Assembly: GCA_030949985.1 (NCBI GenBank)
Contig: JAUZRX010000015.1
Span: 124,001 to 188,000, forward strand
DNA from: Acidobacteriota bacterium
Lineage (GTDB): Bacteria; Acidobacteriota; Polarisedimenticolia; J045
Direction of reading: 5' to 3'
DNA length: 64,000 nt
Part shown: positions 1 to 64,000 of the stretch, one piece after another
Layout of the letters: each line of letters begins with the position of its first letter
Numbering within the stretch: position 1 is the first letter of the stretch
Position numbers and translations under genes: made by a program
The notes under the pieces: model-generated
Told to the model about the DNA's origin: nothing
Database searches by the model: none
The model's input: only the letters and a program-made list of their open reading frames with translations

Positions 1-1
1 C

Positions 2-142
2 CTCCAGATTCCGGATGTCATCGAGGGCGTGCTGGGGACGCTGTCGGCGGGTAGCGTGGGGGAACTCGAAGACGTGCTCGAGGCCGACCGTCGCGCCCGC
101 GAGGAGGCGCAGAGAATCATCGCTGAGGAGATGGCGGGCTGA
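2..142 (+). CDS. dxr: 1-deoxy-D-xylulose 5-phosphate reductoisomerase, C-terminal end only
   Basis: Only the last 46 codons are in the window; the gene begins upstream. The translated tail reads IPDVIEGVL, then LEDVLEADRRAR and a final EEMAG, which resembles the C-terminal alpha-helical domain of Dxr, the enzyme that makes 2-C-methyl-D-erythritol 4-phosphate in the non-mevalonate isoprenoid pathway. The stop codon overlaps the ATG of the next gene by one base, so the two are probably co-transcribed. A dxr-rseP order is common in bacteria, which supports the call. The fragment is too short to check catalytic residues. Confidence 0.7.
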   Translation, partial: LQIPDVIEGVLGTLSAGSVGELEDVLEADRRAREEAQRIIAEEMAG

Positions 143-1491
143 TGCTGCTGCTGGAACGCGCGTTCTATCTGATCCTGGTGCTGGGAACGCTGGTGTTCGT
201 CCACGAGTTCGGGCACTTCCTGGCGGCGAAGTTCTTCGGTGTTCGGGTGGAGATCTTCTCCCTGGGGTTCGGTCCGCGACTGGCCGGATTCAGGCGGGGC
301 GGGACGGACTACCGGGTGGCGGCGATCCCCCTCGGCGGCTACGTGAAGATGGCCGGCGAGTACGATGAAGAAGCCAGGCCCGACGATCCCGGGCTGTTCC
401 AGGCCAAGCCCCGCTGGCAGCGACTGGTGGTGTTCTTCGCCGGGCCCGCGATGAACGTGTTGCTGGCCATCGTCCTGTGGTGGGGCATCCTCGTCTACGG
501 CGACGTGGAGCTCGATATCCCCCAGGGCCCGCCGGTCGTGGAGGAGGTCCGGCCGGATTCACCGGCGGCGGCGGCGGGAATTCAGCCCGGCGACCGCATC
601 CTCGCCCTCGGCGACACACGCCTGGAGTCCTACGCGCAGTACGGCAAGGAAGTGCTTTTCCGTCCGGGGCAGGAGGTGGAGTACCTGATCGAGCGGGAAG
701 GCCGGCAGATGCGTCGGTCCGTGCGCATCGCCATGGACCCGCTCCACGGCGTGGGCTACGACGGCATCGGTGTGGCGACCTCGATCATCGTGCGTGCCGT
801 GCTCGAGGGTTCCCCCGCCGCGGTCGGGGGACTCGAGGTGGGAGACCGGATCGCCGGGATCGACGGTCATGCCCCGGCCAGCATGGAGTCGCTGATCGAA
901 TACATTCAGCAGCGGGCCGGTCAGGAGCTGCTCTTCGAGATCGTGCGCGGCGATCGGCGACTGGAGATTCCCGTCGTCCCGGAGCGGGTGGAAGAAGGTC
1001 GCGGGCAGATCGGGGTCAGCCTGGGCTATCCCGGCAGAATCGTACGCTATCCGCCCGGAGCGGCCCTGATGCGCGCTCTCGGGCGGGCCGGTGAGAACGT
1101 CCGGCTGCTACTGCGCACGGTCTCCTCCCTGGTGCGGATGGAGGTGGGAGTGGGAGTGCTCTCGGGGCCACTCGAGATCGCGCGTATCACCCAGGACCAG
1201 GCCCAGCACGGCTGGCGCCCGCTCTTCGGACTGCTGGCCTTCATCAGCATCAACCTGGGCATCTTCAATCTGCTGCCGATTCCGGTGCTCGACGGTGGCA
1301 ACATCCTGATCCTGCTGGTGGAATCGTCGATTCGGCGCGATCTCGCTCCGCAGGTCAAGGAACGGGTCTTGCAGCTGGGCTTCGTCGTGCTGCTGACCTT
1401 CGCCGTGACGGTCATCGCCCTCGATCTGCGCAAGGCGTTCGTCACCCGTCCTCAGCAGGCCCCTGTTTCGGCGCCCGAATCAGCCGAGTAG
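142..1491 (+). CDS. rseP: RseP-type site-2 zinc metalloprotease (M50B)
   Basis: This inner-membrane intramembrane protease of 449 residues is about the length of E. coli RseP. The zinc-binding HEFGH motif lies at residues 21-25 inside the first membrane helix, and the second active-site motif with LDGG sits near residues 376-387. Two PDZ-like regions occupy roughly residues 110-280 (for example VRPDSPAAAAGIQPGD and VLEGSPAAVGGLEVGD), between membrane segments near 95-115 and two at the C-terminus. The family cleaves anti-sigma factors and leftover signal peptides within the membrane. The ATG overlaps the dxr stop. A second, smaller M50 protease occurs at 44849-45859. Confidence 0.96.
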   Translation: MLLLERAFYLILVLGTLVFVHEFGHFLAAKFFGVRVEIFSLGFGPRLAGFRRGGTDYRVAAIPLGGYVKMAGEYDEEARPDDPGLFQAKPRWQRLVVFFAGPAMNVLLAIVLWWGILVYGDVELDIPQGPPVVEEVRPDSPAAAAGIQPGDRILALGDTRLESYAQYGKEVLFRPGQEVEYLIEREGRQMRRSVRIAMDPLHGVGYDGIGVATSIIVRAVLEGSPAAVGGLEVGDRIAGIDGHAPASMESLIEYIQQRAGQELLFEIVRGDRRLEIPVVPERVEEGRGQIGVSLGYPGRIVRYPPGAALMRALGRAGENVRLLLRTVSSLVRMEVGVGVLSGPLEIARITQDQAQHGWRPLFGLLAFISINLGIFNLLPIPVLDGGNILILLVESSIRRDLAPQVKERVLQLGFVVLLTFAVTVIALDLRKAFVTRPQQAPVSAPESAE

Positions 1492-1498
1492 GACGGCC

Positions 1499-2908
1499 GT
1501 GACTCCACGGCTGACACCCCTGGCCCGCCGCGTCGTGGAGATCGTCGCCGCCAGGGGCGGGCGCGCGATCGTGGTCGGCGGTGCGGTGCGTGACGCCCTG
1601 CTGGGGCTGGATTCGAAAGACCTGGACCTGGAGATCTACGGGATGGAGGCCGCTGCCCTCGAGCAGGAGCTGCTGGCCGCCGGGATCAAGGTCAACGCGG
1701 TGGGACGGAGTTTCGGTGTCTTCAAGGTGGGGGATGCCGACGAGGGGACGGTGGATCTGAGCCTTCCCCGGAGGGACTCGCGGCGTGGCCGGGGCCACCG
1801 GGGCTTCGTGGTGACGCCCGATCCCCGGATGAGTTTTGCCGAGGCGGCTTCGCGGCGGGATTTCACCATCAACGCCATGGGCTACGACCCGCTGCGCGGG
1901 GTGTGGCTCGACCCCTGGGGCGGCCGGGAGGACCTGCGCGCCGGTCGCCTGCGTCACGTGGGGCCGGCCTTCGTGGAAGACCCGTTACGGGTGTTGCGGG
2001 GGTTTCAGTTGGCGGCCCGCTTCGATTTGGAAGTCGATCCGGCCACGGTGGAACTCTGCCGCTCCATGCGCGACGAGGCCGGGACGCTGGCCGCCGAGCG
2101 GATCTGGGTCGAGTGGGCCAAGTGGGCCGAGCGGAGCGAGCGGCCGTCCCGTGGGCTGGAATTCCTCCGCTTGTGCGGGTGGATCCAACTCTACCCGGAA
2201 CTCGAGGCCCTGGTGGACTGTCCCCAGGATCCCCAGTGGCACCCCGAGGGGGACGTTTGGGTCCACACCCTGCTGACTTGCGACGCGGCCGTGGCCGTGG
2301 CGCGGCGGGAGGCGCTGAGGGCCGAGGAACGGCTGGTGCTGGTCCTCGCGGCGCTGGTCCACGACCTGGGCAAGCCCGAAACCACGACCATCGACGGAAC
2401 GCGGGTACGCAGCCGCGGTCACGGCGAGGCGGTGGCCACTTTCGAGACGTTTCTCGGCCGGATCGACGCGCCGCGGCGCCTGCGGCGTCGCGTGATCATT
2501 CTCTGCCGTCGGCATCTGGACCATCTTGGCTTCCAGGGATCCCGCCGGGCGGTGCGACGCCTGTCCCGGGCCCTCGCCGAGGAGGGCGAGAGCATCGAGG
2601 CGCTCGTGCGCCTGATCGAGGCCGATCACTCCGCCCGCCCGCCCCTGCCGGGAGGCTGCCCGCCCTCGGCGCGGGAGATGCTCGAGGTCGCCCGCGCCAT
2701 CGAAGTGACCCGCGCGGCGCCACGGCCGCTGCTGATGGGCCGCCACCTGGTCGCCCTGGGTCTCGAGCCCGGGCCCGAGATCGGGCGCTGGGTCGAGGCC
2801 GCCTACCAGGCCCAGATGGATGAAGCCTTCGACGACCTCGATGGAGCCCTGGCGTGGATTCGCCGGCGGATCGAGTCGGGGGCGGGGCCGGAGGGCGGGG
2901 GCGGTTGA
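1499..2908 (+). CDS. cca: CCA tRNA nucleotidyltransferase / poly(A) polymerase family protein with HD domain
   Basis: The GTG start lies seven bases after rseP. The N-terminus has the class II nucleotidyltransferase signature GGAVRDALLG, a DLDLE metal-binding pair, and RRDFTINAM, which is typical of CCA-adding enzymes and poly(A) polymerases. The middle carries the RNA-binding RVLRGFQLAARF helix, and the C-terminal half contains an HD-domain motif (LVHDLGKPETT). The expected role is adding or repairing the 3' CCA of tRNA. Both tRNAs seen in this window already encode CCA, so repair would be the main task here. Separation of CCA-adding from poly(A)-adding activity cannot be made from sequence reading alone. 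Confidence 0.9.
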   Translation: MTPRLTPLARRVVEIVAARGGRAIVVGGAVRDALLGLDSKDLDLEIYGMEAAALEQELLAAGIKVNAVGRSFGVFKVGDADEGTVDLSLPRRDSRRGRGHRGFVVTPDPRMSFAEAASRRDFTINAMGYDPLRGVWLDPWGGREDLRAGRLRHVGPAFVEDPLRVLRGFQLAARFDLEVDPATVELCRSMRDEAGTLAAERIWVEWAKWAERSERPSRGLEFLRLCGWIQLYPELEALVDCPQDPQWHPEGDVWVHTLLTCDAAVAVARREALRAEERLVLVLAALVHDLGKPETTTIDGTRVRSRGHGEAVATFETFLGRIDAPRRLRRRVIILCRRHLDHLGFQGSRRAVRRLSRALAEEGESIEALVRLIEADHSARPPLPGGCPPSAREMLEVARAIEVTRAAPRPLLMGRHLVALGLEPGPEIGRWVEAAYQAQMDEAFDDLDGALAWIRRRIESGAGPEGGGG

Positions 2909-2933
2909 CGCCGGCCCGGTTGCGGGCTTCGGC

Positions 2934-3266
2934 TCAGGTCTTGCGGAAGTCGACGAAGACCACGTTCTCGGCCTGTTCCTTTTCGCAGACGTGTCGGGCG
3001 GCCCACCCCTTGCCTTCCGCGATGACCCGGGCCAGCGCGGCCGGGTAGTCTTCCTCGAGGTCGTCGAAGGAGCAGTGAAAGGACATGCCGTCGGGGAAGG
3101 CCTCGGTGAGGAACCAGAGCAGGAATTCGAGCGTGGCCCGCTTTTCGAAGCCCTCTTCGGCGTTTTCGGGCGTCTTGTAGCGCGGGCCGTCGTGAATATC
3201 CCGGGAGAGCAGGTCCTCCAGGATGAAGAGCAGTCGTTCCTTGGTGTAGGTGAATTCCCGCTTCAT
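2934..3266 (-). CDS. hypothetical protein, 110 aa, acidic
   Basis: I do not recognise this family. The protein is soluble, with no signal peptide or membrane segment, and is rich in Glu, Asp and aromatic residues (for example FLLWFLTEAFPDG and FHCSFDDLEEDYP). It has two cysteines, at residues 64 and 92 approximately. The ATG is preceded on its strand by a purine-rich GGGAGAAGAGCC stretch that can serve as a ribosome binding site. It is convergent with the CCA-enzyme gene and divergent from the ComEA-like gene, so it is a single-gene unit. Codon use looks like a real gene, but the function is unknown. Confidence 0.65.
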   Translation of the reverse strand: MKREFTYTKERLLFILEDLLSRDIHDGPRYKTPENAEEGFEKRATLEFLLWFLTEAFPDGMSFHCSFDDLEEDYPAALARVIAEGKGWAARHVCEKEQAENVVFVDFRKT

Positions 3267-3301
3267 GGCTCTTCTCCCTGGAATGGCCCGCGACGCCGCC
3301 G

Positions 3302-3326
3302 GTCCTCCGGGACCGTCCTCCGGGAC
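3302..3326. repeat. tandem 13-bp repeat of a small palindrome
   Basis: The 12-mer GTCCTCCGGGAC occurs twice, at 3302-3313 and 3315-3326. Each copy has complementary 4-base ends (GTCC and GGAC). The repeat lies in the presumed leader of the minus-strand gene that starts at 3266. It could be an operator or form hairpins in that leader RNA. A -10-like TACAAT on the minus strand sits just upstream at 3345-3350. Confidence 0.5.
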
Positions 3327-3387
3327 AGCTCTGCGGTGAAGGTCATTGTAGCGCGCTTTGGACGGCGTCCCCCGCGCCTGCCGGCGG

Positions 3388-3438
3388 GTGTCCGGAAAGT
3401 GTCCGCACCCGGTGTCCGCATGCGGACGCCGGGCGGAC
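3388..3438 (+). promoter_or_regulatory. GTGTCCG repeat array with a 26-bp inverted repeat, candidate activator-binding sites
   Basis: GTGTCCG occurs three times in direct orientation, starting at 3388, 3399 and 3412, spaced 11 and 13 bases, so roughly on one face of the helix. The third copy abuts an inverted copy, giving the perfect palindrome GTCCGCATGCGGAC at 3414-3427. This extends to a 26-bp inverted repeat (3408-3433) with one T/G mismatch. The array lies about 57-107 bases upstream of the start predicted from the sigma-54 promoter, which is the usual position for enhancer-binding proteins. Confidence 0.5.
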
Positions 3439-3469
3439 GAAAACCGCGTTCGAGCGTGGAGTTTTCCGC

Positions 3470-3483
3470 GGCACGAGTCTTGC
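3470..3483 (+). promoter_or_regulatory. sigma-54 (-24/-12) promoter
   Basis: The sequence GGCACG, four bases (AGTC), then TTGC matches the conserved core of the RpoN promoter, with the invariant GG and GC exactly 12 bases apart. The predicted transcription start is near 3495, followed by a short leader with GGAAAGGAG ahead of the ATG at 3533. The upstream repeat array supports activator-dependent control. The match itself is seen in the sequence; that RpoN uses it is inference. No rpoN gene lies in the window. Confidence 0.65.
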
Positions 3484-3532
3484 GAGGGTTAGGGGCGGCA
3501 GGCCACGGGGGCCTGTCCGGAAAGGAGAAACC

Positions 3533-3901
3533 ATGCCTGAGTTCCATAGAACCAAGTCCGTTCGAAGCCTGATCGTGCTCTCGCTCCTGCTGCTCACTTG
3601 CCTCCTCGCCTCCGCGACCTTCTCGGCGGCGGCTCCCGCGCCGGCGGAGAAGGCCGCCGCCCCGAGTGCGGCCCAGGTCGACATCAACCGGGCCAGCCTG
3701 AACGAGCTGACGTCCCTCAAGGGGATCGGGCCCGCCCTCGCCGGGCGCATCGTCGCCTACCGGAAGGAGCACGGCGCGTTTCGGCGGGTCGAAGATCTGC
3801 TCGAGGTGAAGGGGATCGGCCCCAAGCTGCTGGCCCGCCTCAAGCCGCACATCCAGGTCGGCCCGGCGGCCCACAAGCCCTCGGCCGGGGGAAGGAAGTG
3901 A
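3533..3901 (+). CDS. exported ComEA-like helix-hairpin-helix DNA-binding protein
   Basis: This 122-residue protein has an N-terminal signal peptide or anchor (about residues 11-34, hydrophobic LIVLSLLLLTCLLASATF) followed by a short Ala/Pro linker. Two helix-hairpin-helix motifs follow: VDINRASLNELTSLKGIGPAL and VEDLLEVKGIGPKLLARLK. This is the ComEA fold, which binds incoming double-stranded DNA in the periplasm during natural transformation. A comEC homologue lies elsewhere in the window (42656). The gene is the first of a two-gene unit behind a sigma-54 promoter. Some proteins of this size have other roles, so the competence role is probable and not certain. Confidence 0.85.
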   Translation: MPEFHRTKSVRSLIVLSLLLLTCLLASATFSAAAPAPAEKAAAPSAAQVDINRASLNELTSLKGIGPALAGRIVAYRKEHGAFRRVEDLLEVKGIGPKLLARLKPHIQVGPAAHKPSAGGRK

Positions 3902-3905
3902 GCCG

Positions 3906-4502
3906 GTGAACCCGGCTTGCGATTCCCGCGGGCAGACGCTGGTCGCCGTGATCGTCGCGGCGGCCGGCGCCGCCCTTCTGCTCGGCGCCGGGGCGCGGCT
4001 GATGCCTCTGGCGCGAGGACGTTCGGTGGAGGCGGCGGCCCGTGCCCTGGGGGCGCGGATACGGGCGGAGGCGGTGGCGGCCCGAAGCGACGGCAGGACC
4101 CGTGGGCTGATCTTTCCCGTCGACGCGGACGAGCCCCTGCGCTGGGCCACCGACGGCAACGGCAACGGTCTCAGGCGCCGCGAGATCGCCGATGGCGTCG
4201 ATCCCGCGGGGCCGCCCTTCCGTGTCGGCCGGGATCACCCCGGGGTGCGGGTCGGTCGCCCGGGCTGGGCGGGGGTGCCCGACCTGCCTCCCTCGTCGAG
4301 GGTCCTGGGGCCCGACGATCCCAGCGTGCGCTTCGGGGCTTCCCGCATGGCCTCTTTCACCGCCCTGGGGCGGGCCACGCCGGGATCCTTCTTCCTCACC
4401 GACGGCCGCAGCGGGCTCTGCGCGCTTCGTCTCAGCGGCCCCACGGCCCGGCTCAGCGTCTGGTGCTTCGACCGCAAGGCCGCCCGCTGGAGGCGACGCT
4501 GA
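3906..4502 (+). CDS. pseudopilin-like (GspH/FimT-type) protein
   Basis: This 198-residue protein has a GTG start four bases after the ComEA-like gene. The N-terminus, SRGQTLVAVIVAAAGAALLLG, looks like a prepilin leader cleaved before Gln, followed by a hydrophobic helix. The glutamate normally found at position +5 is absent. The body contains TDGNGNGLRRREI, a pattern often seen in GspH/FimT minor pseudopilins, and two cysteines near the end (LCALRL and VWCFDRK) that could form a disulfide. It probably works with a type IV pilus or DNA-uptake pseudopilus. Its place after a ComEA-like gene favours DNA uptake. The family call is moderate because the leader is atypical. Confidence 0.65.
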   Translation: MNPACDSRGQTLVAVIVAAAGAALLLGAGARLMPLARGRSVEAAARALGARIRAEAVAARSDGRTRGLIFPVDADEPLRWATDGNGNGLRRREIADGVDPAGPPFRVGRDHPGVRVGRPGWAGVPDLPPSSRVLGPDDPSVRFGASRMASFTALGRATPGSFFLTDGRSGLCALRLSGPTARLSVWCFDRKAARWRRR

Positions 4503-4520
4503 AAAGAAGGCCGGCCGACA

Positions 4521-4550
4521 TTGCTGGGCCTCGCCGGCTGGTGCTAGGAT
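4521..4550 (+). promoter_or_regulatory. promoter for the glycine cleavage operon
   Basis: A weak -35 (TTGCTG, 4521-4526) and a TAGGAT -10 (4545-4550) are 18 bases apart, and the -10 is preceded by TGC, giving an extended -10. The gcvT start is at 4662, so the leader would be about 105 bases long. I did not find the conserved core of a glycine riboswitch in that leader. Confidence 0.45.
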
Positions 4551-4661
4551 CACCCACCTTCCCCGCTCGTGGTTCTTCCATGGCGGGGGGGGAGCCCTCT
4601 CATCCTTCACGGTCGGCGGTCGGGCGTGCCGTGGAGACGCAGAGCCTTCCGAGGTGGAACG

Positions 4662-5783
4662 ATGAGCGACCTCCAGCGCACGCCGCTGCACGAGCGTCAC
4701 CTGGCCGCCGGCGCCAGGATGGTGCCCTTCGCAGGGTTCGAGATGCCGGTGCAGTACCGGGGACTGGTGGAGGAGCATCGGGCGGTCCGGACGGCGGCCG
4801 GTCTCTTCGATGTCAGCCACATGGGAGAGTTCTTCGTCCTCGGTTCCGGGGCGGCGGAGCTGCTCGATCTCCTCACTCCGAGCCGGATCTCGGCCCTGGA
4901 TGTCGGCCGGGCGGTCTACACGGCGTTGACCACGGAGAGGGGAACCTTCGTCGACGACATTCTCGTTTACCGACTGGGAGAAGAACGTTTTCTCCTGGTG
5001 GTCAACGCGGCGAACCTGGAGAAGGACCGTCGCTGGATCACCGACCGCTGCGGCGACTTCGATCTGCGTTTCGAAGACCGCTCGGAGCACTTCGCCCTGC
5101 TGGCCCTGCAGGGGCCGCGGGCCCGCGGGATCCTCTCCCGCCTGGCGGAGGACTTCGACGCCCTGGCAGTCAAGTACTACCGCGTGGTCGAAGGGAAGGT
5201 GGCCGGTCGGCAGGTGATCGCCTCCCGCACGGGTTACACCGGCGAGATGGGCTGGGAGATTTTCATCGAGGCCCCCGCGGCGCCGGTGGTCTGGGATGCC
5301 CTGCTCGAGGCGGGGGCGGATGACGGTCTGCAGCCCGCGGGGCTGGGGGCGCGGGACTCCCTGCGCCTCGAGGCCGCCTTGCCTCTCTATGGCAACGATA
5401 TCGACGATCAGACCACGGTGCTCGAAGCGGGGCTCGGTTTCATCATCGACTGGGACAAGCCCCGTTTCATCGGCCGGCAGGCCCTGCTCGCCCAGCGGGA
5501 ACGTGGCGTGACGCGGAGGCGCGCGGGCCTCGAGATCGTCGGCCGTGGTATCGCGCGCAAGGGGCACGCGATCGTGCACGATGGTGAAAAAGTCGGAGAG
5601 ATCAGCTCGGGTACGTGGTCGCCGACACTGGAGAAGGCGATCGCCATGGCCTACCTGCCCGTCGGTTTGGCCGTGCCGGGAACAGATATCTTGGTAGAGG
5701 TCCGAGGGCGCCAGCTTCCCGCGCGGGTGGTGGAGATGCCCTTCTATCGGCGAGCGAAGAAGAAACGCTCCCCGGCGACTTGA
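4662..5783 (+). CDS. gcvT: aminomethyltransferase, glycine cleavage T protein
   Basis: The 373-residue T protein transfers the methylene group from the aminomethyl-lipoyl arm of GcvH to tetrahydrofolate and releases ammonia. Recognisable family blocks are FAGFEMPVQY near the N-terminus, GLFDVSHMGEF, SRTGYTGEMGWEI and GLGARDSLRLEA. The ATG at 4662 was chosen over earlier in-frame starts because it has GAGGTGGAA just upstream and gives the usual N-terminus. It heads the operon gcvT-gcvH-gcvPA-gcvPB. The C-terminus ends in a Lys-rich tail (RRAKKKRSP). Confidence 0.96.
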   Translation: MSDLQRTPLHERHLAAGARMVPFAGFEMPVQYRGLVEEHRAVRTAAGLFDVSHMGEFFVLGSGAAELLDLLTPSRISALDVGRAVYTALTTERGTFVDDILVYRLGEERFLLVVNAANLEKDRRWITDRCGDFDLRFEDRSEHFALLALQGPRARGILSRLAEDFDALAVKYYRVVEGKVAGRQVIASRTGYTGEMGWEIFIEAPAAPVVWDALLEAGADDGLQPAGLGARDSLRLEAALPLYGNDIDDQTTVLEAGLGFIIDWDKPRFIGRQALLAQRERGVTRRRAGLEIVGRGIARKGHAIVHDGEKVGEISSGTWSPTLEKAIAMAYLPVGLAVPGTDILVEVRGRQLPARVVEMPFYRRAKKKRSPAT

Positions 5784-5795
5784 AGGAGAGACGAG

Positions 5796-6185
5796 ATGCC
5801 GCGTCCGGAAGATTGCCTGTTTACCAAGGACCACGAGTGGCTCCACGTCGAAGGCGGCAAGGCCCGGCTTGGAATCACCGATTTCGCGCAGGGGGAACTG
5901 GGGGACATCGTGTACGTCGACCTCGGCGAGGCGGGTCGCAGCGTCGCCAGGGGCGAAGAACTGGGCACCATCGAATCCGTCAAGGCGGTGGCCGAGGTTT
6001 ACGCCCCGGTGGCGGGCGAGGTGACGGCCCTCAACGATCAGCTCGCCGATGCGCCGGAGAAGGTGAACGAAGAGCCTTTCGGTGACGGATGGCTGGCCGT
6101 GCTGGAAGTGGCCGATGCTTCCGAACTGGACGGGCTGATGAACTTCGAGGCGTATCAGCGCTTCCTCGAGGAGGAAGACCACTGA
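5796..6185 (+). CDS. gcvH: glycine cleavage H protein (lipoyl carrier)
   Basis: This 129-residue carrier shuttles the aminomethyl group between the P and T proteins. The lipoylation site is Lys63 in the block IESVKAVAEVYAP. The N-terminal KDHEWL and the later EKVNEEPFGDGWL are typical of GcvH. The ATG follows gcvT by 12 bases with GGAGAG upstream. The stop codon TGA is shared with the CTG start of gcvPA (CTGA), which suggests translational coupling. Confidence 0.97.
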   Translation: MPRPEDCLFTKDHEWLHVEGGKARLGITDFAQGELGDIVYVDLGEAGRSVARGEELGTIESVKAVAEVYAPVAGEVTALNDQLADAPEKVNEEPFGDGWLAVLEVADASELDGLMNFEAYQRFLEEEDH

Positions 6186-7552
6186 GCACCAGCGAGCGCT
6201 TTCGTTATCTCCCCCACGCCGAGGCCGACCGCCAGGCGATGTTGCAGCGGATCGGTGTCTCGTCCATCGACGACCTGACGGCCGCGATTCCCGAAGATCT
6301 GCGCCTGGCCCGGCCCCTCGATCTGCCCGCTCCCGCGAGCGAGTCGGAGTTGCTCTCGTGGTTCCGCTCCCTGGCGGCGAAGAACCTCAATGCCGCCACC
6401 GAGCCGTGCTTTCTCGGTGCGGGCGTCTACCAGCACGGGCAGCCGACGGTGGTCGATCACTTGCTCAACCGGGGCGAGTTCTTCACCAGTTACACGCCCT
6501 ACCAGCCCGAGATCTCCCAGGGAACCCTGCAGGCCATTTTCGAGTTTCAGACCATGGTCTGCTCGTTGACCGGCCTCGATGTCAGCCAGGCTTCGCTCTA
6601 CCAGGGGGCGGCTGCGTTCGTGGAAGGGCTCTTGCTGGCCCGGCGCGCGCGACGCAAGGGAACGACCTTCCTGGTTCCCGAGTCGGTGCACCCACAATAC
6701 GTGGACACCCTGCGCACCTATCTCGCGCACCTGGAATTCGAGCTTCAGCTCATCGCCATCGATCCGCTCACCGGTCGCATCGACGAGGAGGACCTCGAGC
6801 GCCACCTGAACGGCGAAGTCATCGCCCTGGCCGTGCAAAGCCCCAACTTCTTCGGTGTCGTCGAGCGCATGGACCGCCTGGCGCACAAGGCCCACGATGC
6901 CGGCGCGCTGCTCGTCGCCCTTTTCAATGAGCCCTACAGCCTCGGGATGCTGCGTGCTCCCGGTGCCCTGGGAGCCGACATCGCGGCGGGCGAGTTCCAG
7001 GCCTTCGCCTCGCCGGCCGGCTTCGGCGGCCCCCACGTCGGGGTGCTCGCGGCCCGCGAGAAGATGATGCGACAGATGCCGGGTCGCATCGTGGGCCAGA
7101 CCGTGGACTGTGACGGTCGCCGCGGTTTCGTTCTGACGCTCTCCACCCGCGAGCAGCATATTCGGCGGGAGAAGGCCACTTCGAACGTCTGCACGAACTC
7201 CGGATTGATGGCCCTCGCCTCGACGATTCACCTCTGCTTGCTGGGCCGGGAAGGCCTGTCTGTCGCCGCGGATCTTTGTCGTCGACATGCGGCGTTGGCC
7301 CTCAAGAAACTGACGGCGATCGCCGGCGTCGAACGCATCTACTCGGGCCCGGTGTTCAACGAGTTCGCCCTGCGTTTTCCCGTACCTGCCCGGCAATTGG
7401 CCGAGCGCCTGGCCGAGCGGGGCGTGCTGGCCCCGGTGCCCCTCGATCTCTTCGATCCTGCCCGGGAGAACGACGGGCTGATCGCGCTGACCGAGCTGAC
7501 CGGCCCCCGCGAGATCGAACGACTGGTGGCGGCCGTCGAGGAGGTCCTGTGA
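6182..7552 (+). CDS. gcvPA: glycine dehydrogenase (decarboxylating) subunit 1, probable CTG start
   Basis: GcvPA and GcvPB together form the P protein, the pyridoxal-phosphate enzyme that decarboxylates glycine and loads the lipoyl arm. The family N-terminus FRYLPHAEADRQAML is encoded upstream of the first in-frame ATG (6240). Between the previous in-frame ATG at 6089, deep inside gcvH, and that point the only plausible start is CTG at 6182. This CTG overlaps the gcvH stop and has GAGGAGGAA seven bases before it. That gives 456 residues, the normal length. The protein otherwise looks intact (YTPYQPEISQGTLQ and LSTREQHIRREKATSNVCTN blocks). Confidence 0.93.
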   Translation: MSTSERFRYLPHAEADRQAMLQRIGVSSIDDLTAAIPEDLRLARPLDLPAPASESELLSWFRSLAAKNLNAATEPCFLGAGVYQHGQPTVVDHLLNRGEFFTSYTPYQPEISQGTLQAIFEFQTMVCSLTGLDVSQASLYQGAAAFVEGLLLARRARRKGTTFLVPESVHPQYVDTLRTYLAHLEFELQLIAIDPLTGRIDEEDLERHLNGEVIALAVQSPNFFGVVERMDRLAHKAHDAGALLVALFNEPYSLGMLRAPGALGADIAAGEFQAFASPAGFGGPHVGVLAAREKMMRQMPGRIVGQTVDCDGRRGFVLTLSTREQHIRREKATSNVCTNSGLMALASTIHLCLLGREGLSVAADLCRRHAALALKKLTAIAGVERIYSGPVFNEFALRFPVPARQLAERLAERGVLAPVPLDLFDPARENDGLIALTELTGPREIERLVAAVEEVL

Positions 7553-9024
7553 AGCCCTGTCGCCCCCCACGGCCCGAACCGCTGATCTTCGAGGTCTCCC
7601 GTCCGGGGAGGGTCGGTTATTCGCTGCCCCGGACCGAGGCCCCCCCCGCCCCCCAGGATATCGAACCGGAACTGCTGCTGGAGGGCAAGCCGGCGCTGCC
7701 GGAGGTCAGCGAGGTGGAAGTGCTGCGTCACTTCACCCGCCTGTCCCATCTCAACTACTCCATCGATGACGGCATGCTCCCCCTCGGTTCGTGCACGATG
7801 AAATACAACCCGAGGGTCAACGAGAAGATCGCACGGCTTCCGGGGCTGTCGATGGTCCACCCTTTCCAGGTCGAGTCCTCCTGCCAGGGCGCGCTCGAGT
7901 TGATGGCGCGGCTCGAGGAGCGGCTGGTGGAAATCACCGGGATGGACGCCTTCACCCTGCAGCCTGCAGCCGGTGCCCACGGGGAACTGACCGGCATGCT
8001 GATGATCCGCCAGTGCCTGCTCGACCGCGGTGACCGGCGGAGCGTCGTGCTGATCCCCGACTCGGCTCATGGTACCAATCCCGCCAGTTGCGTGTTCAGC
8101 GGCTTCACCCCTGAACCCATCGCCTCGGGAGCGGACGGCCGGGTGGACATGGAGGCCTTCCGCCGGAGGGTCGTCCGTGGTGACGTCGCGGCACTGATGC
8201 TGACCAACCCCAACACCCTGGGCATCTTCGAAAGCAACATCGCCGAGATCTGTCGCCTGATCCACGAGCACGGTGGCTTCGTCTACGGTGACGGCGCCAA
8301 CCTCAACGCCATGCTGGGGCTGACGCGTCCGGGAGACCAGGGGATCGACGTGATCCACCTCAACCTGCACAAGACCTTCACCACTCCGCATGGTGGCGGC
8401 GGTCCCGGCAGCGGACCGGTCGGGGTACGGGGCGAGTTGGTCGAGTATCTTCCCGTTCCCCGGGTGTTGCGCCGGGACGATCGCTGGACGCTGGCCTACG
8501 ACGCTCCCCGGAGCATCGGCCGGGTATCGGCCTATTACGGCAACTTCGGCATGCTGCTGCGGGCATTGGCCTACATCCAGGAAATGGGGGCGTCGGGCCT
8601 CCGGCAGGTGGGTGAGGATGCCATCCTCAACGCCAACTACCTGCGCTCGGCTCTCGAGGAGTTTTTCGATCTGCCCTATGCGACCCCTTCGATGCACGAG
8701 GTCGTTCTCTCGGATCGTACGCTCGAGGCCGAGACGGGTGTCACGACCCTCGACGTGGCCAAGCGGCTGATGGACTACGGCTTTCATCCGCCAACGGTCT
8801 ATTTCCCCCTGGTCGTGCAGGGGGCGCTGATGATCGAGCCGACGGAGACCGAGAGTCGGGAAGAGCTCGATGCGTTCGTCGATGCCTTGAGGGCGATTCA
8901 TCGCGAGGCCCATGAAGAGCCCGAGACCGTCAAGTCGGCCCCCTGGCACACGCCTGTCAGGCGGCTCGACGAGGTGCAGGCCAACCGGCGGCCGCGGGTG
9001 CGCTGGCTGCCCGGAGAGGAGTGA
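7549..9024 (+). CDS. gcvPB: glycine dehydrogenase (decarboxylating) subunit 2
   Basis: This 491-residue subunit carries the pyridoxal-phosphate lysine, predicted as Lys275 in LNLHKTFTTPHGGGGPGSGPV. Other family blocks are GSCTMKYNPRVNE and IPDSAHGTNPAS. The GTG start shares bases with the gcvPA stop (GTGA), so the four gcv genes are tightly coupled. The stop at 9022-9024 directly abuts the stop of the convergent maf gene with no spacer, so there is no room for a separate terminator. Confidence 0.96.
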   Translation: MKPCRPPRPEPLIFEVSRPGRVGYSLPRTEAPPAPQDIEPELLLEGKPALPEVSEVEVLRHFTRLSHLNYSIDDGMLPLGSCTMKYNPRVNEKIARLPGLSMVHPFQVESSCQGALELMARLEERLVEITGMDAFTLQPAAGAHGELTGMLMIRQCLLDRGDRRSVVLIPDSAHGTNPASCVFSGFTPEPIASGADGRVDMEAFRRRVVRGDVAALMLTNPNTLGIFESNIAEICRLIHEHGGFVYGDGANLNAMLGLTRPGDQGIDVIHLNLHKTFTTPHGGGGPGSGPVGVRGELVEYLPVPRVLRRDDRWTLAYDAPRSIGRVSAYYGNFGMLLRALAYIQEMGASGLRQVGEDAILNANYLRSALEEFFDLPYATPSMHEVVLSDRTLEAETGVTTLDVAKRLMDYGFHPPTVYFPLVVQGALMIEPTETESREELDAFVDALRAIHREAHEEPETVKSAPWHTPVRRLDEVQANRRPRVRWLPGEE

Positions 9025-9651
9025 TCAGCCGTCACCCCCCGCCGGGGCGCCGAGTGTGGGCAGGGGGGCCCCGGCTCGGCGCAGCAGGCGTCGCACCACC
9101 TCCAGGGGCAGGCCGATGACATTGCTCGCCGAGCCTTCCAGGCGTTCGACGAACCACGCTCCGGCGCCTTGCAGCGCGTAGGCGCCGGCCTTGTCCAGGG
9201 GTTCGCGGCTCGCGGCGTAGCGCCGGATCTCCCGGGGATCGAGCCGGGCGAAGCGGACCCGCGTGGTGGAGGCCTCCTCGAGCACCTCGCCCTCGGGCCG
9301 AACGAGGGCGACTCCCGTGCAGACCTGGTGCCACCTGGCGGAGAGGCGGGTCAGCATGGCCTCGGCCGCCGCCGCATCGCGGGGTTTGCCCAGCGCGTCT
9401 TCACCTGCGAAGACGAGGGTATCGGCCCCCAGGACCAGGCAGTGGGGGCGCTGGCCGTGGGCCACGATGGCCTTGCGGCGTGCGAGCCGGAGGACGTTTT
9501 CCGCTGGGGGCAGGGAGGGGTCGGGGGTTTCGTCCACATCCACGGGCAGGACCTCGAAATCCAGGCCGACGGAGGCGAGCAGCTCCCTGCGGCGTGGGGA
9601 GGCGGAAGCCAGGACGATCTTCGGTGGGACCGGCGAAGTCATGGGGGGCAT
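9025..9651 (-). CDS. maf: Maf family nucleoside triphosphate pyrophosphatase
   Basis: The 208-residue protein starts with VLASASPRRRELLASVG, the Maf signature, and contains ADTLVFAGEDALGKP and YALQGAGAWFVERLEGSASNVIGLPL, all typical of this housecleaning family. Maf proteins hydrolyse non-canonical or modified nucleotides such as dTTP/UTP analogues or m7GTP. The Maf versus YceF/YhdE subtype cannot be settled here. I placed the start at the ATG at 9651, which has GGAGATA just before it; a second ATG lies three codons in, and an in-frame ATG further upstream would give 15 more residues. The gene is divergent from the cytochrome gene with only about 14 bases between starts. Confidence 0.93.
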   Translation of the reverse strand: MPPMTSPVPPKIVLASASPRRRELLASVGLDFEVLPVDVDETPDPSLPPAENVLRLARRKAIVAHGQRPHCLVLGADTLVFAGEDALGKPRDAAAAEAMLTRLSARWHQVCTGVALVRPEGEVLEEASTTRVRFARLDPREIRRYAASREPLDKAGAYALQGAGAWFVERLEGSASNVIGLPLEVVRRLLRRAGAPLPTLGAPAGGDG

Positions 9652-9665
9652 TATCTCCGACTTCG

Positions 9666-11141
9666 ATGACCGTGAGTGCTTTTTTGCGGCAGCCACGGCC
9701 GGGGCTTATCCTCGACACGTTCCGGGTGCCCCCCGGACCGAGGTCCGCCTTGCTGCAGAGTTCTTCGGAGTGTCCGCCCATCGCCCGGCCGCCGAAGGGT
9801 GGCGGTGGTGGCCTGCGGCTCCTGGGCGGCATGGTGCTGTTGCTGTTGCTGGCGGCGGGTGCGGCGCCGGCAGTCGCCGCGGAACGGGAACCCGATCTCG
9901 TGATCTTCTTCAGCGGCGGGACCGAGGGGTACATCGATCAGTGTGGCTGCTCGCGCTTCCCCATGGGGGGCCTGGGTCGACGGGGCGGCTATATCCGGAG
10001 TGTTCGACGTCGTTGGCCCGGTGCCGCGGCTGTCCTGCTCGACGGTGGGAACTTCTTCGACCAGCCGGGCCTGATCGGCGATGTGAAGACCCGGGGCCTG
10101 GTGCGCGGCATGAACTACCTCGGTTACCGGTTGGCGGCGGTGGGGGAGAGAGACCTGGTGGGGGGCTTCGAGCACTTCCAGGAGACTACGGGAGACGCCC
10201 GATTCCCGATCATCTGCGCCAACCTGGTGCGGGAAGATACCCGGATCCCGCTCCTCCCTCCTGCCACGCTGGTCGTGGCGGGAGAGCTGAAAATCGGCGT
10301 GGTCGGCCTGATGCGCCACAACCCGGCGCTGAGGCTGGATCTGGCGGGGGGAGGGCACGCGATCACCGTTCCGGCGCTGCCGGCCCTCGAAAATGCCCTG
10401 ATGGCCCTGCGGGACCAGAGCGACCTGATCGTCCTGCTGGCCACCATGCCCCTCGAGGACGTCCGGCTGCTGGTGCGTCGGGTGAGCGAGGTCGAGTTGG
10501 TGCTGGGGGCTTTCGGCTCCCGGGCCACGTCCCGGGCCGTTATCGAAGGTCGGGCGCGGATTCTCTACGTGGGAGACCAGGGGAAGAACCTGGGGCAGGT
10601 GAATGTCTACCGGGGATCCTCCGGGTCGCTCTCGCTCGAGCCGCGCCTGGTCCAGATCAACGAGAAAATCCCTCCAGACCCGCACCTCGAGCAGCTGGTC
10701 GTGGAGGTTCTCGCCGACGCTCAGGACGCCGAGCGGGCGACGCTCACAGCGATGGATCCCAGCGGTGAGGGGGGCACCGGAGCCTATCTCGGGGCCGGCG
10801 CTTGCGCCGCCTGCCACAGCGCCATCGTCGAGGACTGGTCGTCTTCGGCTCATGCCCTGGCCCTCGAAAGCCTCAAGCGGGAGCCGAACGGGATGCGTCC
10901 GGCCTGCATCGCCTGCCACGTCACCGGTTACGGCCAGGTCGGGGGCTGGGTCGACCAGCGCACCACGCCCCATCTGGCGGGAGTCGGGTGTGAGGCCTGC
11001 CACGGTCCGGGGGCCAGCCATGTGGCCCACCCCAAGCGGCCCTACGGTCGGATTTCCCTGCCGACCTGTACCAGTTGCCACACCGTCGAACTGGACCCGG
11101 ATTTCAACTACTACGGCGACCTTCCCCTCGTCTCTCATTGA
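9666..11141 (+). CDS. exported phosphoesterase-like / tetraheme cytochrome c fusion
   Basis: The first half resembles the UshA/5'-nucleotidase-like family that carries a CGC motif (VIFFSGGTEGYIDQCGCSRF, MGGLGRRGGYIRS and VLLDGGNFFD). The last 140 residues contain four CXXCH heme sites (CAACH, CIACH, CEACH and CTSCH) as in cytochrome c-554-like proteins. A hydrophobic stretch (GMVLLLLLAAGAAPAVAA) is the likely signal peptide, placing the protein in the periplasm. The true start is uncertain. The ATG at 9666 leaves a long N-terminal tail, and an in-frame TTG near 9751 or the ATG at 9831 is closer to the signal peptide. The electron-transfer role is inferred from the hemes; the substrate is unknown. 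Confidence 0.8.
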   Translation: MTVSAFLRQPRPGLILDTFRVPPGPRSALLQSSSECPPIARPPKGGGGGLRLLGGMVLLLLLAAGAAPAVAAEREPDLVIFFSGGTEGYIDQCGCSRFPMGGLGRRGGYIRSVRRRWPGAAAVLLDGGNFFDQPGLIGDVKTRGLVRGMNYLGYRLAAVGERDLVGGFEHFQETTGDARFPIICANLVREDTRIPLLPPATLVVAGELKIGVVGLMRHNPALRLDLAGGGHAITVPALPALENALMALRDQSDLIVLLATMPLEDVRLLVRRVSEVELVLGAFGSRATSRAVIEGRARILYVGDQGKNLGQVNVYRGSSGSLSLEPRLVQINEKIPPDPHLEQLVVEVLADAQDAERATLTAMDPSGEGGTGAYLGAGACAACHSAIVEDWSSSAHALALESLKREPNGMRPACIACHVTGYGQVGGWVDQRTTPHLAGVGCEACHGPGASHVAHPKRPYGRISLPTCTSCHTVELDPDFNYYGDLPLVSH

Positions 11142-11190
11142 AGCGGTGCCGGCCCGGTGCGTCGTCGGCGAACGCCTGGATCGGGAAGGC

Positions 11191-11231
11191 GGAAAAAGAA
11201 CTGGCCCGCCGGGGGGAGCCGACGGGCCAGC
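11191..11231 (-). terminator. intrinsic terminator for the sigma region 4 gene
   Basis: A 12-bp stem with one mismatch joins 11202-11213 to 11220-11231 around a short loop. On the minus strand it is followed by TTCTTTTT, read from 11201 down to 11194. It is correctly placed and oriented to end the transcript of the minus-strand gene whose stop is at 11315. Confidence 0.65.
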
Positions 11232-11240
11232 GTGCAATTG

Positions 11241-11310
11241 GGAGGAGGTCGGTTTAGGAGGGGGAGGGTCTCCTCCCGTCTGGGCTGGGGGGGCAGCCCA
11301 GGGGGCACTG
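11241..11310. other. cluster of GC-rich hairpins in a convergent intergenic region
   Basis: Between the cytochrome stop (11141) and the sigma-like stop (11315) there are, besides the terminator, two further inverted repeats: GGGAGGAG pairing with CTCCTCCC downstream, and CTGGGCTG pairing with CAGCCCAG around a run of G. Neither has a T-run on the plus strand. They may help stop convergent transcription. Confidence 0.35.
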
Positions 11311-11314
11311 GAGG

Positions 11315-11674
11315 TCAGGTCAGAGAGAAGTTCAACTGCTGGCGCAAGGAGCCCAATCGCTCGCGCAGCTTCAACTTGGCTTCCTTTTCGAGTTGCCGCA
11401 CACGTTCGCGGGACAGACCGAGGATCTTGCCGATTTCCTCGAGGGTCATTTCGTCGTTGCCCATCACACCGAAGCGCTTGAGGAGGATCAGCCGCTCCCT
11501 TTCGGGAAGCTCCTCGAGAGCCTGGCGCGTGAGCTGGACCAGCTCTTTCTTGTAGACGTTGTCTTCAGGACGAGCCGTCCCGGGATCTTCCATGAGCTGG
11601 GAGAGCCGGGTTTCCCCGTCGTGGTCGACGAAGTCGTCAAGAGACTTTTCTTTCAGGAGCCATGGAATCCACAT
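11315..11674 (-). CDS. stand-alone sigma-70 region 3.2/4 protein
   Basis: The 119-residue protein begins where region 3.2 of a housekeeping-type sigma factor would begin (SLDDFVDHDGE and LSQLMEDPG). It then has a full region 4: LPERERLILLKRFGV, followed by the helix-turn-helix MTLEEIGKILGLSRERVRQLE, which contacts -35 elements. Regions 1.2 and 2, which bind core polymerase and melt the -10, are missing. The in-frame sequence upstream of the ATG meets a TAG after 14 codons, and only 336 bases separate it from divergent mutL, so region 2 cannot be encoded there. GAGGTAAAGCTG ahead of the ATG is a good ribosome binding site. It may be a two-part sigma subunit, a regulator or a decoy; function unknown. 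Confidence 0.82.
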   Translation of the reverse strand: MWIPWLLKEKSLDDFVDHDGETRLSQLMEDPGTARPEDNVYKKELVQLTRQALEELPERERLILLKRFGVMGNDEMTLEEIGKILGLSRERVRQLEKEAKLKLRERLGSLRQQLNFSLT

Positions 11675-12010
11675 CAGCTTTACCTCGGCGGGTTTCTCGT
11701 CCCGCCCATGCTACTGCAACCTGTATGCCATCTTTGAGGGGTCAAAAACGGCCTTTTTCGCCTCCCGAGTGCGCCACTTTGGCGCGGAGTGCCTGGTTGG
11801 CATGCGATGAAGGCCCTGTTGCCTGGTAAGGCAGGCCCGCGGGGCCGGGTCGAAAGCGGGACACCGATCCGGGGGCCGGCGGAATCTAGCACAATCTTGC
11901 TGCAGACAAAAGACCTTTCTCGCCAAAGGCGTCCCTGCCCGGCGCGGGCATCACCGCGGGACAGGCGGGATAATGTGGTGGGGGCGGGCGACCCGGCCCG
12001 GGAGGAAGCG
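11675..12010. other. divergent intergenic region between the sigma-like gene and mutL
   Basis: I see no convincing gene in these 336 bases. The minus strand has an extended -10-like TGCTAGATT reading from about 11892 to 11884, which could start the sigma-like transcript. The plus strand has GATAAT at 11969-11974 ahead of mutL without a clear -35. A small hairpin (TGCCT and AGGCA) lies near 11820-11833. Confidence 0.35.
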
Positions 12011-13777
12011 GTGGGAAGAATCAAGGTGCTCGAGCAGGCGATCGCCGATCGGATCGCCGCGGGTGAGGTGGTCGAAAGGCCGGCCTCCGTGCTTCGCGAA
12101 CTGCTCGACAACGCCCTGGACGCGGGGGCGGGCAAGATCGAGATCGTTCTGGCCGCGGGCGGGCGGGAGCTGATACAGGCCAGCGACGACGGCTGCGGCA
12201 TGGGACGGGACGACGCCCTGCTGGCTTTCGAGCGGCACGCCACGAGCAAGATCCGCTCCGGCGAGGACCTGGAGCGGATCGCCACCCTGGGTTTCCGGGG
12301 CGAGGCCCTGGCGGCGACGGCGGCGGTGGCCCGGGTCGAGCTCCTGACGGCGGACGACGACTCGGGACAGGCCACCCGGGTTGTCATCGAGCAGGGGAGG
12401 TTGTCACGGGTCGACCCGGCTTCCCGGGCCCGGGGTACCACCATTCGCGTGATGGACCTGTTTGCCGGGATTCCCGCCCGGAGGAAATTTCTCAAGACTC
12501 CCGCCACGGAACTCGACCATTGCCTGAAAGTCGCGCGCCGCGCCGCGATGGCCCGGCCGGAGGTGGGTTTTCGCCTGCGGCAGGCCCAGCGGACGCTGAT
12601 GGCTCTGCCCCCCGGCCAGCCGGTCGGCGAGCGGATTGCCGGCATCGTCGGCGCCGCGGTGGCTCGCCGGCTGGTGGAAATCCAGCGCCAGGCGGGAGAT
12701 CTGGCCATCGAGGCCTGGGCGGGGCCCGTCGATCTGGCTCGCAGCAGCCGGGACGGGATTCACCTGTTTCTCAACCGGCGGCCGGTGCGGGATCCGTTCC
12801 TGGTGCGGGCGGTGCTCGATGTCTACCGCCCGCTGCTGCCCTCCGGCAGGTTTCCGGTAGTGGTGGTCTGGCTCGAGGTGCCGCCCGGAGAGGTGGACGT
12901 CAACGTTCATCCGGCCAAGAGCGAGGTGCGCTTCCATCAGCCCCGGCAGGTCCGGGCCCTGGTGGTCGGAGCGCTCCAGCAGGCCCTGGCCAGCCGTGCC
13001 GCGATTCCCCACTTTGGTCGCGAGCGGCTCGACGACGGGGCGGCTGCCGGGGGGGGAGGGGTCGCGTTCGGTGGGGAGCGCTCCGCACCGGAAAGGCCCC
13101 CCTTTCTCCCGGTGGAGGGTGGGGAGGTCGGAGCGTCGCCGCCGCCGTCGCCGCGGGCGCCGGCGTCATCCCCCGGCGCCGAGGCGCAGGGGGCGCTGGT
13201 GCACGATGGGCCCAGGGTCCTCGCCCAGTACCGCAACACCTTCATCGTCGCGGAGGATGCGCGGGGGCTGTTGATCGTCGATCAGCACGTGGCCCACGAA
13301 CGTCTGCTCTACGAGCAGCTCTGCCGGCAGGCGGTAGAAGGCCCCCTTCCTCGCCAGGGGCTGATGTTCCCTCGGCCCCTCGAAGTGGGGCCGCGGGAGC
13401 TGGAGGTGGCCACCGGGCAGCACGATGCCCTCGCACGGCTCGGCTTCCGTTTCGAGAGTTTTGGCGAGTCGTCGCTCATCGTCCGGGAAGTGCCGGCCGT
13501 GTTCGGTAACGAGGCCCGGCCCGAGGCGCTGGTCGAAGTGCTGGCCCGTTTCGAACGAGGCGACCGGGCGGGGGCGGAGGATTTCTTCGATCATCTGCTG
13601 GCCACGGTGGCCTGCCAGGCCGCGGTCAAGAAGGGCTATCCCCTCGGTCCGGAGAAAATGGCCTACCTGTTGGGAGGGCTCGAGGCCTGCGAATGTCCGA
13701 GCCACTGCCCGCACGGGCGCGTGATCTCCCTGCGGATCGACCTTTCCTCCCTCAATTCCCGCTTCGAGCGCAGCTGA
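12011..13777 (+). CDS. mutL: DNA mismatch repair protein MutL, endonuclease type
   Basis: The 588-residue protein starts at GTG with GGGAGGAAGCG upstream, giving the standard N-terminus MGRIKVLEQAIADRIAAG. The GHKL ATPase motifs are clear (ELLDNALDAGA, DDGCGMGRDD and TLGFRGEAL). After a Pro/Ala-rich linker the C-terminal domain holds DQHVAHERLLYE, matching the metal-binding motif DQHA(X)2E(X)4E except Val for Ala. It also has VACQAAVKKG and HCPHGRV, which are conserved in nicking MutL proteins. It should therefore act as the strand-nicking endonuclease in methyl-independent mismatch repair. No mutS is in the window. Confidence 0.95.
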   Translation: MGRIKVLEQAIADRIAAGEVVERPASVLRELLDNALDAGAGKIEIVLAAGGRELIQASDDGCGMGRDDALLAFERHATSKIRSGEDLERIATLGFRGEALAATAAVARVELLTADDDSGQATRVVIEQGRLSRVDPASRARGTTIRVMDLFAGIPARRKFLKTPATELDHCLKVARRAAMARPEVGFRLRQAQRTLMALPPGQPVGERIAGIVGAAVARRLVEIQRQAGDLAIEAWAGPVDLARSSRDGIHLFLNRRPVRDPFLVRAVLDVYRPLLPSGRFPVVVVWLEVPPGEVDVNVHPAKSEVRFHQPRQVRALVVGALQQALASRAAIPHFGRERLDDGAAAGGGGVAFGGERSAPERPPFLPVEGGEVGASPPPSPRAPASSPGAEAQGALVHDGPRVLAQYRNTFIVAEDARGLLIVDQHVAHERLLYEQLCRQAVEGPLPRQGLMFPRPLEVGPRELEVATGQHDALARLGFRFESFGESSLIVREVPAVFGNEARPEALVEVLARFERGDRAGAEDFFDHLLATVACQAAVKKGYPLGPEKMAYLLGGLEACECPSHCPHGRVISLRIDLSSLNSRFERS

Positions 13778-13848
13778 AGGGCCGGGTCGGCAGGCACCGG
13801 GGTGGTTCGGATCGGCGAAGGGGAGGGGCCGGGGGTGGCGGATACGAG

Positions 13849-14571
13849 ATGACGGCAGGCACCCAGGCTGAACGTGAGCGCCTTCCGGCGCCCGGGAGGG
13901 GCTGGGCCGGCCGGCCTCTGCCGCTGCTGCTGGCTGGCCTGACGTTGGCCGCCGGCGTTTCGGCCCCCCGTGCCGACCGCGTGGTGTTCACCGACCACCG
14001 GATGCTCCAGGTGGAGTCGGTGGAGGCCCGGGGAGAGTGGCTGGATCTCCACCTCGGAGGGGACAACAGGATCCGGGTGGCCCGCAGCCGGGTGCTCAGG
14101 ATCGTCCGCGACCGGGTCGAGCCCCCGCGGACCGAGAACGAGCCGGGGAAGGCGGACTGGCGGGAGCAGGCCGGTCCCTTCGCAGACTTCTTTCAGCAGG
14201 CCGCCGAACGGCACCGGCTCGAAGCGGCCCTGCTGCTGGCCGTGGCGACGGTGGAGAGCGGACTCGACCCGCTGGCCTTGAGTCCCAAGGGTGCGATGGG
14301 CTTGATGCAACTGATGCCCGCCACGGCGGATGAACTGGCCGTCGAGGACCCCTACGACCCGGAGCAGAACATCGACGCGGGGGCGGCCTGGCTCCGGCGC
14401 ATGCTCGAGCGCTTCGGCGGCGACCTGGACCTGGCCCTGGCGGCCTACAACGCCGGGGAGGGCGCCGTGCGACGCTTTGGCGGGGTACCGCCCTACCAGG
14501 AGACGAAGAACTTCGTCCGCCGGGTGCGGGAACGGGTGCGGCGGCTGTCGGCCGGCGGATCCGGCGCCTGA
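13849..14571 (+). CDS. exported lytic transglycosylase (SLT domain)
   Basis: The 240-residue protein begins with a basic segment and a hydrophobic signal sequence (PLLLAGLTLAAGVSA). A small region around residues 45-85 (VVFTDHRMLQVESVEARGEW) resembles the short beta domain often placed before SLT domains. The SLT domain follows, with the catalytic Glu in VATVESGLDPLALSP, then GAMGLMQLMPATA and AAYNAGEGAVRRFGG. It cleaves peptidoglycan glycan strands in the periplasm. The ATG at 13849 was chosen because it begins just before the signal peptide; earlier in-frame starts overlap mutL. Confidence 0.9.
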   Translation: MTAGTQAERERLPAPGRGWAGRPLPLLLAGLTLAAGVSAPRADRVVFTDHRMLQVESVEARGEWLDLHLGGDNRIRVARSRVLRIVRDRVEPPRTENEPGKADWREQAGPFADFFQQAAERHRLEAALLLAVATVESGLDPLALSPKGAMGLMQLMPATADELAVEDPYDPEQNIDAGAAWLRRMLERFGGDLDLALAAYNAGEGAVRRFGGVPPYQETKNFVRRVRERVRRLSAGGSGA

Positions 14572-14596
14572 GGCTCTCGAGTCCCGAGTCCAAGGC

Positions 14597-14624
14597 TTGC
14601 CCCCGCGGCGGGGCCTGCTATAAT
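14597..14624 (+). promoter_or_regulatory. sigma-70 promoter of the yceD-rpmF-fatty acid operon
   Basis: A perfect TATAAT (14619-14624) is preceded by TGC (extended -10) and by TTGCCC (14597-14602) at a 16-base spacing. The first gene starts at 14648, so the 5' leader is very short, about 15-18 bases. This is the best -10 match in the window, in keeping with a strong housekeeping operon. Confidence 0.7.
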
Positions 14625-14647
14625 CCGCGCGCCCTCGAGGTCAGACG

Positions 14648-15217
14648 ATGCTTTTTGATATCAGCGAGTTGGGGCCCACGGGAGTGAGCCTCGACGAGCG
14701 GGTCGATGTGCCCGCGTTCGAGTGGTCCGGTGGCGACCGCGTAGAGGTTCGGAAAGTTCGCATCCGGGCCCGGTTGGCGCCGACCCGCAGGGGCATCGAG
14801 GTCCAGGGCGAGTATGCAGCCCGCGTCGGGCTGCACTGCTCGCGCTGCCTGGAGGCCGTGGAGAAGGCCCTCGAGGGAGATTTCCGCCTCTACCTGCAGC
14901 CGGTGGCTGGGGAGGAGGCAGAGGAGAGTACGAGCGAGCAGTCCACCCGCGAGTCCGACGTGGATCTCTTCCCGGTGGTGGGCAAGCAGGTCGACCTGGC
15001 GGCGCTGCTGCGCGAACAGATCGACTTGGCCCTGCCGGTGAAGGTACTCTGCCGGGACGACTGCCGGGGATTGTGCGCTTCGTGTGGCGCGAATCTGAAC
15101 CAGGTCACCTGCCGCTGCGGCAACGAGGCGGGTGGCGGAATGTCCGCCCTGGCCGACCTGGCCCGGAAGTGGAACAGGAATGGAAGGGGGGAGCAGGATC
15201 CTCCCGGAGGTAAGTAA
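14648..15217 (+). CDS. yceD: YceD family protein (DUF177)
   Basis: The 189-residue protein has the DUF177 layout. The central CSRCLEAVEKALEGDF contains the conserved Cys pair. The C-terminal block CRDDCRGLCASCGANLN carries more cysteines and is followed by TCRCGNE, so a bound metal is possible. YceD-like proteins are linked to 23S rRNA accumulation and are nearly always encoded next to rpmF, as here. It is the first gene of the operon and is followed by rpmF after 3 bases. Confidence 0.88.
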   Translation: MLFDISELGPTGVSLDERVDVPAFEWSGGDRVEVRKVRIRARLAPTRRGIEVQGEYAARVGLHCSRCLEAVEKALEGDFRLYLQPVAGEEAEESTSEQSTRESDVDLFPVVGKQVDLAALLREQIDLALPVKVLCRDDCRGLCASCGANLNQVTCRCGNEAGGGMSALADLARKWNRNGRGEQDPPGGK

Positions 15218-15220
15218 TCC

Positions 15221-15406
15221 ATGGCGAATCCGAAGCGGCGCACCTCGAAGGCAAGGCGTGACAAGCGTCGCGCACACCACGCCCTGCGCACCCCGGGCAT
15301 GAGCGTCTGTCCCAACTGCCAGGAACTCAAACTGCCCCACAGGATCTGTCCCTCCTGCGGGCACTACAAGGGCAAAGAGATTCTCTCCACCGAAGAAGCC
15401 GACTAG
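15221..15406 (+). CDS. rpmF: 50S ribosomal protein L32
   Basis: The 61-residue protein starts [20 protein letters not shown], typical of L32. It has a four-cysteine zinc-ribbon pattern with pairs CPNC and CPSC. Zn-type (C+) L32 usually indicates no replacement for zinc shortage. It lies between yceD and plsX, the widely conserved order. GGAGGTAAGTAATCC precedes the ATG. Confidence 0.97.
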
Positions 15407-15415
15407 GGGTTTCCG

Positions 15416-16441
15416 GTGAGTGACCGCCTGCCTCTCGCCCTCGATGCCATGGGCGGCGATCATGCGCCGCTGGAGTGCGTGCAGGGAGGGGTGGACTATG
15501 CGCGCCGGACCGGTCGCCGCGTTCTCCTGGTCGGTCCGGAGGACGTCGTCCGCCGGACCCTGTCCCGGACCTGGACCAACGGCGCGGACGTCGAGATCGT
15601 GCCCGCCAGCCAGGTCATCGGCTTCGAGGACAAGCTGACGGCGATCCGTTCGAAGCGGGACTCCTCGATTCACGTCGGTGCCCGGCTCGTGCGTGATGGG
15701 CTGGCTTCCGGGTTCGTCTCCGCGGGCCATACCGGCGCCATGATGGCCATGTGCAAGGTCATCATGGGGGTCATCGCGGGCGTCGACCGTCCGGCCCTGC
15801 CGGCACCCCTGCCGCGGCGCGGGGGGGGCAAGACCGTCCTCGTCGACGCCGGCGCGAACCTCGAGTGCAAGCCCGAGCATTTCCGGCAGTTCGCTGTGAT
15901 GGGCTATCACTACTCCCGCTGGCTGTGCGGCATCGCTGAACCGCGGGTCGCGCTGCTCAGCGTGGGTGAAGAGGACAGCAAGGGGGGCGAGGCTCTGCAG
16001 ACGGTGTCCCGTATTCTTCGTCAGGCCGACATCAACTTCATCGGCAACGTGGAAGGCACCGATCTCTACAGTGGCCGTTGCGACGTGGTGGTCTGTGACG
16101 GTTTCGTCGGCAACATCGCGCTCAAGGTCAGCGAGGGACTGGGCGAGGCGATCGTCGAGCTGTTACGCGAGGGCGTGCGCCAGGGGGCCCTGCGCCGCCT
16201 GGGGGCACTGGCCATGCGACCGGTTTTTCGCACGCTGAAAAAGCGTATGGACTACGCCGAGTACGGCGGCGTTCCCCTCCTCGGCCTGCGGCGGGTGGCT
16301 GTGGTGGCCCACGGGCGTTCCCACGCCAAGGCGATTCGCAACGCGCTGCACCAGGCCGAAATCGCCGTCGATTCCGGCATGGTGGAGAAGATCGCAGCCC
16401 AGATCGAACGACTCCACGAGGCCGAGCAGCAGATCCTCTAG
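15416..16441 (+). CDS. plsX: phosphate acyltransferase PlsX
   Basis: PlsX converts acyl-ACP to acyl-phosphate at the membrane for phospholipid synthesis. The 341-residue protein opens with LALDAMGGDHAP and contains SAGHTGAMMAMCK and GNVEGTDLYSGRCDVVVCDGF, all family hallmarks. The GTG start lies nine bases after rpmF. An eight-G run at 15831-15838 falls in a loop region (PRRGGGKTVL); the frame continues normally through it. Confidence 0.96.
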   Translation: MSDRLPLALDAMGGDHAPLECVQGGVDYARRTGRRVLLVGPEDVVRRTLSRTWTNGADVEIVPASQVIGFEDKLTAIRSKRDSSIHVGARLVRDGLASGFVSAGHTGAMMAMCKVIMGVIAGVDRPALPAPLPRRGGGKTVLVDAGANLECKPEHFRQFAVMGYHYSRWLCGIAEPRVALLSVGEEDSKGGEALQTVSRILRQADINFIGNVEGTDLYSGRCDVVVCDGFVGNIALKVSEGLGEAIVELLREGVRQGALRRLGALAMRPVFRTLKKRMDYAEYGGVPLLGLRRVAVVAHGRSHAKAIRNALHQAEIAVDSGMVEKIAAQIERLHEAEQQIL

Positions 16442-16450
16442 AGGACCCCG

Positions 16451-17386
16451 ATGGTGCGCTACGTCGCTCTTTTTCCCGGACAGGGCAGTCAGAGTGTGGG
16501 CATGGGTCGCGAGTTGGCCGAGGCCTACCCCGAGTCCGCCGCTGTCTTCAGCCTGGCAGACGAAGTGTTGGGCGAACGGCTCTCCGCCCTCTGCTTCGAG
16601 GGGCCGGAGGAGGCACTGCGGTTGACCCGGAACACGCAGCCGGCGCTGCTGACGGTTTCCACGGCGGCCTGGGCCGCCTGGTCGAAGCGCAGTTCCCCGC
16701 CGGCTGCCGCCGCGGGCCACAGCCTGGGGGAATACTCCGCGCTGGTGGCCGCCGGCGTGTTGCCGTTTGCCGATGCCCTGCGGGCCGTCCGGCTGCGGGG
16801 CGAGGCGATGCAGGAGGCCGTACCGCTGGGGACGGGTTCGATGGCCGCCCTGATCGGCGCCGACGACAGCGCGGTCGAACAGCTGTGTCGGGCACAGCGC
16901 CGGGAGGGCGAGGTGCTCGTGCCGGCCAACTTCAATGCGCCTGGACAGGTGGTCATCGCCGGGCATCACGACGCCGTGGCCCGGGCGGTGGAGGCGGCCC
17001 CGGAGGCCGGAGTCCGGCGGGCGGTGCCGCTGCCCGTCAGCGCTCCCTTTCACTGCCCGCTGATGCTTCCCGCCCAGCAGCGCCTGGCGGCCTTTCTCGA
17101 GACCCTGGACTTTCGGGATCCCGCTTTTCCGGTGCTGGCCAACGTGGACGCGGCCCCGGTGGTCAGCGGCGAGCAGGCCCGGGCGAAATTGATCGAGCAG
17201 GTTTCATCGCCGGTGCTCTGGGCCCGGACCATGCAGGCGCTCGGGGAAGACTACGAGGCCTCCCTGGGCGTCGAGATAGGAGCCGGGCGCGTGCTGGCGG
17301 GCCTGGCGCGGAAGATTCCCGGTGCTCCGAGGGTGCTGGCCGCGGGGACGCCCGAGGCGATCGACAAGGCCCTGGCGGCCCTTTGA
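16451..17386 (+). CDS. fabD: malonyl-CoA:ACP transacylase
   Basis: FabD loads malonyl groups onto ACP for fatty acid elongation. The 311-residue protein starts FPGQGSQSVGMG. It has the active-site serine in GHSLGEYSALVA near residue 92 and the histidine in LPVSAPFHCPLM. It sits between plsX and fabG in the standard type II fatty acid synthesis order. It ends 25 bases before the fabG start. Confidence 0.96.
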   Translation: MVRYVALFPGQGSQSVGMGRELAEAYPESAAVFSLADEVLGERLSALCFEGPEEALRLTRNTQPALLTVSTAAWAAWSKRSSPPAAAAGHSLGEYSALVAAGVLPFADALRAVRLRGEAMQEAVPLGTGSMAALIGADDSAVEQLCRAQRREGEVLVPANFNAPGQVVIAGHHDAVARAVEAAPEAGVRRAVPLPVSAPFHCPLMLPAQQRLAAFLETLDFRDPAFPVLANVDAAPVVSGEQARAKLIEQVSSPVLWARTMQALGEDYEASLGVEIGAGRVLAGLARKIPGAPRVLAAGTPEAIDKALAAL

Positions 17387-17411
17387 GACGGGGAAGGAGG
17401 AGGTCGGACCG

Positions 17412-18170
17412 ATGACAGAGATGAAGTGGCCGGGAATCGCTTCGCGCCGGGCGCTGGTGACGGGCGGGTCCAGGGGTATCGGGCGGGCGATCGCCCGGAC
17501 CCTGGTGGCCTCCGGGGCCGAAGTGATCGTCACGGCCCGGACCCCGGAGAGTGCCGAGCGGGCCGCCGCGGAACTGGGACCTTCGGCCAGGGGGGTGGAA
17601 CTCGATCTTTCCGTGCCGGCCCGGGCGGAGCAGCGCCTGGCGGAGCTGGCGGCGGAGATCAAGCAGGCCGGTGGTCTCGACTTGCTCGTACTCAACGCCG
17701 GCATGACCCGGGACGGCCTGGTCATGCGGATGTCCCTCGACCAGTGGCAGGAGGTGATCGACGCCAACCTGACCGGCGCCTACCTCGTGACAAAGGCTTT
17801 CGTGCCCGGTATGATCCGCTCCCGTTTCGGGAGGATCGTCCTGCTCTCCAGCGTGGTGGCCAGGATGGGCAACGCCGGGCAGAGCAACTATGCCGCGTCG
17901 AAGGCTGGTATGATCGGCTTTGTCCGTTCCCTGGCACGGGAAGTGGCCTCGAGGGGTATAACGGTCAATGCCGTGGCTCCTGGTTTCGTCGATACGGACA
18001 TGACCCGGGCGATACCGGAGGCGGCGCGGAACAAGCTGTTGGAGCTGGTGCCGCTGGCACGGCTCGGAGAACCGGAGGATATCGCTTCGGCGGTGGCTTT
18101 CCTGCTTTCGGATGCAGCGAGCTACATCACCGGCGAGGTGTTGGACGTAAACGGCGGTATGGACATGTAA
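17412..18170 (+). CDS. fabG: 3-oxoacyl-ACP reductase
   Basis: This 252-residue short-chain dehydrogenase reduces 3-ketoacyl-ACP with NADPH. The cofactor motif is VTGGSRGIGRAIA. The NAG motif is in LVLNAGMTRDGL, and the catalytic Ser, Tyr and Lys are in LLSSVVARMGNAGQSNYAASK. The end, GEVLDVNGGMDM, is typical. The ATG at 17412 has GGAGGAGGTC upstream; longer in-frame reading overlaps fabD and was rejected. Confidence 0.95.
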   Translation: MTEMKWPGIASRRALVTGGSRGIGRAIARTLVASGAEVIVTARTPESAERAAAELGPSARGVELDLSVPARAEQRLAELAAEIKQAGGLDLLVLNAGMTRDGLVMRMSLDQWQEVIDANLTGAYLVTKAFVPGMIRSRFGRIVLLSSVVARMGNAGQSNYAASKAGMIGFVRSLAREVASRGITVNAVAPGFVDTDMTRAIPEAARNKLLELVPLARLGEPEDIASAVAFLLSDAASYITGEVLDVNGGMDM

Positions 18171-18206
18171 AACGCGGGGCCGAAGGCCCGCGGGAGGTTT
18201 GACCAG

Positions 18207-18458
18207 ATGGTCACCACTGATGAAATCCGTGCAAAAGTCGTCGATACCATCTCCAAGAGCTTCAAGCTCGATCCAGCTTCCGTGACGGATGACAAGTCCT
18301 TCACCGATGACCTGGGTGCGGACTCCCTCGAGGTCGTCGAACTCGTGATGGCCCTCGAGGAGGAATTCGGCATCGAGATCTCCGATGAAGACGCCGAGAA
18401 GATCCGCACCGTCGGCGATGCGATCAAGTTCATCTCGGAAAACGCCGCGGAAAGCTGA
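18207..18458 (+). CDS. acpP: acyl carrier protein
   Basis: The 83-residue acidic protein carries the phosphopantetheine site at Ser40 in [20 protein letters not shown] good ribosome binding site (GGGAGGTTTG) precedes the ATG. It has the usual place between fabG and fabF and is the carrier for all fatty acid intermediates made by this operon. Confidence 0.97.
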
Positions 18459-18477
18459 TCGGCGCCAGGGAGAAGAA

Positions 18478-19761
18478 GTGAGCGTTTCGTCCCGGCGAGT
18501 CTTCGTGACCGGACTGTCGCTGGTCAGTCCACTCGGTCTCGACGCGGAGTCTTCCTGGAGGGCCCTGCTCGAGGGGCGTTCGGGGATTGCGCCGATCACC
18601 CATTTCGATGCCTCCGCCTTTGCGTCGCGTATTGCGGGAGAGGTCAAGGGCTTCGACGTGGAGCAGTGGATGGAGGCTCGCGAAGCCAAGCGCATGGCGC
18701 GCTTCGCTCACTTCGCCCTGGCCTGCGCTCAGATGGCTCTGGACGACGCCGGCATCGACCTCGAGAAGGTCGACCGCCGGCGTTTCGGAGTCATCATCGG
18801 CTCGGGGATCGGAGGCATTCCTCTCGTCGAGCAGCAACACGGCGTGTTGCTCGAAAGAGGGCCTCGTCGTCTGTCACCGTTTCTGATTCCAGGCATGATC
18901 ATCAACATGGCCAGCGGTGTGGTCTCCATGCGCTTTGGTCTCAAGGGGCCGAATTCGGCCACGGTGACGGCTTGCGCGACGGGGAATCACGCCCTGGGCG
19001 ACGCGTTGCGGATGATCCAGCACGGTGACGCCGATTGGATCCTGGCCGGCGGCACCGAGGCGGCGGTCTCGCCGCTTTCGGTCGGGGGGTTTTGCGCCAT
19101 GAAGGCCCTGAGCACGCGCAACGACGAACCCGAGCGTGCGTCACGGCCCTTCGACGGCGATCGTGACGGCTTCGTCATGGCGGAAGGTTGCGGCCTGCTG
19201 CTGCTGGAGTCCGAAGAGTCCGCGCGGCGCCGGGACGCAAAGGTCTATGCGGAAGTTGCAGGCTTCGGTGCGACCGGTGACGCCTTCCACATGTCGGCGC
19301 CCCCGGAGGATGGGGACGGCATGGTGCGCGTGATGCGGGCGGCGCTGGCCGACGCCGGGATGTCTCCGGCGGACATCGACTACGTCAACGCCCACGGAAC
19401 ATCCACACCGACGGGCGACGTGATCGAGGCTCGGGCGGTGCGCCGGGTTTTTGGTGGGCACGCGGACCGGCTGGTGATCTCTTCGACCAAGTCGGCTACC
19501 GGGCACCTGCTGGGTGCGGCCGGCGGTCTCGAGTCGGTGGTCTCCTGCCTGGCGATCGATCGCGGAATCTGCCCTCCGACGATCAACCTGGACAACCTCG
19601 ACCCGCGGATCTCCTCCGAGGAAGGCGAAGACCCGATCGCCCTGAAGCCGGAGCGTTTCGCCCCGGGGCGTCCGGTCGAGCGCGAGGTCGGCGCCGCCTT
19701 GTCCAATTCTTTCGGCTTCGGCGGCACCAACGCCACGCTGGTTTTCCGCAAGATCGCTTGA
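18478..19761 (+). CDS. fabF: beta-ketoacyl-ACP synthase II
   Basis: This 427-residue condensing enzyme elongates acyl-ACP with malonyl-ACP. The catalytic Cys is in VTACATGNHALGDA, with His residues in NAHGTSTPTGD and KSATGHLLGAAGG. The end NSFGFGGTNATLVF is typical. The GTG start follows AGGGAGAAGAA, 19 bases after acpP. It is the last gene of the operon and converges on the GAPDH gene with only nine bases between the stops. No terminator hairpin is visible there. Confidence 0.96.
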   Translation: MSVSSRRVFVTGLSLVSPLGLDAESSWRALLEGRSGIAPITHFDASAFASRIAGEVKGFDVEQWMEAREAKRMARFAHFALACAQMALDDAGIDLEKVDRRRFGVIIGSGIGGIPLVEQQHGVLLERGPRRLSPFLIPGMIINMASGVVSMRFGLKGPNSATVTACATGNHALGDALRMIQHGDADWILAGGTEAAVSPLSVGGFCAMKALSTRNDEPERASRPFDGDRDGFVMAEGCGLLLLESEESARRRDAKVYAEVAGFGATGDAFHMSAPPEDGDGMVRVMRAALADAGMSPADIDYVNAHGTSTPTGDVIEARAVRRVFGGHADRLVISSTKSATGHLLGAAGGLESVVSCLAIDRGICPPTINLDNLDPRISSEEGEDPIALKPERFAPGRPVEREVGAALSNSFGFGGTNATLVFRKIA

Positions 19762-19770
19762 GCCCGCGGC

Positions 19771-20850
19771 TCACACCTCGTCGAAGAAATACTTGCCCAG
19801 GCACTGCACGCGCTCGTTGTAGTCGGCGGGGTTGATCATCCAGCAGGCCGCCGCCACCGAAGAGAGCAGGCTGTTGCCGTCCTGGGGCGTGTAACAGAAA
19901 CCGACCACCTCGAAGCCCCGATCGGTCTCGCGGATGGCGAGGGTCTGCCGGGGAACCACGGCCTGGTTGAGAATGCGGCCGAAGTGCCCGTGATCGCGAC
20001 CGAAGGAGAAGACCGCGTTGGCGCTCTTCTTGTGCGTCAGCGCGATGCGGTCGTTGGCTTCCATGCGGGCGATGATGTCGTCGAGGGAAGTCTTGTTGCG
20101 CACGGTGATGGTGAACCAGATCGTGTGCATGTACTGGGTGTTGATTTTCAGCGCCGAGGAGTGCAGTGCGAGGTCGTATCCGAGGGTGTTGAACAGCCGC
20201 CAGGCGTCCTGGGCATGGTGGGTGCCGAAGCGCGGGTCCTTGTGTTTGCCGACTTCGGGAGCCGGGACGAAGGAGCCGTCCTGGCTGATGTCGTTGGCCC
20301 GGCGGATGCAGACGAACTGGCCGGCGACGAGGTTCTGGGGGCCTCCGTCGGCGAGGGCGATCGCGTCCACCAGGACCGAAATGTTGTGGGTGTTGCAGGA
20401 GACGACCTGGATGAACTGGTCTTCTCCGGGCACCAGAGCCGCGTCGTTGATGCGCCGGGCGTAGGGTTTGCCGAAACCGGCCTCGCTGCCCTGGGCGAGA
20501 AACCCCTTGGTGTTGTGCTGGAAGCGACTGTAGTAGTCGTTCTTGTTCTGGTGGCCGACGCCCGACGGTGTGCAATCGATCACCACCGTGGCGTTGTCCA
20601 GCGCCTCGTGGGTCTCGAGTTCCGGCTCGAGCCCGATTTCTCTGAATCCGTCGAAAGACTTCGAATCGCTGACGAAACGCGCGCCGCGCTCGATCAGCGC
20701 CCGCACTTTCGAGCGGTCGGTATAGAGCGGGGTGCGCTTGTGGAAAGTCACCTCATCGATCCCCAGCTCTTCCCGGAAGTCGCAGAGCAGCCCGATCAGG
20801 GGCTCTCCGATGGTTCCGGTTCCCACCACGTGAACGACGGTCTTGGCCAT
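19771..20850 (-). CDS. archaeal-type (type II) glyceraldehyde-3-phosphate dehydrogenase
   Basis: The 359-residue protein does not resemble ordinary bacterial GapA but follows archaeal type II GAPDH. The nucleotide motif GTGTIGEPL is at residues 10-18, followed by VIDCTPSGVGHQNK. The catalytic Cys is predicted at 152 in VVSCNTHN, followed by CIRRANDISQDG and INTQYMHTIWFTITV, which aligns with the archaeal LMHVHSVMVEL region. It would interconvert glyceraldehyde 3-phosphate and 1,3-bisphosphoglycerate. I chose the ATG at 20850 because GAGGG lies eight bases upstream; an ATG at 20865 would add five residues. It is monocistronic and divergent from hprK. The family call is good; catalytic direction is unknown. 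Confidence 0.78.
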   Translation of the reverse strand: MAKTVVHVVGTGTIGEPLIGLLCDFREELGIDEVTFHKRTPLYTDRSKVRALIERGARFVSDSKSFDGFREIGLEPELETHEALDNATVVIDCTPSGVGHQNKNDYYSRFQHNTKGFLAQGSEAGFGKPYARRINDAALVPGEDQFIQVVSCNTHNISVLVDAIALADGGPQNLVAGQFVCIRRANDISQDGSFVPAPEVGKHKDPRFGTHHAQDAWRLFNTLGYDLALHSSALKINTQYMHTIWFTITVRNKTSLDDIIARMEANDRIALTHKKSANAVFSFGRDHGHFGRILNQAVVPRQTLAIRETDRGFEVVGFCYTPQDGNSLLSSVAAACWMINPADYNERVQCLGKYFFDEV

Positions 20851-20945
20851 GGTCTGTGCCCTCATGAGGTCCCGTCGGCGAGCGGGACCGCTCGAGTTGT
20901 CGTGATCTTCTTTCCTTGCCGCTTCAGCCTACCGCCCGGGGTACC

Positions 20946-20975
20946 TTGACACCCCGTCGGCGGGGTCGCTAACAT
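20946..20975 (+). promoter_or_regulatory. promoter upstream of the hprK-ptsI operon
   Basis: A perfect -35 TTGACA (20946-20951) is followed after 18 bases by TAACAT (20970-20975). The spacer contains an inverted repeat CCCCG-TCGG-CGGGG that could be an operator. The leader to the TTG start at 21087 would be about 105 bases and is unusually AT-rich around 20970-21020. Confidence 0.55.
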
Positions 20976-21086
20976 AACAGATCCATTAGTGTTTAGCTAT
21001 CCTCTGAAACCCTGATATGCGGTGTTTTTCGCGAGATCACGCCGTTTTCTCCCGCTTTTTTCGCCGATGCCGCCGGAAGCCCTGAC

Positions 21087-22058
21087 TTGAGCCCTGCTGC
21101 GCACAAACCGGATCCTCCCACGATTCGGGAACTGGTCGATGCCCTCTCCCCGCGCTTTGCCTTCGACGTCCTCGCCGGGCGTGGCGGGCTTTCGCGGGCC
21201 CTGGCCAGCGCCCGGTTGCAGAAGCCGGGACTGGCCCTGACCGGCAGCCTCGAGTATCTGCACGAGGGTCGGTTGCAGGTGCTCGGGCGCAGCGAGTTGC
21301 GCTTTCTGGCCCGGCGCAGCCACGGGGCCGCCGCGGCCGTGGCCCGGCTCTGTGACGGCAGCTTTCCGGCACTGCTCGTCACCCGCGGCCTGGCGCCCCC
21401 GGCCAGCCTCGTGCAGGCGGCGGAGGCGGGGGGCGTGCCCGTCCTGCGGACGGCCTGCGTCACCGGCGAGGTGATGGAGGCGCTGTTTCACTTCATGGCG
21501 GTGCGGATGGCGCCCCGGAGGACGATTCACGGCGTTCTGATGGATATCTTCGGCCTTGGTGTGCTGATCCTGGGCGAGTCCGGCATCGGCAAGAGCGAGT
21601 GCGCCCTGGAACTGGTGACCCGCGGTCATCGCCTGGTGGCCGATGACGCCGTCGAACTGCGGTTGATCGAGGACGAGCTGATCGGCGCTTCGCCGGAGCT
21701 TTCCCGCTATTATCTGGAAGTGCGGGGGCTGGGCCTGATCAACGCCCGCGAGATGTTCGGCATTACGGCGGTGGCGGAAATCAAAGCCGTCGAGCAGGCG
21801 ATCCGCCTGGTACGCTTCGACGCGGCGCGTTCCTATGATCGCCTGGGAGAAGAGCAGACCGGGTGGGAGGTGCTCGGTCACCGGGTACCCCTGAGGGAAG
21901 TCCCCGTGGCGCCGGGACGCAACCTCGCCGTGCTGCTGGAGATCGCGGCCAGGCAGCAGTTGCTTCGCAATCGGGGCGTCGATGCGGCGGCCGAGATCCA
22001 GGCTGAGCTGGCCCGCCGCCTCTCCCAACGTCCGCGGGACGAGGAGGAAGGCTCGTGA
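21087..22058 (+). CDS. hprK: HPr kinase/phosphorylase
   Basis: This 323-residue bifunctional enzyme phosphorylates HPr on Ser46 and removes that phosphate. The P-loop GESGIGKSECALEL, the preceding HGVLMDIFGLGVL and the family signature EVRGLGLINAREMFG are all present. The start is a TTG, chosen because it begins the best-fitting reading frame. It is the first gene of a run with rapZ, an EIIA, HPr and EI, and its substrate HPr is encoded two genes later with Ser46 intact. The stop overlaps the rapZ GTG (GTGA). Confidence 0.95.
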   Translation: MSPAAHKPDPPTIRELVDALSPRFAFDVLAGRGGLSRALASARLQKPGLALTGSLEYLHEGRLQVLGRSELRFLARRSHGAAAAVARLCDGSFPALLVTRGLAPPASLVQAAEAGGVPVLRTACVTGEVMEALFHFMAVRMAPRRTIHGVLMDIFGLGVLILGESGIGKSECALELVTRGHRLVADDAVELRLIEDELIGASPELSRYYLEVRGLGLINAREMFGITAVAEIKAVEQAIRLVRFDAARSYDRLGEEQTGWEVLGHRVPLREVPVAPGRNLAVLLEIAARQQLLRNRGVDAAAEIQAELARRLSQRPRDEEEGS

Positions 22059-22942
22059 TCAAGCTGGTGGTGCTGTCGGGCCTTTCCGGGTCGGGCAAGA
22101 CTCTCGCCCTGCGTTGCCTCGAAGACATGGGCTACTTTTCGGTGGACAACCTGCCGGTACCGCTGATTCCTCCCTTCGTCGATCTTCTCGACCGTGGAGA
22201 GGAACTCGAGCCCCAGGGCGCCTTCGTGGTCGATGCCCGGGAACGCGGGCACCTCGATGCGTTGCCGGCCATCGTCGCCGATCTGCGCGACCGGAAAGAC
22301 CTCCGGCTGACCGTGCTCTTCCTCGAGGCTTCGGAAGACGTTCTCGTGCGGCGCTTTTCCGAGAGTCGTCGACCCCACCCCGTGGCGCTGCAAGACGGCC
22401 TGGGCGTGGCCGGGGCGATCGCTCGTGAAAAGGATCTGCTCGCCGGGCTCCGGGAGCTTGCCGACAGGGTGATCGCCACCGACGACCTCTCGCCCCATGA
22501 CCTGCGCCGGCAGATCAAATCGGTTCTCAGCGATCACTCCGAAACGACCGACTTGCTGGTGCGGCTGGTCTCCTTCGGCTTCAAGCACGGTTTGCCGCGG
22601 GACGTGGACCTGGTCTTCGACGTGCGTTTCATCGAGAACCCCTACTTCCAGCCCGGCCTGCGCGAGCTGAGCGGCCGCGACGAGGATGTCACCGACTTCC
22701 TCGAGTCGCAGCCGGATTACATCGGCTTTTGCGGGAAGCTCGAGGAACTGCTCGCCTTCGTCATGCCGCGCTACGTTTTCGAAGGCAAAAGCTACCTGAC
22801 CATCGCCTTCGGCTGTACCGGCGGGCGGCACCGCTCGGTGGCGCTCGCCGAGCGTACCGCGCGTTACCTGGGCCAGTCGGGTTTTCGCACCCAGGTCCAG
22901 CATCGAGACATCGAGCGGGGAGCTCGGCGGGAGAGTTCATGA
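22055..22942 (+). CDS. rapZ: RapZ/YvcJ family nucleotide-binding protein
   Basis: The 295-residue protein has a Walker A motif GLSGSGKT at residues 8-15. It also has the family blocks YFSVDNLPVPLIP, VVDARER, VTDFLESQPDYI and IAFGCTGGRHRSV. In enterobacteria RapZ is an RNase E adaptor for small RNAs controlling GlmS; in other bacteria the role is less defined. The hprK-rapZ-EIIA-HPr-EI order suggests it is controlled together with the phosphotransfer system. GTG start overlaps hprK; the stop overlaps the next ATG (ATGA). Confidence 0.95.
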   Translation: MIKLVVLSGLSGSGKTLALRCLEDMGYFSVDNLPVPLIPPFVDLLDRGEELEPQGAFVVDARERGHLDALPAIVADLRDRKDLRLTVLFLEASEDVLVRRFSESRRPHPVALQDGLGVAGAIAREKDLLAGLRELADRVIATDDLSPHDLRRQIKSVLSDHSETTDLLVRLVSFGFKHGLPRDVDLVFDVRFIENPYFQPGLRELSGRDEDVTDFLESQPDYIGFCGKLEELLAFVMPRYVFEGKSYLTIAFGCTGGRHRSVALAERTARYLGQSGFRTQVQHRDIERGARRESS

Positions 22943-23352
22943 TCGGTTTGTTGATCGCGACCCATGGTCGCCTGGCATTCGAGTTGCTCGATGCCGCCGA
23001 ACACATCGTTCGCAAGCCGGGGGTGATGAAGGCACTGGTATTGGACTGGGACCAGGACTCCGCGACCTGCCTCGAGGAGATGCGCGAGGCGGTCGCCGAG
23101 GTGGACCAGGGCGATGGAGTGATCATCGCGACGGACATGCTGGGTGGGACGCCATCCAACGTGGCGATGACTCTGCTCGAACCCGGTCGTGTCGAGGTGG
23201 TCACCGGCGTCAACCTGCCGATGGTGGTCAAGTTCAGCAATCTGCGGGAAGAGCAGACGGTCGAGCAGGCAGCCCAGGTGCTGGCTGTCAAGGGGCGCTG
23301 GCACATCACCGTGGCGGGAGAGGTGCTTGCCGGGCGAGAGGGCCAGCCATGA
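22939..23352 (+). CDS. PTS EIIA component, mannose family
   Basis: The 137-residue EIIA domain stands alone. The phosphorylated histidine is His9 in GLLIATHGRLAFEL, and DMLGGTPSNVAM is the conserved second block. It accepts phosphate from HPr. There is no EIIB or EIIC sugar transporter gene in this operon, so the protein more likely has a regulatory role than one in sugar uptake. It overlaps both neighbours by four bases (ATGA), meaning strict co-expression with rapZ and ptsH. Confidence 0.93.
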   Translation: MIGLLIATHGRLAFELLDAAEHIVRKPGVMKALVLDWDQDSATCLEEMREAVAEVDQGDGVIIATDMLGGTPSNVAMTLLEPGRVEVVTGVNLPMVVKFSNLREEQTVEQAAQVLAVKGRWHITVAGEVLAGREGQP

Positions 23353-23618
23353 CCGAACGCAGCGTGACCTTGGTCAACGAGAAAGGTCTTCACGCCAGGG
23401 CCGCCGCCAGGTTCGTGGATCTCGCCAACCGTTTCCGCTGCAGCGTGGAAATTCGTCTCGGCACGATGGCGGTCGACGGCAAGTCGATTCTGGGCATCTT
23501 GACCCTGGGGGCGCCGCGAGGCACCGAGTTGCTCCTCGTCGCGGACGGCCCCGACGAGAGCGAAGCCGTCGAGGCCCTGGCGTCGTTGATCGCGGCGCGT
23601 TTCGGCGAGGGCCGTTGA
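23349..23618 (+). CDS. ptsH: phosphocarrier protein HPr
   Basis: The 89-residue protein has the EI-dependent phosphorylation site His15 in KGLHARAAARFV and the regulatory Ser46 in DGKSILGILTLGA, the target of HprK encoded upstream. It links EI to the mannose-type EIIA just before it. The presence of Ser46 and HprK shows that this HPr can be regulated in the Firmicute-like manner, although the organism appears Gram-negative. Confidence 0.97.
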   Translation: MTERSVTLVNEKGLHARAAARFVDLANRFRCSVEIRLGTMAVDGKSILGILTLGAPRGTELLLVADGPDESEAVEALASLIAARFGEGR

Positions 23619-23619
23619 G

Positions 23620-25419
23620 GTGAAGAGGGTGCGGGGTATCGCGGTTTCCCATGGCATCGCCACGGGCAAGGCGCTGGTGATTTCCCGCTGGGAGAGTGAT
23701 CTTCCCCGCTATCGTATCGCGGCGGAGGACGTTCGGTCGGAGCTGCGCCGCTTCTGGAAGGCTCGAAGCCAGGCGAGGGAAGAGATCGGCGCGTTGCGGG
23801 AGAAGGCGGCGCGGGAACTGGGCGACAAGTACGCCGCGATTTTCGACGCCCACCTGATGATCCTCGACGACCGGAGTCTCGGTCGCGAGACGATGGGACG
23901 CATCCGTGACGGCCTGTTGAATGCCGAGTGGGCCCTGGCCAAGACGGTCAAGCGCCTGCTGGCGGCCTTTGCCGGGATGGAAGATCCCTACATCCGTGAG
24001 CGGGGTGGTGACGTCTCCGACGTGCATACCCGCTTGCAGAGAATACTGGCGCTGGAATCCAATCGCGAAGAAGGCGCCCTGGATCTCGAAGAAGATACGG
24101 TCATTGTGGCGCCGTCCCTGTTGCCTTCCGATGCCTTGTGGCTGCACCAGCCTCACATCGTCGCCTTCGTCACCGAACAGGGCAGCCGAACCTCGCATAC
24201 GGCGATCCTCGCCAATGCCCTCGAGATTGCGGCGGTCTTGGGTGCCGAGGGGGTGACGGAGGTGGTCCAACAGGGCGACGAGGTGATCGTCGACGGGTTC
24301 CACGGAACCGTCATCGTCGCTCCCACCGCCGAGGAGAAGGCGTCTCGTCTGAAAGAACGGGAGCGCCTGCTGCAACTGGAGGCGGCCTTCGAGCAGGATC
24401 GGGGGCCGGTACGGACCACCGACGGTGTGGAACTGGTGTTGCGCGGCAACGTCGAATTTCCCGAAGAGATGAAGACCCTGCGCCGTGTGGGTGCCACCGG
24501 CGTGGGGCTCTATCGCTCGGAGTTTCTCTTTCTGACCACCGCCCCGCGCTTGCCCGACGAGGAACAGCACTTCGAGGCCTACTGCCGCATCGCGCGGGAA
24601 GCCGAGGGGGCACCGGTGGTGATCCGCACCCTCGACCTGGGGGGTGAGAAGTACTTTCACGACGTCCTGGAATCGGGCGAGGCCAATCCGGTGATGGGGC
24701 TGCGCGCCGTGCGCTTTTGCCTCAAGCGTCCCGACATTTTCCGGACCCAGCTTCGCGGGCTTCTCCTGGCCGCAGCGGAGCATCCCAACATCCGCGTGAT
24801 GGTGCCGATGATCTCCGGTCTCGAGGAGTGGCGCGCCGTGCGGATGATGGTGAGCCGGACGCGCGAGGAACTCGAGAGCGAGGGGCGGACCATTCCCCCG
24901 GTGCCCCTGGGGCCCATGATCGAGATTCCCTCGGCGGCGCTGATGGCCGATGCGCTGGCCCGGGAATCCGATTTTTTCTCCATCGGTACCAACGACCTGC
25001 AGCAGTACACCCTGGCGGTGGACCGGGGTAACCGATCGGTGGCTTATCTCAACGATCCCTGTCACCCCGCGGTGCTGCGCCTGCTGCGTGAGACGATCCT
25101 CGCCGCCCGCCGGCGGAAGATTCCGATCTCCCTCTGCGGCGAGATGGCGTCGGACCCCCTCGGGGCCCTGACACTTCTCGGCATGGGGTTGCGCGAGTTT
25201 TCCTGCAATCCGGCGATGGTTTCCGAAATCCGCTCGATTCTCCGCCGCTGCAGCGAGAGGGCGGCTCGCCGGGTCGTCTCGGAAGCGATGGAACTGGCCA
25301 CGGGGCAGGAGATTCGCGCGCGCCTCGAAGAGGCCTTCAGCGGCCTGCTGGAGGCCGTGCTGGGGCCCAGCCTGACGGAAGACACCTGGGGTGAAGACCG
25401 CAACCCCGGCGTCCGGTAG
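23620..25419 (+). CDS. ptsI: phosphoenolpyruvate-protein phosphotransferase (Enzyme I)
   Basis: The 599-residue enzyme transfers phosphate from phosphoenolpyruvate to HPr. Its phosphorylated histidine is His193 in GSRTSHTAILA, and the active-site Cys is about 506 in SLCGEMASDP. The conserved GVGLYRSEFLF and IGTNDLQQYTLAVDR blocks are present. There is no N-terminal GAF domain, so it is the ordinary EI and not PtsP. A GTG start follows ptsH by one base. The operon may end after this gene or continue into the MerR-like gene 92 bases later. Confidence 0.97.
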   Translation: MKRVRGIAVSHGIATGKALVISRWESDLPRYRIAAEDVRSELRRFWKARSQAREEIGALREKAARELGDKYAAIFDAHLMILDDRSLGRETMGRIRDGLLNAEWALAKTVKRLLAAFAGMEDPYIRERGGDVSDVHTRLQRILALESNREEGALDLEEDTVIVAPSLLPSDALWLHQPHIVAFVTEQGSRTSHTAILANALEIAAVLGAEGVTEVVQQGDEVIVDGFHGTVIVAPTAEEKASRLKERERLLQLEAAFEQDRGPVRTTDGVELVLRGNVEFPEEMKTLRRVGATGVGLYRSEFLFLTTAPRLPDEEQHFEAYCRIAREAEGAPVVIRTLDLGGEKYFHDVLESGEANPVMGLRAVRFCLKRPDIFRTQLRGLLLAAAEHPNIRVMVPMISGLEEWRAVRMMVSRTREELESEGRTIPPVPLGPMIEIPSAALMADALARESDFFSIGTNDLQQYTLAVDRGNRSVAYLNDPCHPAVLRLLRETILAARRRKIPISLCGEMASDPLGALTLLGMGLREFSCNPAMVSEIRSILRRCSERAARRVVSEAMELATGQEIRARLEEAFSGLLEAVLGPSLTEDTWGEDRNPGVR

Positions 25420-25511
25420 TTCCGCCTCCGGCTCCGTTTACGGTAGAATTCGCGGGGAGTTTCCCGCCGGGCGTGGGGTTTGGGCTGCGGCGGGGCGAGG
25501 AGGAGCGGTCT

Positions 25512-26246
25512 GTGTCCCAGGGATCCGTCAGCAACGGCAACCAGGCTCTTCGGCCGCGGGATGTTTGCCAGCAGCTCGGGATCCAGCCCTATGTGCTGAA
25601 ATTCTGGGAAGGGGAGTTCCCCCAACTCGGGCGGCGCCTGGGGGCCAAGCGGCTCTACGGCGCCGAAGAGCTGAAAATTCTCTCGGAGATCCAGCGCCTG
25701 GTGGAGGGTGAGCGCCTCAACCTGGGCCAGGCCCGGGAAGAGCTGGCTCGCGCTTTCCCCTCGGATGAAGCGCCGGAGCCCGGCCCGGCCCCGCCCCCCG
25801 CGGCGGCGCCCCCCAGCGGCGGGGAGAGCGTGCTGAACGAGGCGAAGGAGAAGATCCGCCGCCTGGAGGAGCAGGTGGCGGCTCTCGAGGTCCAGCTGGC
25901 CGAGAAGGACGCCGAAGTGGAGAGCCTGCGCCACCGGCACCAGCAGGCCGCCAAGGCCGCCGCCGAAGTGGAACGGGAACGGGACACCATGGCCCAGCGC
26001 GTGGACCGCCTGGAAGCCGCCGCCGGCCGGCTGGAGAGCCACAGCCGGCAGCTCGAAGAAGAGCTCGAGGCGGCGCGGGCCGACAACGCCCGCCTCGATG
26101 CCGCGCTCGCCTCCCAGCGAGAGGCGGGGGCGGACCAGCACCGCCGGATGCTGGACCGACTCCGCCTGGCTCACGAGGAGATCCAGGCCCTGGGCCAGGC
26201 CCTCGACGAGGTGTACCGGGCCCTGACGCCGTCCTCTTCGGAGTAA
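25512..26246 (+). CDS. MerR-like DNA-binding protein with C-terminal coiled coil
   Basis: The 244-residue protein has an N-terminal MerR-type winged helix: LRPRDVCQQLGIQPYVLKFWE, then QLGRRLGAKRLYGAEELKILSEIQRL. A Pro-rich linker follows, then about 120 residues of Glu/Arg/Leu-rich sequence with heptad character (KIRRLEEQVAALEVQLAEKD onward). There are no effector-binding cysteines, so it is not a metal-sensing MerR. Similar proteins are widespread in acidobacteria and deltaproteobacteria with unknown targets. I chose the GTG at 25512 because GAGGAGGAGC lies upstream; an in-frame GTG at 25473 would add 13 residues. A TAGAAT -10-like site is at 25444-25449. Confidence 0.8.
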   Translation: MSQGSVSNGNQALRPRDVCQQLGIQPYVLKFWEGEFPQLGRRLGAKRLYGAEELKILSEIQRLVEGERLNLGQAREELARAFPSDEAPEPGPAPPPAAAPPSGGESVLNEAKEKIRRLEEQVAALEVQLAEKDAEVESLRHRHQQAAKAAAEVERERDTMAQRVDRLEAAAGRLESHSRQLEEELEAARADNARLDAALASQREAGADQHRRMLDRLRLAHEEIQALGQALDEVYRALTPSSSE

Positions 26247-26264
26247 CTGCGGGACCCGGGAGGC

Positions 26265-26284
26265 GGCCCGAAAAAGTGCGGGCC
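26265..26284 (+). other. hairpin after the MerR-like gene
   Basis: GGCCCG at 26265-26270 pairs perfectly with CGGGCC at 26279-26284 around an A-rich loop (AAAAAGTG). No T-run follows, so it may be a weak terminator or RNA-stabilising end for the upstream transcript. Confidence 0.35.
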
Positions 26285-26312
26285 GAAGGGTGGGGCGGCG
26301 CCCCGACTTCGG

Positions 26313-26321
26313 TGCTAGAAT
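26313..26321 (+). promoter_or_regulatory. extended -10 element upstream of tRNA-Pro(GGG)
   Basis: TGC followed by TAGAAT (26316-26321) is an extended -10 about 75 bases upstream of the tRNA. No -35 match is visible at the proper distance. The same TGC-TA pattern occurs at other promoters in this window. Confidence 0.35.
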
Positions 26322-26396
26322 CCCCTGCCGTCGACGGGCGTGGCCGTGGGGCGACCCCACCCAGGCTGCTTGGCCCGTCGGCTGTCAGCACCCGGT

Positions 26397-26473
26397 CGGG
26401 GCGTGGCGCAGCCTGGTAGCGCACTCGCTTGGGGTGCGAGTGGTCGTCCGTTCAAATCGGATCGCCCCGACCA
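26397..26473 (+). tRNA. tRNA-Pro (anticodon GGG)
   Basis: A 77-base cloverleaf: the acceptor stem CGGGGCG pairs with CGCCCCG, the D-arm is GCGCAGCCTGGTAGCGC, the anticodon stem is CTCGC/GCGAG around the loop TTGGGGT, and the T-arm loop is TTCAAAT. The anticodon GGG reads the proline codons CCC and CCU. The 3' CCA is encoded. The acceptor stem starts with C rather than G, a normal feature of bacterial tRNA-Pro. Confidence 0.96.
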
Positions 26474-26497
26474 ATTCAACCCCTGCTTTCCCGTCGT

Positions 26498-26809
26498 TCA
26501 CCAGATGCCCAGCCGGTCCTTGACCTCGTCGCTGGCCATCTCGGCCGGGTCCCAGGGCGGATCCCAGACCAGGTCGACGGTGGCGCTCTCCACCTCGTCG
26601 AGGGATTCCACCGCGGCTTTCGTAGCGGCGATGATCTGGGGGCCGAGGGGGCACATGGGCGAGGTGAGGGTCATCGCCACCTTGACCGAGCCGCTGTCCG
26701 GGGGGACCTCCACGTCGTAGATCAGTCCCATGTCGACGATGGAAAATCCCACCTCGGGGTCCTGAACGGGGCGAATCGCTTCGATCACCTTCTGCTTGTC
26801 GAGAGCCAT
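26498..26809 (-). CDS. sufT: SufT-like MIP18/DUF59 iron-sulfur assembly protein
   Basis: The 103-residue DUF59 protein has the signature VQDPEVGFSIVDMGLIYDVEV and the Cys-containing LTSPMCPLGP. It also has the end block VDLVWDPPWDPAEMASDEVKDRLGI. In bacteria SufT helps Fe-S cluster maturation and delivery. It is the last gene of the suf operon, four bases after sufU. A longer in-frame reading overlaps sufU and was rejected in favour of the ATG at 26809, preceded by GGAGACTAGC. Confidence 0.92.
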   Translation of the reverse strand: MALDKQKVIEAIRPVQDPEVGFSIVDMGLIYDVEVPPDSGSVKVAMTLTSPMCPLGPQIIAATKAAVESLDEVESATVDLVWDPPWDPAEMASDEVKDRLGIW

Positions 26810-26813
26810 GTTG

Positions 26814-27311
26814 CTAGTCTCCTGATCTGTGGAGGGAGCCCTCCGGGTCTGGGGCGCAGTCGTCGAGCAGGGCATCGAGGCATTGCCACGGCAGCAGGGT
26901 GCAGGGGCGTCGGGCGGCGAGCCGGCGCACGCCGCCCAGGGCCTCGAGTTCGCCGAGTTCCACCTCGGTCTCCTGGTCGTCGTCGGTCGCGGTGAGATAG
27001 GCCTGTACGGCCCGGGAAAGGCGTCGGGCGGCCTCGACCTCGATCCCGGCCAGCCGCTCGGCGAGCATGGAGGCGGAGGCCACCGACAGGCTGCAGCCCC
27101 GAGTCCGAGCGCTGACGGCACGTATGCAACCGTCCGCCAGCTCCAGCTCCAGGGACAGGCGATCGCCGCAGAGGGGGTTGCGTGACTCCCTCCTGCAGGT
27201 GGGGCGCTCGAGGGGCCTGGCGCCCCGGGGGTCGCGAAAATGGTCGAGGAGAATCTCCTGCCAGGTGTCGGGATCGTACTCAGGAGCGTTTGCCGAAGAG
27301 TTTTCGCGCAC
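26814..27311 (-). CDS. sufU: SufU-like iron-sulfur scaffold / sulfur acceptor
   Basis: The 165-residue protein is an IscU/SufU-type protein with Cys in RNPLCGDRLSL, RGCSLSVASASML and RRPCTLLPWQCLD. SufU receives sulfur from SufS and may bind zinc. A GTG start at 27311 is used because the first conserved block (EILLDHFRDPRGAR) is near it. This makes the gene overlap the sufS end by 32 bases, an unusually long overlap for this window. The layout with SufS upstream matches other SufSU operons. Confidence 0.88.
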   Translation of the reverse strand: MRENSSANAPEYDPDTWQEILLDHFRDPRGARPLERPTCRRESRNPLCGDRLSLELELADGCIRAVSARTRGCSLSVASASMLAERLAGIEVEAARRLSRAVQAYLTATDDDQETEVELGELEALGGVRRLAARRPCTLLPWQCLDALLDDCAPDPEGSLHRSGD

Positions 27312-28569
27312 GGATGATCCCCTCGATCAGGGTGTCGACTTCCTCCCGCGTATTGTAGACGCCGAAGGAGGCCCTGGCGCTGGCCGCGATTCCGAGGCGC
27401 TGGTGGAGCGGTTGTGCGCAGTGGTGTCCCGCGCGAATCGCGATGCCCCGGCTGTCGAGGAAGGCCGCCAGGTCCTGGGCATGAACGTCACGGTCGACGA
27501 AGGTCACCAGGCCCGACTTGAGGTCGCCGCGGAAGGGGCCGTAGACGGTCACACCGCCGAGTTCCCGCAGCCGATCGAGGGCGTAATCCGTCAGTTCCAC
27601 GCTGTGACGGCGTACCCGCTCCATGCCCAGGGACATCAAGTACTCCGCCGCTGCGGCCAATCCGAGCGCTCCCGCCACGTTGGGGGTGCCGGCCTCGAAG
27701 CGGTGGGGCGGCGCGGCGAAGGTGGTCTTGTCGAAGGTGACGGTTTCGATCATCTCGCCGCCGCCGTGGAAGGGCTCCATGGCCTCGAGTCTCTCCCGGC
27801 GGCCGACCAGCGCGCCGACGCCCATCGGACCGTAGAGCTTGTGCCCGGAGAAGGCTAGGAAGTCGCAGCCGAGGTCGTGGAAGTTCACCGGCATGTGGGG
27901 GACGGACTGGGCGCCGTCCACCACGCACAGGGCTTCGGGGGCCGCCTGGCGCACCTGGGCGATCATCTCCCGCACCGGATTGACCGTGCCCAGCACGTTG
28001 GAGGCATGGACCAGCGAGAAGACGCGGATCTTTTCCGTCAGCAGGCTGCGGAAGCTCTCCTGGCAGAGCTGCCCCGAGGGCTCGAAGGGCACGTAGAGCA
28101 GCCGGGCCCCCACCTCCCTGGCCAGGATCTGCCAGGGCACGATATTCGAGTGGTGCTCCATCTCGGTCAGCAGCACCACGTCGCCGGCGCGCAGGTGGCG
28201 CCGTGCCCAGGCGTAGGCCAGCAGGTTGAGGGACTCGGTGGTCGAGCGCGTCCAGACCACCTGGGAGGCGTCCGCGCCCACCATCCGGGCGACGACGGCC
28301 CGGGCGTTTTCGTAGGCTTCCGTGGCCTCCTCCGCCAGTGTATGAGCGCCGCGATGCACGTTGGCATTCAGGCGCTCGTAGTAGTCGACCAGGGTGTCGA
28401 TCACCACCTGGGGTTTCTGGCTGGTGGCGGCGCTGTCCAGGTAGACCAGGGGCTTGCCGTGGATGCGCCGGTCCAGGATGGGGAAGTCCCGTCGGATCGC
28501 TTCGACGTTCAGCCGGCCGTGGGCGTCGAGGCGGGGATCCCGTTCCGCAGGTGATACGCCCGCACTCAT
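27280..28569 (-). CDS. sufS: cysteine desulfurase SufS
   Basis: The 429-residue PLP enzyme removes sulfur from cysteine for Fe-S assembly. The PLP lysine is in LAFSGHKLYGPMGVG, and the catalytic Cys is in AIRAGHHCAQPLHQ. Other family blocks are YLDSAATSQKPQ, HRGAHTLAEEATEAYE and HHSNIVPWQ. It belongs to group II desulfurases, which work with SufU or SufE. Its ATG is one base downstream of the sufD stop. The C-terminal end overlaps the sufU start. Confidence 0.96.
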   Translation of the reverse strand: MSAGVSPAERDPRLDAHGRLNVEAIRRDFPILDRRIHGKPLVYLDSAATSQKPQVVIDTLVDYYERLNANVHRGAHTLAEEATEAYENARAVVARMVGADASQVVWTRSTTESLNLLAYAWARRHLRAGDVVLLTEMEHHSNIVPWQILAREVGARLLYVPFEPSGQLCQESFRSLLTEKIRVFSLVHASNVLGTVNPVREMIAQVRQAAPEALCVVDGAQSVPHMPVNFHDLGCDFLAFSGHKLYGPMGVGALVGRRERLEAMEPFHGGGEMIETVTFDKTTFAAPPHRFEAGTPNVAGALGLAAAAEYLMSLGMERVRRHSVELTDYALDRLRELGGVTVYGPFRGDLKSGLVTFVDRDVHAQDLAAFLDSRGIAIRAGHHCAQPLHQRLGIAASARASFGVYNTREEVDTLIEGIIRARKLFGKRS

Positions 28570-28570
28570 T

Positions 28571-29788
28571 TCAGCCCTCCAGCTGCCGGCGGACGAGTTG
28601 TCGCAGGGCTTGACGACAGTTTTCCACCGGCACCTTCTCGATCAGGGGTTCGAAAAAGCCCGTGACCACCAGGCGGATGGCCTCTTCCCGGGGCAACCCG
28701 CGGGAGGCGAGGTAGTAGAGCATCGTCTCGTCTACCGGTCCCACGGTGGCGCCGTGCTTGGCCTGCACGTCATCGGTCATGATTTCCAGCTCAGGCAGGG
28801 ATACCGCCCGGGCCCGCTCCGAGAGCAGCAGGTTGCGATTTTCCTGCCAGGCCTCAGCGCGCTCACCCTGTTCGCCGATCCACAGCAACCCCGTGGCCGC
28901 CGATCGTGCCTCGTCGGCCAGAACGGCGCGCACGTCCATACCGCTGCGGCAGTCGGGGGCGTGGAGGCGTTGCACGGTGTGATGGTCGAACCGCTGGCGG
29001 CCCCGGCCATAGACCAGGCCGAAAACGTTGGACTCGGCTCCGCGGCCTAGCAGTTCGGCCCGCAGATCGGCCTTGACCACGCCGCCGCCGAAGGAGCCGA
29101 AGACGTAGTCCAGCCGCGCCCCGGCGGCGAGGTGGACAGCCGTGGTGGTGTGCAGGACAGAGCCCGCGGGAGCGTCCTGGATGCTGACGTAGTTCAGGCC
29201 GGCCCCGTCTTCAAGGACGATCTCCACGCTGCGGTGAAGCATGGCTCCGGCCTCGATTGGGGCGGGGCTGCTCACCTCGTCGACCAGGGTCAGCGTGGCG
29301 CCGCGTTCGACGACGATCAGTGTGCGGGGCAGGAGCACGCCCTCGGCACCGGAGAGGTCGGTGTGGGTTCGCAGGGTCTGAGTCGGGTGGGTGCCGGCCG
29401 GTACGCGCACCAGCAGCCCGCCGGACCACAAGGCGGCATGGAGCGCCGCGAACAGGGAGTCGTCCGCCGGGAGCACGTGCCCCAGGTGACGCTGGAGCAG
29501 TTCGGGCAGCTCGCGGGCGGCCGTCGCCAGGTCCATGACCACCAGGCCCTCGCCGTGGGCCGGGGGGTGTTCGCTGCGGGCCGCGGTGGGACGCAGCGGA
29601 GTTCCCGCCGGGAAGAGCAGCCGGCGGGGGTTGGTGTAGCGCCAGCGATGCTGGCTGCGCGGTGGAAGTTCGAGCTGGGCGCGGAGCTGCCAGGCCTGCT
29701 CGCGCACCCGGCGCAGCCACTCGGGCTCGCCGGCCGAAATCGTTTCGAAGGCCTGGCGTTCCATTTCCTGTTGCGTGATCTCGTTCAC
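28571..29788 (-). CDS. sufD: Fe-S cluster assembly protein SufD
   Basis: The 405-residue protein is homologous to SufB and forms the SufBCD scaffold complex. Recognisable blocks are SIQDAPAGSVLHTTTAVHL, NVFGLVYGRGRQRFDHHTVQ, VQAKHGATVGPVDETMLYYLASRGL and AIRLVVTGFFEPLIEKVP. The start is a GTG at 29788. It follows sufB after a 58-base gap. Confidence 0.94.
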   Translation of the reverse strand: MNEITQQEMERQAFETISAGEPEWLRRVREQAWQLRAQLELPPRSQHRWRYTNPRRLLFPAGTPLRPTAARSEHPPAHGEGLVVMDLATAARELPELLQRHLGHVLPADDSLFAALHAALWSGGLLVRVPAGTHPTQTLRTHTDLSGAEGVLLPRTLIVVERGATLTLVDEVSSPAPIEAGAMLHRSVEIVLEDGAGLNYVSIQDAPAGSVLHTTTAVHLAAGARLDYVFGSFGGGVVKADLRAELLGRGAESNVFGLVYGRGRQRFDHHTVQRLHAPDCRSGMDVRAVLADEARSAATGLLWIGEQGERAEAWQENRNLLLSERARAVSLPELEIMTDDVQAKHGATVGPVDETMLYYLASRGLPREEAIRLVVTGFFEPLIEKVPVENCRQALRQLVRRQLEG

Positions 29789-29846
29789 CTTGCCTGTCCC
29801 ATCTGCCGGGCGTCGAAGCCCGGTTGCTTGGCGTGGAATCCGGGGT

Positions 29847-31258
29847 CTAGCCGACGGATCCTTCCATTTCGAGTTCGATCAGCCGGTTGAGTTCCACGGC
29901 GTACTCCATGGGCAGCTCCCGGGTGAAGGGCTCGATGAAGCCGTTGACGATCATCATCGTGGCCTGCTCCTGGCTCAGTCCGCGACTCATCAGGTAGTAG
30001 AGCTGGTCCTCGCCGACCCGGCTCACCGTCGCCTCGTGTTCCACGTTGACGGATTCCTCGGCCACCTCCATGGTGGGATAGGTGTCCGAACGGGAGTGCG
30101 GGTCGAGAATCAACGCGTCGCACTGCACGTTGATCCGGCATCCGGTGGCGCCGGGGTTGACCTTCACCAGGCCGCGGTAGGAGCCTCGCCCGCCATCTTT
30201 GGAGATCGACTTGGAGGTGATGCGGGAGGTCGTGTTGGGTGCCGCGTGGATCATCTTGGCCCCGGCGTCCTGGTTCTGGTCCCGGCCGGAGAAGGCGATC
30301 GAGAGGACCTCGCCATGGGCTCGCTCGCCACGCAGGATGATGGCGGGATACTTCATCGTCAGCTTGGAGCCCAGGTTGCCGTCGACCCAGTCCACCCGCG
30401 CTCCCTCGTAGGCCACGGCCCGTTTGGTGACGAGGTTGAAGACGTTGCGTGACCAGTTCTGGATCGTGGTGTAGCGGATCGAGGCGTCCTTGAGCGCGAT
30501 CAGTTCGACCACCGCCGAGTGCAACGAGTCCTTGCGGTAGATCGGCGCGGTGCAGCCCTCGATGTAGTGCACCGAGGAGCCCTCGTCGCAGATGATCAGC
30601 GTTCGCTCGAACTGTCCCACCGACTCGGTGTTGATGCGAAAGTAGGCTTGGAGAGGAATATCCACCTTGCGCCCCGGGGGGACGTAGACGAAGGAGCCTC
30701 CCGACCACACGGCGGTGTTGAGAGCCGAGAACTTGTTGTCGGTGGCGGGAATCACGCTGCCGAAGTACTTCTTGACGACCTCCGGGTAGCGCTTGAGGCC
30801 GTCGTCCATGGACATGAAGAGCACTCCTTGCTTTTCCAGCTCTTCCTGTACCGAGTGGTAGACCACCTCAGACTCGTACTGGGCGGTGACGCCGGAGAGG
30901 AACTTGCGTTCCGCTTCCGGAATGCCCAGGCGGTCGAAGGTTTCCTTGATCTCGTCGGGCACGTCGTCCCAGTCCGCCGCCTCGCTCTCACCGGGGCGCA
31001 CGTAGTAGGTGATGTCGTCGAAGTCGATCTCGGCCAGCAGCTCGCAGTTGCCCCAGGTGGGCATCGGTCGCTGGACGAAGTGACGGTAGGCCTTGACCCG
31101 CGCCTCGGTCATCCAGGCCGGTTCTTCCTTGATGGCGGAGATCTGTCGCACCACGTCTTCGTCGAGCCCCTTGCGGGTGCGAAAGACCGAGGTGTCCGGC
31201 ATGGAAAAGCCGTACTTCTCTTCGTAGTTGTCACCGATGTTCAGGTCTGGATGGGTGG

Positions 31259-31262
<4 letters not shown>
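29847..31262 (-). CDS. sufB: Fe-S cluster assembly protein SufB
   Basis: This 471-residue core scaffold of SufBC2D contains family blocks [58 protein letters not shown] and [16 protein letters not shown]. The Cys in EGCTAP is the conserved cluster-related residue. The ATG at 31262 overlaps the sufC stop (ATGA), so sufC and sufB are coupled. The open frame continues upstream through sufC in another frame, but the SufB family begins here. Confidence 0.96.
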
Positions 31263-32032
<770 letters not shown>

Positions 32033-32078
32033 GGCTGCTGGGCTCCGATCCGGCTCGTTGCCGGAAAAATGCTGTCGA

Positions 32079-32585
32079 TCAGGAAGACGTGGCGGCCCGG
32101 TCGGAATCCGCCTCCGTCGAGAGTTCCAGGGCAGGATGTCGGTGGCTGAGCGCACGGACGACGTTGCGCATGGCCGACTCCTCGCGGAGAAGGTCGGCGA
32201 TGGTGAGGGCCGAGAGGAAATCGTGGACCACTTGCTCGAGGCGGGCCCACATGGGGCGCAGGCTGCATTCGGCGTGGTGCACGCACCCCGCGCGGTCGCC
32301 CCGGTCCCCATGGCAGCGCTCGAGCTGGAAGAGTTCGCCGGCCACTCCTTCGAGGACCTCCGCCAGGGAGATCTGCTCGGCGGGGCGGGCGAGGAGGTAG
32401 CCGCCATCCTTGCCCCGCAGGCTGCGGGCCAGGCCCATGCTTCGCAGGCGGGCCATGACCTTGGCGGTGTTTTCCTCGCTCAGGCCTTCCAGCTCGGCGA
32501 TGGCGCCGATGGTCAGCTTGCCCTCGGCACGGGCAAGCTGGCTCAGGCAACGGACGGCGTATTCCTCGAGTGTGCTGATCTTCAT
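32079..32585 (-). CDS. Rrf2 family Fe-S sensing regulator of the suf operon (SufR/IscR-like)
   Basis: The 168-residue protein has an Rrf2 winged helix ([44 protein letters not shown] and [15 protein letters not shown]). It has three cysteines suited to a cluster: C-x9-C-x5-C in [17 protein letters not shown]. It is the first gene of the suf operon and probably represses its own operon while carrying an Fe-S cluster, by analogy with IscR/RisR. A matching imperfect palindrome lies directly upstream. IscR spaces its cysteines C-x5-C-x5-C, so the first spacing here is longer. A C-terminal tail of about 25 residues has no obvious function. Confidence 0.88.
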
Positions 32586-32603
32586 GGTACCTCGAAGGTT
32601 ACT

Positions 32604-32627
32604 AATCTGGACTTTCTTGTCAAGTAT
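32604..32627 (-). promoter_or_regulatory. IscR type 1-like operator overlapping the suf promoter
   Basis: On the minus strand the half-site ATACTTGAC (32627-32619) is followed by six bases and then GTCCAGATT (32612-32604), an imperfect inverted repeat resembling the IscR type 1 site. The IscR consensus uses a 7-base centre, here 6. The site overlaps TTGACA (32623-32618), a likely -35, and lies 19-42 bases upstream of the regulator start. A -10-like TACAAT is also present at 32635-32630, so the exact promoter is unresolved. Confidence 0.5.
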
Positions 32628-32700
32628 AGATTGTAGCATTTCCCGGTAAGTCGCGCCGAGCCGCGGTGCGGGGGTGGGGTGGACGGTCGAGGAGGCGGGT

Positions 32701-33042
32701 TCAGCCCAGCAGCAGAGAGGGGGAGAGGTCGGCCAGCCGGCGCCGGCCCTGGGGCCGGACGAAATGAAGGAAGGCGGTCCAGGCGTAACACAGGCGCATG
32801 TGGAAGGGTGCCTTGCCGGGCAGGCGTTCGGGGTGATGGTGCAGTTCCGCCAGGCGCATGGAGGCGGCCAGGACCAGTCGCTCGAGGACTTCATCCCAGT
32901 CGCGGCCCTCCGCCCGCAGATGCAGTTCGAGGCAATAGCCCACCCAGCGGCCGCCCCGGCGGGGGCGATAGCCGCAGCAACGCAGCAGCCCGGGAAGCCG
33001 GTCGTCCGGTGACGGGGTGGAGGCGCAGCGGGAGTCGACCAT
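32701..33042 (-). CDS. hypothetical protein, 113 aa, with a HicB-like segment
   Basis: I do not recognise a specific family. The stretch VGYCLELHLRAEGRDWDEVLERLVLAA looks like the small beta-alpha HicB-type antitoxin core, but no HicA toxin gene is next to it. The rest (HMRLCYAWTAFLHF and a basic Arg-rich end) is unassigned. It is divergent from surE and upstream of the suf regulator on the same strand. The ATG has no strong ribosome binding site visible. Existence as a real gene is likely from its codon use; the function is unknown. Confidence 0.6.
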   Translation of the reverse strand: MVDSRCASTPSPDDRLPGLLRCCGYRPRRGGRWVGYCLELHLRAEGRDWDEVLERLVLAASMRLAELHHHPERLPGKAPFHMRLCYAWTAFLHFVRPQGRRRLADLSPSLLLG

Positions 33043-33093
33043 GGGACAAGTGTACCGCGACCCTCTCCGCGGAGCGACGAGGTCGGGGCGACG

Positions 33094-33123
33094 TTGACTG
33101 CCGCGGGGCCTCGGGCCTAACCT
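33094..33123 (+). promoter_or_regulatory. promoter of surE-pcm
   Basis: TTGACT (33094-33099) and TAACCT (33118-33123) are 18 bases apart, in the gap between two divergent genes. The predicted leader to the surE ATG at 33173 is about 42 bases. Confidence 0.45.
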
Positions 33124-33172
33124 GCGGGTCCACGGCGCCAGCCGGGCCACTGTACGGAAGGGGACGAGGTCG

Positions 33173-33940
33173 ATGACGAGCGCGGGACCGCGGGTCCTGG
33201 TGACCAACGACGATGGGATTCATGCGGCCTCCCTCGAGTGCCTCGCCCGGGAGGCCGGACGCGTCCTGGGGCCGGTGACGGTGATCGCTCCCGACCGGGA
33301 GCGTTCGGGGGTCGCCCACGGTTTGACTATTCGTCAGCCCCTGCGGGCGATGCGTGTGGGCCCCGCCTCCTGGGCCGTGGAGGGCACTCCCACGGATTGC
33401 GTCAACCTGGCCTTCCTGGGTCTGCTCGACGCCCCGCCCCAGCTTGTCCTGTCGGGCATCAATGGAGGCTACAACCTGGGGGAAGATCTGACCTATTCGG
33501 GTACGGTGGCGGCGGCCATGGAAGGTCGACTGTTCGGTGTCCCCTCGGTGGCGGTTTCCTGCGCTTCCGGGGTGGGGCGGGAAGTGCTCGAGCGGGCCGC
33601 CGCGATCGCCTGCCGGCTGGCGAGGGCCATGCTCGAGATGGAGACCCCCGCCGACCTCTTCCTCAACGTCAACGTTCCCGCCGAGCCCCGGGGCTTGCGC
33701 ATCACGCGCCAGGGGCGGCGTCGTTGCCGGCAGGGGCTGATTCGCCGGAAGGATCCGAAAGGGGAGGAGATCTTCTGGCTGACCCTGGCCGGGGCGCGCT
33801 GGGAAGACGACGAACGCGCCGATCACCACGCGGTGGCCGAGGGCCTGGTTTCGGTCACGCCTCTTCATGCGGACCTGACCTTCCGCGGGGCCTACGAATC
33901 ACTCGTACCCTGGGAGAGCGAACGGGAGATTCTGGGATGA
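33173..33940 (+). CDS. surE: 5'-nucleotidase SurE
   Basis: SurE is a metal-dependent phosphatase acting on nucleoside monophosphates, linked to stationary-phase survival. The 255-residue protein has VTNDDGIHAASL near the N-terminus (metal-binding Asp pair), APDRERSGVAHGLT, and LSGINGGYNLGEDLTYSGTVAAAMEG. The ATG is preceded by GGGGACGAGGTCG. It is immediately followed by pcm with a four-base overlap, the classic surE-pcm pair. Confidence 0.96.
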   Translation: MTSAGPRVLVTNDDGIHAASLECLAREAGRVLGPVTVIAPDRERSGVAHGLTIRQPLRAMRVGPASWAVEGTPTDCVNLAFLGLLDAPPQLVLSGINGGYNLGEDLTYSGTVAAAMEGRLFGVPSVAVSCASGVGREVLERAAAIACRLARAMLEMETPADLFLNVNVPAEPRGLRITRQGRRRCRQGLIRRKDPKGEEIFWLTLAGARWEDDERADHHAVAEGLVSVTPLHADLTFRGAYESLVPWESEREILG

Positions 33941-34671
33941 ATCGGGTCGATCATCGCCGCTATGAGCGGGCACGCCGGGAAATGACCGAGCGGCTCGCGC
34001 GCCAGGGCATCGCCGATCCGCGGGTGCTGGCCGCCCTGGGGCGCGTGCCCCGGCACCTTTTCGTGGACCCCGCCCTGGCGGGCCAGGCCTACGAGGACGT
34101 GCGCCTGCCCCTGGGGCTGGGCCAGACCATCAGCCAGCCCTGGACGGTGGCCCGCCTGGCCGAACTGGTGCAGGCCCCCGAGGGAAGCCGGGTGCTGGAG
34201 ATCGGGGCGGGGTCGGGCTACCAGGCGGCGGTCCTGGCCGAGATGGGGCTGATCGTCTTCACCGTCGAGCGCCATGCCGAACTGGCCCGGACAGCAGCGG
34301 CCCGGCTGCGGGAGCTCGGCTACCTGCGGGCGACGGTCAAGCACTTCGACGGAAGCTACGGCTGGGCCGCGATGGGCCCCTACAGGGCGGTGGTGGTCAC
34401 GGCTGCCGCACCGGAAGTGCCCGACACCCTGCTGCGGCAGCTCGAGACCGGAGGCCGTCTGGTCCTGCCCCTGGCCCGGGACGGGGAAGACGAGCAACGC
34501 CTGGTGGTGGTGCGCAAGCTGCCCGGTGAGGCTTTCGAGCAGGAAGATCACGGCGCGGCTTCCTTCGTGCCGCTGATCGGCCGCTACGGTTACGGTCGCG
34601 ACCCGAAGGGTTCCGCCGTCGGCCCTTCGGGCGGCGCCCCCGGTCGGGGTCCGGGCCCCGGTGCGCGTTGA
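33937..34671 (+). CDS. pcm: protein-L-isoaspartate O-methyltransferase
   Basis: The 244-residue enzyme repairs damaged aspartyl residues by methylating L-isoaspartate. The region around LGLGQTISQPWTVARLAE is the substrate and signature block, and VLEIGAGSGYQAAVLAE binds S-adenosylmethionine. The ATG overlaps the surE stop (ATGA). A Gly/Pro-rich tail of about 25 residues (GPSGGAPGRGPGPGAR) extends past the usual end. The stop codon lies inside the -35 of the tRNA promoter. Confidence 0.95.
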   Translation: MNRVDHRRYERARREMTERLARQGIADPRVLAALGRVPRHLFVDPALAGQAYEDVRLPLGLGQTISQPWTVARLAELVQAPEGSRVLEIGAGSGYQAAVLAEMGLIVFTVERHAELARTAAARLRELGYLRATVKHFDGSYGWAAMGPYRAVVVTAAAPEVPDTLLRQLETGGRLVLPLARDGEDEQRLVVVRKLPGEAFEQEDHGAASFVPLIGRYGYGRDPKGSAVGPSGGAPGRGPGPGAR

Positions 34672-34696
34672 CAGGGCCCGTCGCGTCGGCTACCTT
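34668..34696 (+). promoter_or_regulatory. promoter of tRNA-Pro(CGG), overlapping the pcm stop
   Basis: A perfect TTGACA (34668-34673) and TACCTT (34691-34696) are separated by 17 bases. The TGA stop of pcm is within the -35 box. The tRNA starts at 34784, so a leader of about 80 bases would be processed off. Confidence 0.6.
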
Positions 34697-34783
34697 TCCG
34701 CGGCGCAGGGGCCTCTCCTCCCGGAAAAGCCCCCCGTCGGCGCCGTCCCGGGACGCCGCGGCAAGCGCTTGTAGGTTCAAGGT

Positions 34784-34860
34784 CGGGGTGTAGCGCAGCC
34801 TGGTAGCGCACTTGCTTCGGGAGCAAGGGGTCCCCGGTTCAAATCCGGGCACCCCGACCA
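34784..34860 (+). tRNA. tRNA-Pro (anticodon CGG)
   Basis: A 77-base cloverleaf: the acceptor CGGGGTG pairs with CACCCCG, the anticodon stem is CTTGC/GCAAG around loop TTCGGGA giving anticodon CGG, and the T-arm is CCCGG/CCGGG with loop TTCAAAT. It reads CCG. The 3' CCA is encoded. Most bases are shared with the tRNA-Pro(GGG) at 26397. Confidence 0.96.
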
Positions 34861-35229
34861 GATCCATCCTCCAAATATCTCCCAAGTTGAGAGCCCGAAT
34901 TCAGAGGTCGAGGTTTTGTCCCGCCGGTCGCCACCGGAGCGCCATTTCCTATGGGCCGGCATCTGCTCTTCGAGCGGCGGGAGCTGGAAGCCTCTCTCCA
35001 GCCTGCGCGATGGCGGCAGTAGCGGCGCGCGCCACTCGCGAGCCGGTTTGCCCTGGAGACAGGTTTTTTCCTCCGACGGCGGTCTCGCCGGCAGGGTTGC
35101 TGGCGCCGCTGTGGTTGACCGACGGGACGCACCTCCTGCTTCCGGCGCGGGTCGCCCCTGAGCGGTGACGGCTTCCGGCCACCGCCGCCCGACCCACAAC
35201 CGTTGGGCCGAGGGGGCCACGCCGCAGCG
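34861..35229. other. intergenic region without a recognised gene
   Basis: No convincing coding frame, tRNA or repeat array was found in these 369 bases. The only notable element is CCTG-GAGA-CAGG followed by TTTTTT near 35054-35072, a short hairpin with a GAGA loop that might weakly terminate the tRNA transcript. Confidence 0.4.
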
Positions 35230-35258
35230 TTGACAGCAGTGGGGGCCGGTGCTAGCTT
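35230..35258 (+). promoter_or_regulatory. promoter of the RomR-like regulator and valS
   Basis: A perfect TTGACA (35230-35235) and TAGCTT (35253-35258) are 17 bases apart, and TGC precedes the -10 (extended -10). The first start codon in frame is near 35376, so the leader is about 110 bases. Confidence 0.6.
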
Positions 35259-35375
35259 CCGCGCACCGGAAGCACGGTCGAATCAGGGCCGTACGGGCCT
35301 GTGCCCGGCCCGCGAGTGGCGCGGCCGACTCCACTTGGGCCCCGGACGCGATTCCTGGTCCAGCGTTCCCCGGGG

Positions 35376-36143
35376 ATGCCTGTGATGCAACGGTCCATCC
35401 TAATTGCCGATGACTCGAGTACGATCCGGGAAGTCGTGCGTCGCACCTTCGAGAACCGGGGCATCGAAGTCGTCTGCGCTGCTGATGGACGTGAGGCTCT
35501 GGCCACGGCCGAGCAGGCGCGGCCCGACCTGGCCCTGGTAGACGTGCTGATGCCCGAAGTCGACGGTTACGAGGTCAGCCGGCGCCTGGCCGGCGGCTCT
35601 CCGGGGGACAGGATTCCGGTGCTGCTCCTGACCGGCGCTTTTGAACCCTTTGACGAGGAGATGGCGGCGGAGTGCGGTGCCGTCGGCCACCTGGTCAAGC
35701 CTTTCGAGCCCCAAGCGCTGGTTGACCGAGTCGAAGCACTCCTCGGTGGCCTCCCGCCTCGTGACCGCGCGGTGGACCCGCTCGAATCCGAAGCCGGGCG
35801 ACGAGATCGTGGGACGGCGGAGGGGGAAGAGAAAGAGCCTCTCGAGACAGCGCCCGACGGCGATGTCTTTGCCGCGCGGGAGCCCTGGTCGGTCACTCGG
35901 GCACCGCTGCCGGGGGAGGAGGGTTTCTCCCGCGACTTCGCGGCCGGAGGCCAGGGGCTGTCCCCTGCGCCGACCTCGGCCGCCGAGCCGGTCCTGCGCG
36001 CCGAGGCCCGCCGGGCCGTGGAAGAGCTGGCGCCGGAAATCATCCGGGAAGTGGCGTGGGAGATTCTCCCGGACCTGCTCGAGAGACTGATTCGGGAGAT
36101 GGCTCCGGCTGCTCCCGCCCAGCACGAGGACAAGGACAAATGA
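35376..36143 (+). CDS. response regulator with receiver domain and C-terminal acidic helix, RomR-like
   Basis: The 255-residue protein has a receiver domain at about residues 5-125 with acidic pocket Asp12-Asp13, the phosphorylated Asp56 in LALVDVLMPEVDGYE, Thr in LLLTGAF and Lys in HLVKPFEP. There is no DNA-binding domain. A Pro/Glu-rich linker follows. The conserved C-terminal helix VEELAPEIIREVAWEILPDL resembles the end of RomR-type polarity regulators of myxobacteria. An MglA-type GTPase, which RomR serves in Myxococcus, is also encoded in this window (47821). The start could also be the GTG at 35382 or the ATG at 35385. The RomR likeness is moderate. Confidence 0.72.
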   Translation: MPVMQRSILIADDSSTIREVVRRTFENRGIEVVCAADGREALATAEQARPDLALVDVLMPEVDGYEVSRRLAGGSPGDRIPVLLLTGAFEPFDEEMAAECGAVGHLVKPFEPQALVDRVEALLGGLPPRDRAVDPLESEAGRRDRGTAEGEEKEPLETAPDGDVFAAREPWSVTRAPLPGEEGFSRDFAAGGQGLSPAPTSAAEPVLRAEARRAVEELAPEIIREVAWEILPDLLERLIREMAPAAPAQHEDKDK

Positions 36144-38821
36144 CCCTGGAGAAGGCTTTCTCTCCCGAGCGCTACGAGGCTCGGGTCGGGCGGATGTGGG
36201 AAGCAAGCGGGCTCTTCGCTGCCCATCCGGAGCAGGGCGGCCCCCGCTTTTCCCTCGTCATCCCCCCACCCAACGTGACCGGCTCGCTGCACATCGGCCA
36301 TGCCCTCGACTACACCCTGCAGGACATCATCGTGCGCTGGCATCGCATGCTGGGCGAGGACGCCGTCTGGGTACCGGGCTGTGATCACGCCGGGATCGCC
36401 ACCCAGATGGTGGTGGAGCGCGAGCTGGCCAAGGAGGGGCGCGACCGACACGAGATCGGACGCGAGGCCTTCGTCGAGGAGGTCTGGAAATGGAAGGAGC
36501 AGTACCGGGAGCGCATCATGGGTACGCTGCGCCGCCTCGGCTGCTCATGCGACTGGTCCAGGGAACGTTTCACCCTGGATCCCGGTTTTTCAAAGGCAGT
36601 GCGTGAGACCTTCGTACGGCTTCACGAGGAGGGCTTGATCTATCGGGGGACGCGGCTGATCAACTGGTCGCCGGCCTTACGGACGTCCCTCTCGGATCTC
36701 GAGGTGGATCGCGATGAGCCCGAGAAGGGCGAGATGTGGTCGTTCGCCTACCCGATCGAGGGTGGAGGCGAGATCGTCGTGGCGACCACTCGGCCGGAGA
36801 CGATGTTGGGTGATACCGCTGTTGCGGTGCACCCGGACGACGAGCGCTGGCAGGCGGTGATCGGCAAGCGTCTGCTCCACCCCTTTTTTCCTGAACGAAA
36901 CCTGCGGGTGATTGCTGATCCCATCCTCGCCGATCCCACAACCGGAACCGGCGCAGTCAAGGTCACTCCGGCCCATGACTTCAACGATTTCGAATGCGGA
37001 CGCCGCCACGACCTCGAGATGATCGACATCCTGACCGAGGACGGGAAAATCAACGAGGCGGGGGGGGCCTTCGCCGGTCTCGATCGTTTCGAGGCGCGGG
37101 AAGCGGTCAAAAAGGCGTTGACGGACAAGGGCCTGTTTCGGGGACGGAAGGACCACTTCTACGCCCCGGGCCGGTGCCAGCGCAGTGGTGTGATCGTCGA
37201 GCCGCGGCTTTCGACCCAGTGGTTCGTGAAGATGGAGCCACTGGCGCGGCCGGCCATCGAGGCCGTGCGTTCGGGGAAGATCCGTTTCGTGCCGTCGTCG
37301 TGGGAGAAGACGTACTACCACTGGCTGGAGAACATCCAGGACTGGTGTGTCTCGCGGCAGCTTTGGTGGGGCCACAGGATTCCGGCGTGGTATTGCGATG
37401 GCTGCGGGGAGGTGATGGTCGTCCGCCAGGCGCCGGAGGTCTGCAGGGCCTGCGGCGGTGGAGAGCTGCGCCAGGATCCCGACGTGCTCGATACCTGGTT
37501 TTCCTCCCAGCTCTGGCCTTTCGGCGTGTTCGGCTGGCCGGAAAAGGGCGCGGAACTCGAGCGTTATTATCCGACCGATACCTTGGTCACGGGATTCGAC
37601 ATCATCTTTTTCTGGGTGGCGCGGATGATCATGTCGGGACTGCACCTGGTGGGTGAGGTGCCGTTCCGGACTGTGCTCTTCCATGGCATGGTGCGGGACG
37701 CCCGGGGCGTGAAGATGTCCAAGACCAAGGGCAACGCGGTCGACCCGTCTTCGGCCATGGACGAGCACGGGGTCGATGCCCTGCGTTTCACTCTCGCCGC
37801 GCTGGCCTCTCCGGGTTCCGACCTGGCCCTGTCCGAGGAGCGGTTGACCGGCTACCGCGCCTTTCTGAACAAACTGTGGAACGCCACCCGCTTCCTGCTG
37901 ATGCAGGTCGAGGGCGGGGATTTCAGGCGCCTCCCGCCTGAGGAACTGGAACTCGACGCCCTCGACCACTATCTGCTGGCCTCCTACCGCCAGCTTGTCG
38001 GTCGGGTGCACGCCAGTTTCCAGGCACACCGTTACGACCACGCTTGCGAGGCGATCTATCACTTCCTCTGGCACACTTTCTGCGACTGGTGCATCGAGTT
38101 GAGCAAGCCCGATTTTGCCGGAAAGAGCGAAGGCGACAGGAAGGGATCGAGCCGGCTGACGGTGATGATCGACGTGCTGGACGGCGCCCTCCGCCTGCTG
38201 CATCCGGTCGCACCCTTCATCACCGAAGAACTCTGGCAGAGCCTTCCCCGGCGGGAAGGGGATGCCGCGTTGCTGGCCGCTTCGCGGATCCCCACTCCCG
38301 ATGACCCCGGTGTTCCCATTCCCGAGGGCCTGGACGACGGGCAGGCAATCGCCCTGGTCGAACAATGGCTGATCGCCCCCGTGTCGGCGGCGCGGGCGCT
38401 GAAGACGGGGGCCGGCATCGCTCCGGGAAAGGAGATCACCCTGCGCTTGAGGCCCCGCCGGCCGGAAGGTGAGAGGGCCCTGCGAGTCTTCGCCGGGCGA
38501 ATCGCCGGCCTGGTCAAGGCCCGAGAAGTCGATTTGCTCGCGACGGATCCCCCGGAAGAACCGGCTCTGCGCCAGGTGCTCGACACGGTCGAGGTGATCA
38601 TCCCGATGGCCGGTGCGCTGGATCTCGAGCAGGAGAAGGCACGGCTCCAAAAGGAGCGCGACAAGCTTGCGGGCCAGGCGGAAGCCTGCCGCAGGAAGCT
38701 CTCCAACGCTTCGTTCGTCGAGCGAGCTCCCGCGGCAGTAGTCGACAAGGAACGGGCGCGCCTCGAGGATCTGGAAAGCCGTCTGGCGAGCCTTGCCGAG
38801 CGACTGGAGAGCTTCGGATGA
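36140..38821 (+). CDS. valS: valyl-tRNA synthetase
   Basis: This 893-residue class I synthetase charges tRNA-Val. The HIGH motif is in NVTGSLHIGHALDYT and the KMSKS motif is KMSKTKGNAVDP. The editing domain block TTRPETMLGDTAVAVHP, a zinc-type Cys cluster (CDGCGEV and CRACGG) and the C-terminal tRNA-binding coiled coil (LEQEKARLQKERDKLAGQAE) are present. The ATG overlaps the stop of the response regulator (ATGA), so the synthetase is co-transcribed with a signalling gene. Confidence 0.97.
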   Translation: MTLEKAFSPERYEARVGRMWEASGLFAAHPEQGGPRFSLVIPPPNVTGSLHIGHALDYTLQDIIVRWHRMLGEDAVWVPGCDHAGIATQMVVERELAKEGRDRHEIGREAFVEEVWKWKEQYRERIMGTLRRLGCSCDWSRERFTLDPGFSKAVRETFVRLHEEGLIYRGTRLINWSPALRTSLSDLEVDRDEPEKGEMWSFAYPIEGGGEIVVATTRPETMLGDTAVAVHPDDERWQAVIGKRLLHPFFPERNLRVIADPILADPTTGTGAVKVTPAHDFNDFECGRRHDLEMIDILTEDGKINEAGGAFAGLDRFEAREAVKKALTDKGLFRGRKDHFYAPGRCQRSGVIVEPRLSTQWFVKMEPLARPAIEAVRSGKIRFVPSSWEKTYYHWLENIQDWCVSRQLWWGHRIPAWYCDGCGEVMVVRQAPEVCRACGGGELRQDPDVLDTWFSSQLWPFGVFGWPEKGAELERYYPTDTLVTGFDIIFFWVARMIMSGLHLVGEVPFRTVLFHGMVRDARGVKMSKTKGNAVDPSSAMDEHGVDALRFTLAALASPGSDLALSEERLTGYRAFLNKLWNATRFLLMQVEGGDFRRLPPEELELDALDHYLLASYRQLVGRVHASFQAHRYDHACEAIYHFLWHTFCDWCIELSKPDFAGKSEGDRKGSSRLTVMIDVLDGALRLLHPVAPFITEELWQSLPRREGDAALLAASRIPTPDDPGVPIPEGLDDGQAIALVEQWLIAPVSAARALKTGAGIAPGKEITLRLRPRRPEGERALRVFAGRIAGLVKAREVDLLATDPPEEPALRQVLDTVEVIIPMAGALDLEQEKARLQKERDKLAGQAEACRRKLSNASFVERAPAAVVDKERARLEDLESRLASLAERLESFG

Positions 38822-39702
38822 GCTCTTCCGCGGCGCGCTTTCCTCTCGACGATGCCCGGCGGGTGATCGCAGCGGCTCTCGACGAGGACCTGGGTACCGG
38901 CGGCGATATCACCTCGGAGGCCGTTTTCCCCCAGGGCCGAGATGTCAGTGCTCGTCTCGTGGCCCGCGAGGAAGTGGTGGTTGCGGGTCTCGCCGTCTGC
39001 TCCCTGGTCTACCAAGAGCTTGCCGCGCGCAGCGGCCGCCGGGCGGTGGTGGAAACACTCCTCGACGACGGGGCGCGGGCCGCTGCCGGGCGGACCCTGG
39101 CCCGGATCCGCGGCGACGCCCGCGCGGTCTTTGCCGGTGAGCGCGTGATGCTCAACCTGCTCGCTCGCCTGTCCGGGATCGCGACCACCACCGCCAGGGC
39201 CGTCGAGGAGGTGAGCCATACTTCCTGCCGGGTGGCGGATACCCGCAAGACCACGCCGGGACTGCGCTTGCTCGAGAAGTACGCCGTGGCGATCGGAGGG
39301 GGCGAAAACCACCGCCTGCGCCTGGACACCCTGGTAATGATCAAGGACAACCACAAGCAACTGGCCGGCGGCATCCGGCCGGCGATCGAGGCGGTGCGTG
39401 CCGCCGGCTACGATCCCGCGGAGATCGAGGTGGAAGTCGACGACCTGGAAGAGTTCGACGAGGCCCTCGAGGCGCGGGCCGGGTGGATCCTGCTGGACAA
39501 CATGGAGCCCGAAGTCGTGCGCGAAGCGGTGCAGCGGAGCGGTGGGCGCTGCCGGCTGGAAGTGTCGGGAGGGCTGCGGATCGGTGCGTTGAGCGAATAC
39601 GCCGAGACCGGAGCCGACCGCCTCTCCCTCGGAGCGCTGACCCATTCGGTGTGCGCGGCGGATCTGGCCCTCGATCTCGAGGACGAGGTCCCGGCGGGGT
39701 GA
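38818..39702 (+). CDS. nadC: quinolinate phosphoribosyltransferase
   Basis: NadC makes nicotinic acid mononucleotide from quinolinate for NAD synthesis. The 294-residue protein has the family blocks LDEDLGTGGDITSEAVF, ADTRKTTPGLRLLEKYAV, GGGENHRLRLDT and IKDNHKQLAGG. ATG overlaps valS (ATGA) and the end overlaps birA (GTGA). No nadA or nadB is in the window. Confidence 0.95.
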   Translation: MSSSAARFPLDDARRVIAAALDEDLGTGGDITSEAVFPQGRDVSARLVAREEVVVAGLAVCSLVYQELAARSGRRAVVETLLDDGARAAAGRTLARIRGDARAVFAGERVMLNLLARLSGIATTTARAVEEVSHTSCRVADTRKTTPGLRLLEKYAVAIGGGENHRLRLDTLVMIKDNHKQLAGGIRPAIEAVRAAGYDPAEIEVEVDDLEEFDEALEARAGWILLDNMEPEVVREAVQRSGGRCRLEVSGGLRIGALSEYAETGADRLSLGALTHSVCAADLALDLEDEVPAG

Positions 39703-40565
39703 GCGCGGCGGCCGATCCCACCGCGGCCATCGAACGCCGGCTGCGCACCCGGGCCCTCGGTCGTCCCCTGATCTGGGTGCCCCGGCTGGACTCCACGATG
39801 GACGAGGCGCGGCGCCGGGTGGACGACGCCGGCCCGGGGACGGCGATCCTCGCCGGCGAGCAGAGCCGCGGGCGGGGACGTCGCGGGCGGGTTTTCGTCT
39901 CGCCTCCGGGGGGGCTCTACCTGTCCGTGATTCTCGAGCCGCTGCCGGAGCCGCATCATTCCTGGAGGCTGGGATTCGCCCTGGCCCTGGCGGCACGGCG
40001 GGCCGTGATGGCGGCCGGTGGGCCGGCGCTGTCTTTCAAGTGGCCCAACGACCTGCTCCGGGGACAGCGCAAGGTGGGCGGAGTTCTGCTCGAACTGCTG
40101 ACGCCCGCCGGGGGCGCGGCGCGGGTGATCGCCGGGATCGGCCTGAACCTGGGCCCGGATCCCTCCCGCCTCGATGCCGCTGCGCGGGGAGCGGGGGCGG
40201 TCTCCCTGCCTGGATCGAGCGCTGAGGCCCTGGCCATGGTGGCCGCCGAACTGCTCGAGGCATTCGAGGCGCGAACCCGGCTCCTGCTCGATGGAGGCTG
40301 GCCGCAGATCCTGGGGGAGGTACGTGCCTGCATCGTTCCACGGGTCGGGGGCCGGATCACCGTGCGGACCCCCGCCGGTGACCTGCTGCGGGGAGACTTC
40401 GTCGACCTGGCGGCCGATGGCGCCCTGGTGCTTCGGGATCTCGACAGCGGTGAGGTGCGAGCCCTGCGCCACGGAGAGATCGCCTCGATCGACGGCGGCG
40501 GCGCGGGGGGCGCGCGGGGTCTTGAGTCCGGGGGCGGAAAAGGGCAGGATAGGGCGCAATGGTAA
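39699..40565 (+). CDS. birA: biotin--[acetyl-CoA carboxylase] ligase
   Basis: The 288-residue protein attaches biotin to the biotin carrier protein. GEQSRGRGRRGRVFVSPPGGLYLSV is the ligase signature, and KWPNDLLRGQRKVGGVLLELL is the catalytic lysine region. There is no N-terminal helix-turn-helix, so it cannot repress biotin genes directly. The GTG start overlaps nadC (GTGA), and the N-terminal IERRLRTRALGRPLIWVPRL fits the family. Confidence 0.92.
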   Translation: MSAAADPTAAIERRLRTRALGRPLIWVPRLDSTMDEARRRVDDAGPGTAILAGEQSRGRGRRGRVFVSPPGGLYLSVILEPLPEPHHSWRLGFALALAARRAVMAAGGPALSFKWPNDLLRGQRKVGGVLLELLTPAGGAARVIAGIGLNLGPDPSRLDAAARGAGAVSLPGSSAEALAMVAAELLEAFEARTRLLLDGGWPQILGEVRACIVPRVGGRITVRTPAGDLLRGDFVDLAADGALVLRDLDSGEVRALRHGEIASIDGGGAGGARGLESGGGKGQDRAQW

Positions 40566-40584
40566 GGGGGGTGAGAGCCGCTTC

Positions 40585-41346
40585 ATGCTTCTGGTCGTCG
40601 ATATAGGGAATACGCAGATCGTAGCGGGTGTCTTCGACGGGAAGACGCTGCGTGGGTCGTGGCGGTTGTCTTCCCGGCGGGAGATGACCGCCGACGAGTT
40701 CGCCGTGTTGCTTCGCGGGGCCCTGGGGGAGGCGGCGGCCGGGATCGAATCGGCGGTGATGGCCTCGGTCGTCCCGCCCCTGACCGGGGAGGGGCGCCGG
40801 GCCCTGGCGCGGCTGGTGGGGAAGGAACCGCTGCTGGTGGAGCCGGGGATTCGCACGGGACTGAAGATTCGTACCGACTCTCCCCAGGAGGTGGGGGCCG
40901 ATCGGATCGTCAATGCGGTCGCCGCTCTCGAGAGTTACGGCGGTCCGGCCGTGGTGGTGGATTTCGGCACCGCGACCACTCTCGACGTGATGACGGCGTC
41001 CGGCGAGTATCTCGGGGGGGTCATCACGGTGGGCGCGAGGGTCGGTGTCGATGCTCTCTCGGTGCGCGCCGCCCGCCTGCCTCGGGTCGACCTGGCGCTT
41101 CCGCCGCGGGTCATCGGCCGCAACACGATGGACTCCATTCGGTCGGGAGCGCTCTACGGGCACGCGGCGATGGTCGATGGCCTGGTGGAAAGGATCGAAG
41201 AGGAACTCGGCGAGACCGTGACCGTCGTGGTGACGGGAGGCACCGCCGGCATCATCGGCCCCTTGATGAAGCGGATCGACTTCACGAACCCTCATTTGAC
41301 CCTCGAGGGTCTTCGCATCCTCCACGCGCGAAACAGCTCCCGATGA
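40585..41346 (+). CDS. coaX: type III pantothenate kinase
   Basis: The 253-residue ASKHA-type kinase catalyses the first step of coenzyme A synthesis. DIGNTQIVAGVFDG is the phosphate-1 motif, VVVDFGTATTLDVM the phosphate-2 motif, and EVGADRIVNAVAA a family block. Its order birA-coaX is common in GC-rich bacteria. The stop overlaps the phosphatase start (ATGA). There is an unusual 19-base gap after birA that starts with a purine-rich GGTAAGGGGGGTGAG. Confidence 0.94.
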   Translation: MLLVVDIGNTQIVAGVFDGKTLRGSWRLSSRREMTADEFAVLLRGALGEAAAGIESAVMASVVPPLTGEGRRALARLVGKEPLLVEPGIRTGLKIRTDSPQEVGADRIVNAVAALESYGGPAVVVDFGTATTLDVMTASGEYLGGVITVGARVGVDALSVRAARLPRVDLALPPRVIGRNTMDSIRSGALYGHAAMVDGLVERIEEELGETVTVVVTGGTAGIIGPLMKRIDFTNPHLTLEGLRILHARNSSR

Positions 41347-41792
41347 GAGTTCTCTTCCTTTGCACCGCGAATATCTGCCGCTCTCCGGCGGCGGAGTACT
41401 ACATGCGGCATCTGCTCGAACGGTTTGCCATCACGACGGTGAGCGTGACTTCGGCGGGGATCATGGATATGGGCGGCGCGCCCGCGGATCCGGTCGTCCG
41501 GCGTCTCGTGGGCGAGTACGGCATCGATCTCTCGGGCCACCGGAGCAAGCTCGCCACCCGCGCGATGGTCGGCACGGCTGACGAGATCGTCGTCATGGCC
41601 CGGCGTCACCGGGACTGGATCGAGCGCACCTTCCCGGAAGCCTTGCGAAAGGTCTCCCTGATCCGGGAACCCGAGGAGAGCGCGGATCTGCTCGACCCGG
41701 TGGGGGGATCGGAGAAGGACTATCGTCGAGCCCTCGAATTGCTGTTCAAGTGCGTCGAGCGTCGCACCCTGGCCTTCAAGTATCCTGTCTGA
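41343..41792 (+). CDS. low-molecular-weight protein-tyrosine-phosphatase family protein
   Basis: The 149-residue protein starts with the catalytic CX5R loop CTANICRS near residues 7-14 and has a DP motif in LLDPVGGSEKDYRRAL. The LMW-PTP family includes tyrosine phosphatases acting on BY-kinases and arginine phosphatases acting on McsB; which applies is unclear because no kinase is in the window. It is coupled to coaX by an ATGA overlap. Confidence 0.88.
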   Translation: MRVLFLCTANICRSPAAEYYMRHLLERFAITTVSVTSAGIMDMGGAPADPVVRRLVGEYGIDLSGHRSKLATRAMVGTADEIVVMARRHRDWIERTFPEALRKVSLIREPEESADLLDPVGGSEKDYRRALELLFKCVERRTLAFKYPV

Positions 41793-41840
41793 AACGCCTG
41801 TGGGCCGGTCCCGCAGGACGAGAGGGCCAGGGACATCGCA

Positions 41841-42506
41841 GTGAAAGAGCTCAGCGAAAAAGACTACGTCGTCGCCATCGAGCGGCATCTGGGCAAGCTG
41901 CGCGCGCGGCCGCTGGTGCTCTCGCCGGCGGACTTCGAGCGTGTCCTGGACTGGTTCGCCCGGGGCATCCCCCTTTCCCTCGTGACCTCCGTGATGAGCG
42001 AGGTCTTTGCCCAGGCGGCCTCCCGCAAGCCCCTGCGACTGCCCCGCTCGCTGGCCTACTGCGCGCCGGCGGTGGAAGAGGCCTTCGCCGATCTGCAGGC
42101 GGGGAGAACCCGTCCCCGGGGCTCCCGGGACCCGGTGGAGGCGGATGACTCCCGGGCGGCGGTGGCGGAGATGGGACGCGCCGTGGCGGCCTCGTCCGCT
42201 CCCCGGGAAATTCGCGAGGAAATTGCGGGACTGCTCGAGAAGGCCTCCGCGGGGGAAGCGGTCGTCGAGTTGGGCGAGGACCTGGCCTCGAACCTCGAAA
42301 GGCGGCTTTTCGAGGCCTGCCTGGCAGCCCTTTCCTGCGAGGAACGCCGGGAGCTCGAACAGCAGGCCCTCGAGGATGTGGAGCCCTACGCCGACGGCAT
42401 GGATCCGGCGGTGCGGGAGCACGCCTGCCGGCGCGCCCTGCAGCGTCGCCTGCGTCGGCGCTTCCGGCTGCCCGACCTCTCCCTGTTGCCGCTGCTGGGC
42501 CCCTAG
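41841..42506 (+). CDS. hypothetical protein, 221 aa
   Basis: I do not recognise a defined domain. The N-terminal part has VIERHLGKLRARPLVLSPADFERVLDWFARGIPLSLV and LRLPRSLAYCAPAVEEAF. The C-terminal half is helical and very Arg/Glu-rich (ALQRRLRRRFRLPDLSLLPLLG). It is predicted cytoplasmic and lacks membrane helices. Start is a GTG with GGACATCGCA upstream. It follows the phosphatase by 48 bases and precedes comEC. Similar-looking single-domain proteins exist in acidobacterial genomes as unknowns, to my recollection. Confidence 0.65.
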   Translation: MKELSEKDYVVAIERHLGKLRARPLVLSPADFERVLDWFARGIPLSLVTSVMSEVFAQAASRKPLRLPRSLAYCAPAVEEAFADLQAGRTRPRGSRDPVEADDSRAAVAEMGRAVAASSAPREIREEIAGLLEKASAGEAVVELGEDLASNLERRLFEACLAALSCEERRELEQQALEDVEPYADGMDPAVREHACRRALQRRLRRRFRLPDLSLLPLLGP

Positions 42507-42526
42507 TCGTCCGTTGATGAAGTCTT

Positions 42527-42569
42527 TCCGGTACGAGGGACCGAGACTCCAAGGTCCGTGCACCGGAAG
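42527..42569 (+). other. nested inverted-repeat structure upstream of comEC
   Basis: TTCCGGT (42527-42533) can pair with ACCGGAA (42563-42569). Inside it, GGACC (42539-42543) can pair with GGTCC (42554-42558). The result is a two-stem structure in the 149-base gap before comEC. No T-run follows. It could be a leader structure or transcription attenuator. Confidence 0.35.
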
Positions 42570-42655
42570 GAGCCCGCAGGAGGCCCCTACGGCCCTCGCT
42601 TCACGCGGAGTGTTCGGCGCTCCGGCGTTGCGGGAGCGGGAGGGCTGCGGCGGGG

Positions 42656-44883
42656 ATGGCCGTGCCGCCGGGCCACCGGTCCCACACTGCCGCCATGAGG
42701 CCGGGAGAGCGCAGGCTTGCGGCAGCCGCCGTGGCCGCCTGGGTGGGGGCCTGGTCGGGCTGTGCGCTGCCGGGTCGAGGTCCGGCCCTGGCCCTTTTGA
42801 TCGGGGCCGCCCTGGCGGCTGTGGGGAGGCGGCTTTCTTCCCGGCCGGAGATCTGGACGCCCCTGCTGGTGGCGCTGCTCTACGCGGCTCCGGCGGCGGC
42901 CCGCTGGACTCCCTGGGAGCCCCTGACGGCGGGCTGGCACGAGATCGAAGGGGTCGTGCTGGACCTGCGCGTCCTATCGGAGGGTCGGGAGATCGTGCTG
43001 GCCGCCGCCGACGGTACGTGGAGGCTGGAGGTCCCCCGCACGGGAATCGCCTGGCTCGACCGCTTCGACCCCCGGCTCCGTGAAGGAGGCCGGATCCGGG
43101 CCAGGGGGCGGTGGAGGGGCCGGGGAAGGCTGGTGGCGTCCTGCGCGAGTGCCGTGGAGGTGGCGTGCGAGGCGAACTGGAGCGGGTGGTTGAGGGGCGT
43201 CGCCACCCGCCTGCGCGGATCCTGGCTCAGCCGGGCGCGTCGACGACTGCCGGGGCAGGCTTCCCGGGGGGGAGCGCTGGTCTTCGCGCTGGTGACCGGA
43301 GATCGCAGCGCCCTGGATCCGGCCTTCCTCGCCCGGCTGCGTGCTTCGGGGCTGGCTCACCTGGCGGTGGTCTCAGGGATGCATGTGGGCCTGGTGGCGA
43401 CGGTGTTCGGTGCCGCCCTTTCGCGGATTCTGGGGCGCTGGAACCGCCGCCGGCAGGTGGCGGCCATGCTGCTGACGGGTCTACTCGTGCTCACCCTGCC
43501 TGCGACCGCGCCGGTGCACCGGGCGGCGGCCCTGCTGATGCTGGGCTGGCTGGCGGCCTTGCTGGGTCGAGCCAGTTCCGCGGCGGCGATGCTCTCCCTG
43601 GTCGTATTGCTGCTGTTGGCCGTCGACGGGGCACAGGCCGCGTCACTGTCTTTCCAACTCACCGTCGTGGCCTCCGCGGCCATCGTGCTGGCTTTCCGCC
43701 GAGCCGGTCACCGGCGCCTGCTCGTGGCGGCGGCGCCCTTTCTCGCCACGTGGCCTCTTCTGGTCACCCTCACCGGCAGGCTGTCGCCCTGGGGTATACC
43801 CGCCACCGCGGTGGCGGCGCCCGGGTTGCTGCCGGCGCTGATCGGGGGGTGGATCGCGGTGCTGGCCCCCGCGGGAGCGCTCGCCGAACTGGCCCGGGGC
43901 ATCGCCCAGGCCGGCGCGCTCTGGATCGACGGCGTGTGCCGGCTGGCAGCCGCCGCTCCCGGATCGGGGGCGCTGGCCGCCGGGGTCTCGCCCTGGTGGG
44001 CTCCTGCCTGCCTGCTGCTGCTGGGGCCGGCTCTGCTCAGTGAGCGGAGAGGGTGGTCGGCGGCCTGCTGGTGCGCTTGCCTGTTGTTGAGCGCCTGGCC
44101 GCTGCGCTCCCTGCTGCCGGCGCCTCCACCGACGGCCGGCGTGATGCTTGCGGACGTGGGGCAGGGCCAGGCGGTGCTCGTCGTGGGCCGCGGGGGATGC
44201 GTGCTGATCGACACCGGCAACCCACGGGAGGGTGGACGGGCGTTGCCCGGACTCCTGCGGGAGCGAGGCTGCTTCCGCCTCGCGGCGCTGATCGTCAGCC
44301 ATGCCGACAGGGACCATGTGGGCGCCGCTCCGGGACTGGTGCAGGCCCTGCGGCCGCAGTGGATCGGCTTGCCCGGGGGGGGGCTGGACGATCCCCGCTG
44401 GCGGCCCCTGGCGCATCGTGCGGCCGACCTGGGGATTCCCCTCGAGCCTCTTTCCCGGGGTCGCACGTTACGGGCCGGTGGCGTTCGGTTGGAAATCCTC
44501 TCGCCTCCTCCGGGCCTCCAAGGGGCGGGAAATGACCAGTCGCTGGCCGTCGTCGTGGCCGTGGGGCCGCGTCGGGTGCTGGTCACCGGAGACCTGGGAA
44601 TCGATCGGGAGCGACGCATGCCGGCGCCCGGGCCGCGGGCGCCGGTGGACCTGCTGGTCGCCGGTCACCACGGTTCCAGGGGCTCGACGGGGATCCGGCT
44701 GTTGCGGGCCTGGCGCCCGGTACTGGTGGGCATTTCCTGCGGCCGGGGCAACGTCCACGGGCACCCCCACCGTGAGGTGCTCGCCCGCCTGGCGGCGCTG
44801 GATCTGAGAGCTTGGATCACGGCGCGCCAGGGGACGCTGTGGTTGCCGTCAACCGGTGGTCGTACCGATGGGGTGGGGAATGA
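42656..44883 (+). CDS. comEC: ComEC/Rec2 family DNA uptake channel; in-frame stop missing at the expected end
   Basis: The protein has an N-terminal membrane segment, a ComEC-type soluble region, many membrane helices (about residues 200-460, with LAHLAVVSGMHVGLVA typical) and a C-terminal metallo-beta-lactamase-like domain (DVGQGQAVLVV, VSHADRDHVG and GHHGSRGS). It imports single-stranded DNA across the inner membrane in transformation. The homologous part ends near 44850, but this frame stays open to 47197, across genes on the other strand. I set the end at the TGA at 44881-44883 in the neighbouring frame; a shift of one base would be needed. A nine-G run is at 44375-44383. The start could be ATG 42656 or 42695. 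Confidence 0.8.
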
Positions 44884-45859
44884 AGCAGGCGACGAGCACG
44901 ACGAGAACGGTCACCGCCAGGGCCCAGCGCCAGGCGCCGAGGGGCCGGCCGTCGTCGGGCACCGGTGGGTGACGACGGCCGAAGAGCAGCACGACGAAGG
45001 CCCACACGGTCCACGCGGAGAACTGCTGGCGCAGCAGGCCGATCGTCAGCACCAGGGAAAGCAGCGCCAGGCCCGAGGCGAGAGAGAGCTTGCGATGCCA
45101 GCGGGGAAAGAGGGCGTAGAAGATGTGCCCCCCGTCGAACTGGCCGGCCGGGATGAGGTTCATCGCCGTGGCCAGCATGGCGAACCATCCGGCCACGAAA
45201 AGCGGGGAGATGAGAAGATCGGCGTCGGGGCCGACCTCCGGTCGCAGGGTGCGCGTGAGCAGGGTCGTCAGCAGGGAATCGCCGAAGTAGATCGACTCGG
45301 TGCCGGGGGGCAGGGGCGTGTGGGCAACCGCCTCGAGATCGAGCACACCCAGGGCGAGAATGGGCAGCATCACCGCGAAACCGGCCAGCGGACCGGCGAT
45401 GCCGATGTCGAACAGGGCACGTCGATGAGGGAAGGGAGACCGGATGCGAATCACGGCCCCGAAGGTGCCGATCGGAGGCGGGCCGGGAAGGAAGTAGGGC
45501 AGGGTGCAATCCACACCGTGGAAGCGGCAGGCCAGGTAGTGCCCCATCTCGTGGGCCAGGAAGAAAGCCAGGATCGCCATGGCGTAGGGCCAGGCCCGGC
45601 TCATGGTGGTGCCGATCCGGGTCAGGAAGCCGGTCAGTCCCACCTCGCGGAGCACGCCGACGAGGGTGCCGGGGTCGGCGAGAAGGCGATCGATGGCTTG
45701 AGCGGAAGAGGGGGCGAGAAAGATTCCGGCGATCAGAGTCGTGAAGACCGTGGCCGCCGCCAAGACCCATGGCAGCACCGGGGGACGCCGGCGGCGCCCG
45801 GGTGGCAGCCGGGGATGGAACGCGGGGAAGACCGGTTCGGGTCGGAGGGGCGCACTCAC
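44849..45859 (-). CDS. M50 family site-2 metalloprotease, second copy
   Basis: The 336-residue membrane protein has HEMGH in FFLAHEMGHYLACRFHG and FDGGH in MNLIPAGQFDGGHIFY, the zinc ligands of site-2 proteases. About six membrane helices are visible. A Pro/Arg-rich cytoplasmic N-terminus of about 28 residues precedes the first helix, and no PDZ domain is present, so it differs from RseP at 142-1491. This type resembles SREBP-site-2-like or sporulation-type proteases. It converges with comEC and its GTG start overlaps the HU-gene stop (GTGA). Confidence 0.9.
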   Translation of the reverse strand: MSAPLRPEPVFPAFHPRLPPGRRRRPPVLPWVLAAATVFTTLIAGIFLAPSSAQAIDRLLADPGTLVGVLREVGLTGFLTRIGTTMSRAWPYAMAILAFFLAHEMGHYLACRFHGVDCTLPYFLPGPPPIGTFGAVIRIRSPFPHRRALFDIGIAGPLAGFAVMLPILALGVLDLEAVAHTPLPPGTESIYFGDSLLTTLLTRTLRPEVGPDADLLISPLFVAGWFAMLATAMNLIPAGQFDGGHIFYALFPRWHRKLSLASGLALLSLVLTIGLLRQQFSAWTVWAFVVLLFGRRHPPVPDDGRPLGAWRWALAVTVLVVLVACFIPHPIGTTTG

Positions 45860-46128
45860 AGGTTGAGGTTGCGCAGGTCCTTGCCGGGTTTGAAGCGAAC
45901 CGTTCGTCCGGGGGGAATCTTCACTTCGAGTCCCGTGCGAGGATTCCGGCCGAAGCCGCGCTTCCGGGGCTTGACCTGGAAGACGCCGAAACCGCGGAAT
46001 TCGATCCTCTCGCCGGCGACCATGGCTTCCCGCAGGGCGTCAAAGAGAGCGTCGACGGCCTTGATGGCCTGGGATTTCCTGAGTTCAGCCACTTCCGCAA
46101 CGCGATTGACGAGATCTGCCTTGACCAT
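45856..46128 (-). CDS. HU/IHF family DNA-binding protein
   Basis: The 90-residue protein has the HU/IHF signature GFGVFQVKPRKRGFGRNPRTG and a C-terminal RFKPGKDLRNLN. It starts at ATG 46128 with GGAG upstream. It binds and bends DNA. A second paralog is encoded at 56783. It is divergent from der and co-directional with the M50 protease, whose start overlaps its stop. Subtype (HU alpha, IHF) is not decided. Confidence 0.92.
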   Translation of the reverse strand: MVKADLVNRVAEVAELRKSQAIKAVDALFDALREAMVAGERIEFRGFGVFQVKPRKRGFGRNPRTGLEVKIPPGRTVRFKPGKDLRNLNL

Positions 46129-46260
46129 CCGACGGCTCCTCGGCCCGGGAATGCTTCCACCGGGCAAAAGGCAGGGCGCTGTGCGACCACTGCCGCGCCG
46201 CAGTCTATACGAGAACCCACCCGCCTGCATGGGGGACTTCCACGGGCGCCGGAGCCATCC

Positions 46261-46277
46261 GGGGGTAGAATGCCCCC
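46261..46277 (+). promoter_or_regulatory. -10-like TAGAAT inside a GGGGG/CCCCC palindrome, upstream of der
   Basis: Five Gs (46261-46265) and five Cs (46273-46277) flank TAGAATG. The TAGAAT at 46266-46271 resembles a -10 element, 43 bases upstream of the der start. I see no -35 match, so this is a tentative promoter. Confidence 0.3.
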
Positions 46278-46313
46278 GCGCCGCCGCATCGCGGGGCCCC
46301 GGGGACCTGGAGC

Positions 46314-47690
46314 ATGGCCAAAAGGAAGACGCTGCCGCGGGTGGCCCTGGTGGGGCGACCCAACGTGGGAAAATCGAGCCTCTTCAACCGTCTGCTGGGC
46401 CGACGGGAGGCCATCGTCCACGACCGCCCCGGGGTGACCCGCGACCGCATCGAGCGGAGAGTCCGGATCGAGGGGCGGGAGGCGATCCTGCTGGACACGG
46501 GCGGGCTGGTGCCCAGTGCCGACGAGGACTTGCTCCAGGTGGTCACGCGCCAGGCCCTTTTCGCCGCCCGGGAAGCTACGGTACTGGTCTTCGTCATCGA
46601 CGGCAGGTCCGGGGTGACCCCGCTGGACGAGTCCGTCGCCGCCCTGTTGCGGGAGGCGGATGTTCCGGTGGTCGTGGCGGTGAACAAAATCGACGTGCCG
46701 GCGCTGGTGGATCACTCCAACGAGGCCTGGCGCCTGGGGCTTGGCGAGCCGATCCCGGTTTCCGCCGAACACAACCTGGGCTTCGACGAGTTCCTCTCAC
46801 GGGTGGCGGCCCATCTGCCGGAAACCGAGGAGGAAACCGAACCGGACGATCCCCACCGCCTGCCGGACCCGGAAGACGAGTTGCTGCTGGCGGTGGTGGG
46901 GCGACCCAACGTGGGCAAATCATCGCTGGTCAATCGTCTGGCGGGAGAGGAACGGGTTACCGTCAGTCCCCTGCCCGGTACGACCCGGGACGCGGTGGAC
47001 GTGGCGCTGATCCGGGATGGACGGCGTTTTCGACTGGTGGATACGGCCGGGCTGCGCAAGCGCAGCCGGGTCGCCGAGCGCGACGAGGCCATCGGCATCC
47101 TCTTCACCCGTCGACGACTCGAACGCAGCCATCTGGCGGTGCTGGTGCTCGACGCGGTGATGGGACCCACGTCCCAGGACGTGGCGATCGCCGGTGAAAT
47201 CGCCAAGGCCCGCCGGCCCCTGATCCTGGTGCTCAACAAGTGGGATCGGATCGAAGATCCCGAAGCGGCGGTCGAGCGGATCGACGATGCTCTCGAGACC
47301 CGGCTGGGGTTCGTGCGCTACGCTCCACGCCTGACGGTCTCGGCCCTCACCGGGCAGCGGGTCTTCAAGGTGCTCGACACGGCCCTCGACGTGGCCCGCG
47401 CCGCCGGGCGCCGACTCAAGACCTCGGAGCTCAACCGCTTTCTCGACCGGGTGGTCCGGCGCCACACGGCCGAGGGGGGCAGCGCCCCCAAGATGCTCTA
47501 CATCACCCAGACGGGGGTCCTGCCCCCCCGCTTCATCATTTTTCACCGGGAGCGGGCCCAGATGACGCCCCAACTCCGCCGTTTTCTGGAAAACCGGCTC
47601 CGGGAGGCGTTCGATCTGGGACCCACGCCTGTCGTGATCGACTTCAAGCCGGCTCCCCGGCGGCGCTCCGCGGATGGGCGCGGCGAGTGA
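46314..47690 (+). CDS. der: GTPase Der (EngA)
   Basis: Der is an essential 50S subunit assembly GTPase. The 458-residue protein has two GTPase domains: G1 motifs VGRPNVGKSSLFNRL near residue 12 and VGRPNVGKSSLVNRL near residue 197. It has NKID and NKWD nucleotide motifs and a C-terminal KH-like domain (MLYITQTGVLPPRFIIFHRE). The linker between the G domains is very acidic (ETEEETEPDDPH). The long open frame of comEC overlaps this gene in another frame; Der is the one with family matches. Confidence 0.97.
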   Translation: MAKRKTLPRVALVGRPNVGKSSLFNRLLGRREAIVHDRPGVTRDRIERRVRIEGREAILLDTGGLVPSADEDLLQVVTRQALFAAREATVLVFVIDGRSGVTPLDESVAALLREADVPVVVAVNKIDVPALVDHSNEAWRLGLGEPIPVSAEHNLGFDEFLSRVAAHLPETEEETEPDDPHRLPDPEDELLLAVVGRPNVGKSSLVNRLAGEERVTVSPLPGTTRDAVDVALIRDGRRFRLVDTAGLRKRSRVAERDEAIGILFTRRRLERSHLAVLVLDAVMGPTSQDVAIAGEIAKARRPLILVLNKWDRIEDPEAAVERIDDALETRLGFVRYAPRLTVSALTGQRVFKVLDTALDVARAAGRRLKTSELNRFLDRVVRRHTAEGGSAPKMLYITQTGVLPPRFIIFHRERAQMTPQLRRFLENRLREAFDLGPTPVVIDFKPAPRRRSADGRGE

Positions 47691-47716
47691 CGAAACGCTG
47701 GGGGCAGGAAAGTCTT

Positions 47717-47746
47717 TTGACATGCGGCTTGCCCACGCCCTATCTT
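47717..47746 (+). promoter_or_regulatory. promoter of the mglA-like gene
   Basis: A perfect TTGACA (47717-47722) and TATCTT (47741-47746) are 18 bases apart. The predicted start is near 47753 and the ATG is at 47821, giving a leader of about 68 bases. Confidence 0.6.
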
Positions 47747-47820
47747 TCCCGGGAATACGCACCGGAGGGGTGCGTCCGGCTGGCGGCCTGACGAGCGGCG
47801 GGTCGCCGGGGAGAAACTTC

Positions 47821-49182
47821 ATGGTCGTCTTCAATTACTCGACGCGAGAATTGACCACCAAGATCGTCTACTACGGCCCGGGACTCTGCGGCAAGACGAC
47901 AAACCTCCAGTTCATCTACGACAACATGCCTGCCGGGGTCCGCGGGAAAATGCTCTCCCTGGCGACCAAGTCCGACCGGACTCTCTTCTTCGATTTCCTG
48001 CCGATCGATCTCGGCGAGATCCAGGGGATGAAGACCAAGGTCCAGCTCTACACCGTGCCGGGCCAGGTCTTCTACAACGAGACCCGCCGCCTGGTGCTCA
48101 AAGGCGCCGATGGGGTGGTTTTCGTGGCGGACAGCCAGGAGACCATGCTCGATGCGAACCTGGATTCCTTCCGCAATCTCGAGGAGAACTTGAGGGGGCA
48201 CGGACTGGAGCTTTCCCAGGTTCCTCACGTTTTGCAGTACAACAAGCAGGATTTGCCCAACGCCCTTTCCGTCGAGCAGCTCAACGAGAAGCTGAACAAG
48301 TACAACGTGCCTTTCTACGAAGCCGTGGCGACCACGGGGGTGGGGGTCCAGGAGACCCTGCGGCACATCACGAAGCTGGTGCTGCTGCATCTCAACGAGC
48401 GCTACTCCGGCCAGCAGGCGGGACTCTCCGCACCACCCTCCATCGAGGCGCCGGCCGCGGCGGCTTCCGCTCCTCCGGTGGCCACCCCGGTCGCCGGCGA
48501 TCCTCTGCCGCCCACGGCGACGCCTCAGGCCCCCCCCGCCGCCCCGGTCACGGTTCCTCCCGCGGGGGCCCAGACCCTCGTCGACACTCCCGCGGCCGAG
48601 GTCGCTCCCGCCGCGGAGGCACCGAGTTTCGAGTTCGACGACGCCTTTGCCGGGGCCGCTCCGGCGGCCGCGTCCCCGACGCCGCCTCCCCCGTCGCAGG
48701 ACGTCGCTTCGGGCACCGAGCCTGCCCCCACCGCTCAGCCGGCACCCGCCCCCTCGGCCCCCGTGGCGCCGGCCGCGCCTCCGAGTGCGCCGCCTCCGAG
48801 TGCGCCGCCGTTGGGTGACATTTTCGGAGTCGAGCCGCAACTCGCGGTGACTCCCGGGCCCGCCACCGACGACGAGGTTTTCTCCGTGCCGGCTCCCCCT
48901 GCGGCGAGTGCCGGCGGAGCGACGATCAAGATCGACCGGCGGGATCTGAACCTGCCGCCGGCGGATCCGCCCGCGGCTTCGACGGCGGTGGCCGCCGTGC
49001 CCACGGCCACGGCGACCGCCGTGGAGGTGGAGCCCGAAGATCCCCTGTTCCAGGAGCCGGCCCTGGAAGCCACCCGGCTCGTGGTGGGGCAGCCCCAGGA
49101 GATTCTCATTCCGCTCGAGGTGGCCACTTCGGAAGGGGTGCGACGCTATCGCCTGACCTTGACTCTCGACCTGGGTGAGTGA
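47821..49182 (+). CDS. mglA: MglA-type Ras-like GTPase with long Pro/Ala-rich C-terminal extension
   Basis: Residues 1-198 are an MglA-family GTPase: P-loop GPGLCGKT at 19-26, the MglA-type switch with Thr78 in YTVPGQ where other small GTPases have Asp, VFYNETRRLVLKGADGVVFVADSQ, and NKQD at 141-144. M. xanthus MglA stops at about 195 residues. Here roughly 200 residues of Pro/Ala-rich linker follow, then a C-terminal block (GQPQEILIPLEVATSEG) with beta character. MglA sets cell polarity and controls type IV pili or gliding. No MglB (roadblock) gene is adjacent, so its activator is unknown. RBS GGGGAGAAACTTC is good. Confidence 0.88.
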   Translation: MVVFNYSTRELTTKIVYYGPGLCGKTTNLQFIYDNMPAGVRGKMLSLATKSDRTLFFDFLPIDLGEIQGMKTKVQLYTVPGQVFYNETRRLVLKGADGVVFVADSQETMLDANLDSFRNLEENLRGHGLELSQVPHVLQYNKQDLPNALSVEQLNEKLNKYNVPFYEAVATTGVGVQETLRHITKLVLLHLNERYSGQQAGLSAPPSIEAPAAAASAPPVATPVAGDPLPPTATPQAPPAAPVTVPPAGAQTLVDTPAAEVAPAAEAPSFEFDDAFAGAAPAAASPTPPPPSQDVASGTEPAPTAQPAPAPSAPVAPAAPPSAPPPSAPPLGDIFGVEPQLAVTPGPATDDEVFSVPAPPAASAGGATIKIDRRDLNLPPADPPAASTAVAAVPTATATAVEVEPEDPLFQEPALEATRLVVGQPQEILIPLEVATSEGVRRYRLTLTLDLGE

Positions 49183-49203
49183 GCTGGAACGGGAGACCTC
49201 AAG

Positions 49204-49782
49204 GTGAGTACGACAGCGGTCAAGACCCGGAGATTTCTCGCAGTGCCGAAGGGCAGCTATCCCGAGCCCTTGAGGGTGCAGGTGCAGGCCTGCGACCCCT
49301 CGCCGCTTTCCGCACCTCCCGCGGAGGAGGCCCTGTCGCCGCCGGCCGACGAGCCGGCGCTGCCTGTCGCCTCGCCGCCGGTGTCTCCGGAGGCGGCGCC
49401 ACCGGCGGAGATCGCCGTTCCGGAGGCCGGGCCGGCCCTGCCCGAAGCGCCGCCGGTTCTGGCTCCCGACCCGCCCCCCGCCGCCGACCCCGCACCGCAG
49501 ATGGCGGCCGAAGAGGTTCGCCCGGGGGCGGCCCGGGGGCGTATTCTCGTCGGTGGTATGGCGGGGGCCTTGTTCGGCCTTGCGGCAGGTGGAATGCTGC
49601 TGGCGCTCTCGGGCGGGGCCGATGGACTGGAGGCGTTATCCCAACCGTTGGAACTCTGGAACGCGGTCGAGGATCCCCTGGTCAAGGCCAGCGCCCTGCT
49701 GGTCGCGGTGGGCTTCATCCTGCTGGGTGCGGGGTTGGCCGGCCGTCGGCGCGGCGAGCACGCTGCCCGAGCCGAGCGCTGA
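49204..49782 (+). CDS. hypothetical Pro/Ala-rich membrane protein, 192 aa
   Basis: The GTG start is 22 bases after mglA with GGGAGACCTCAAG before it. The first 35 residues are basic (TTAVKTRRFLAVPKGSYPEPLRVQVQA), then about 75 residues of Pro/Ala/Glu-rich sequence, then two predicted membrane helices (ILVGGMAGALFGLAAGGMLL and LLVAVGFILLGAGLAG) with a short loop between. The N-terminus thus probably faces the cytoplasm. I recognise no family. Position after mglA suggests a shared process. Its stop shares bases with the CTG start of the next gene. Confidence 0.7.
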   Translation: MSTTAVKTRRFLAVPKGSYPEPLRVQVQACDPSPLSAPPAEEALSPPADEPALPVASPPVSPEAAPPAEIAVPEAGPALPEAPPVLAPDPPPAADPAPQMAAEEVRPGAARGRILVGGMAGALFGLAAGGMLLALSGGADGLEALSQPLELWNAVEDPLVKASALLVAVGFILLGAGLAGRRRGEHAARAER

Positions 49783-50729
49783 TCGCCGTCCTGCTGGCTC
49801 TTGTCGTCCCGGCTCCCGCGGTCCATGCCGCCCGCCCCAGGGTCGAGCATGCCCGCGTTAGGGACGGCATCGATCTCAACAGCCGCATGTCCCGGGGCGA
49901 GACCATCGTCCTGGCCCGTGTCCTCAAGGTGCCGGGCAAGGCCTGGCTCGAAGTCATCGAACGTCTGCGTGGTCCCGAGGACCTGCCGGCCGAGTTGCGC
50001 GTCGCTTTCCGGGGAGCCAACCGCATGCGCGAGCCGGGCACCCCGGCATTCGAAGTCCACGAGGGAGAGCAGGCCTTTTTCATCCTCGAGCCATGGCTCG
50101 ACTCCCACGGGGAGCGCCCGGCGCTGGATCTCTACCGGCCGGCTTTCGGTTACCGCTCGCGGATACCGCTGCCGGCCGAGGGTCGCCAGGCCCTGCTGGA
50201 AGCGGTGCGGGCGCTGGTGCGGTACCAGGACGACGCCGACCGCGTCGCCGCCGAGGGCCGTCTCGTACATTGGCTCGAGGGCTCCAACCCGCTGCTGGTG
50301 GACATCGCCCTCGAACAGGCGGCACGTTTCGGACTGGCCGACCACCGCTGGGTCCCCGGGCTCCTGCGGCGCAGCCGCGATGCCGATCCTCGGCGCCGCG
50401 AACTGGCGGCCACGGCCATGGGGTTGAGCCTCCTGCGGGGACGGCTGCATCGGCCGGCTCATCACCGCGGGGCCGGCGGGGACAGTGCCCTGGCCGCCCA
50501 GTGCCATCAAGCCCTGGTGCGGCTGGCGCGAAGCGATCCCCGGCCCGAGGTGCGTCGCACGGCGGTGCGTCAGCTGGTGGACAGCGTGTTCGATGTGGAT
50601 GCGGTGCTCGCCGCGATCGCCCGTGAAGATGAGGACCAGGCGGTGCGTCTCGAGGCTGCGACCGCGATTCACCGCAGGCGTTCGAAAGGTGGGGGAGAAA
50701 ACCACCGGGGTTCGCCGTTCGGGGGCTGA
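49779..50729 (+). CDS. exported HEAT-like repeat protein, probable CTG start
   Basis: The frame has a signal peptide (LIAVLLALVVPAPAVHA) but no ATG, GTG or TTG ahead of it; the nearest is CTG at 49779, overlapping the previous stop as CTGA. The first in-frame ATG (about 49887) would remove the signal peptide. The 316-residue protein has an N-terminal region (IVLARVLKVPGKAWLEVIE and AFRGANRMREPGT), then helical repeats (LVRLARSDPRPEVRRTAVRQL) like HEAT. It probably resides in the periplasm. No family recognised. It is convergent with nothing and sits inside a run of mglA-linked genes. Confidence 0.62.
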   Translation: MIAVLLALVVPAPAVHAARPRVEHARVRDGIDLNSRMSRGETIVLARVLKVPGKAWLEVIERLRGPEDLPAELRVAFRGANRMREPGTPAFEVHEGEQAFFILEPWLDSHGERPALDLYRPAFGYRSRIPLPAEGRQALLEAVRALVRYQDDADRVAAEGRLVHWLEGSNPLLVDIALEQAARFGLADHRWVPGLLRRSRDADPRRRELAATAMGLSLLRGRLHRPAHHRGAGGDSALAAQCHQALVRLARSDPRPEVRRTAVRQLVDSVFDVDAVLAAIAREDEDQAVRLEAATAIHRRRSKGGGENHRGSPFGG

Positions 50730-50826
50730 TGTTGACCCCGGCCGGGGCCGCTCCATATATTCGCAGGGAAACTCGGCTCCGCGCCTGTTGCACCGCGGCG
50801 GGGTGTGGGCCGCATTGCGAGAGCGC

Positions 50827-51558
50827 ATGGCATCCGACGTCTTCAGATCCCTGACGGTGTCCTACAAGGCCGGTGAGCGTATCGTCGCCGCCGGCGAGAG
50901 AGGGGGCTGCCTGTTCGTCGTCAACGCGGGCAGCGTGCGGTTGCGCGAGCCCGGGGCGGGGGAGGGCCACCCTTCGAGACTGCTCGGGAAGGGGGATTTC
51001 TTCGGGGAGTCGGCGCTCCTCGAAGGGCAGCCCTACGGGGTGAACGCCGAGGCGGAGACCGACTGCGAGGTCGTCGAACTCGGACCGTCGGTCTTTCAGC
51101 GCCTGCTCGAGGCCAACCCGGAATTCGCGGTGAGGATGATGCGCAAGATGGCAGCCGCCCGGCGCGAGTTCGGCAGGCCGGCGCCCGACGCTCCCGCGGC
51201 GAAGGAAGCCGGAACCGTGGCGCCGGCTTCCTCGGCGACCGGTCGGCTGGTGCTCGATGGCGGAGGCGCGATCTTCCCCCTGCAGGGCGAGCAGGTTCTC
51301 GTCGGTCGCTACGATCCGGTGACCGAGATCCAGCCGGAAATCGACCTGACGGGAGTCGATACCCATCGCTCGGTTTCCCGGCGCCATTCGCGGCTGACCC
51401 GTTCGTCCGAGGGCTGGATGGTGGCCGAGGAGGTGGGTGCGCTCAACGGAACTTTCGTCAACGGCGTGCGGCTGGCTCCCGGGCAACAGGTTCTGCTCCG
51501 CGATGGGGACGTGGTTTCCTTCGGCATGGTCCGGGTCGTCTATCGCGAAGCGGAGTAG
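50827..51558 (+). CDS. cyclic nucleotide-binding domain and FHA domain protein
   Basis: The 243-residue protein has a CNB/CRP-like domain at residues 1-110 (YKAGERIVAAGERGG, LFVVNAGSVRLREPG and KGDFFGESALLEGQPYG). After a short Ala/Pro linker, an FHA domain follows at about 138-240 (VLVGRYDPVTEIQPEIDL, SVSRRHSRLTRSSEG and LNGTFVNGVRLAPGQ). It likely binds a nucleotide or small ligand and, through FHA, a phosphothreonine on a partner. There is no DNA-binding domain. The start may alternatively be GTG 50803. Signalling by Ser/Thr kinases is implied, but no kinase is in the window. Confidence 0.85.
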   Translation: MASDVFRSLTVSYKAGERIVAAGERGGCLFVVNAGSVRLREPGAGEGHPSRLLGKGDFFGESALLEGQPYGVNAEAETDCEVVELGPSVFQRLLEANPEFAVRMMRKMAAARREFGRPAPDAPAAKEAGTVAPASSATGRLVLDGGGAIFPLQGEQVLVGRYDPVTEIQPEIDLTGVDTHRSVSRRHSRLTRSSEGWMVAEEVGALNGTFVNGVRLAPGQQVLLRDGDVVSFGMVRVVYREAE

Positions 51559-51570
51559 ACTCACGGGGAG

Positions 51571-52161
51571 ATGTTCCCTCCCGCCGACCGTCATCCGTGC
51601 TACCGCCTCCTGGCCTTCCTGGTCGCCGGGCTGCTGTCCGGGACGCCGTCCCGGGGCGCTCCCGCAGCGCCGAAGGGAACTCCCGTCGACATCGTGGTGG
51701 AATCCCGCCGGGCTGTCGCCGACCGGGACAGGGACGCCTTCGAAGACGCCCTGCTGCTCGCCCTGGTCACCAGCTCGTGCCCGGTGCGCCCGGCCGAGCC
51801 GGGCGAGAAGCCCGCCTTGAAGGCCGTCGTGCAACTGGAAAAGTGGCGGGAGGGCCAGGTACCGGGGGGCGTGAACGTCTACGACTACGAGACGGGAACG
51901 ACGCGCCGCGGCGTGCGGCGCGAAGTGGAAGTGCGCTACGCGGTGCGCATCACGGCCACCGCCGACGGGCGCCTGTTGCGCAAGGCGGAGAGCCGCTTCG
52001 TCGAGGTCGCCTCCACCCGCAAGAACCCTCTGTGGGATCCCTACGTGCAGTCCGTGGAACGCGCGCGGCGCAAGGCTTCGCGGGAGATCCTGCGCTGGAT
52101 CTGCCGGGCCCAGCGGAAGCTGGCCAGGTTGGAGGCAAAGAAGAAGCGAACGTCCCGTTGA
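51571..52161 (+). CDS. hypothetical exported protein, 196 aa
   Basis: I do not recognise this protein. A hydrophobic N-terminus (LLAFLVAGLLSG) is probably a signal peptide, so the protein is exported. The mature part is basic at the C-terminus (ARRKASREILRWICRAQRKLARLEAKKKRTS). A beta-like middle has EKWREGQVPGGVNVYDYETGTTRRG. Two cysteines are present (SSCPV and WICRA), about 115 residues apart. ATG is 12 bases after the CNB-FHA gene, so the two are probably co-transcribed. The stop TGA falls inside the next -35 box. Confidence 0.65.
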   Translation: MFPPADRHPCYRLLAFLVAGLLSGTPSRGAPAAPKGTPVDIVVESRRAVADRDRDAFEDALLLALVTSSCPVRPAEPGEKPALKAVVQLEKWREGQVPGGVNVYDYETGTTRRGVRREVEVRYAVRITATADGRLLRKAESRFVEVASTRKNPLWDPYVQSVERARRKASREILRWICRAQRKLARLEAKKKRTSR

Positions 52162-52187
52162 CCCTTACGCCGGGCGGGTGTTACGCT
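52158..52187 (+). promoter_or_regulatory. promoter of scpA-scpB-rluB, overlapping the upstream stop
   Basis: TTGACC (52158-52163) contains the TGA stop of the upstream gene. TACGCT (52182-52187) follows at a spacing of 18 bases. The leader to the ATG at 52311 is about 115 bases. Confidence 0.4.
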
Positions 52188-52310
52188 GCTGCCGGGTCGG
52201 AGGAAGGTCCCCGGGGGGCGGGCCGGAACGTGCTCCCCGCGCGTGCCGCGCCATCGGCCTCCAGCGAATATTCAGGGCTTGAACGGGTCCAGGACCGGGT
52301 GGCGCGAGAG

Positions 52311-53123
52311 ATGTCCGAGAACACTTCCAATCCACGGCCCGAGATCTTCGCTTCCCCCGTCGACGCTCCGCCACCGACGGGGCTCGAGGTCAGCCTGCCC
52401 CAGTTCGAGGGGCCTCTCGACCTGCTCCTTCATCTGGTGCGCAGCCAGGGCATCGACATCCTGGACATCCCCATCACGGAGATCGCCAGCCAGTACAACG
52501 CCTACCTCGATCAGATGCGTGAGCTGGACCTGGAGGTGGCCTCCGAGTACCTGGTGATGGCGGCCACCCTGGCTCACATCAAGTCGAGAATGCTGTTGCC
52601 GCCCGATCCTGCCGAGGAGGGCGCGGAGGATCCGCGCCTGGAACTGGCGATGCAGCTGCTGGAGTACGAGAAATACCAGAAGGCCGCCGAGGCCCTGGGG
52701 GTGCTCGAGACCAGCCGCGAGCTGATGTTCGTGCGGAACGCGCCCCCGCCGGAGGAACTGGCGGGGGTGATGACCCTCGAAGTCGACCTCGACCAGCTGG
52801 TGGGAGCCTTCGAAAAGGTGCTCGCGCGACTGGAGAGCGAGGATCTCAACCAGGTCATCCGGCGCGAGAACTTCAAGATCCACGACATGATGGCGCGCAT
52901 CCTGGCGAGCCTCGAACAGGACGGGCGAGCCAGCTTCCGGGACCTGGTCGAAGCCTGTCGAACCCGGCTCGAGAGGATCGTGCTCTTCCTCGGCTTGCTC
53001 GAGCTGGTGCGGCTGGGTAACGTGACCGCGCAGCAGGCCGGATGGCGGACCGAGATTCTCATCCGCCGGCGTCACGACCGGCCGGCGGAGGCTCCCGGGG
53101 CTGCGGTGGACGGCGATGAGTGA
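52311..53123 (+). CDS. scpA: segregation and condensation protein A
   Basis: ScpA is the kleisin subunit of the SMC-ScpAB condensin. The 270-residue protein has the N-terminal SMC-binding block FEGPLDLLLHLVRSQGIDILDIPI and ASEYLVMAATLAHIKSRMLLP, and a C-terminal winged helix (IVLFLGLLELVRLGNVTAQQ). ATG is preceded by GCGAGAG. scpB follows with an eight-base overlap, the standard pair. Confidence 0.95.
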   Translation: MSENTSNPRPEIFASPVDAPPPTGLEVSLPQFEGPLDLLLHLVRSQGIDILDIPITEIASQYNAYLDQMRELDLEVASEYLVMAATLAHIKSRMLLPPDPAEEGAEDPRLELAMQLLEYEKYQKAAEALGVLETSRELMFVRNAPPPEELAGVMTLEVDLDQLVGAFEKVLARLESEDLNQVIRRENFKIHDMMARILASLEQDGRASFRDLVEACRTRLERIVLFLGLLELVRLGNVTAQQAGWRTEILIRRRHDRPAEAPGAAVDGDE

Positions 53124-53961
53124 AGAACACAACGAGCAGTTTGCGGTCCCCGAGGAGGCCGGAAAGGAGCCCGGGGCCGAAAAGGGGCTGGACATTCTCG
53201 CCTGTCTCGAGGCCATGCTCTTCGTCTCTCCGGAGCCGCTGGCGATCCGTGAAATCCAGGCGGCCCTCGAGGGCACCGGTCGAGAGGAGATCGAGGCCGG
53301 GCTCGAAGCCCTGGCCAAGGCGCTGACGGGGCCGGGCAGGGGGTTGCGCCTGGAGGCGGTGGCCGGCGGCTACCGACTGGTGACCCAGCCCGCCTTCGCG
53401 GCTCCACTCAAGGCCCTCTTCCGCTTCCGCAACCGCAAGCGCTTGACGCCCGCGGTGCTGGACGTGCTGGCCATCGTGGCCTACGCCCAGCCGATCACCG
53501 CGCCGGAAATCCAGGAGATTCGCGGGACCGACCCTTCCTATGCCCTGCGTTCCCTGCAGGAGCGGCGCCTGGTGCGCATGCTGGGGCGCAAGAAGGTGGT
53601 AGGCCGGCCGATCCTCTACGGCACGACTCGGCACTTCCTCCTGCACTTCGGGCTCGACAGCCTCGAGGATCTGCCCCCGGTGGAGGCCTACGGGACCCGG
53701 GTGGTGCCCGCTCAGGGGCGGCTTTTCCCGGGCGAGGCCGTGGAGGTCGAGCCCCTGGACGGGGAAGGTGCGGAGGCCGTGGAGGCCGGCGACGAAGCGG
53801 GGGAGGGGGCGGCGACGGGGGACGTGATGGAACTGGCCGACGCCCTGTCGCCCCCCGGTGAGGTCGAGGCGGAGAGCGGCTCCCGGGGGACGGCGGGTGA
53901 AGACGGCGCTCCGGAAGGCCGCATGGCCGCCGCTCCCTCGCGCACCGAGGAGGAGGTATGA
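53116..53961 (+). CDS. scpB: segregation and condensation protein B
   Basis: ScpB binds ScpA and forms two winged helices. Blocks LEAMLFVSPEPLAIREIQAAL, AVLDVLAIVAYAQPITAPEIQEIRG and LLQ-like RSLQERRLVRMLGRKKVVGRP match. At 281 residues it is longer than usual because of an acidic Gly/Glu-rich tail of about 80 residues (EAVEAGDEAGEGAATGD). It overlaps scpA by eight bases and rluB by four. Confidence 0.94.
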   Translation: MSEEHNEQFAVPEEAGKEPGAEKGLDILACLEAMLFVSPEPLAIREIQAALEGTGREEIEAGLEALAKALTGPGRGLRLEAVAGGYRLVTQPAFAAPLKALFRFRNRKRLTPAVLDVLAIVAYAQPITAPEIQEIRGTDPSYALRSLQERRLVRMLGRKKVVGRPILYGTTRHFLLHFGLDSLEDLPPVEAYGTRVVPAQGRLFPGEAVEVEPLDGEGAEAVEAGDEAGEGAATGDVMELADALSPPGEVEAESGSRGTAGEDGAPEGRMAAAPSRTEEEV

Positions 53962-54761
53962 GCGCCGAGAGACTGCAGAAGATCCTGGCCCGCGCCGGGA
54001 TCGCCTCCCGTCGCGGCGCCGAGCGCATGATCGAAGAAGGGCGGGTGACGGTCAACGGCAAGGTGGTCACTCGCCTGGGAACCCAGGCCGATCCCGAACA
54101 GGATCACATCAAGGTGGACGGGAAGTTGCTGCTGGCGGGCCGGCAGGGTCCCCGGCGCTACTTCCTGGCCTTCAAGCCCCGGCGCATGATCACGAGCCTG
54201 GCGGACCCGGAGGGCCGGCCCACGGTGGCGGACCTGCTGCGGGCGGCGCGGATCCGGGCGCGGGTCTTCCCCGTGGGGAGGCTGGACTGGGACGCGGACG
54301 GACTGCTGCTGCTGACCAACGACGGGGACCTGGCCCAGAAGGTGCTCCATCCCCGCCAGCACATGCCGAAGACCTACCGGGTCAAGGTCAAGGGGCATCC
54401 GGACGAGCGCACCCTGCAACGGCTGCGGAAGGGTGTCGTCTTGGACCGGGGCCGACGTACTCTACCCGCCGAAATCCGCCGGGAAAGCGATCTGGAGGGG
54501 GCGAGCTGGCTGCAGGTGACCTTGGTCGAGGGGCGGCCGAACCAGATCAAGCGCATGTTCGAGCAGGTGGGGCATCCGGTTCGGCGCTTGCGGCGGGTGG
54601 CCATCGGGCCGCTGCGCCTGGGCCGGCTGCGTGTGGGAGAGGTCCGTGAGCTGAGCGAGCGGGAGCTGATCCGGCTGCGGCGGGCCACTGGCATGTCGGA
54701 CGAGATCCAGGCCCCCTCCCGCCGTCGCGGGAAAAAGAGGAAAAGTTCTTCGCGTCCTTGA
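53958..54761 (+). CDS. rluB: 23S rRNA pseudouridine synthase (RluB/RsuA family)
   Basis: The 267-residue enzyme has an N-terminal S4 domain (LQKILARAGIASRRGAERMI) and the catalytic Asp in VGRLDWDADGLLLLT. The block GRPNQIKRMFEQVGHPVRRL is typical of the RluB/RluE/RluF/RsuA branch. The gene neighbours scpB as in many bacteria, which favours RluB. A basic tail ends in RRRGKKRKSSSRP. The TGA stop lies inside the -35 box of the rpsA promoter. Confidence 0.9.
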   Translation: MSAERLQKILARAGIASRRGAERMIEEGRVTVNGKVVTRLGTQADPEQDHIKVDGKLLLAGRQGPRRYFLAFKPRRMITSLADPEGRPTVADLLRAARIRARVFPVGRLDWDADGLLLLTNDGDLAQKVLHPRQHMPKTYRVKVKGHPDERTLQRLRKGVVLDRGRRTLPAEIRRESDLEGASWLQVTLVEGRPNQIKRMFEQVGHPVRRLRRVAIGPLRLGRLRVGEVRELSERELIRLRRATGMSDEIQAPSRRRGKKRKSSSRP

Positions 54762-54786
54762 CCCAAAGTGCTGCCACACCTAGGAT
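54758..54786 (+). promoter_or_regulatory. promoter of rpsA, overlapping the rluB stop
   Basis: TTGACC (54758-54763) and TAGGAT (54781-54786) are 17 bases apart, and the -35 contains the TGA of rluB. The leader to the rpsA start at 54966 is about 170 bases, long enough for translational control of S1 as in other bacteria; I found no conserved fold by eye. Confidence 0.6.
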
Positions 54787-54965
54787 TGGGGCTTCGTGGC
54801 GCGGGAGGTCCATCGTGAAGCTCCCCGCAGGAGGGTTCGGCGGCGTCGGATGGACGCCGGCGAACCACGGGCGGGTCTGGCCCTGATTCACGTCTTCGGC
54901 GCCTTCGCCGGGGCGGGGGTGGGGCCAAATCCCAAGGCCGGCCCGGTATCGGAGGTCTACAGGCA

Positions 54966-56786
54966 ATGGAAACACAACCCAGGCAGAACGAGGAAGACAA
55001 CAAGCAGGTTCCCGACGCGGAGCTGGATTTCGCAGCGCTGCTCGACGAGTATTCTCCGGCGGAAGACATCCGGGAGGGTGCCGTCACCCGCGGCCGAGTG
55101 GTGAAGATCCTCGGTGACATCGTCCTCGTGGACATCGGCTTCAAGAAAGAGGGGGCTGTCGCCCGCTCGGAGTTCCGCAAGACCGGCGAAGAAGACGAAA
55201 TCAAGATCGGCGACACCGTCGAGGCGGTGGTCGAGTCCCTGGCCGAGGACGACGACTACATCCCGCTCTCCAAGGAGAAGGCCGAACGGATCAAGGTCTG
55301 GGAACGGGTCGAGGCGGCCCACCGCTCCGGCGAGGTTCTCACCGGGCGGGTCATCGATCGCATCAAGGGCGGCCTGTCGGTGGATATCGGAGTTCGCGCC
55401 TTCCTGCCCGGCTCGCTGGTGGATGTGCGTCCCGTGCGCAATCTCGAGCATCTCAAGGACCAGGAGGTGCGCGTTCGGGTGATCAAGATGAACCGCCGGC
55501 GGGGCAACATCGTCGTCTCCCGCAAGCATGTGCTCGAAGAGGAGAACGCCGAGAAGAAGAAGGTGACGCTCGAGACTCTCGAGGAAGGCAGCCGCGTCAA
55601 GGGCGTGGTGAAGAACATCACAGAGTACGGAGCCTTCGTCGATCTCGGTGGCATCGACGGTCTGCTCCACGTCACCGACATGTCCTGGGGCCGTGTGAAC
55701 CATCCTTCCGAGGTGGTCAACATCGGCGATGAGTTCGACGTCCTGGTGCTCAAGTTCGACCGTGAGAAGGAACGGGTCAGCCTGGGCCTCAAGCAACTCC
55801 AGGAAGACCCCTGGGCCAACGCCGGCGAAAAGTACCCGCTGCTTTCCCGCGTGCGGGGCAAGGTGGTCAGCCTGACCGACTACGGCGCCTTCGTCGAACT
55901 CGAGGAGGGCATCGAAGGCCTGATCCACGTTTCGGAGATGTCCTGGACCAAGCGGATCAAGCATCCGTCGAAGGTGCTCAACATCGGCGACATGGTCGAG
56001 GCCGTGGTGCTGGACGTGGACGAGGAAAACCGTCGCCTGAGCCTGGGTCTCAAGCAGACCACTCCCAATCCCTGGTCGGTGATCCAGGAGAAGTACCAGG
56101 TCGGCGACGTGATCCGCGGCGTGGTGCGGAATATTGCCGACTTCGGTGCCTTCATCGAGGTGGAGGAAGGCGTCGACGGCCTGGTGCACATTTCCGATCT
56201 GACCTGGAACCGCCGGGTCAAGCACCCCGCCGAAGTGCTCAAGAAGGGTGAGGAAGTCGACGCCAAGATCCTCAAGATCGACACGGAGAATCAGCGCCTG
56301 AGCCTGAGCGTCAAGGATCTCCAGCCCGATGTCTGGCAGGAGTTCTTCCGGCGCTATCACTCGGGGGACATCCTCGAAGGCAAGATCGTCCGCCTGACGG
56401 ACTTCGGTGCCTTCGTCGAGCTGGCCGACGGTGTCGAGGGCCTGGTGCATATCTCGGAGATGGCCCACGAGCGACTCGAAAAACCCCAGGACCGCTTCCA
56501 GGTCGGGCAATCGGTCAAGGTCAAGATCCTGCGGACCGACCCGGTGGAACGGAAGATCGGCCTGTCGATCAAGGAAGCCCTCGATGCCCTCGGCGGTCGT
56601 GACCTCGAGAGCTACAACGAGCAGGTCGCCGAGGAGAAGTCGGCGGCCTCGATCACCCTGGGCGATATGGCCGGTGGTGAGCTGGCCGCGCTGCGGGAAC
56701 GTGCGGCGGCCAAGGCGCGGGGCGACGAAAACGCCTCCGCTTCGGAGGAGGAGCCCGAAGAGGACAGCGGAGCGGAGGACGCATGA
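54966..56786 (+). CDS. rpsA: 30S ribosomal protein S1
   Basis: S1 binds mRNA and helps the 30S subunit start translation. The 606-residue protein has six S1 repeats; good examples are VKNITEYGAFVDLGGIDGLLHV, VVSLTDYGAFVELEEGIEGLIHV, VRNIADFGAFIEVEEGVDGLVHI and VRLTDFGAFVELADGVEGLVHI. The acidic tail (SEEEPEEDSGAEDA) is normal. It is followed by an HU-family gene with a four-base overlap, like rpsA-ihfB in E. coli. Confidence 0.97.
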   Translation: METQPRQNEEDNKQVPDAELDFAALLDEYSPAEDIREGAVTRGRVVKILGDIVLVDIGFKKEGAVARSEFRKTGEEDEIKIGDTVEAVVESLAEDDDYIPLSKEKAERIKVWERVEAAHRSGEVLTGRVIDRIKGGLSVDIGVRAFLPGSLVDVRPVRNLEHLKDQEVRVRVIKMNRRRGNIVVSRKHVLEEENAEKKKVTLETLEEGSRVKGVVKNITEYGAFVDLGGIDGLLHVTDMSWGRVNHPSEVVNIGDEFDVLVLKFDREKERVSLGLKQLQEDPWANAGEKYPLLSRVRGKVVSLTDYGAFVELEEGIEGLIHVSEMSWTKRIKHPSKVLNIGDMVEAVVLDVDEENRRLSLGLKQTTPNPWSVIQEKYQVGDVIRGVVRNIADFGAFIEVEEGVDGLVHISDLTWNRRVKHPAEVLKKGEEVDAKILKIDTENQRLSLSVKDLQPDVWQEFFRRYHSGDILEGKIVRLTDFGAFVELADGVEGLVHISEMAHERLEKPQDRFQVGQSVKVKILRTDPVERKIGLSIKEALDALGGRDLESYNEQVAEEKSAASITLGDMAGGELAALRERAAAKARGDENASASEEEPEEDSGAEDA

Positions 56787-57121
56787 CCAAGGCCGACCTG
56801 GTGGACAAGGTCGCGGATGCGGCGAGCCTGTCCCGTGCCGAGGCCGAAGCCGTGGTCAACACGGTGCTCGATTCCATCGTCGGTGCCCTCAAGAGCGGCG
56901 ACAAGATCGAGTTGCGCGGATTCGGATCGTTCAGGCTGCGCATGCGACGTCCCCGCCAGGGGCGGAATCCCAAGACGGGCACCCGGGTCGATGTACCGGC
57001 CAAGGCCGTTCCCTATTTCAAGCCGGGCAAGGAGCTGCGCGAAATGCTCAACCCCCCCGGCGGGGAAGGCAATGCCGGCGGCACGGATGCCCAGGCGCCG
57101 GAGACACCTCCGTCGTCCTAG
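56783..57121 (+). CDS. HU/IHF family DNA-binding protein, second copy (IhfB-like position)
   Basis: The 112-residue protein has MTKADLVDKVADAASLSRAEAEA and the arm motif FRLRMRRPRQGRNPKTGTRVDVPAKAVPYFKPGKELRE. It has a C-terminal extension of about 20 residues (PPGGEGNAGGTDAQAPETPPSS) beyond the HU core. Its position after rpsA matches ihfB in proteobacteria. It shares the signature with the HU at 45856. Confidence 0.93.
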   Translation: MTKADLVDKVADAASLSRAEAEAVVNTVLDSIVGALKSGDKIELRGFGSFRLRMRRPRQGRNPKTGTRVDVPAKAVPYFKPGKELREMLNPPGGEGNAGGTDAQAPETPPSS

Positions 57122-57308
57122 CCGTCCGGGATGGAGTCTTTTCGATGGGAGGAGCCGATATCCCCACGCCGGTCTGTGGCGCCGGCGGCGGAATGTTCGG
57201 CGCCTCGCGCGGAAGAGGCTTTTTCGGTCGACGGCCGGGCGCCGAAGGCGCGCTTGCGCGGGACGACGCCGGGCGGGGCGGCTGAGTTCGTCAGTCACGA
57301 CTTCATGG

Positions 57309-57340
57309 CGGGGGACACCTCAGGGTCGTCCCCCGTTTTT
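57309..57340 (+). terminator. intrinsic terminator after the rpsA-HU operon
   Basis: An 8-bp perfect stem, 57309-57316 (CGGGGGAC) with 57328-57335 (GTCCCCCG), is followed immediately by TTTTT. It ends the rpsA-HU transcript and lies 60 bases upstream of miaB. A short ORF (57131-57379) reading through it is therefore unlikely to be real. Confidence 0.88.
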
Positions 57341-57400
57341 ATCTCCAGGCGGGAGACGGGCGCGTCTGTCGCGGAGTGACGAGAGGGCGGGAGTGAAGTG

Positions 57401-58735
57401 ATGGAGAGGCTCTACTGGATCGAGACCTGGGGCTGCCAGATGAACGAGCACGACTCGGAGAAGATGGCAGGCATCCTCGAGGGGCTGGGCTATCAGCGCG
57501 CTCCGAACGCGGAGACGGCCGATCTGGCGCTGCTCAATACCTGCGCGATTCGAGAGAAAGCCGAAGAGAAGGTCTACCAGGCCCTCGGGCGCCTGGCGGA
57601 AGCGAAGAAGAGACGGCCCGAGATGATCGTCGCGGTGGCGGGTTGCGTCTCCCAGCTCGCGGGAGAAGACGTGCGCAAACGCGCGCCCCTGGTGGACCTG
57701 GTGATCGGTCCGCGGGCCGTCAGCCGTCTTCCCGAACATCTGGCGCGCCTTCAGGACGAGCGCGGCGTCGTCGATACCACGCTCTACCAGGACAGCCTGA
57801 TGCGGCGGGCCGAGCCGGTGCGCAAGATGCAGGGGCGGAGGAAGGCCTGGGTGACGGTCATGGAGGGCTGCAACAAGACGTGCAGCTACTGCGTCGTGCC
57901 CACCACGCGGGGCCGCGAGGAAAGCCGCAGCCTGGACGACATTCTCCGTGAGGTGCTTGCGCTGGCGGCGGAAGGTTACGTGGAAATCGAATTCCTCGGC
58001 CAGAACGTCAACGCCTACCGCTGCCCGGACACGGGGGCGGGACTGGCGGACCTGTTGCGGGCTGCGAGCCGCGCGGAGGGCGTGCGGCGGTTGCGCTTCA
58101 CCACGTCCCATCCGCTCCATCTCCGGCAACCGATCATCGATGCCATGGCCGAGATCCCGGAGGTCTGTCCGGCTCTTCACCTGCCGGTGCAAAGCGGCTC
58201 GACGGCAGTGCTCAAGGCCATGCGGCGGGGATATACGCGCGAGAAATATCTCGAACGGGTCGAGCAACTGCGCCTGGCGATGCCGGACATCGCCCTGGGG
58301 ACCGACGTGATCGTGGGTTTCCCCGGGGAGAGCGAAGAAGATTTCGCGCAGACCCTGAGCCTGGTGCGGGAGGTCGGTTTCGACCAGATGTTTTCTTTCG
58401 TCTACTCTCCCCGGCCTGGCACCGTGGCGGGCATGATGGCGGACTCGGTGCCCCACCAGCGCAAGATCGAGCAGTTGATGGAGCTGCAGGCCATGCAGCG
58501 CGAGATCCAGTTCCAGCGCCATCAGCGGCTGGTGGGGCGGGTGATGGAGGTGCTGGTCGAGGGGCGCTCGAGGCGGGACGCCGGCGAGTGGGCCGGCCGG
58601 ACGGTGTGTAACCGGATCGTGAACTTTCCGGCCCGGGGACTGGAGATCGGGCAACTGGTGGACGTCCGGGTGACCCAGGCCCGGCCCAACAGCTTGCGGG
58701 GGGAGTGGCTGCAGCTCCAGCAGGCGCTTTCTTGA
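57401..58735 (+). CDS. miaB: tRNA-2-methylthio-N6-dimethylallyladenosine synthase
   Basis: MiaB adds the methylthio group to i6A37 of tRNAs. The 444-residue radical SAM protein has the N-terminal cluster Cys residues in TWGCQMN, LLNTCAIREKAEEK and AVAGCVSQ, and the radical SAM triad in GCNKTCSYCVVPTTRG. A TRAM-like C-terminus follows. GTG 57398 immediately precedes ATG 57401; the latter fits the GGGAG ribosome site spacing better. The stop TGA lies in the -35 of the next promoter. Confidence 0.95.
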   Translation: MERLYWIETWGCQMNEHDSEKMAGILEGLGYQRAPNAETADLALLNTCAIREKAEEKVYQALGRLAEAKKRRPEMIVAVAGCVSQLAGEDVRKRAPLVDLVIGPRAVSRLPEHLARLQDERGVVDTTLYQDSLMRRAEPVRKMQGRRKAWVTVMEGCNKTCSYCVVPTTRGREESRSLDDILREVLALAAEGYVEIEFLGQNVNAYRCPDTGAGLADLLRAASRAEGVRRLRFTTSHPLHLRQPIIDAMAEIPEVCPALHLPVQSGSTAVLKAMRRGYTREKYLERVEQLRLAMPDIALGTDVIVGFPGESEEDFAQTLSLVREVGFDQMFSFVYSPRPGTVAGMMADSVPHQRKIEQLMELQAMQREIQFQRHQRLVGRVMEVLVEGRSRRDAGEWAGRTVCNRIVNFPARGLEIGQLVDVRVTQARPNSLRGEWLQLQQALS

Positions 58736-58760
58736 CTTGATTCGGGGCCGCACGTATTGT
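58732..58760 (+). promoter_or_regulatory. promoter of the bifunctional nuclease gene, overlapping the miaB stop
   Basis: TTGACT (58732-58737) and TATTGT (58755-58760) are 17 bases apart. The TGA of miaB is inside the -35. The leader to the ATG at 58887 is about 120 bases. Confidence 0.6.
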
Positions 58761-58886
58761 TCCTGCAGGTGTTCGATGCTGGTTTTCTCCGCCTGGCGAA
58801 GGCGGGAACGGCAACTCCGGGGCTCTCCGTGAGGGGGGGCCCGGGAGGGCGGATCGCCCGAAAGTCGGTAGCCGGAGGATCCCTCG

Positions 58887-59372
58887 ATGGCGGTTGAAAT
58901 GCGGATTCAGGGATTGATGATCGATCCCATCACCACTATGCCGCTCTTGGTTCTCCGGGATCCCCGGACCGATGCCAAGCTTCCGATCTGGGTGGCCGTC
59001 TTCGAGGCGAACGCCATCGCGACCGAACTCGAAAAGGTCAAGACGCCACGGCCGATGACCCATGACCTGCTGCAGAGCCTGCTGCGGGAACTGGGTGGCC
59101 GTTTGCGCAAGGTGACGGTGACCGATCTTCAGGACAACATCTTCTACGCCGTGCTGGAAGTGGAGTGCGGGGGAGAGATCCGGGAGATCGACGCCCGCCC
59201 CTCCGACGCCATCGCGCTGGCCCTGCGCTGCGGGGCTCCGATCTACGCTCGCCAGGAAGTGATCGAAGCCGCGCAGAACATCGACTTGACCCAGGGGCAC
59301 CGGGACTCCAAGCGGATCCGGGAGTGGTTGCAGGGCCTGGGGCAAAGCGAACTCGGCAAGTACGAAATCTGA
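58887..59372 (+). CDS. bifunctional nuclease (BFN/DUF151) domain protein
   Basis: The 161-residue protein has the DUF151 pattern: GLMIDPITTMPLLVLRD, LPIWVAVFEANAIA, MTHDLLQSLLRELGG and IDARPSDAIALALRCGAPIYA. The name comes from a plant protein with DNase and RNase activity; in bacteria the family is widespread and its role is unclear. It follows miaB, a common neighbour. It ends with a clear terminator. Confidence 0.9.
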   Translation: MAVEMRIQGLMIDPITTMPLLVLRDPRTDAKLPIWVAVFEANAIATELEKVKTPRPMTHDLLQSLLRELGGRLRKVTVTDLQDNIFYAVLEVECGGEIREIDARPSDAIALALRCGAPIYARQEVIEAAQNIDLTQGHRDSKRIREWLQGLGQSELGKYEI

Positions 59373-59377
59373 AGTGG

Positions 59378-59413
59378 AGAGCAGGAGGTGCGGCTTTTTC
59401 GGCTGCTCTTTTT
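59378..59413 (+). terminator. intrinsic terminator after the bifunctional nuclease gene
   Basis: AGAGCAG (59378-59384) pairs with CTGCTCT (59403-59409), followed by a run of T to 59413. The loop is 18 bases and itself contains TTTTT. It lies directly after the stop at 59372. Confidence 0.75.
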
Positions 59414-59518
59414 CTGCCGCCGACTTTCGCTTTCGTTGGTATATCGCTTTCGTGCCAGGGAAAACCCCGCCTTTTCCGCTCTTTCCGGCCCCGGTGATGG
59501 ATTCGCGTTCCACGGGCG

Positions 59519-59547
59519 TTGATTTCTACCTTTGCGTTCCCTAGCAT
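59519..59547 (+). promoter_or_regulatory. promoter of parA-parB
   Basis: TTGATT (59519-59524) and TAGCAT (59542-59547) are 17 bases apart. The leader to the ATG at 59655 would be about 100 bases. Confidence 0.5.
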
Positions 59548-59654
59548 GTTGCGAGCAGTGGCCGGGGCGCTTCGCATCCGTCTGGTCGCGCCCGGCACCG
59601 TTTTCGTCCAAGCCAGTGTTCACGCGGGCCATGAGCCCGCCGAATGGGGTCCAG

Positions 59655-60402
<748 letters not shown>

Positions 60403-60410
<8 letters not shown>

Positions 60411-61269
60411 GGGAAGGGGACTGCCGCCGTCCGCGAGAATGCGGGCTGACGCCCATTTCGTGGACCATATCACCGCCGCACGCCCCGCGGCGGTGGGGCG
60501 CATGGTAGAGATCGATTTGATTCGGCCTAATCCGACCCAGCCTCGCCGGGAGTTGGCCGGCATCGAGGAGTTGGCTGAATCCGTGCGGGAAAAGGGGATC
60601 CTTGAGCCGATTCTCGTGCGGCCCCGGGAAGACGGCACCTTCGAGATCATCGCGGGGGAGCGGCGATACCACGCGGCGCGCCGGGTGGGCCTGGCCAACG
60701 TCCCCTGTATCGAGGTGGATGTGGATGATCGGGGGTGCCTGGAGATTTCCCTGATCGAGAACTTGCAGAGGCGGGACCTGACGCCTTTCGAAGAAGCCGA
60801 GGCGATTGCCCGGCTCGTGGAGGATTTTTCCTACACCCACGAACAGATAGCGCGCAAATTGGGGCGTTCCCGTACGAGCATCACTGAGCTCTTGAGCTTG
60901 AATCGGATGCCCCCGGCGGTCCAGGAGGCATGTCGGCGCGCCGACATCCGCACGAAAAGCACGCTGATGGAGATTGTTCGCCAGCCCACGGAGGAGGATA
61001 TGCTCTCCCTGGTGGCGGCGGTGGCCAGCGAGAGCCTGACGCGGGACGAGGTCCGCGAGCGGAAGCGTCGCGGGGGCGGTGGCGAGGGAAAGTCCGAAGG
61101 CTCCCGGGTTCGGCCCTACGTTTTTCGGTATAAGCCCCCGGGTCGGGACTTCAGCCTGAGTCTTCGCTTCGAGCGGGAGGTTGTCGAGCCCCGGGAGCTT
61201 CTCGTGACCCTGGAGGAGATCGTGAAGGATCTTCGCCGACAGGTGGCCGAGGAGGACGGGCGCGACTGA
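60403..61269 (+). CDS. parB: ParB/Spo0J family partition protein
   Basis: The 288-residue protein has the ParB nuclease-like N-terminal block (IRPNPTQPRRELAGIEELAESV, GILEPILVRP and IIAGERRYHAARRVG). It also has the helix-turn-helix (LSYTHEQIA-like FSYTHEQIARKLGRSRTSITELLSL). The N-terminal GERR motif for CTP binding is present. GTG start with GGAGGAGGT upstream, eight-base overlap with parA. The C-terminal dimer domain ends in LVTLEEIVKDLRRQVAEEDG. Confidence 0.93.
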
Positions 61270-61304
61270 GAGGTGCGCCCCCCTCGGCGGGGTTTGCCCC
61301 TGCT

Positions 61305-61332
61305 ACTTTACATAATACGCCTTATCGGACAT
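61305..61332 (-). other. dif: dif-like site-specific recombination site
   Basis: Read on the minus strand, this 28-bp site has the arm ATGTCCGATAA, a 6-bp centre GGCGTA and the arm TTATGTAAAGT. This is the 11-6-11 layout of XerC/XerD dif sites. The XerD-side arm matches Bacillus dif at 10 of 11 bases and E. coli dif at 9 of 11. The XerC-side arm matches Bacillus at 7 of 11. It lies between parB and lptFG with no gene over it. The comparison used remembered dif sequences. Whether Xer recombinases act here is untested. Confidence 0.6.
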
Positions 61333-61436
61333 TGCGTCGGGACTGGCGTTCATGCCCATTCCGCTGTTTTCGCGGTTGTGTGTGCGGATGTTTGTGAGGG
61401 CTGCCCGCCCTTTTTTGCTCTTTTTCGGCCCCTGTC

Positions 61437-61466
61437 TTGACGCCCGGCGGCTGTCCGGGCTAAAAA
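61437..61466 (+). promoter_or_regulatory. promoter of the lptF-lptG fusion
   Basis: TTGACG (61437-61442) and TAAAAA (61461-61466) are 18 bases apart. The gene starts at 61551, giving a leader of about 80 bases. The -35 lies about 105 bases after the dif-like site. Confidence 0.5.
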
Positions 61467-61550
61467 GCGGGCTTGGCCGCGAGAATGCGGAGATCGATTC
61501 TTCGAGCTTTCCAGCCCGAGGCAGAGCCAGCTTCCCATGATTCAGCGCCC

Positions 61551-63956
61551 ATGAAGATCTGGAATCGACTCGACGGCTACGTGCTGCGGGAAATTCGTTC
61601 CCCGTTCTTTCTCGCCGTTGTCGGCTTCACCTTCGTTCTGCTTCTCAACTACCTCTTCCTGCTCGCCCAGCAGACCATCGAAAAGGCTGTGCCGGTTCAG
61701 CTGGTTCTCGGATTTCTCCTGGCTCGACTGCCCGGGTTCCTGACCCTGACGATTCCCATGGGCGCTCTGCTCGGGGTTCTGGTGGGCATCGGCCGCCTGG
61801 CCGGCCAGCATGAGATCGTCGCCCTGCGTTCCGTGGGCGTATCGGTGGGCCGACTGTTCCGGCCCGTGATCCTGGCGGCCATGCTGTTGACCGTGCTGGA
61901 TCTGGGGGTCTCCCATTACCTGCATCCCATGGGCCGGCTCAAGGAGCGGGCGCTGTTTCAGGAGATCCTGCGCGCCCGGGATTTTTCCCGGGAAGTCGAT
62001 CCTGGAGTGTTTTTCGACCGTCTGCCCGGGGCCGTACTATTCGCCTCGCGTTCGCGATCCTCCACGGAAGGGCGAGTCTTCGAGGGTGTTCTGCTCTATC
62101 GCGAAGGCAGCCAGCGGGGCACGACCGACCTGATCCTGGCCCGCCGCGGCCAGGGTGATTTCGACCGCGACACCGGGCAGGTCTCGCTGCGCCTCGATGA
62201 CGTGGAATGGCACGTGGTCGACCCGGCCCGTCCGGAGACCTACACGGTGGTGCGCACCCCCCACGAGACGCTCAACTTCCCGCCGGACCCACGCTTCCTG
62301 GCCCGCCGGCGCCTGGGCAAGGTTTCCGGTCAGAAAGAACTGGTGGGGCTCGATCTCTATCGAAGCGTGGCCCGGCGGGTCCGCGAGGTGGCGACGGCTC
62401 CCAGCGAGGGCAGCCGGATAGCCGCCAAGGTCAAGCTGCGTAAGGCGGTGATCGAGCTGTCCCACCGGTGGGCCTACCCTGCTGCGGTGCTGGTGCTGGT
62501 CTTCGCGGCTTTTCCCCTGGCGGCGCGAACCCGGCGCGGCGGGCGTTTTGCCGGATTTGCCCAGGCGATGGGTATTATTTTCGCCTTTTGGTTGCTTTTT
62601 TCCATCGGTGACGGTCTTTCCGAGCAAGGGACCCTGCCCCCCTGGGCGGGCTCGTGGCTGGCCCACCTGGTGATCCTGGCCTGGGGCGTCACGCTCTGGC
62701 TGGCCCTCCTGCGGGAGCGAGGAGAGGGCGCGGGCCTGCTTGCCCGCCTGCCGGCCGCCGTCGGGGGACTTCTGCGCCGGCGGTGGGGGGCCGGCGGGCA
62801 GGAGCGGCGCCGCGGCCCGCGGTGGGTGCAACAGGATCGATGGGGAGGCCTGACGCGGCTGGATACCTACCTGGCGTCCGGACACCTGCGCATGTTGGGG
62901 ATCTCTCTCGGCGTGCTGGTGGCCCTGGTGCTTGCGGTGGGCCTCAAGCAGGCCATCGACAGCGTCGATCCGGCCGCCACGCGCTTCCCATGGGCCGATG
63001 TCTTTTATTTCGTTGGATTTTCGCTTCCTGGCCAGCTCCAGTTTCTCTTCCCGGTGGCCGCCCTTTTCGGGGTGATGATCTCGCTGGCGGCCCTGGCCCG
63101 CGGCGGCGAGGTGATGGCCCTCAAGTCCTGTGGAATCGGCCCGGCGAGGATCTCGTGGCCGTTGCTGATCGTCACGCTGCTGCTCTCCCTCGTCTATGCG
63201 GCTGCCCAGGAGTCGGTGGTGCCCGCCGCCGAGCGGGAGGCCCAGCGCTCCCTGGACCGCATCAAGGGCCGTACACGGGTGGAGGCCGTCAGCACGGGGC
63301 GCCGTTGGGTGGCGGGCGAGCCGGGGCATTTCTGGATCTATCTCGATTGGGATGGGGGCCGCGAAACGCTGGCCGCTCCGGGATACCTGCAGGTGGACCT
63401 GGATCGGGCCCGAGTGCTCGAACGGGTGGAGGCCAGGACGGCCCGCTACGAGGACGGTCGCTGGACTTTCGCGGAGGGCTGGCGGCGACGTTTCGGCGGA
63501 GCCGATCGGCCTCGCTTCGAGAGTTTCGAGGCCCTGGATCTGCCGTTGGCGGAACGGCCGGCCCTGTTTGGCGCGACCCGGGGGCGACTTCTTTTCGACA
63601 AGAACCTGGCCGATCAGATGACCTTCCGCGAGTTGATGACCCACCTCCGGCGGGTTTCCCGGGCCGGTTATCCGGCGGCGGCGCTGCTGGTTGGCCTGCA
63701 CCGCAAGTTGATCAACCCGCTTCTGCCGCCCTTGCTGGTGTTGGTGGGCATTCCCCTGGTCGTAGGGGGATCCTCGCGGAGAGGGTCCCTCTTCGGCTTC
63801 GGCCTGGCGCTGCTGATCGCCTTCGGGTTTTGGGCCCTGCTGGCGGTGACCACGTCGCTGGGACGTGAGGGGCTGCTCTCGCCGGCGGTGGCCGTCTGGG
63901 CCGCTCCCGCCATCCTGTTCGCGACGGGTTCCGTGCTGCTGGCCCGGGCGCGCTGA
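61551..63956 (+). CDS. LptF-LptG fused lipopolysaccharide export permease
   Basis: The 801-residue protein contains two LptF/LptG-type permease units in one chain. The first, about residues 1-400, starts WNRLDGYVLREIRSPFFLAVVGF, and the second, about 435-801, starts LTRLDTYLASGHLRMLGISLGV. Each has N-terminal and C-terminal membrane helices with a beta-jellyroll-like domain between (for example FEGVLLYREGS and FWIYLDWDGGRE). Separate LptF and LptG form the ABC transporter with LptB that pulls LPS out of the inner membrane. An Arg/Gly-rich linker joins the halves. No lptB is in the window. The ATG at 61551 has only a weak ribosome site. Confidence 0.9.
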   Translation: MKIWNRLDGYVLREIRSPFFLAVVGFTFVLLLNYLFLLAQQTIEKAVPVQLVLGFLLARLPGFLTLTIPMGALLGVLVGIGRLAGQHEIVALRSVGVSVGRLFRPVILAAMLLTVLDLGVSHYLHPMGRLKERALFQEILRARDFSREVDPGVFFDRLPGAVLFASRSRSSTEGRVFEGVLLYREGSQRGTTDLILARRGQGDFDRDTGQVSLRLDDVEWHVVDPARPETYTVVRTPHETLNFPPDPRFLARRRLGKVSGQKELVGLDLYRSVARRVREVATAPSEGSRIAAKVKLRKAVIELSHRWAYPAAVLVLVFAAFPLAARTRRGGRFAGFAQAMGIIFAFWLLFSIGDGLSEQGTLPPWAGSWLAHLVILAWGVTLWLALLRERGEGAGLLARLPAAVGGLLRRRWGAGGQERRRGPRWVQQDRWGGLTRLDTYLASGHLRMLGISLGVLVALVLAVGLKQAIDSVDPAATRFPWADVFYFVGFSLPGQLQFLFPVAALFGVMISLAALARGGEVMALKSCGIGPARISWPLLIVTLLLSLVYAAAQESVVPAAEREAQRSLDRIKGRTRVEAVSTGRRWVAGEPGHFWIYLDWDGGRETLAAPGYLQVDLDRARVLERVEARTARYEDGRWTFAEGWRRRFGGADRPRFESFEALDLPLAERPALFGATRGRLLFDKNLADQMTFRELMTHLRRVSRAGYPAAALLVGLHRKLINPLLPPLLVLVGIPLVVGGSSRRGSLFGFGLALLIAFGFWALLAVTTSLGREGLLSPAVAVWAAPAILFATGSVLLARAR

Positions 63957-63962
63957 AAAGAG

Positions 63963-63988
63963 CCGCGCCCCGCCGGAGCGGGGCGCGG
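63963..63988 (+). other. 10-bp perfect hairpin after the lptF-lptG fusion
   Basis: CCGCGCCCCG (63963-63972) pairs perfectly with CGGGGCGCGG (63979-63988) around a six-base loop. It lies seven bases after the stop codon. No T-run follows within the window, so it may be a terminator of the T-poor kind or only an RNA end stabiliser. Confidence 0.5.
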
Positions 63989-64000
63989 TGGACTCCGCGA

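Follow-up and report, generated by a model that had tools for sequence, protein, structure and literature searches.

A conserved stand-alone sigma-70 region 3.2 and region 4 protein behind a sigma-54 type promoter in one class of Acidobacteriota

The gene at 11315-11674 on the reverse strand of the window, which is the whole 64,000-nucleotide stretch of Acidobacteriota DNA analysed here, encodes a 119-aa protein that consists of two parts of a sigma-70 factor, the finger (region 3.2) and region 4, and the comparisons with relatives support the conclusion that it is a complete, conserved region-4-only gene and not a local truncation. It has a single origin, it keeps the residues that read the -35 element, and it is preceded by a sigma-54 site and by a dyad that is shared with one other sigma-54 locus of the genome. 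Sigma factors are normally thought to require region 2, and what such a protein would do without one is weighed below. In the open-access literature searched, no stand-alone region 4 protein was found described from Acidobacteriota.

The gene and its product

The gene and the features that immediately flank it are as follows.

11315-11674, reverse strand: stand-alone sigma-70 region 3.2 plus region 4 gene, 119 aa, ATG start (Pfam, phmmer and orthologues)
11683-11687, reverse strand: likely ribosome-binding site GAGG, about 8 bases 5' of the ATG (from the sequence)
11200-11231, reverse strand: terminator-like hairpin of 13 pairs with a T-run, 3' of the gene
12014-13777, forward strand: mutL, the divergent neighbour (start inferred from homology; TIGR00585, 506 bits)

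When the 119-aa protein was searched against Pfam, Sigma70_r4 was matched at residues 52-105 (E=1.1e-18), region 2 was not found and the overlap with region 3 was a sub-threshold HTH only. In phmmer, residues 11-108 aligned with the finger and region 4 of RpoS, SigA and RpoD chains. The protein thus has the region 4 with a -35-reading helix that marks the sigma-70 family, and region 2 is absent from the same polypeptide, which is what an initial sequence-only reading had proposed. That reading had also seen no room for a region 2 beside the gene, and the genome-wide Sigma70_r2 search agrees, as it gave no match nearby; its claim that the gene is complete, with its own start and terminator, is borne out by the ATG, the GAGG, the hairpin at 11231-11200 on the reverse strand and a start that is shared in 30 of 30 orthologous loci. 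Other orthologues have purine-rich stretches 5' of the start. The 25 NCBIfam models listed are all of full-length or general sigma families, none being dedicated to the stand-alone protein, and the one cut-off passed was that of the general superfamily model TIGR02937. The AlphaFold model of the protein alone has a mean pLDDT of 67, with the region 4 helices fairly confident and the first third disordered (pLDDT below 50 over residues 1-33), and sigma chains were the top Foldseek matches of this model. Rfam gave no match, and a simple scan found no sigma-70 promoter. The convergent neighbour at 9480-11141 on the forward strand carries a Cytochrome_C554 domain near its C-terminus.

Conservation, distribution and origin

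When 60 related genomes were searched, the top alignments started at the first residues of the query, and an orthologue was present in 33 of the 41 genomes of the host class within Acidobacteriota, counting matches at E <1e-34; the remaining listed matches were frames of about 300 aa or more. In all 30 orthologous loci read, the start position was the same and the product was 117-119 aa long (one was cut by a contig end), the start codon being ATG in 29 and GTG in one, and by eye the in-frame sequence 5' of the start varied between genera. The short form is therefore conserved in relatives, and no orthologue that was read was fused to region 2, so that what would have spoken for a truncation here, relatives with the gene inside a full-length sigma factor, was looked for with a negative result. 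When the window was compared with seven genomes of its own family, dN was 0.038-0.083 and dS 0.79-1.21, which gave a dN/dS of 0.044-0.070 in 7/7 comparisons; together with the shared start and length this led us to reject a truncation or a frameshift.

Protein identity between genomes of the window's family was 89-96%, and that of the adjacent MutL was 54-57%. In two genomes of the family the corresponding domain of the nearest full-length paralogue was 75% and 72% identical, as against 94% and 88% for the stand-alone protein. Across the class, taking genome G000 against G020, identity was 58% for the stand-alone protein, 57% for the paralogue domain and 77% for RpoD, and thus, on identity, the edge in conservation over the paralogue domain vanishes at greater distance. 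The region 4 positions are given in E. coli sigma-70 numbering. The equivalents of E585, R588 and Q589 were invariant in 33/33 stand-alone sequences, that of R584 was R in 24 and K in 9, and the recognition helix RERVRQ was nearly invariant. The position of K593 was E or D in 32 of the 33, for which reason the DNA contacts may differ from those of sigma-70. In the finger, S11, D13 and D30 were identical in all 33 and R23 was kept in 32. Since the finger is conserved and yet unfolded in the model of the protein alone, this suggests that it would fold on a partner.

Among 297 sampled Acidobacteriota genomes the gene was found in 27, all of them in the host class (34 class members sampled); in the 263 genomes of other classes there was none at a cut-off of 1e-29, which strongly diverged copies would escape. 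A wider contig search returned generic sigma factors and no stand-alone orthologue among 80 loci, and the four rows with fewer than 120 aa before the match were region 2/3 remains or cuts at contig edges. When a tree was built from 59 region 3.2-4 sequences, all 33 of the stand-alone kind fell into one clade (92/95, a rough bootstrap that is not settled). G003 and G011 have a second, more diverged copy, and in G007 only the diverged kind was seen. Four genomes (G017, G018, G019 and G022) have a mutL match and lack the gene, so that some lineages do without it, while G006, G008 and G029 have neither the gene nor a mutL match and the locus may therefore be missing from these assemblies. G039, which is 75% complete, has mutL and no gene; it belongs to f6, a family in which the gene and mutL are not neighbours. 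The divergent mutL adjoins the gene in 19 of the 35 loci laid out and was the neighbour in families f1, f2, f4, f11 and f12, whereas in f6 and f10 the neighbours were nth/dapF and TonB/ExbB/ExbD-like genes (names by eye). No pathway common to the neighbours was seen across families.

The sigma-54 type promoter and the dyad upstream

The sequence-only reading made no mention of a sigma-54 promoter or of the dyad of family f1, and the upstream region contains the following.

11715-11730, reverse strand: sigma-54 type -24/-12 promoter TGGCAT-N5-TTGCA, its core kept 5' of 32/32 primary orthologues
11771-11785, no strand assigned: dyad GCGCCA-AAG-TGGCGC, a candidate enhancer-binding-protein site, in 9/9 f1 primary loci
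11790-11802, no strand assigned: second, weaker dyad TGCC-N5-GGCA beside the first (from the sequence)

When nine f1 upstream regions were aligned they had in common TGGCA[TC]-N5-TTGC[AT], which we take to be the -24/-12 element of sigma-54 promoters. The core GG.A-N6-TTGC lay at most 130 bases from the start in all 32 primary orthologues, which come from nine families, and was met in 39 of 9361 background stretches (0.4%); this count leaves out the diverged copies L067, L089 and L090, which have no good site. L078, a diverged primary copy, keeps the sigma-54 site. Perfect sigma-54 sites numbered 17 in the genome compared to 2 for the reversed control pattern, and rpoN was present in 56 of 60 relatives, G000 included. 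Sigma-54 dependence was judged by the -24/-12 element and by rpoN and an enhancer-binding protein gene in the genome, all of which were found, and the gene is apparently switched on by the sigma-54 system. A second perfect sigma-54 pattern in the window, at 22973-22988 on the forward strand, falls, by eye, within the beginning of a PTS EIIA-like frame and is probably a chance match for that reason.

In f1, 55-58 bp separate the start of the dyad from the -24 element downstream. Its pattern [CT]CA-N3-TG[AG]CGC was present in all nine f1 primary loci and in 0/23 primary loci of other families, so that the activator may differ in those families. Matches to the fuller pattern GCGYCA-N3-TGRCGC number four in the 3.71 Mb genome (control 0), of which two are inside coding sequences, one is at the stand-alone gene and one is at G000:C10:105406. 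This last, the only other intergenic one, is 116 bp before a perfect sigma-54 site (C10:105522) ahead of a sigma-54 activator gene, G000:C10:105756-111008, which encodes a 1750-aa protein with Ser/Thr kinase, AAA, TPR, GAF, Sigma54_activat and Fis-type HTH domains. The dyad there is preceded by GCC-N5-GGC, which resembles the weaker TGCC-N5-GGCA at the stand-alone gene. With 3 dyads left to consider, 17 sites and a reach of 150 bp in 3.71 Mb, such a pairing of dyad and site would arise by chance with a probability of about 0.002. The simplest reading, drawn from one genome, is that the kinase-activator protein would bind its own promoter region as well as that of the stand-alone gene.

The order at the activator locus (L333 7407-13009, which is G000:C10:105406-111008) is dyad, sigma-54 site, hairpin with T-run, kinase/activator gene. 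The stretch that can form the hairpin (z -2.6, 96 nt) lies between the C10:105522 site and the kinase gene and has a run of eight T, because of which transcription from this sigma-54 site may yield a short RNA, or else a leader subject to attenuation.

What the protein may do

A tentative explanation, and the one that we favour, is that the protein is a sigma-54-induced stand-alone sigma domain which would act in trans as a modulator of sigma-70 holoenzymes. We infer polymerase binding, DNA binding, the identity of the activator and the direction of the effect in the scheme that follows. An enhancer-binding protein would bind the dyads and drive transcription from the -24/-12 promoter, and in f1 it is probably the Ser/Thr kinase-TPR-GAF-AAA-Fis protein at G000:C10:105756-111008. 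The 119-aa product, which retains the -35-reading helix, would then dock on core RNA polymerase in the manner of sigma region 4, on the beta-flap, and its region 3.2 finger would reach into the RNA exit channel. Promoter melting would be impossible for it alone as it has no region 2 of its own, which makes action in trans most likely, and at selected promoters it would compete with, or take the place of, the region 4 that belongs to sigma-70-type holoenzymes. That all of this forms one class-wide circuit, in which a sigma-54 activator (kinase-linked in f1) induces a free region 3.2-4 subunit that has no region 2 partner and that swaps onto the flap and re-targets or silences -35-dependent promoters, is a possibility that we regard as doubtful.

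The modulator is favoured over its two main rivals because the flap and -35 surfaces are kept and because no region 2 partner was found in three genomes. The first of these rivals, which we consider unlikely, is that the protein is half of a split sigma factor of the SigO-RsoA kind, its other half being either a separate region 2 protein that has diverged or region 2 from a full-length sigma factor that has had its own region 4 pushed aside. An initiating sigma half would need the finger and the -35-reading residues, both of which are kept, and there is a precedent in B. subtilis, where, according to the excerpted text of PMC8103513, SigO works with RsoA, which supplies region 2, both genes being in one operon; the excerpt of PMC10141391 gives 22.5 and 9.0 kDa for the pair. 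SigO, as that first excerpt describes it, resembles the protein studied here in that its region 4 sits on a polypeptide of its own that carries no region 2 (PMC8103513). Here, in contrast, the gene for the 119-aa protein stands alone behind a sigma-54 type promoter, and a search of three genomes turned up no region-2-only gene. Sigma70_r2 was matched 20 times in G000, always with a region-4-like segment after it (by eye), and 18 of these matches have PF04545 beside them in Pfam; in G015 (99% complete) 15/15 matches were paired with region 4, and in G027 (100% complete) 21 of 23 had a PF04545 partner, C60:29634 and C101:23048 being without a PF04545 match. Among PF04542 matches, then, there was no region-2-only partner in G000 and G015, and G027 leaves two candidates, in a search by Pfam profile that a highly diverged region 2 would escape. 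The sequence-only reading had offered a SigO-RsoA type of split as one possibility, and it finds no support in these genomes; its other suggestion, a regulator that would bind -35 sites or core polymerase, agrees better with the findings. Neither was a region 2 gene seen beside orthologues in the layouts, where only some of the neighbours were identified. In each of G000, G015 and G027 no strong region 4 match other than the stand-alone gene lacks region 2, and weak ones that lack it lie at G000:C23:280409, G015:C1:39237 and G027:C47:14822. One candidate for a region-2-only partner, G000:C21:185569, was rejected since it reads as region 2 and region 4 across an in-frame TAG. The match there (G000:C21:185569-185757, L057) belongs to an ECF-type sigma gene in which both regions are read through that single TAG.

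Slightly less probable again is a repressor or activator that binds -35 boxes and has lost its contact with RNA polymerase. Such a function would suit a small HTH protein that has a promoter and a terminator to itself, and it would fit the near invariance of RERVRQ, but the finger would be useless to a pure DNA binder and yet keeps S11, D13 and D30 invariant. A decaying truncated duplicate of a full-length sigma factor is hardly credible. It would account for the alignment beginning at the end of region 3.1 of the ~300-aa paralogue of the class, but not for the low dN/dS, the same start in 30/30 loci and the promoter core in 32/32. This paralogue (G000:C51, L049), which was the best full-length match in most class genomes examined, has the same order of finger and region 4 and differs in having full regions 2-4 and Q instead of R at the R554 equivalent (15/15), and in falling in a separate clade.

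The proposed modulator is also close in plan to T4 gp33, which the excerpted text of PMC7408454 describes as a sigma-4-like protein that sits on the beta-flap without region 2 and acts with gp55 at late promoters that have no -35 element; the likeness lies in a sigma-4-like architecture without region 2, seen here in sequence. Unlike gp33, the stand-alone protein falls among cellular sigma factors in the tree, had no match in the phage collection and keeps the -35-reading residues, which points away from a role independent of -35 recognition. For the partners of SigO and of gp33 no counterpart was found here.

A conserved region-4-only protein under sigma-54 control and with no visible partner would be to cells what gp33 is to the phage, and it would mean that region 4 of a sigma factor can serve in trans as a regulator. 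Being small and open to experiment, it would also be a handy means of studying the contest for the beta-flap and for -35 contacts. If the modulator reading is true, sigma-54 signalling would be wired directly to sigma-70 transcription, two unrelated sigma families being coupled by one protein.

A phage origin of the gene was considered and rejected, as there was no match in the phage collection and viral region 4 ORFs have other N-termini. In 12 of the 80 viral-contig loci the match was preceded by fewer than 90 aa, and some of these 12 were truncated at a contig end. L300, L312 and L322 are like the stand-alone protein in being short (98-117 aa) and made of region 4 alone, and differ in their N-termini, the match beginning at query residue 28 or later. 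With L323, L325 and L326 they make up a set of region-4-only viral-contig ORFs of 98-117 aa whose N-termini are unlike those of the stand-alone family.

Follow-up and report, generated by a model that had tools for sequence, protein, structure and literature searches.

The window, that is, the whole 64,000-nucleotide stretch analysed here (G000:C15:124001-188000), comes from a 3.71-Mb Acidobacteriota assembly in 133 contigs. The part of it under study carries the following features.

58887-59372, plus strand: bfn, bifunctional nuclease-domain gene (Pfam BFN_dom, E 1e-39), upstream neighbour outside the system
59655-60410, plus strand: parA2, deviant Walker-A ATPase of 251 aa with KGGVGKTT (Pfam AAA_31, E 7e-56)
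60403-61269, plus strand: parB2, 288 aa, with a ParB_N CTPase domain and HTH_ParB (Pfam/NCBIfam)
60930-60947, no strand assigned: candidate parS2, an 18-bp perfect palindrome ATGTCGGCGCGCCGACAT lying within the coding sequence of parB2, 357 bp away from dif
61305-61332, minus strand: dif, ATGTCCGATAA / GGCGTA / TTATGTAAAGT (XerC arm / centre / XerD arm, 5' to 3' on the minus strand)
61551-63956, plus strand: lptF-lptG fusion in one ORF (TIGR04407 and TIGR04408), downstream of dif and outside the system

The parA2-parB2 pair has the gene content of a ParABS system, namely a ParA with a deviant Walker A motif and an adjoining ParB with ParB_N and HTH domains. The GTG start of parB2 overlaps the parA2 stop, and ParB2 exhibits sequence similarity to solved ParB, Spo0J and Noc. 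The genes flanking dif are co-directional, as the first-pass annotation of this DNA had reported. In the 801-aa LptF-LptG fusion, TIGR04407 covers residues 7-382 and TIGR04408 residues 437-799; in family f6 relatives merely ~400-440 aa align to it, suggesting separate genes.

The 28-bp element lies in the parB2-lptFG intergenic gap. Its minus-strand sequence shows the 11-6-11 layout of a XerC/XerD site, with 11-bp arms, a 6-bp centre and a XerD arm that fits TTATGTNAANT; both the layout and the near identity of this arm to known dif arms had been pointed out in the first-pass annotation, and both held. With up to three mismatches allowed, the site occurred once in the window and never in 100 dinucleotide shuffles. 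The degenerate pattern TCCGATAAN6TTATGTNAANY had one match in the entire assembly and none when read backwards, as expected of a site present once per chromosome, and the equally good second match that would have spoken against dif was not found. An orthologous site was found after parB2 in relatives. As to the recombination genes, whose presence was another check proposed at the outset, the genome encodes a XerD that exceeds the curated cut-off, a paralogue resembling XerC (not typed on its own) and, on the same contig, an FtsK with a gamma domain 28 kb from dif (G000:C15:213296-213478, beyond the window). Apart from the XerC arm variants TCCGATAA/TCGCATAA, all this resembles ordinary dif/XerCD dimer resolution, with a unique 28-bp terminus site and its XerD, XerC-like and FtsK genes. 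Two neighbouring XerD-like tyrosine recombinase matches, separate from the main XerC/XerD, were also noticed at G000:C123:5307-6769. Another genome, G108, has nine dif-like sites with differing centres over several contigs; these may represent Xer-exploiting elements or dif modules of plasmids.

A dif site is expected to mark the terminus. On its own contig, GC skew was ~+0.055 left of dif and fell to ~0 at the contig end 29 kb to the right, with no clear sign change before that end. The octamer GGGNAGGG, the FtsK-orienting KOPS by the E. coli consensus, showed a forward:reverse ratio of 61:12 left of dif and 3:10 right of it (polarity flip, p=3e-5). Terminus geometry was also read from G020, a relative of the same class assembled as a single 5.985-Mb contig, for which skew and KOPS were taken from sampled stretches. 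Its orthologous, unique dif lies at 0.8167 Mb and dnaA at 3.665 Mb, 2.85 Mb apart, or 47.6% of the circle. From dnaA to ~0.62 Mb the skew had mostly positive values; at 0.73-0.81 Mb it was close to zero, and from 0.814 Mb onwards it stayed negative, that is, it turned at dif. KOPS ratios for the two arms were 46:16 and 20:48 (flip, p=3e-7). In the Aminicenantes chromosome G060/CP070750.1, dif and dnaA are separated by 41% of the circle; GC skew was irregular or flat, and uninformative, in this chromosome and in G145. G003 (one contig, 74% complete, without a full dnaA), in which ParB1 and dif are only 0.58 Mb apart, was left out of the replichore geometry. The terminus position and skew shift anticipated for dif were thus borne out: KOPS polarity reverses at the site and skew turns in G020, though skew on the contig itself only declines. 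The Xer and FtsK genes, the KOPS flip, and the skew and dnaA distance in G020 together indicated that the window lies at the terminus and that the 28-bp site is, as had been supposed and as far as sequence can tell, the chromosome dif of this genome, XerCD recombination itself being inferred.

ParABS is understood as an origin-segregation machine, and terminus segregation is credited to FtsK, MatP and entropy. The first-pass annotation considered an origin-type parAB beside dif unexpected. The parAB genes are indeed at dif, but the origin pair is elsewhere. The genome has two ParB genes: ParB2 in the window, and ParB1 on another contig (C33) with two TGTTCCACGTGGAACA parS sites within ~2 kb. 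In relatives, ParB1 was close to dnaA (26 kb in G020, 6 kb in G041, 10 kb in G044, 9 kb in G023 and in G059, 14 kb in G054). Canonical-type parS sites thus go with ParB1, and ParAB2, located at dif, satisfies neither canonical parS nor origin proximity. In a tree of 93 ParB sequences (a quick tree, not a careful search), the 49 ParB2 rows formed a single clade (SH-aLRT 100) that tracked host taxonomy, and Acidobacteriota ParB1 clustered with canonical ParB. ParA2 likewise formed a single clade (SH-aLRT 100, with long-branch warnings). Outside Acidobacteriota, the 80 genome-collection loci that were retained had nothing but canonical ParB, which matched the query only in part; one relative labelled Acidimicrobiia branched within Acidobacteriota rows. 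Several Acidobacteriota groups had neither ParB2 nor parS2, showing that the system is not universal. A normal origin parAB misplaced by assembly was excluded by the separate canonical ParB1 and its parS sites, and by recurrence in independent genomes, including the one-contig G020. The dif-adjacent parAB, to judge from these comparisons, is not the origin system; it is a second, separate system with its own predicted palindrome.

Residues of Caulobacter ParB that contact parS include Q162, R173, N178, G201 and R204 (PMC7383237). In ParB2, Q162 is replaced by an invariant H146 and N178 by an invariant E162, and R173 is retained as an invariant R157. G201 and R204 correspond to K/R185 and an invariant L188, respectively, an equivalence that is in part assumed. 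In ParB1 proteins from the phylum, the residue equivalent to 178 is still the canonical N. Such replacements led us to expect that ParB2 recognizes a changed DNA site.

In relatives, the stretch that follows parB2 revealed an 18-bp palindrome, ATGTCGGC-NN-GCCGACAT. Exactly one perfect copy, adjoining dif, was present in G000, G002, G014, G016, G020, G023, G024 and G030. The exact 16-mer occurred in 68 of 159 Acidobacteriota genomes (3 for a reversed-pattern control), usually once, otherwise mostly in clusters over 5-53 kb. Its sequence stays constant while its position shifts: inside parB2, directly behind parB2 in the parB2-dif gap, or upstream of parA2. Where it is embedded in parB2 it encodes CR[RQL]ADI, and the Cys codon was TGT in 22/22 genes despite high GC, next to CGG, GCC (one GCA) and GAC. 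In genes with a similar CR motif and parS2 elsewhere, the codon was TGC in 8/9 and TGT in 1/9 (L072: TGC CGA CTC GCG GAT; Fisher p=1e-6, without correction for phylogeny). This freezing of TGT where parS2 is embedded points to selection on the DNA and not on the protein. Mere coding conservation of CR[RQL]ADI was ruled out, since the palindrome is also found in noncoding DNA and codon choice is unconstrained in genes whose site lies outside them. A conserved palindrome, TGTCGGCNNGCCGACA, thus lies near the ParAB2 operon, and we propose ATGTCGGC-NN-GCCGACAT as the putative ParB2/ParA2 centromere "parS2", its binding by ParB2 being an inference. Beside the most diverged ParB2 (L074, L077, L080, L185, L187 and L188), a search for palindromes gave nothing consistent. 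At L240-L248 (G122, G143 and contig 1 of G178), 2-4 parS2 sites are spread over 34-53 kb around ParB2, and the pattern search turned up no dif.

We then have a ParAB pair, a palindrome and dif side by side. Our preferred reading, with a probability of roughly 0.7, is that parA2-parB2-parS2 makes up an additional chromosomal ParABS, independent of the origin system and devoted to the terminus, its function and DNA binding being inferred. Roughly 60 genomes from ~25 families had dif within ~2.5 kb of ParB2/parS2, a count summed over several tables in which a few genomes may appear twice between collections. The distance was 13-73 kb in G044, G071, G081 and G099; in other carriers, dif was on a different contig or was not recognized. 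In G050, 62 kb separate ParB2 from ParB1, and dif is not beside ParB2. In family f53 (G117:C3:441369-442337), a more diverged ParB2 sits directly beside dif with no parS2 motif near either, and its divergence suggests that the site has probably changed; a parS2 match 355 kb from dif in this genome was judged stray, given that its ParB2 is at dif.

This association might reflect hitch-hiking, parAB2 being just a supernumerary partition or regulatory operon within a gene block that rearranges slowly, adjoining dif without functional link. As a matter of principle dif could be inherited with the block rpsA-IHF-miaB-bfn-parA2-parB2-dif-lptFG, which is conserved as a whole in Thermoanaerobaculia-like relatives. 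Yet seven Aminicenantes loci have none of rpsA, IHF, miaB, bfn and lptFG nearby, and in these loci parA2, parB2, parS2 (with 1-2 mismatches in two of the seven) and dif remain together. Moreover, dif is inverted relative to parB2 in L072, L073, L177 and L191, and the proximity is kept. Operon hitch-hiking explains the association poorly in view of these two observations, and we consider it unlikely, though not negligible.

Another possibility is that ParB2 at parS2 acts in the manner of Noc or MatP, controlling the divisome or SMC at the terminus instead of moving DNA by a ParA gradient. The best NCBIfam match of ParB2 is in fact the nucleoid occlusion protein Noc. Noc is a ParB paralogue with a different DNA site (PMC7383237), and MatP is a terminus DNA-binding protein able to act on division (PMC7394560). 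But the Noc match reached 154.4 bits, under the cut-off of 315, and of the Noc residues Q173/K179/K184/R201, the equivalent of Q173 is the invariant R157 of ParB2, so that ParB2 did not qualify as Noc. Also against it, a ParA2 with an intact deviant Walker A motif is encoded together with ParB2, their start and stop codons overlapping, and forms a matching clade. This explanation, too, appears improbable to us. Very little speaks for a relic of a plasmid or Xer-exploiting element that integrated its parABS at an ancestral dif, for although such elements do integrate at dif (PMC9765430) and plasmids carry parABS, no relative of ParB2 with 80% query coverage was found among the best 5000 plasmid records, the genes track host phylogeny across the phylum, and parS2 is fixed over such divergence, implying continued use. 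The best listed plasmid relatives share ~38% identity across 70% of the query, and a recent plasmid or mobile origin was rejected on that basis; a mobile element could still be the ultimate source of parABS2.

Compared with known systems, the proposed terminus ParABS shares with chromosomal ParABS (ParA/Soj, ParB/Spo0J, parS TGTTTCACGTGAAACA) a ParA Walker ATPase, a ParB CTPase with HTH, and a 16-bp palindromic site at times inside parB. It differs in lying at dif and not at the origin, in coexisting with an origin ParABS, in its palindrome, in several parS-contacting residues and in a conserved ParB2 N-terminus, SKxRGLP...MRxDxHFV. As with Noc/NBS of Bacillus, a ParB paralogue would have evolved a second DNA site on the same chromosome, but ParB2 has its own ParA and adjoins dif. 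MatP/matS and FtsK-KOPS-XerCD/dif also act around dif at the terminus. In E. coli, 23 copies of the 13-bp matS are spread over 800 kb (PMC3330122), whereas here there is usually one palindrome beside dif, with a ParAB pair.

Established knowledge of ParABS (PMC7333895) underlies the mechanism that we envisage for the terminus system. ParB2-CTP would load at parS2 and slide over the dif region, and nucleoid-bound ParA2 would separate, move or position the sister termini. The dif sites would thereby be placed for FtsK/XerCD resolution and be clear of the division plane on time. With somewhat less assurance than for the locus itself, we think it probable that much of Acidobacteriota relies on two orthogonal ParABS for chromosome segregation, serving the origin and the terminus respectively, with the centromere of the latter locked to dif and actively placing sister termini for FtsK/XerCD resolution. 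In the literature searched, from which subscription papers were mostly missing, neither a chromosomal ParABS linked to the terminus nor any account of Acidobacteriota ParB came up; the main text of a 2025 survey of the ParB fold (PMC12704722) mentions neither Acidobacter nor a second or paralogous ParB. A terminus-dedicated chromosomal ParABS is therefore new with respect to that literature, provisionally so because of the missing papers.

ParB2-parS2 is a candidate orthogonal ParB-parS pair, and its association with dif provides a marker for locating the terminus in Acidobacteriota genomes and MAGs. ParAB2 also makes it possible to ask directly whether a ParABS must lie at the origin in order to function. 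If our reading is true, the last step of segregation in a major but little-studied phylum relies on an active partition motor.
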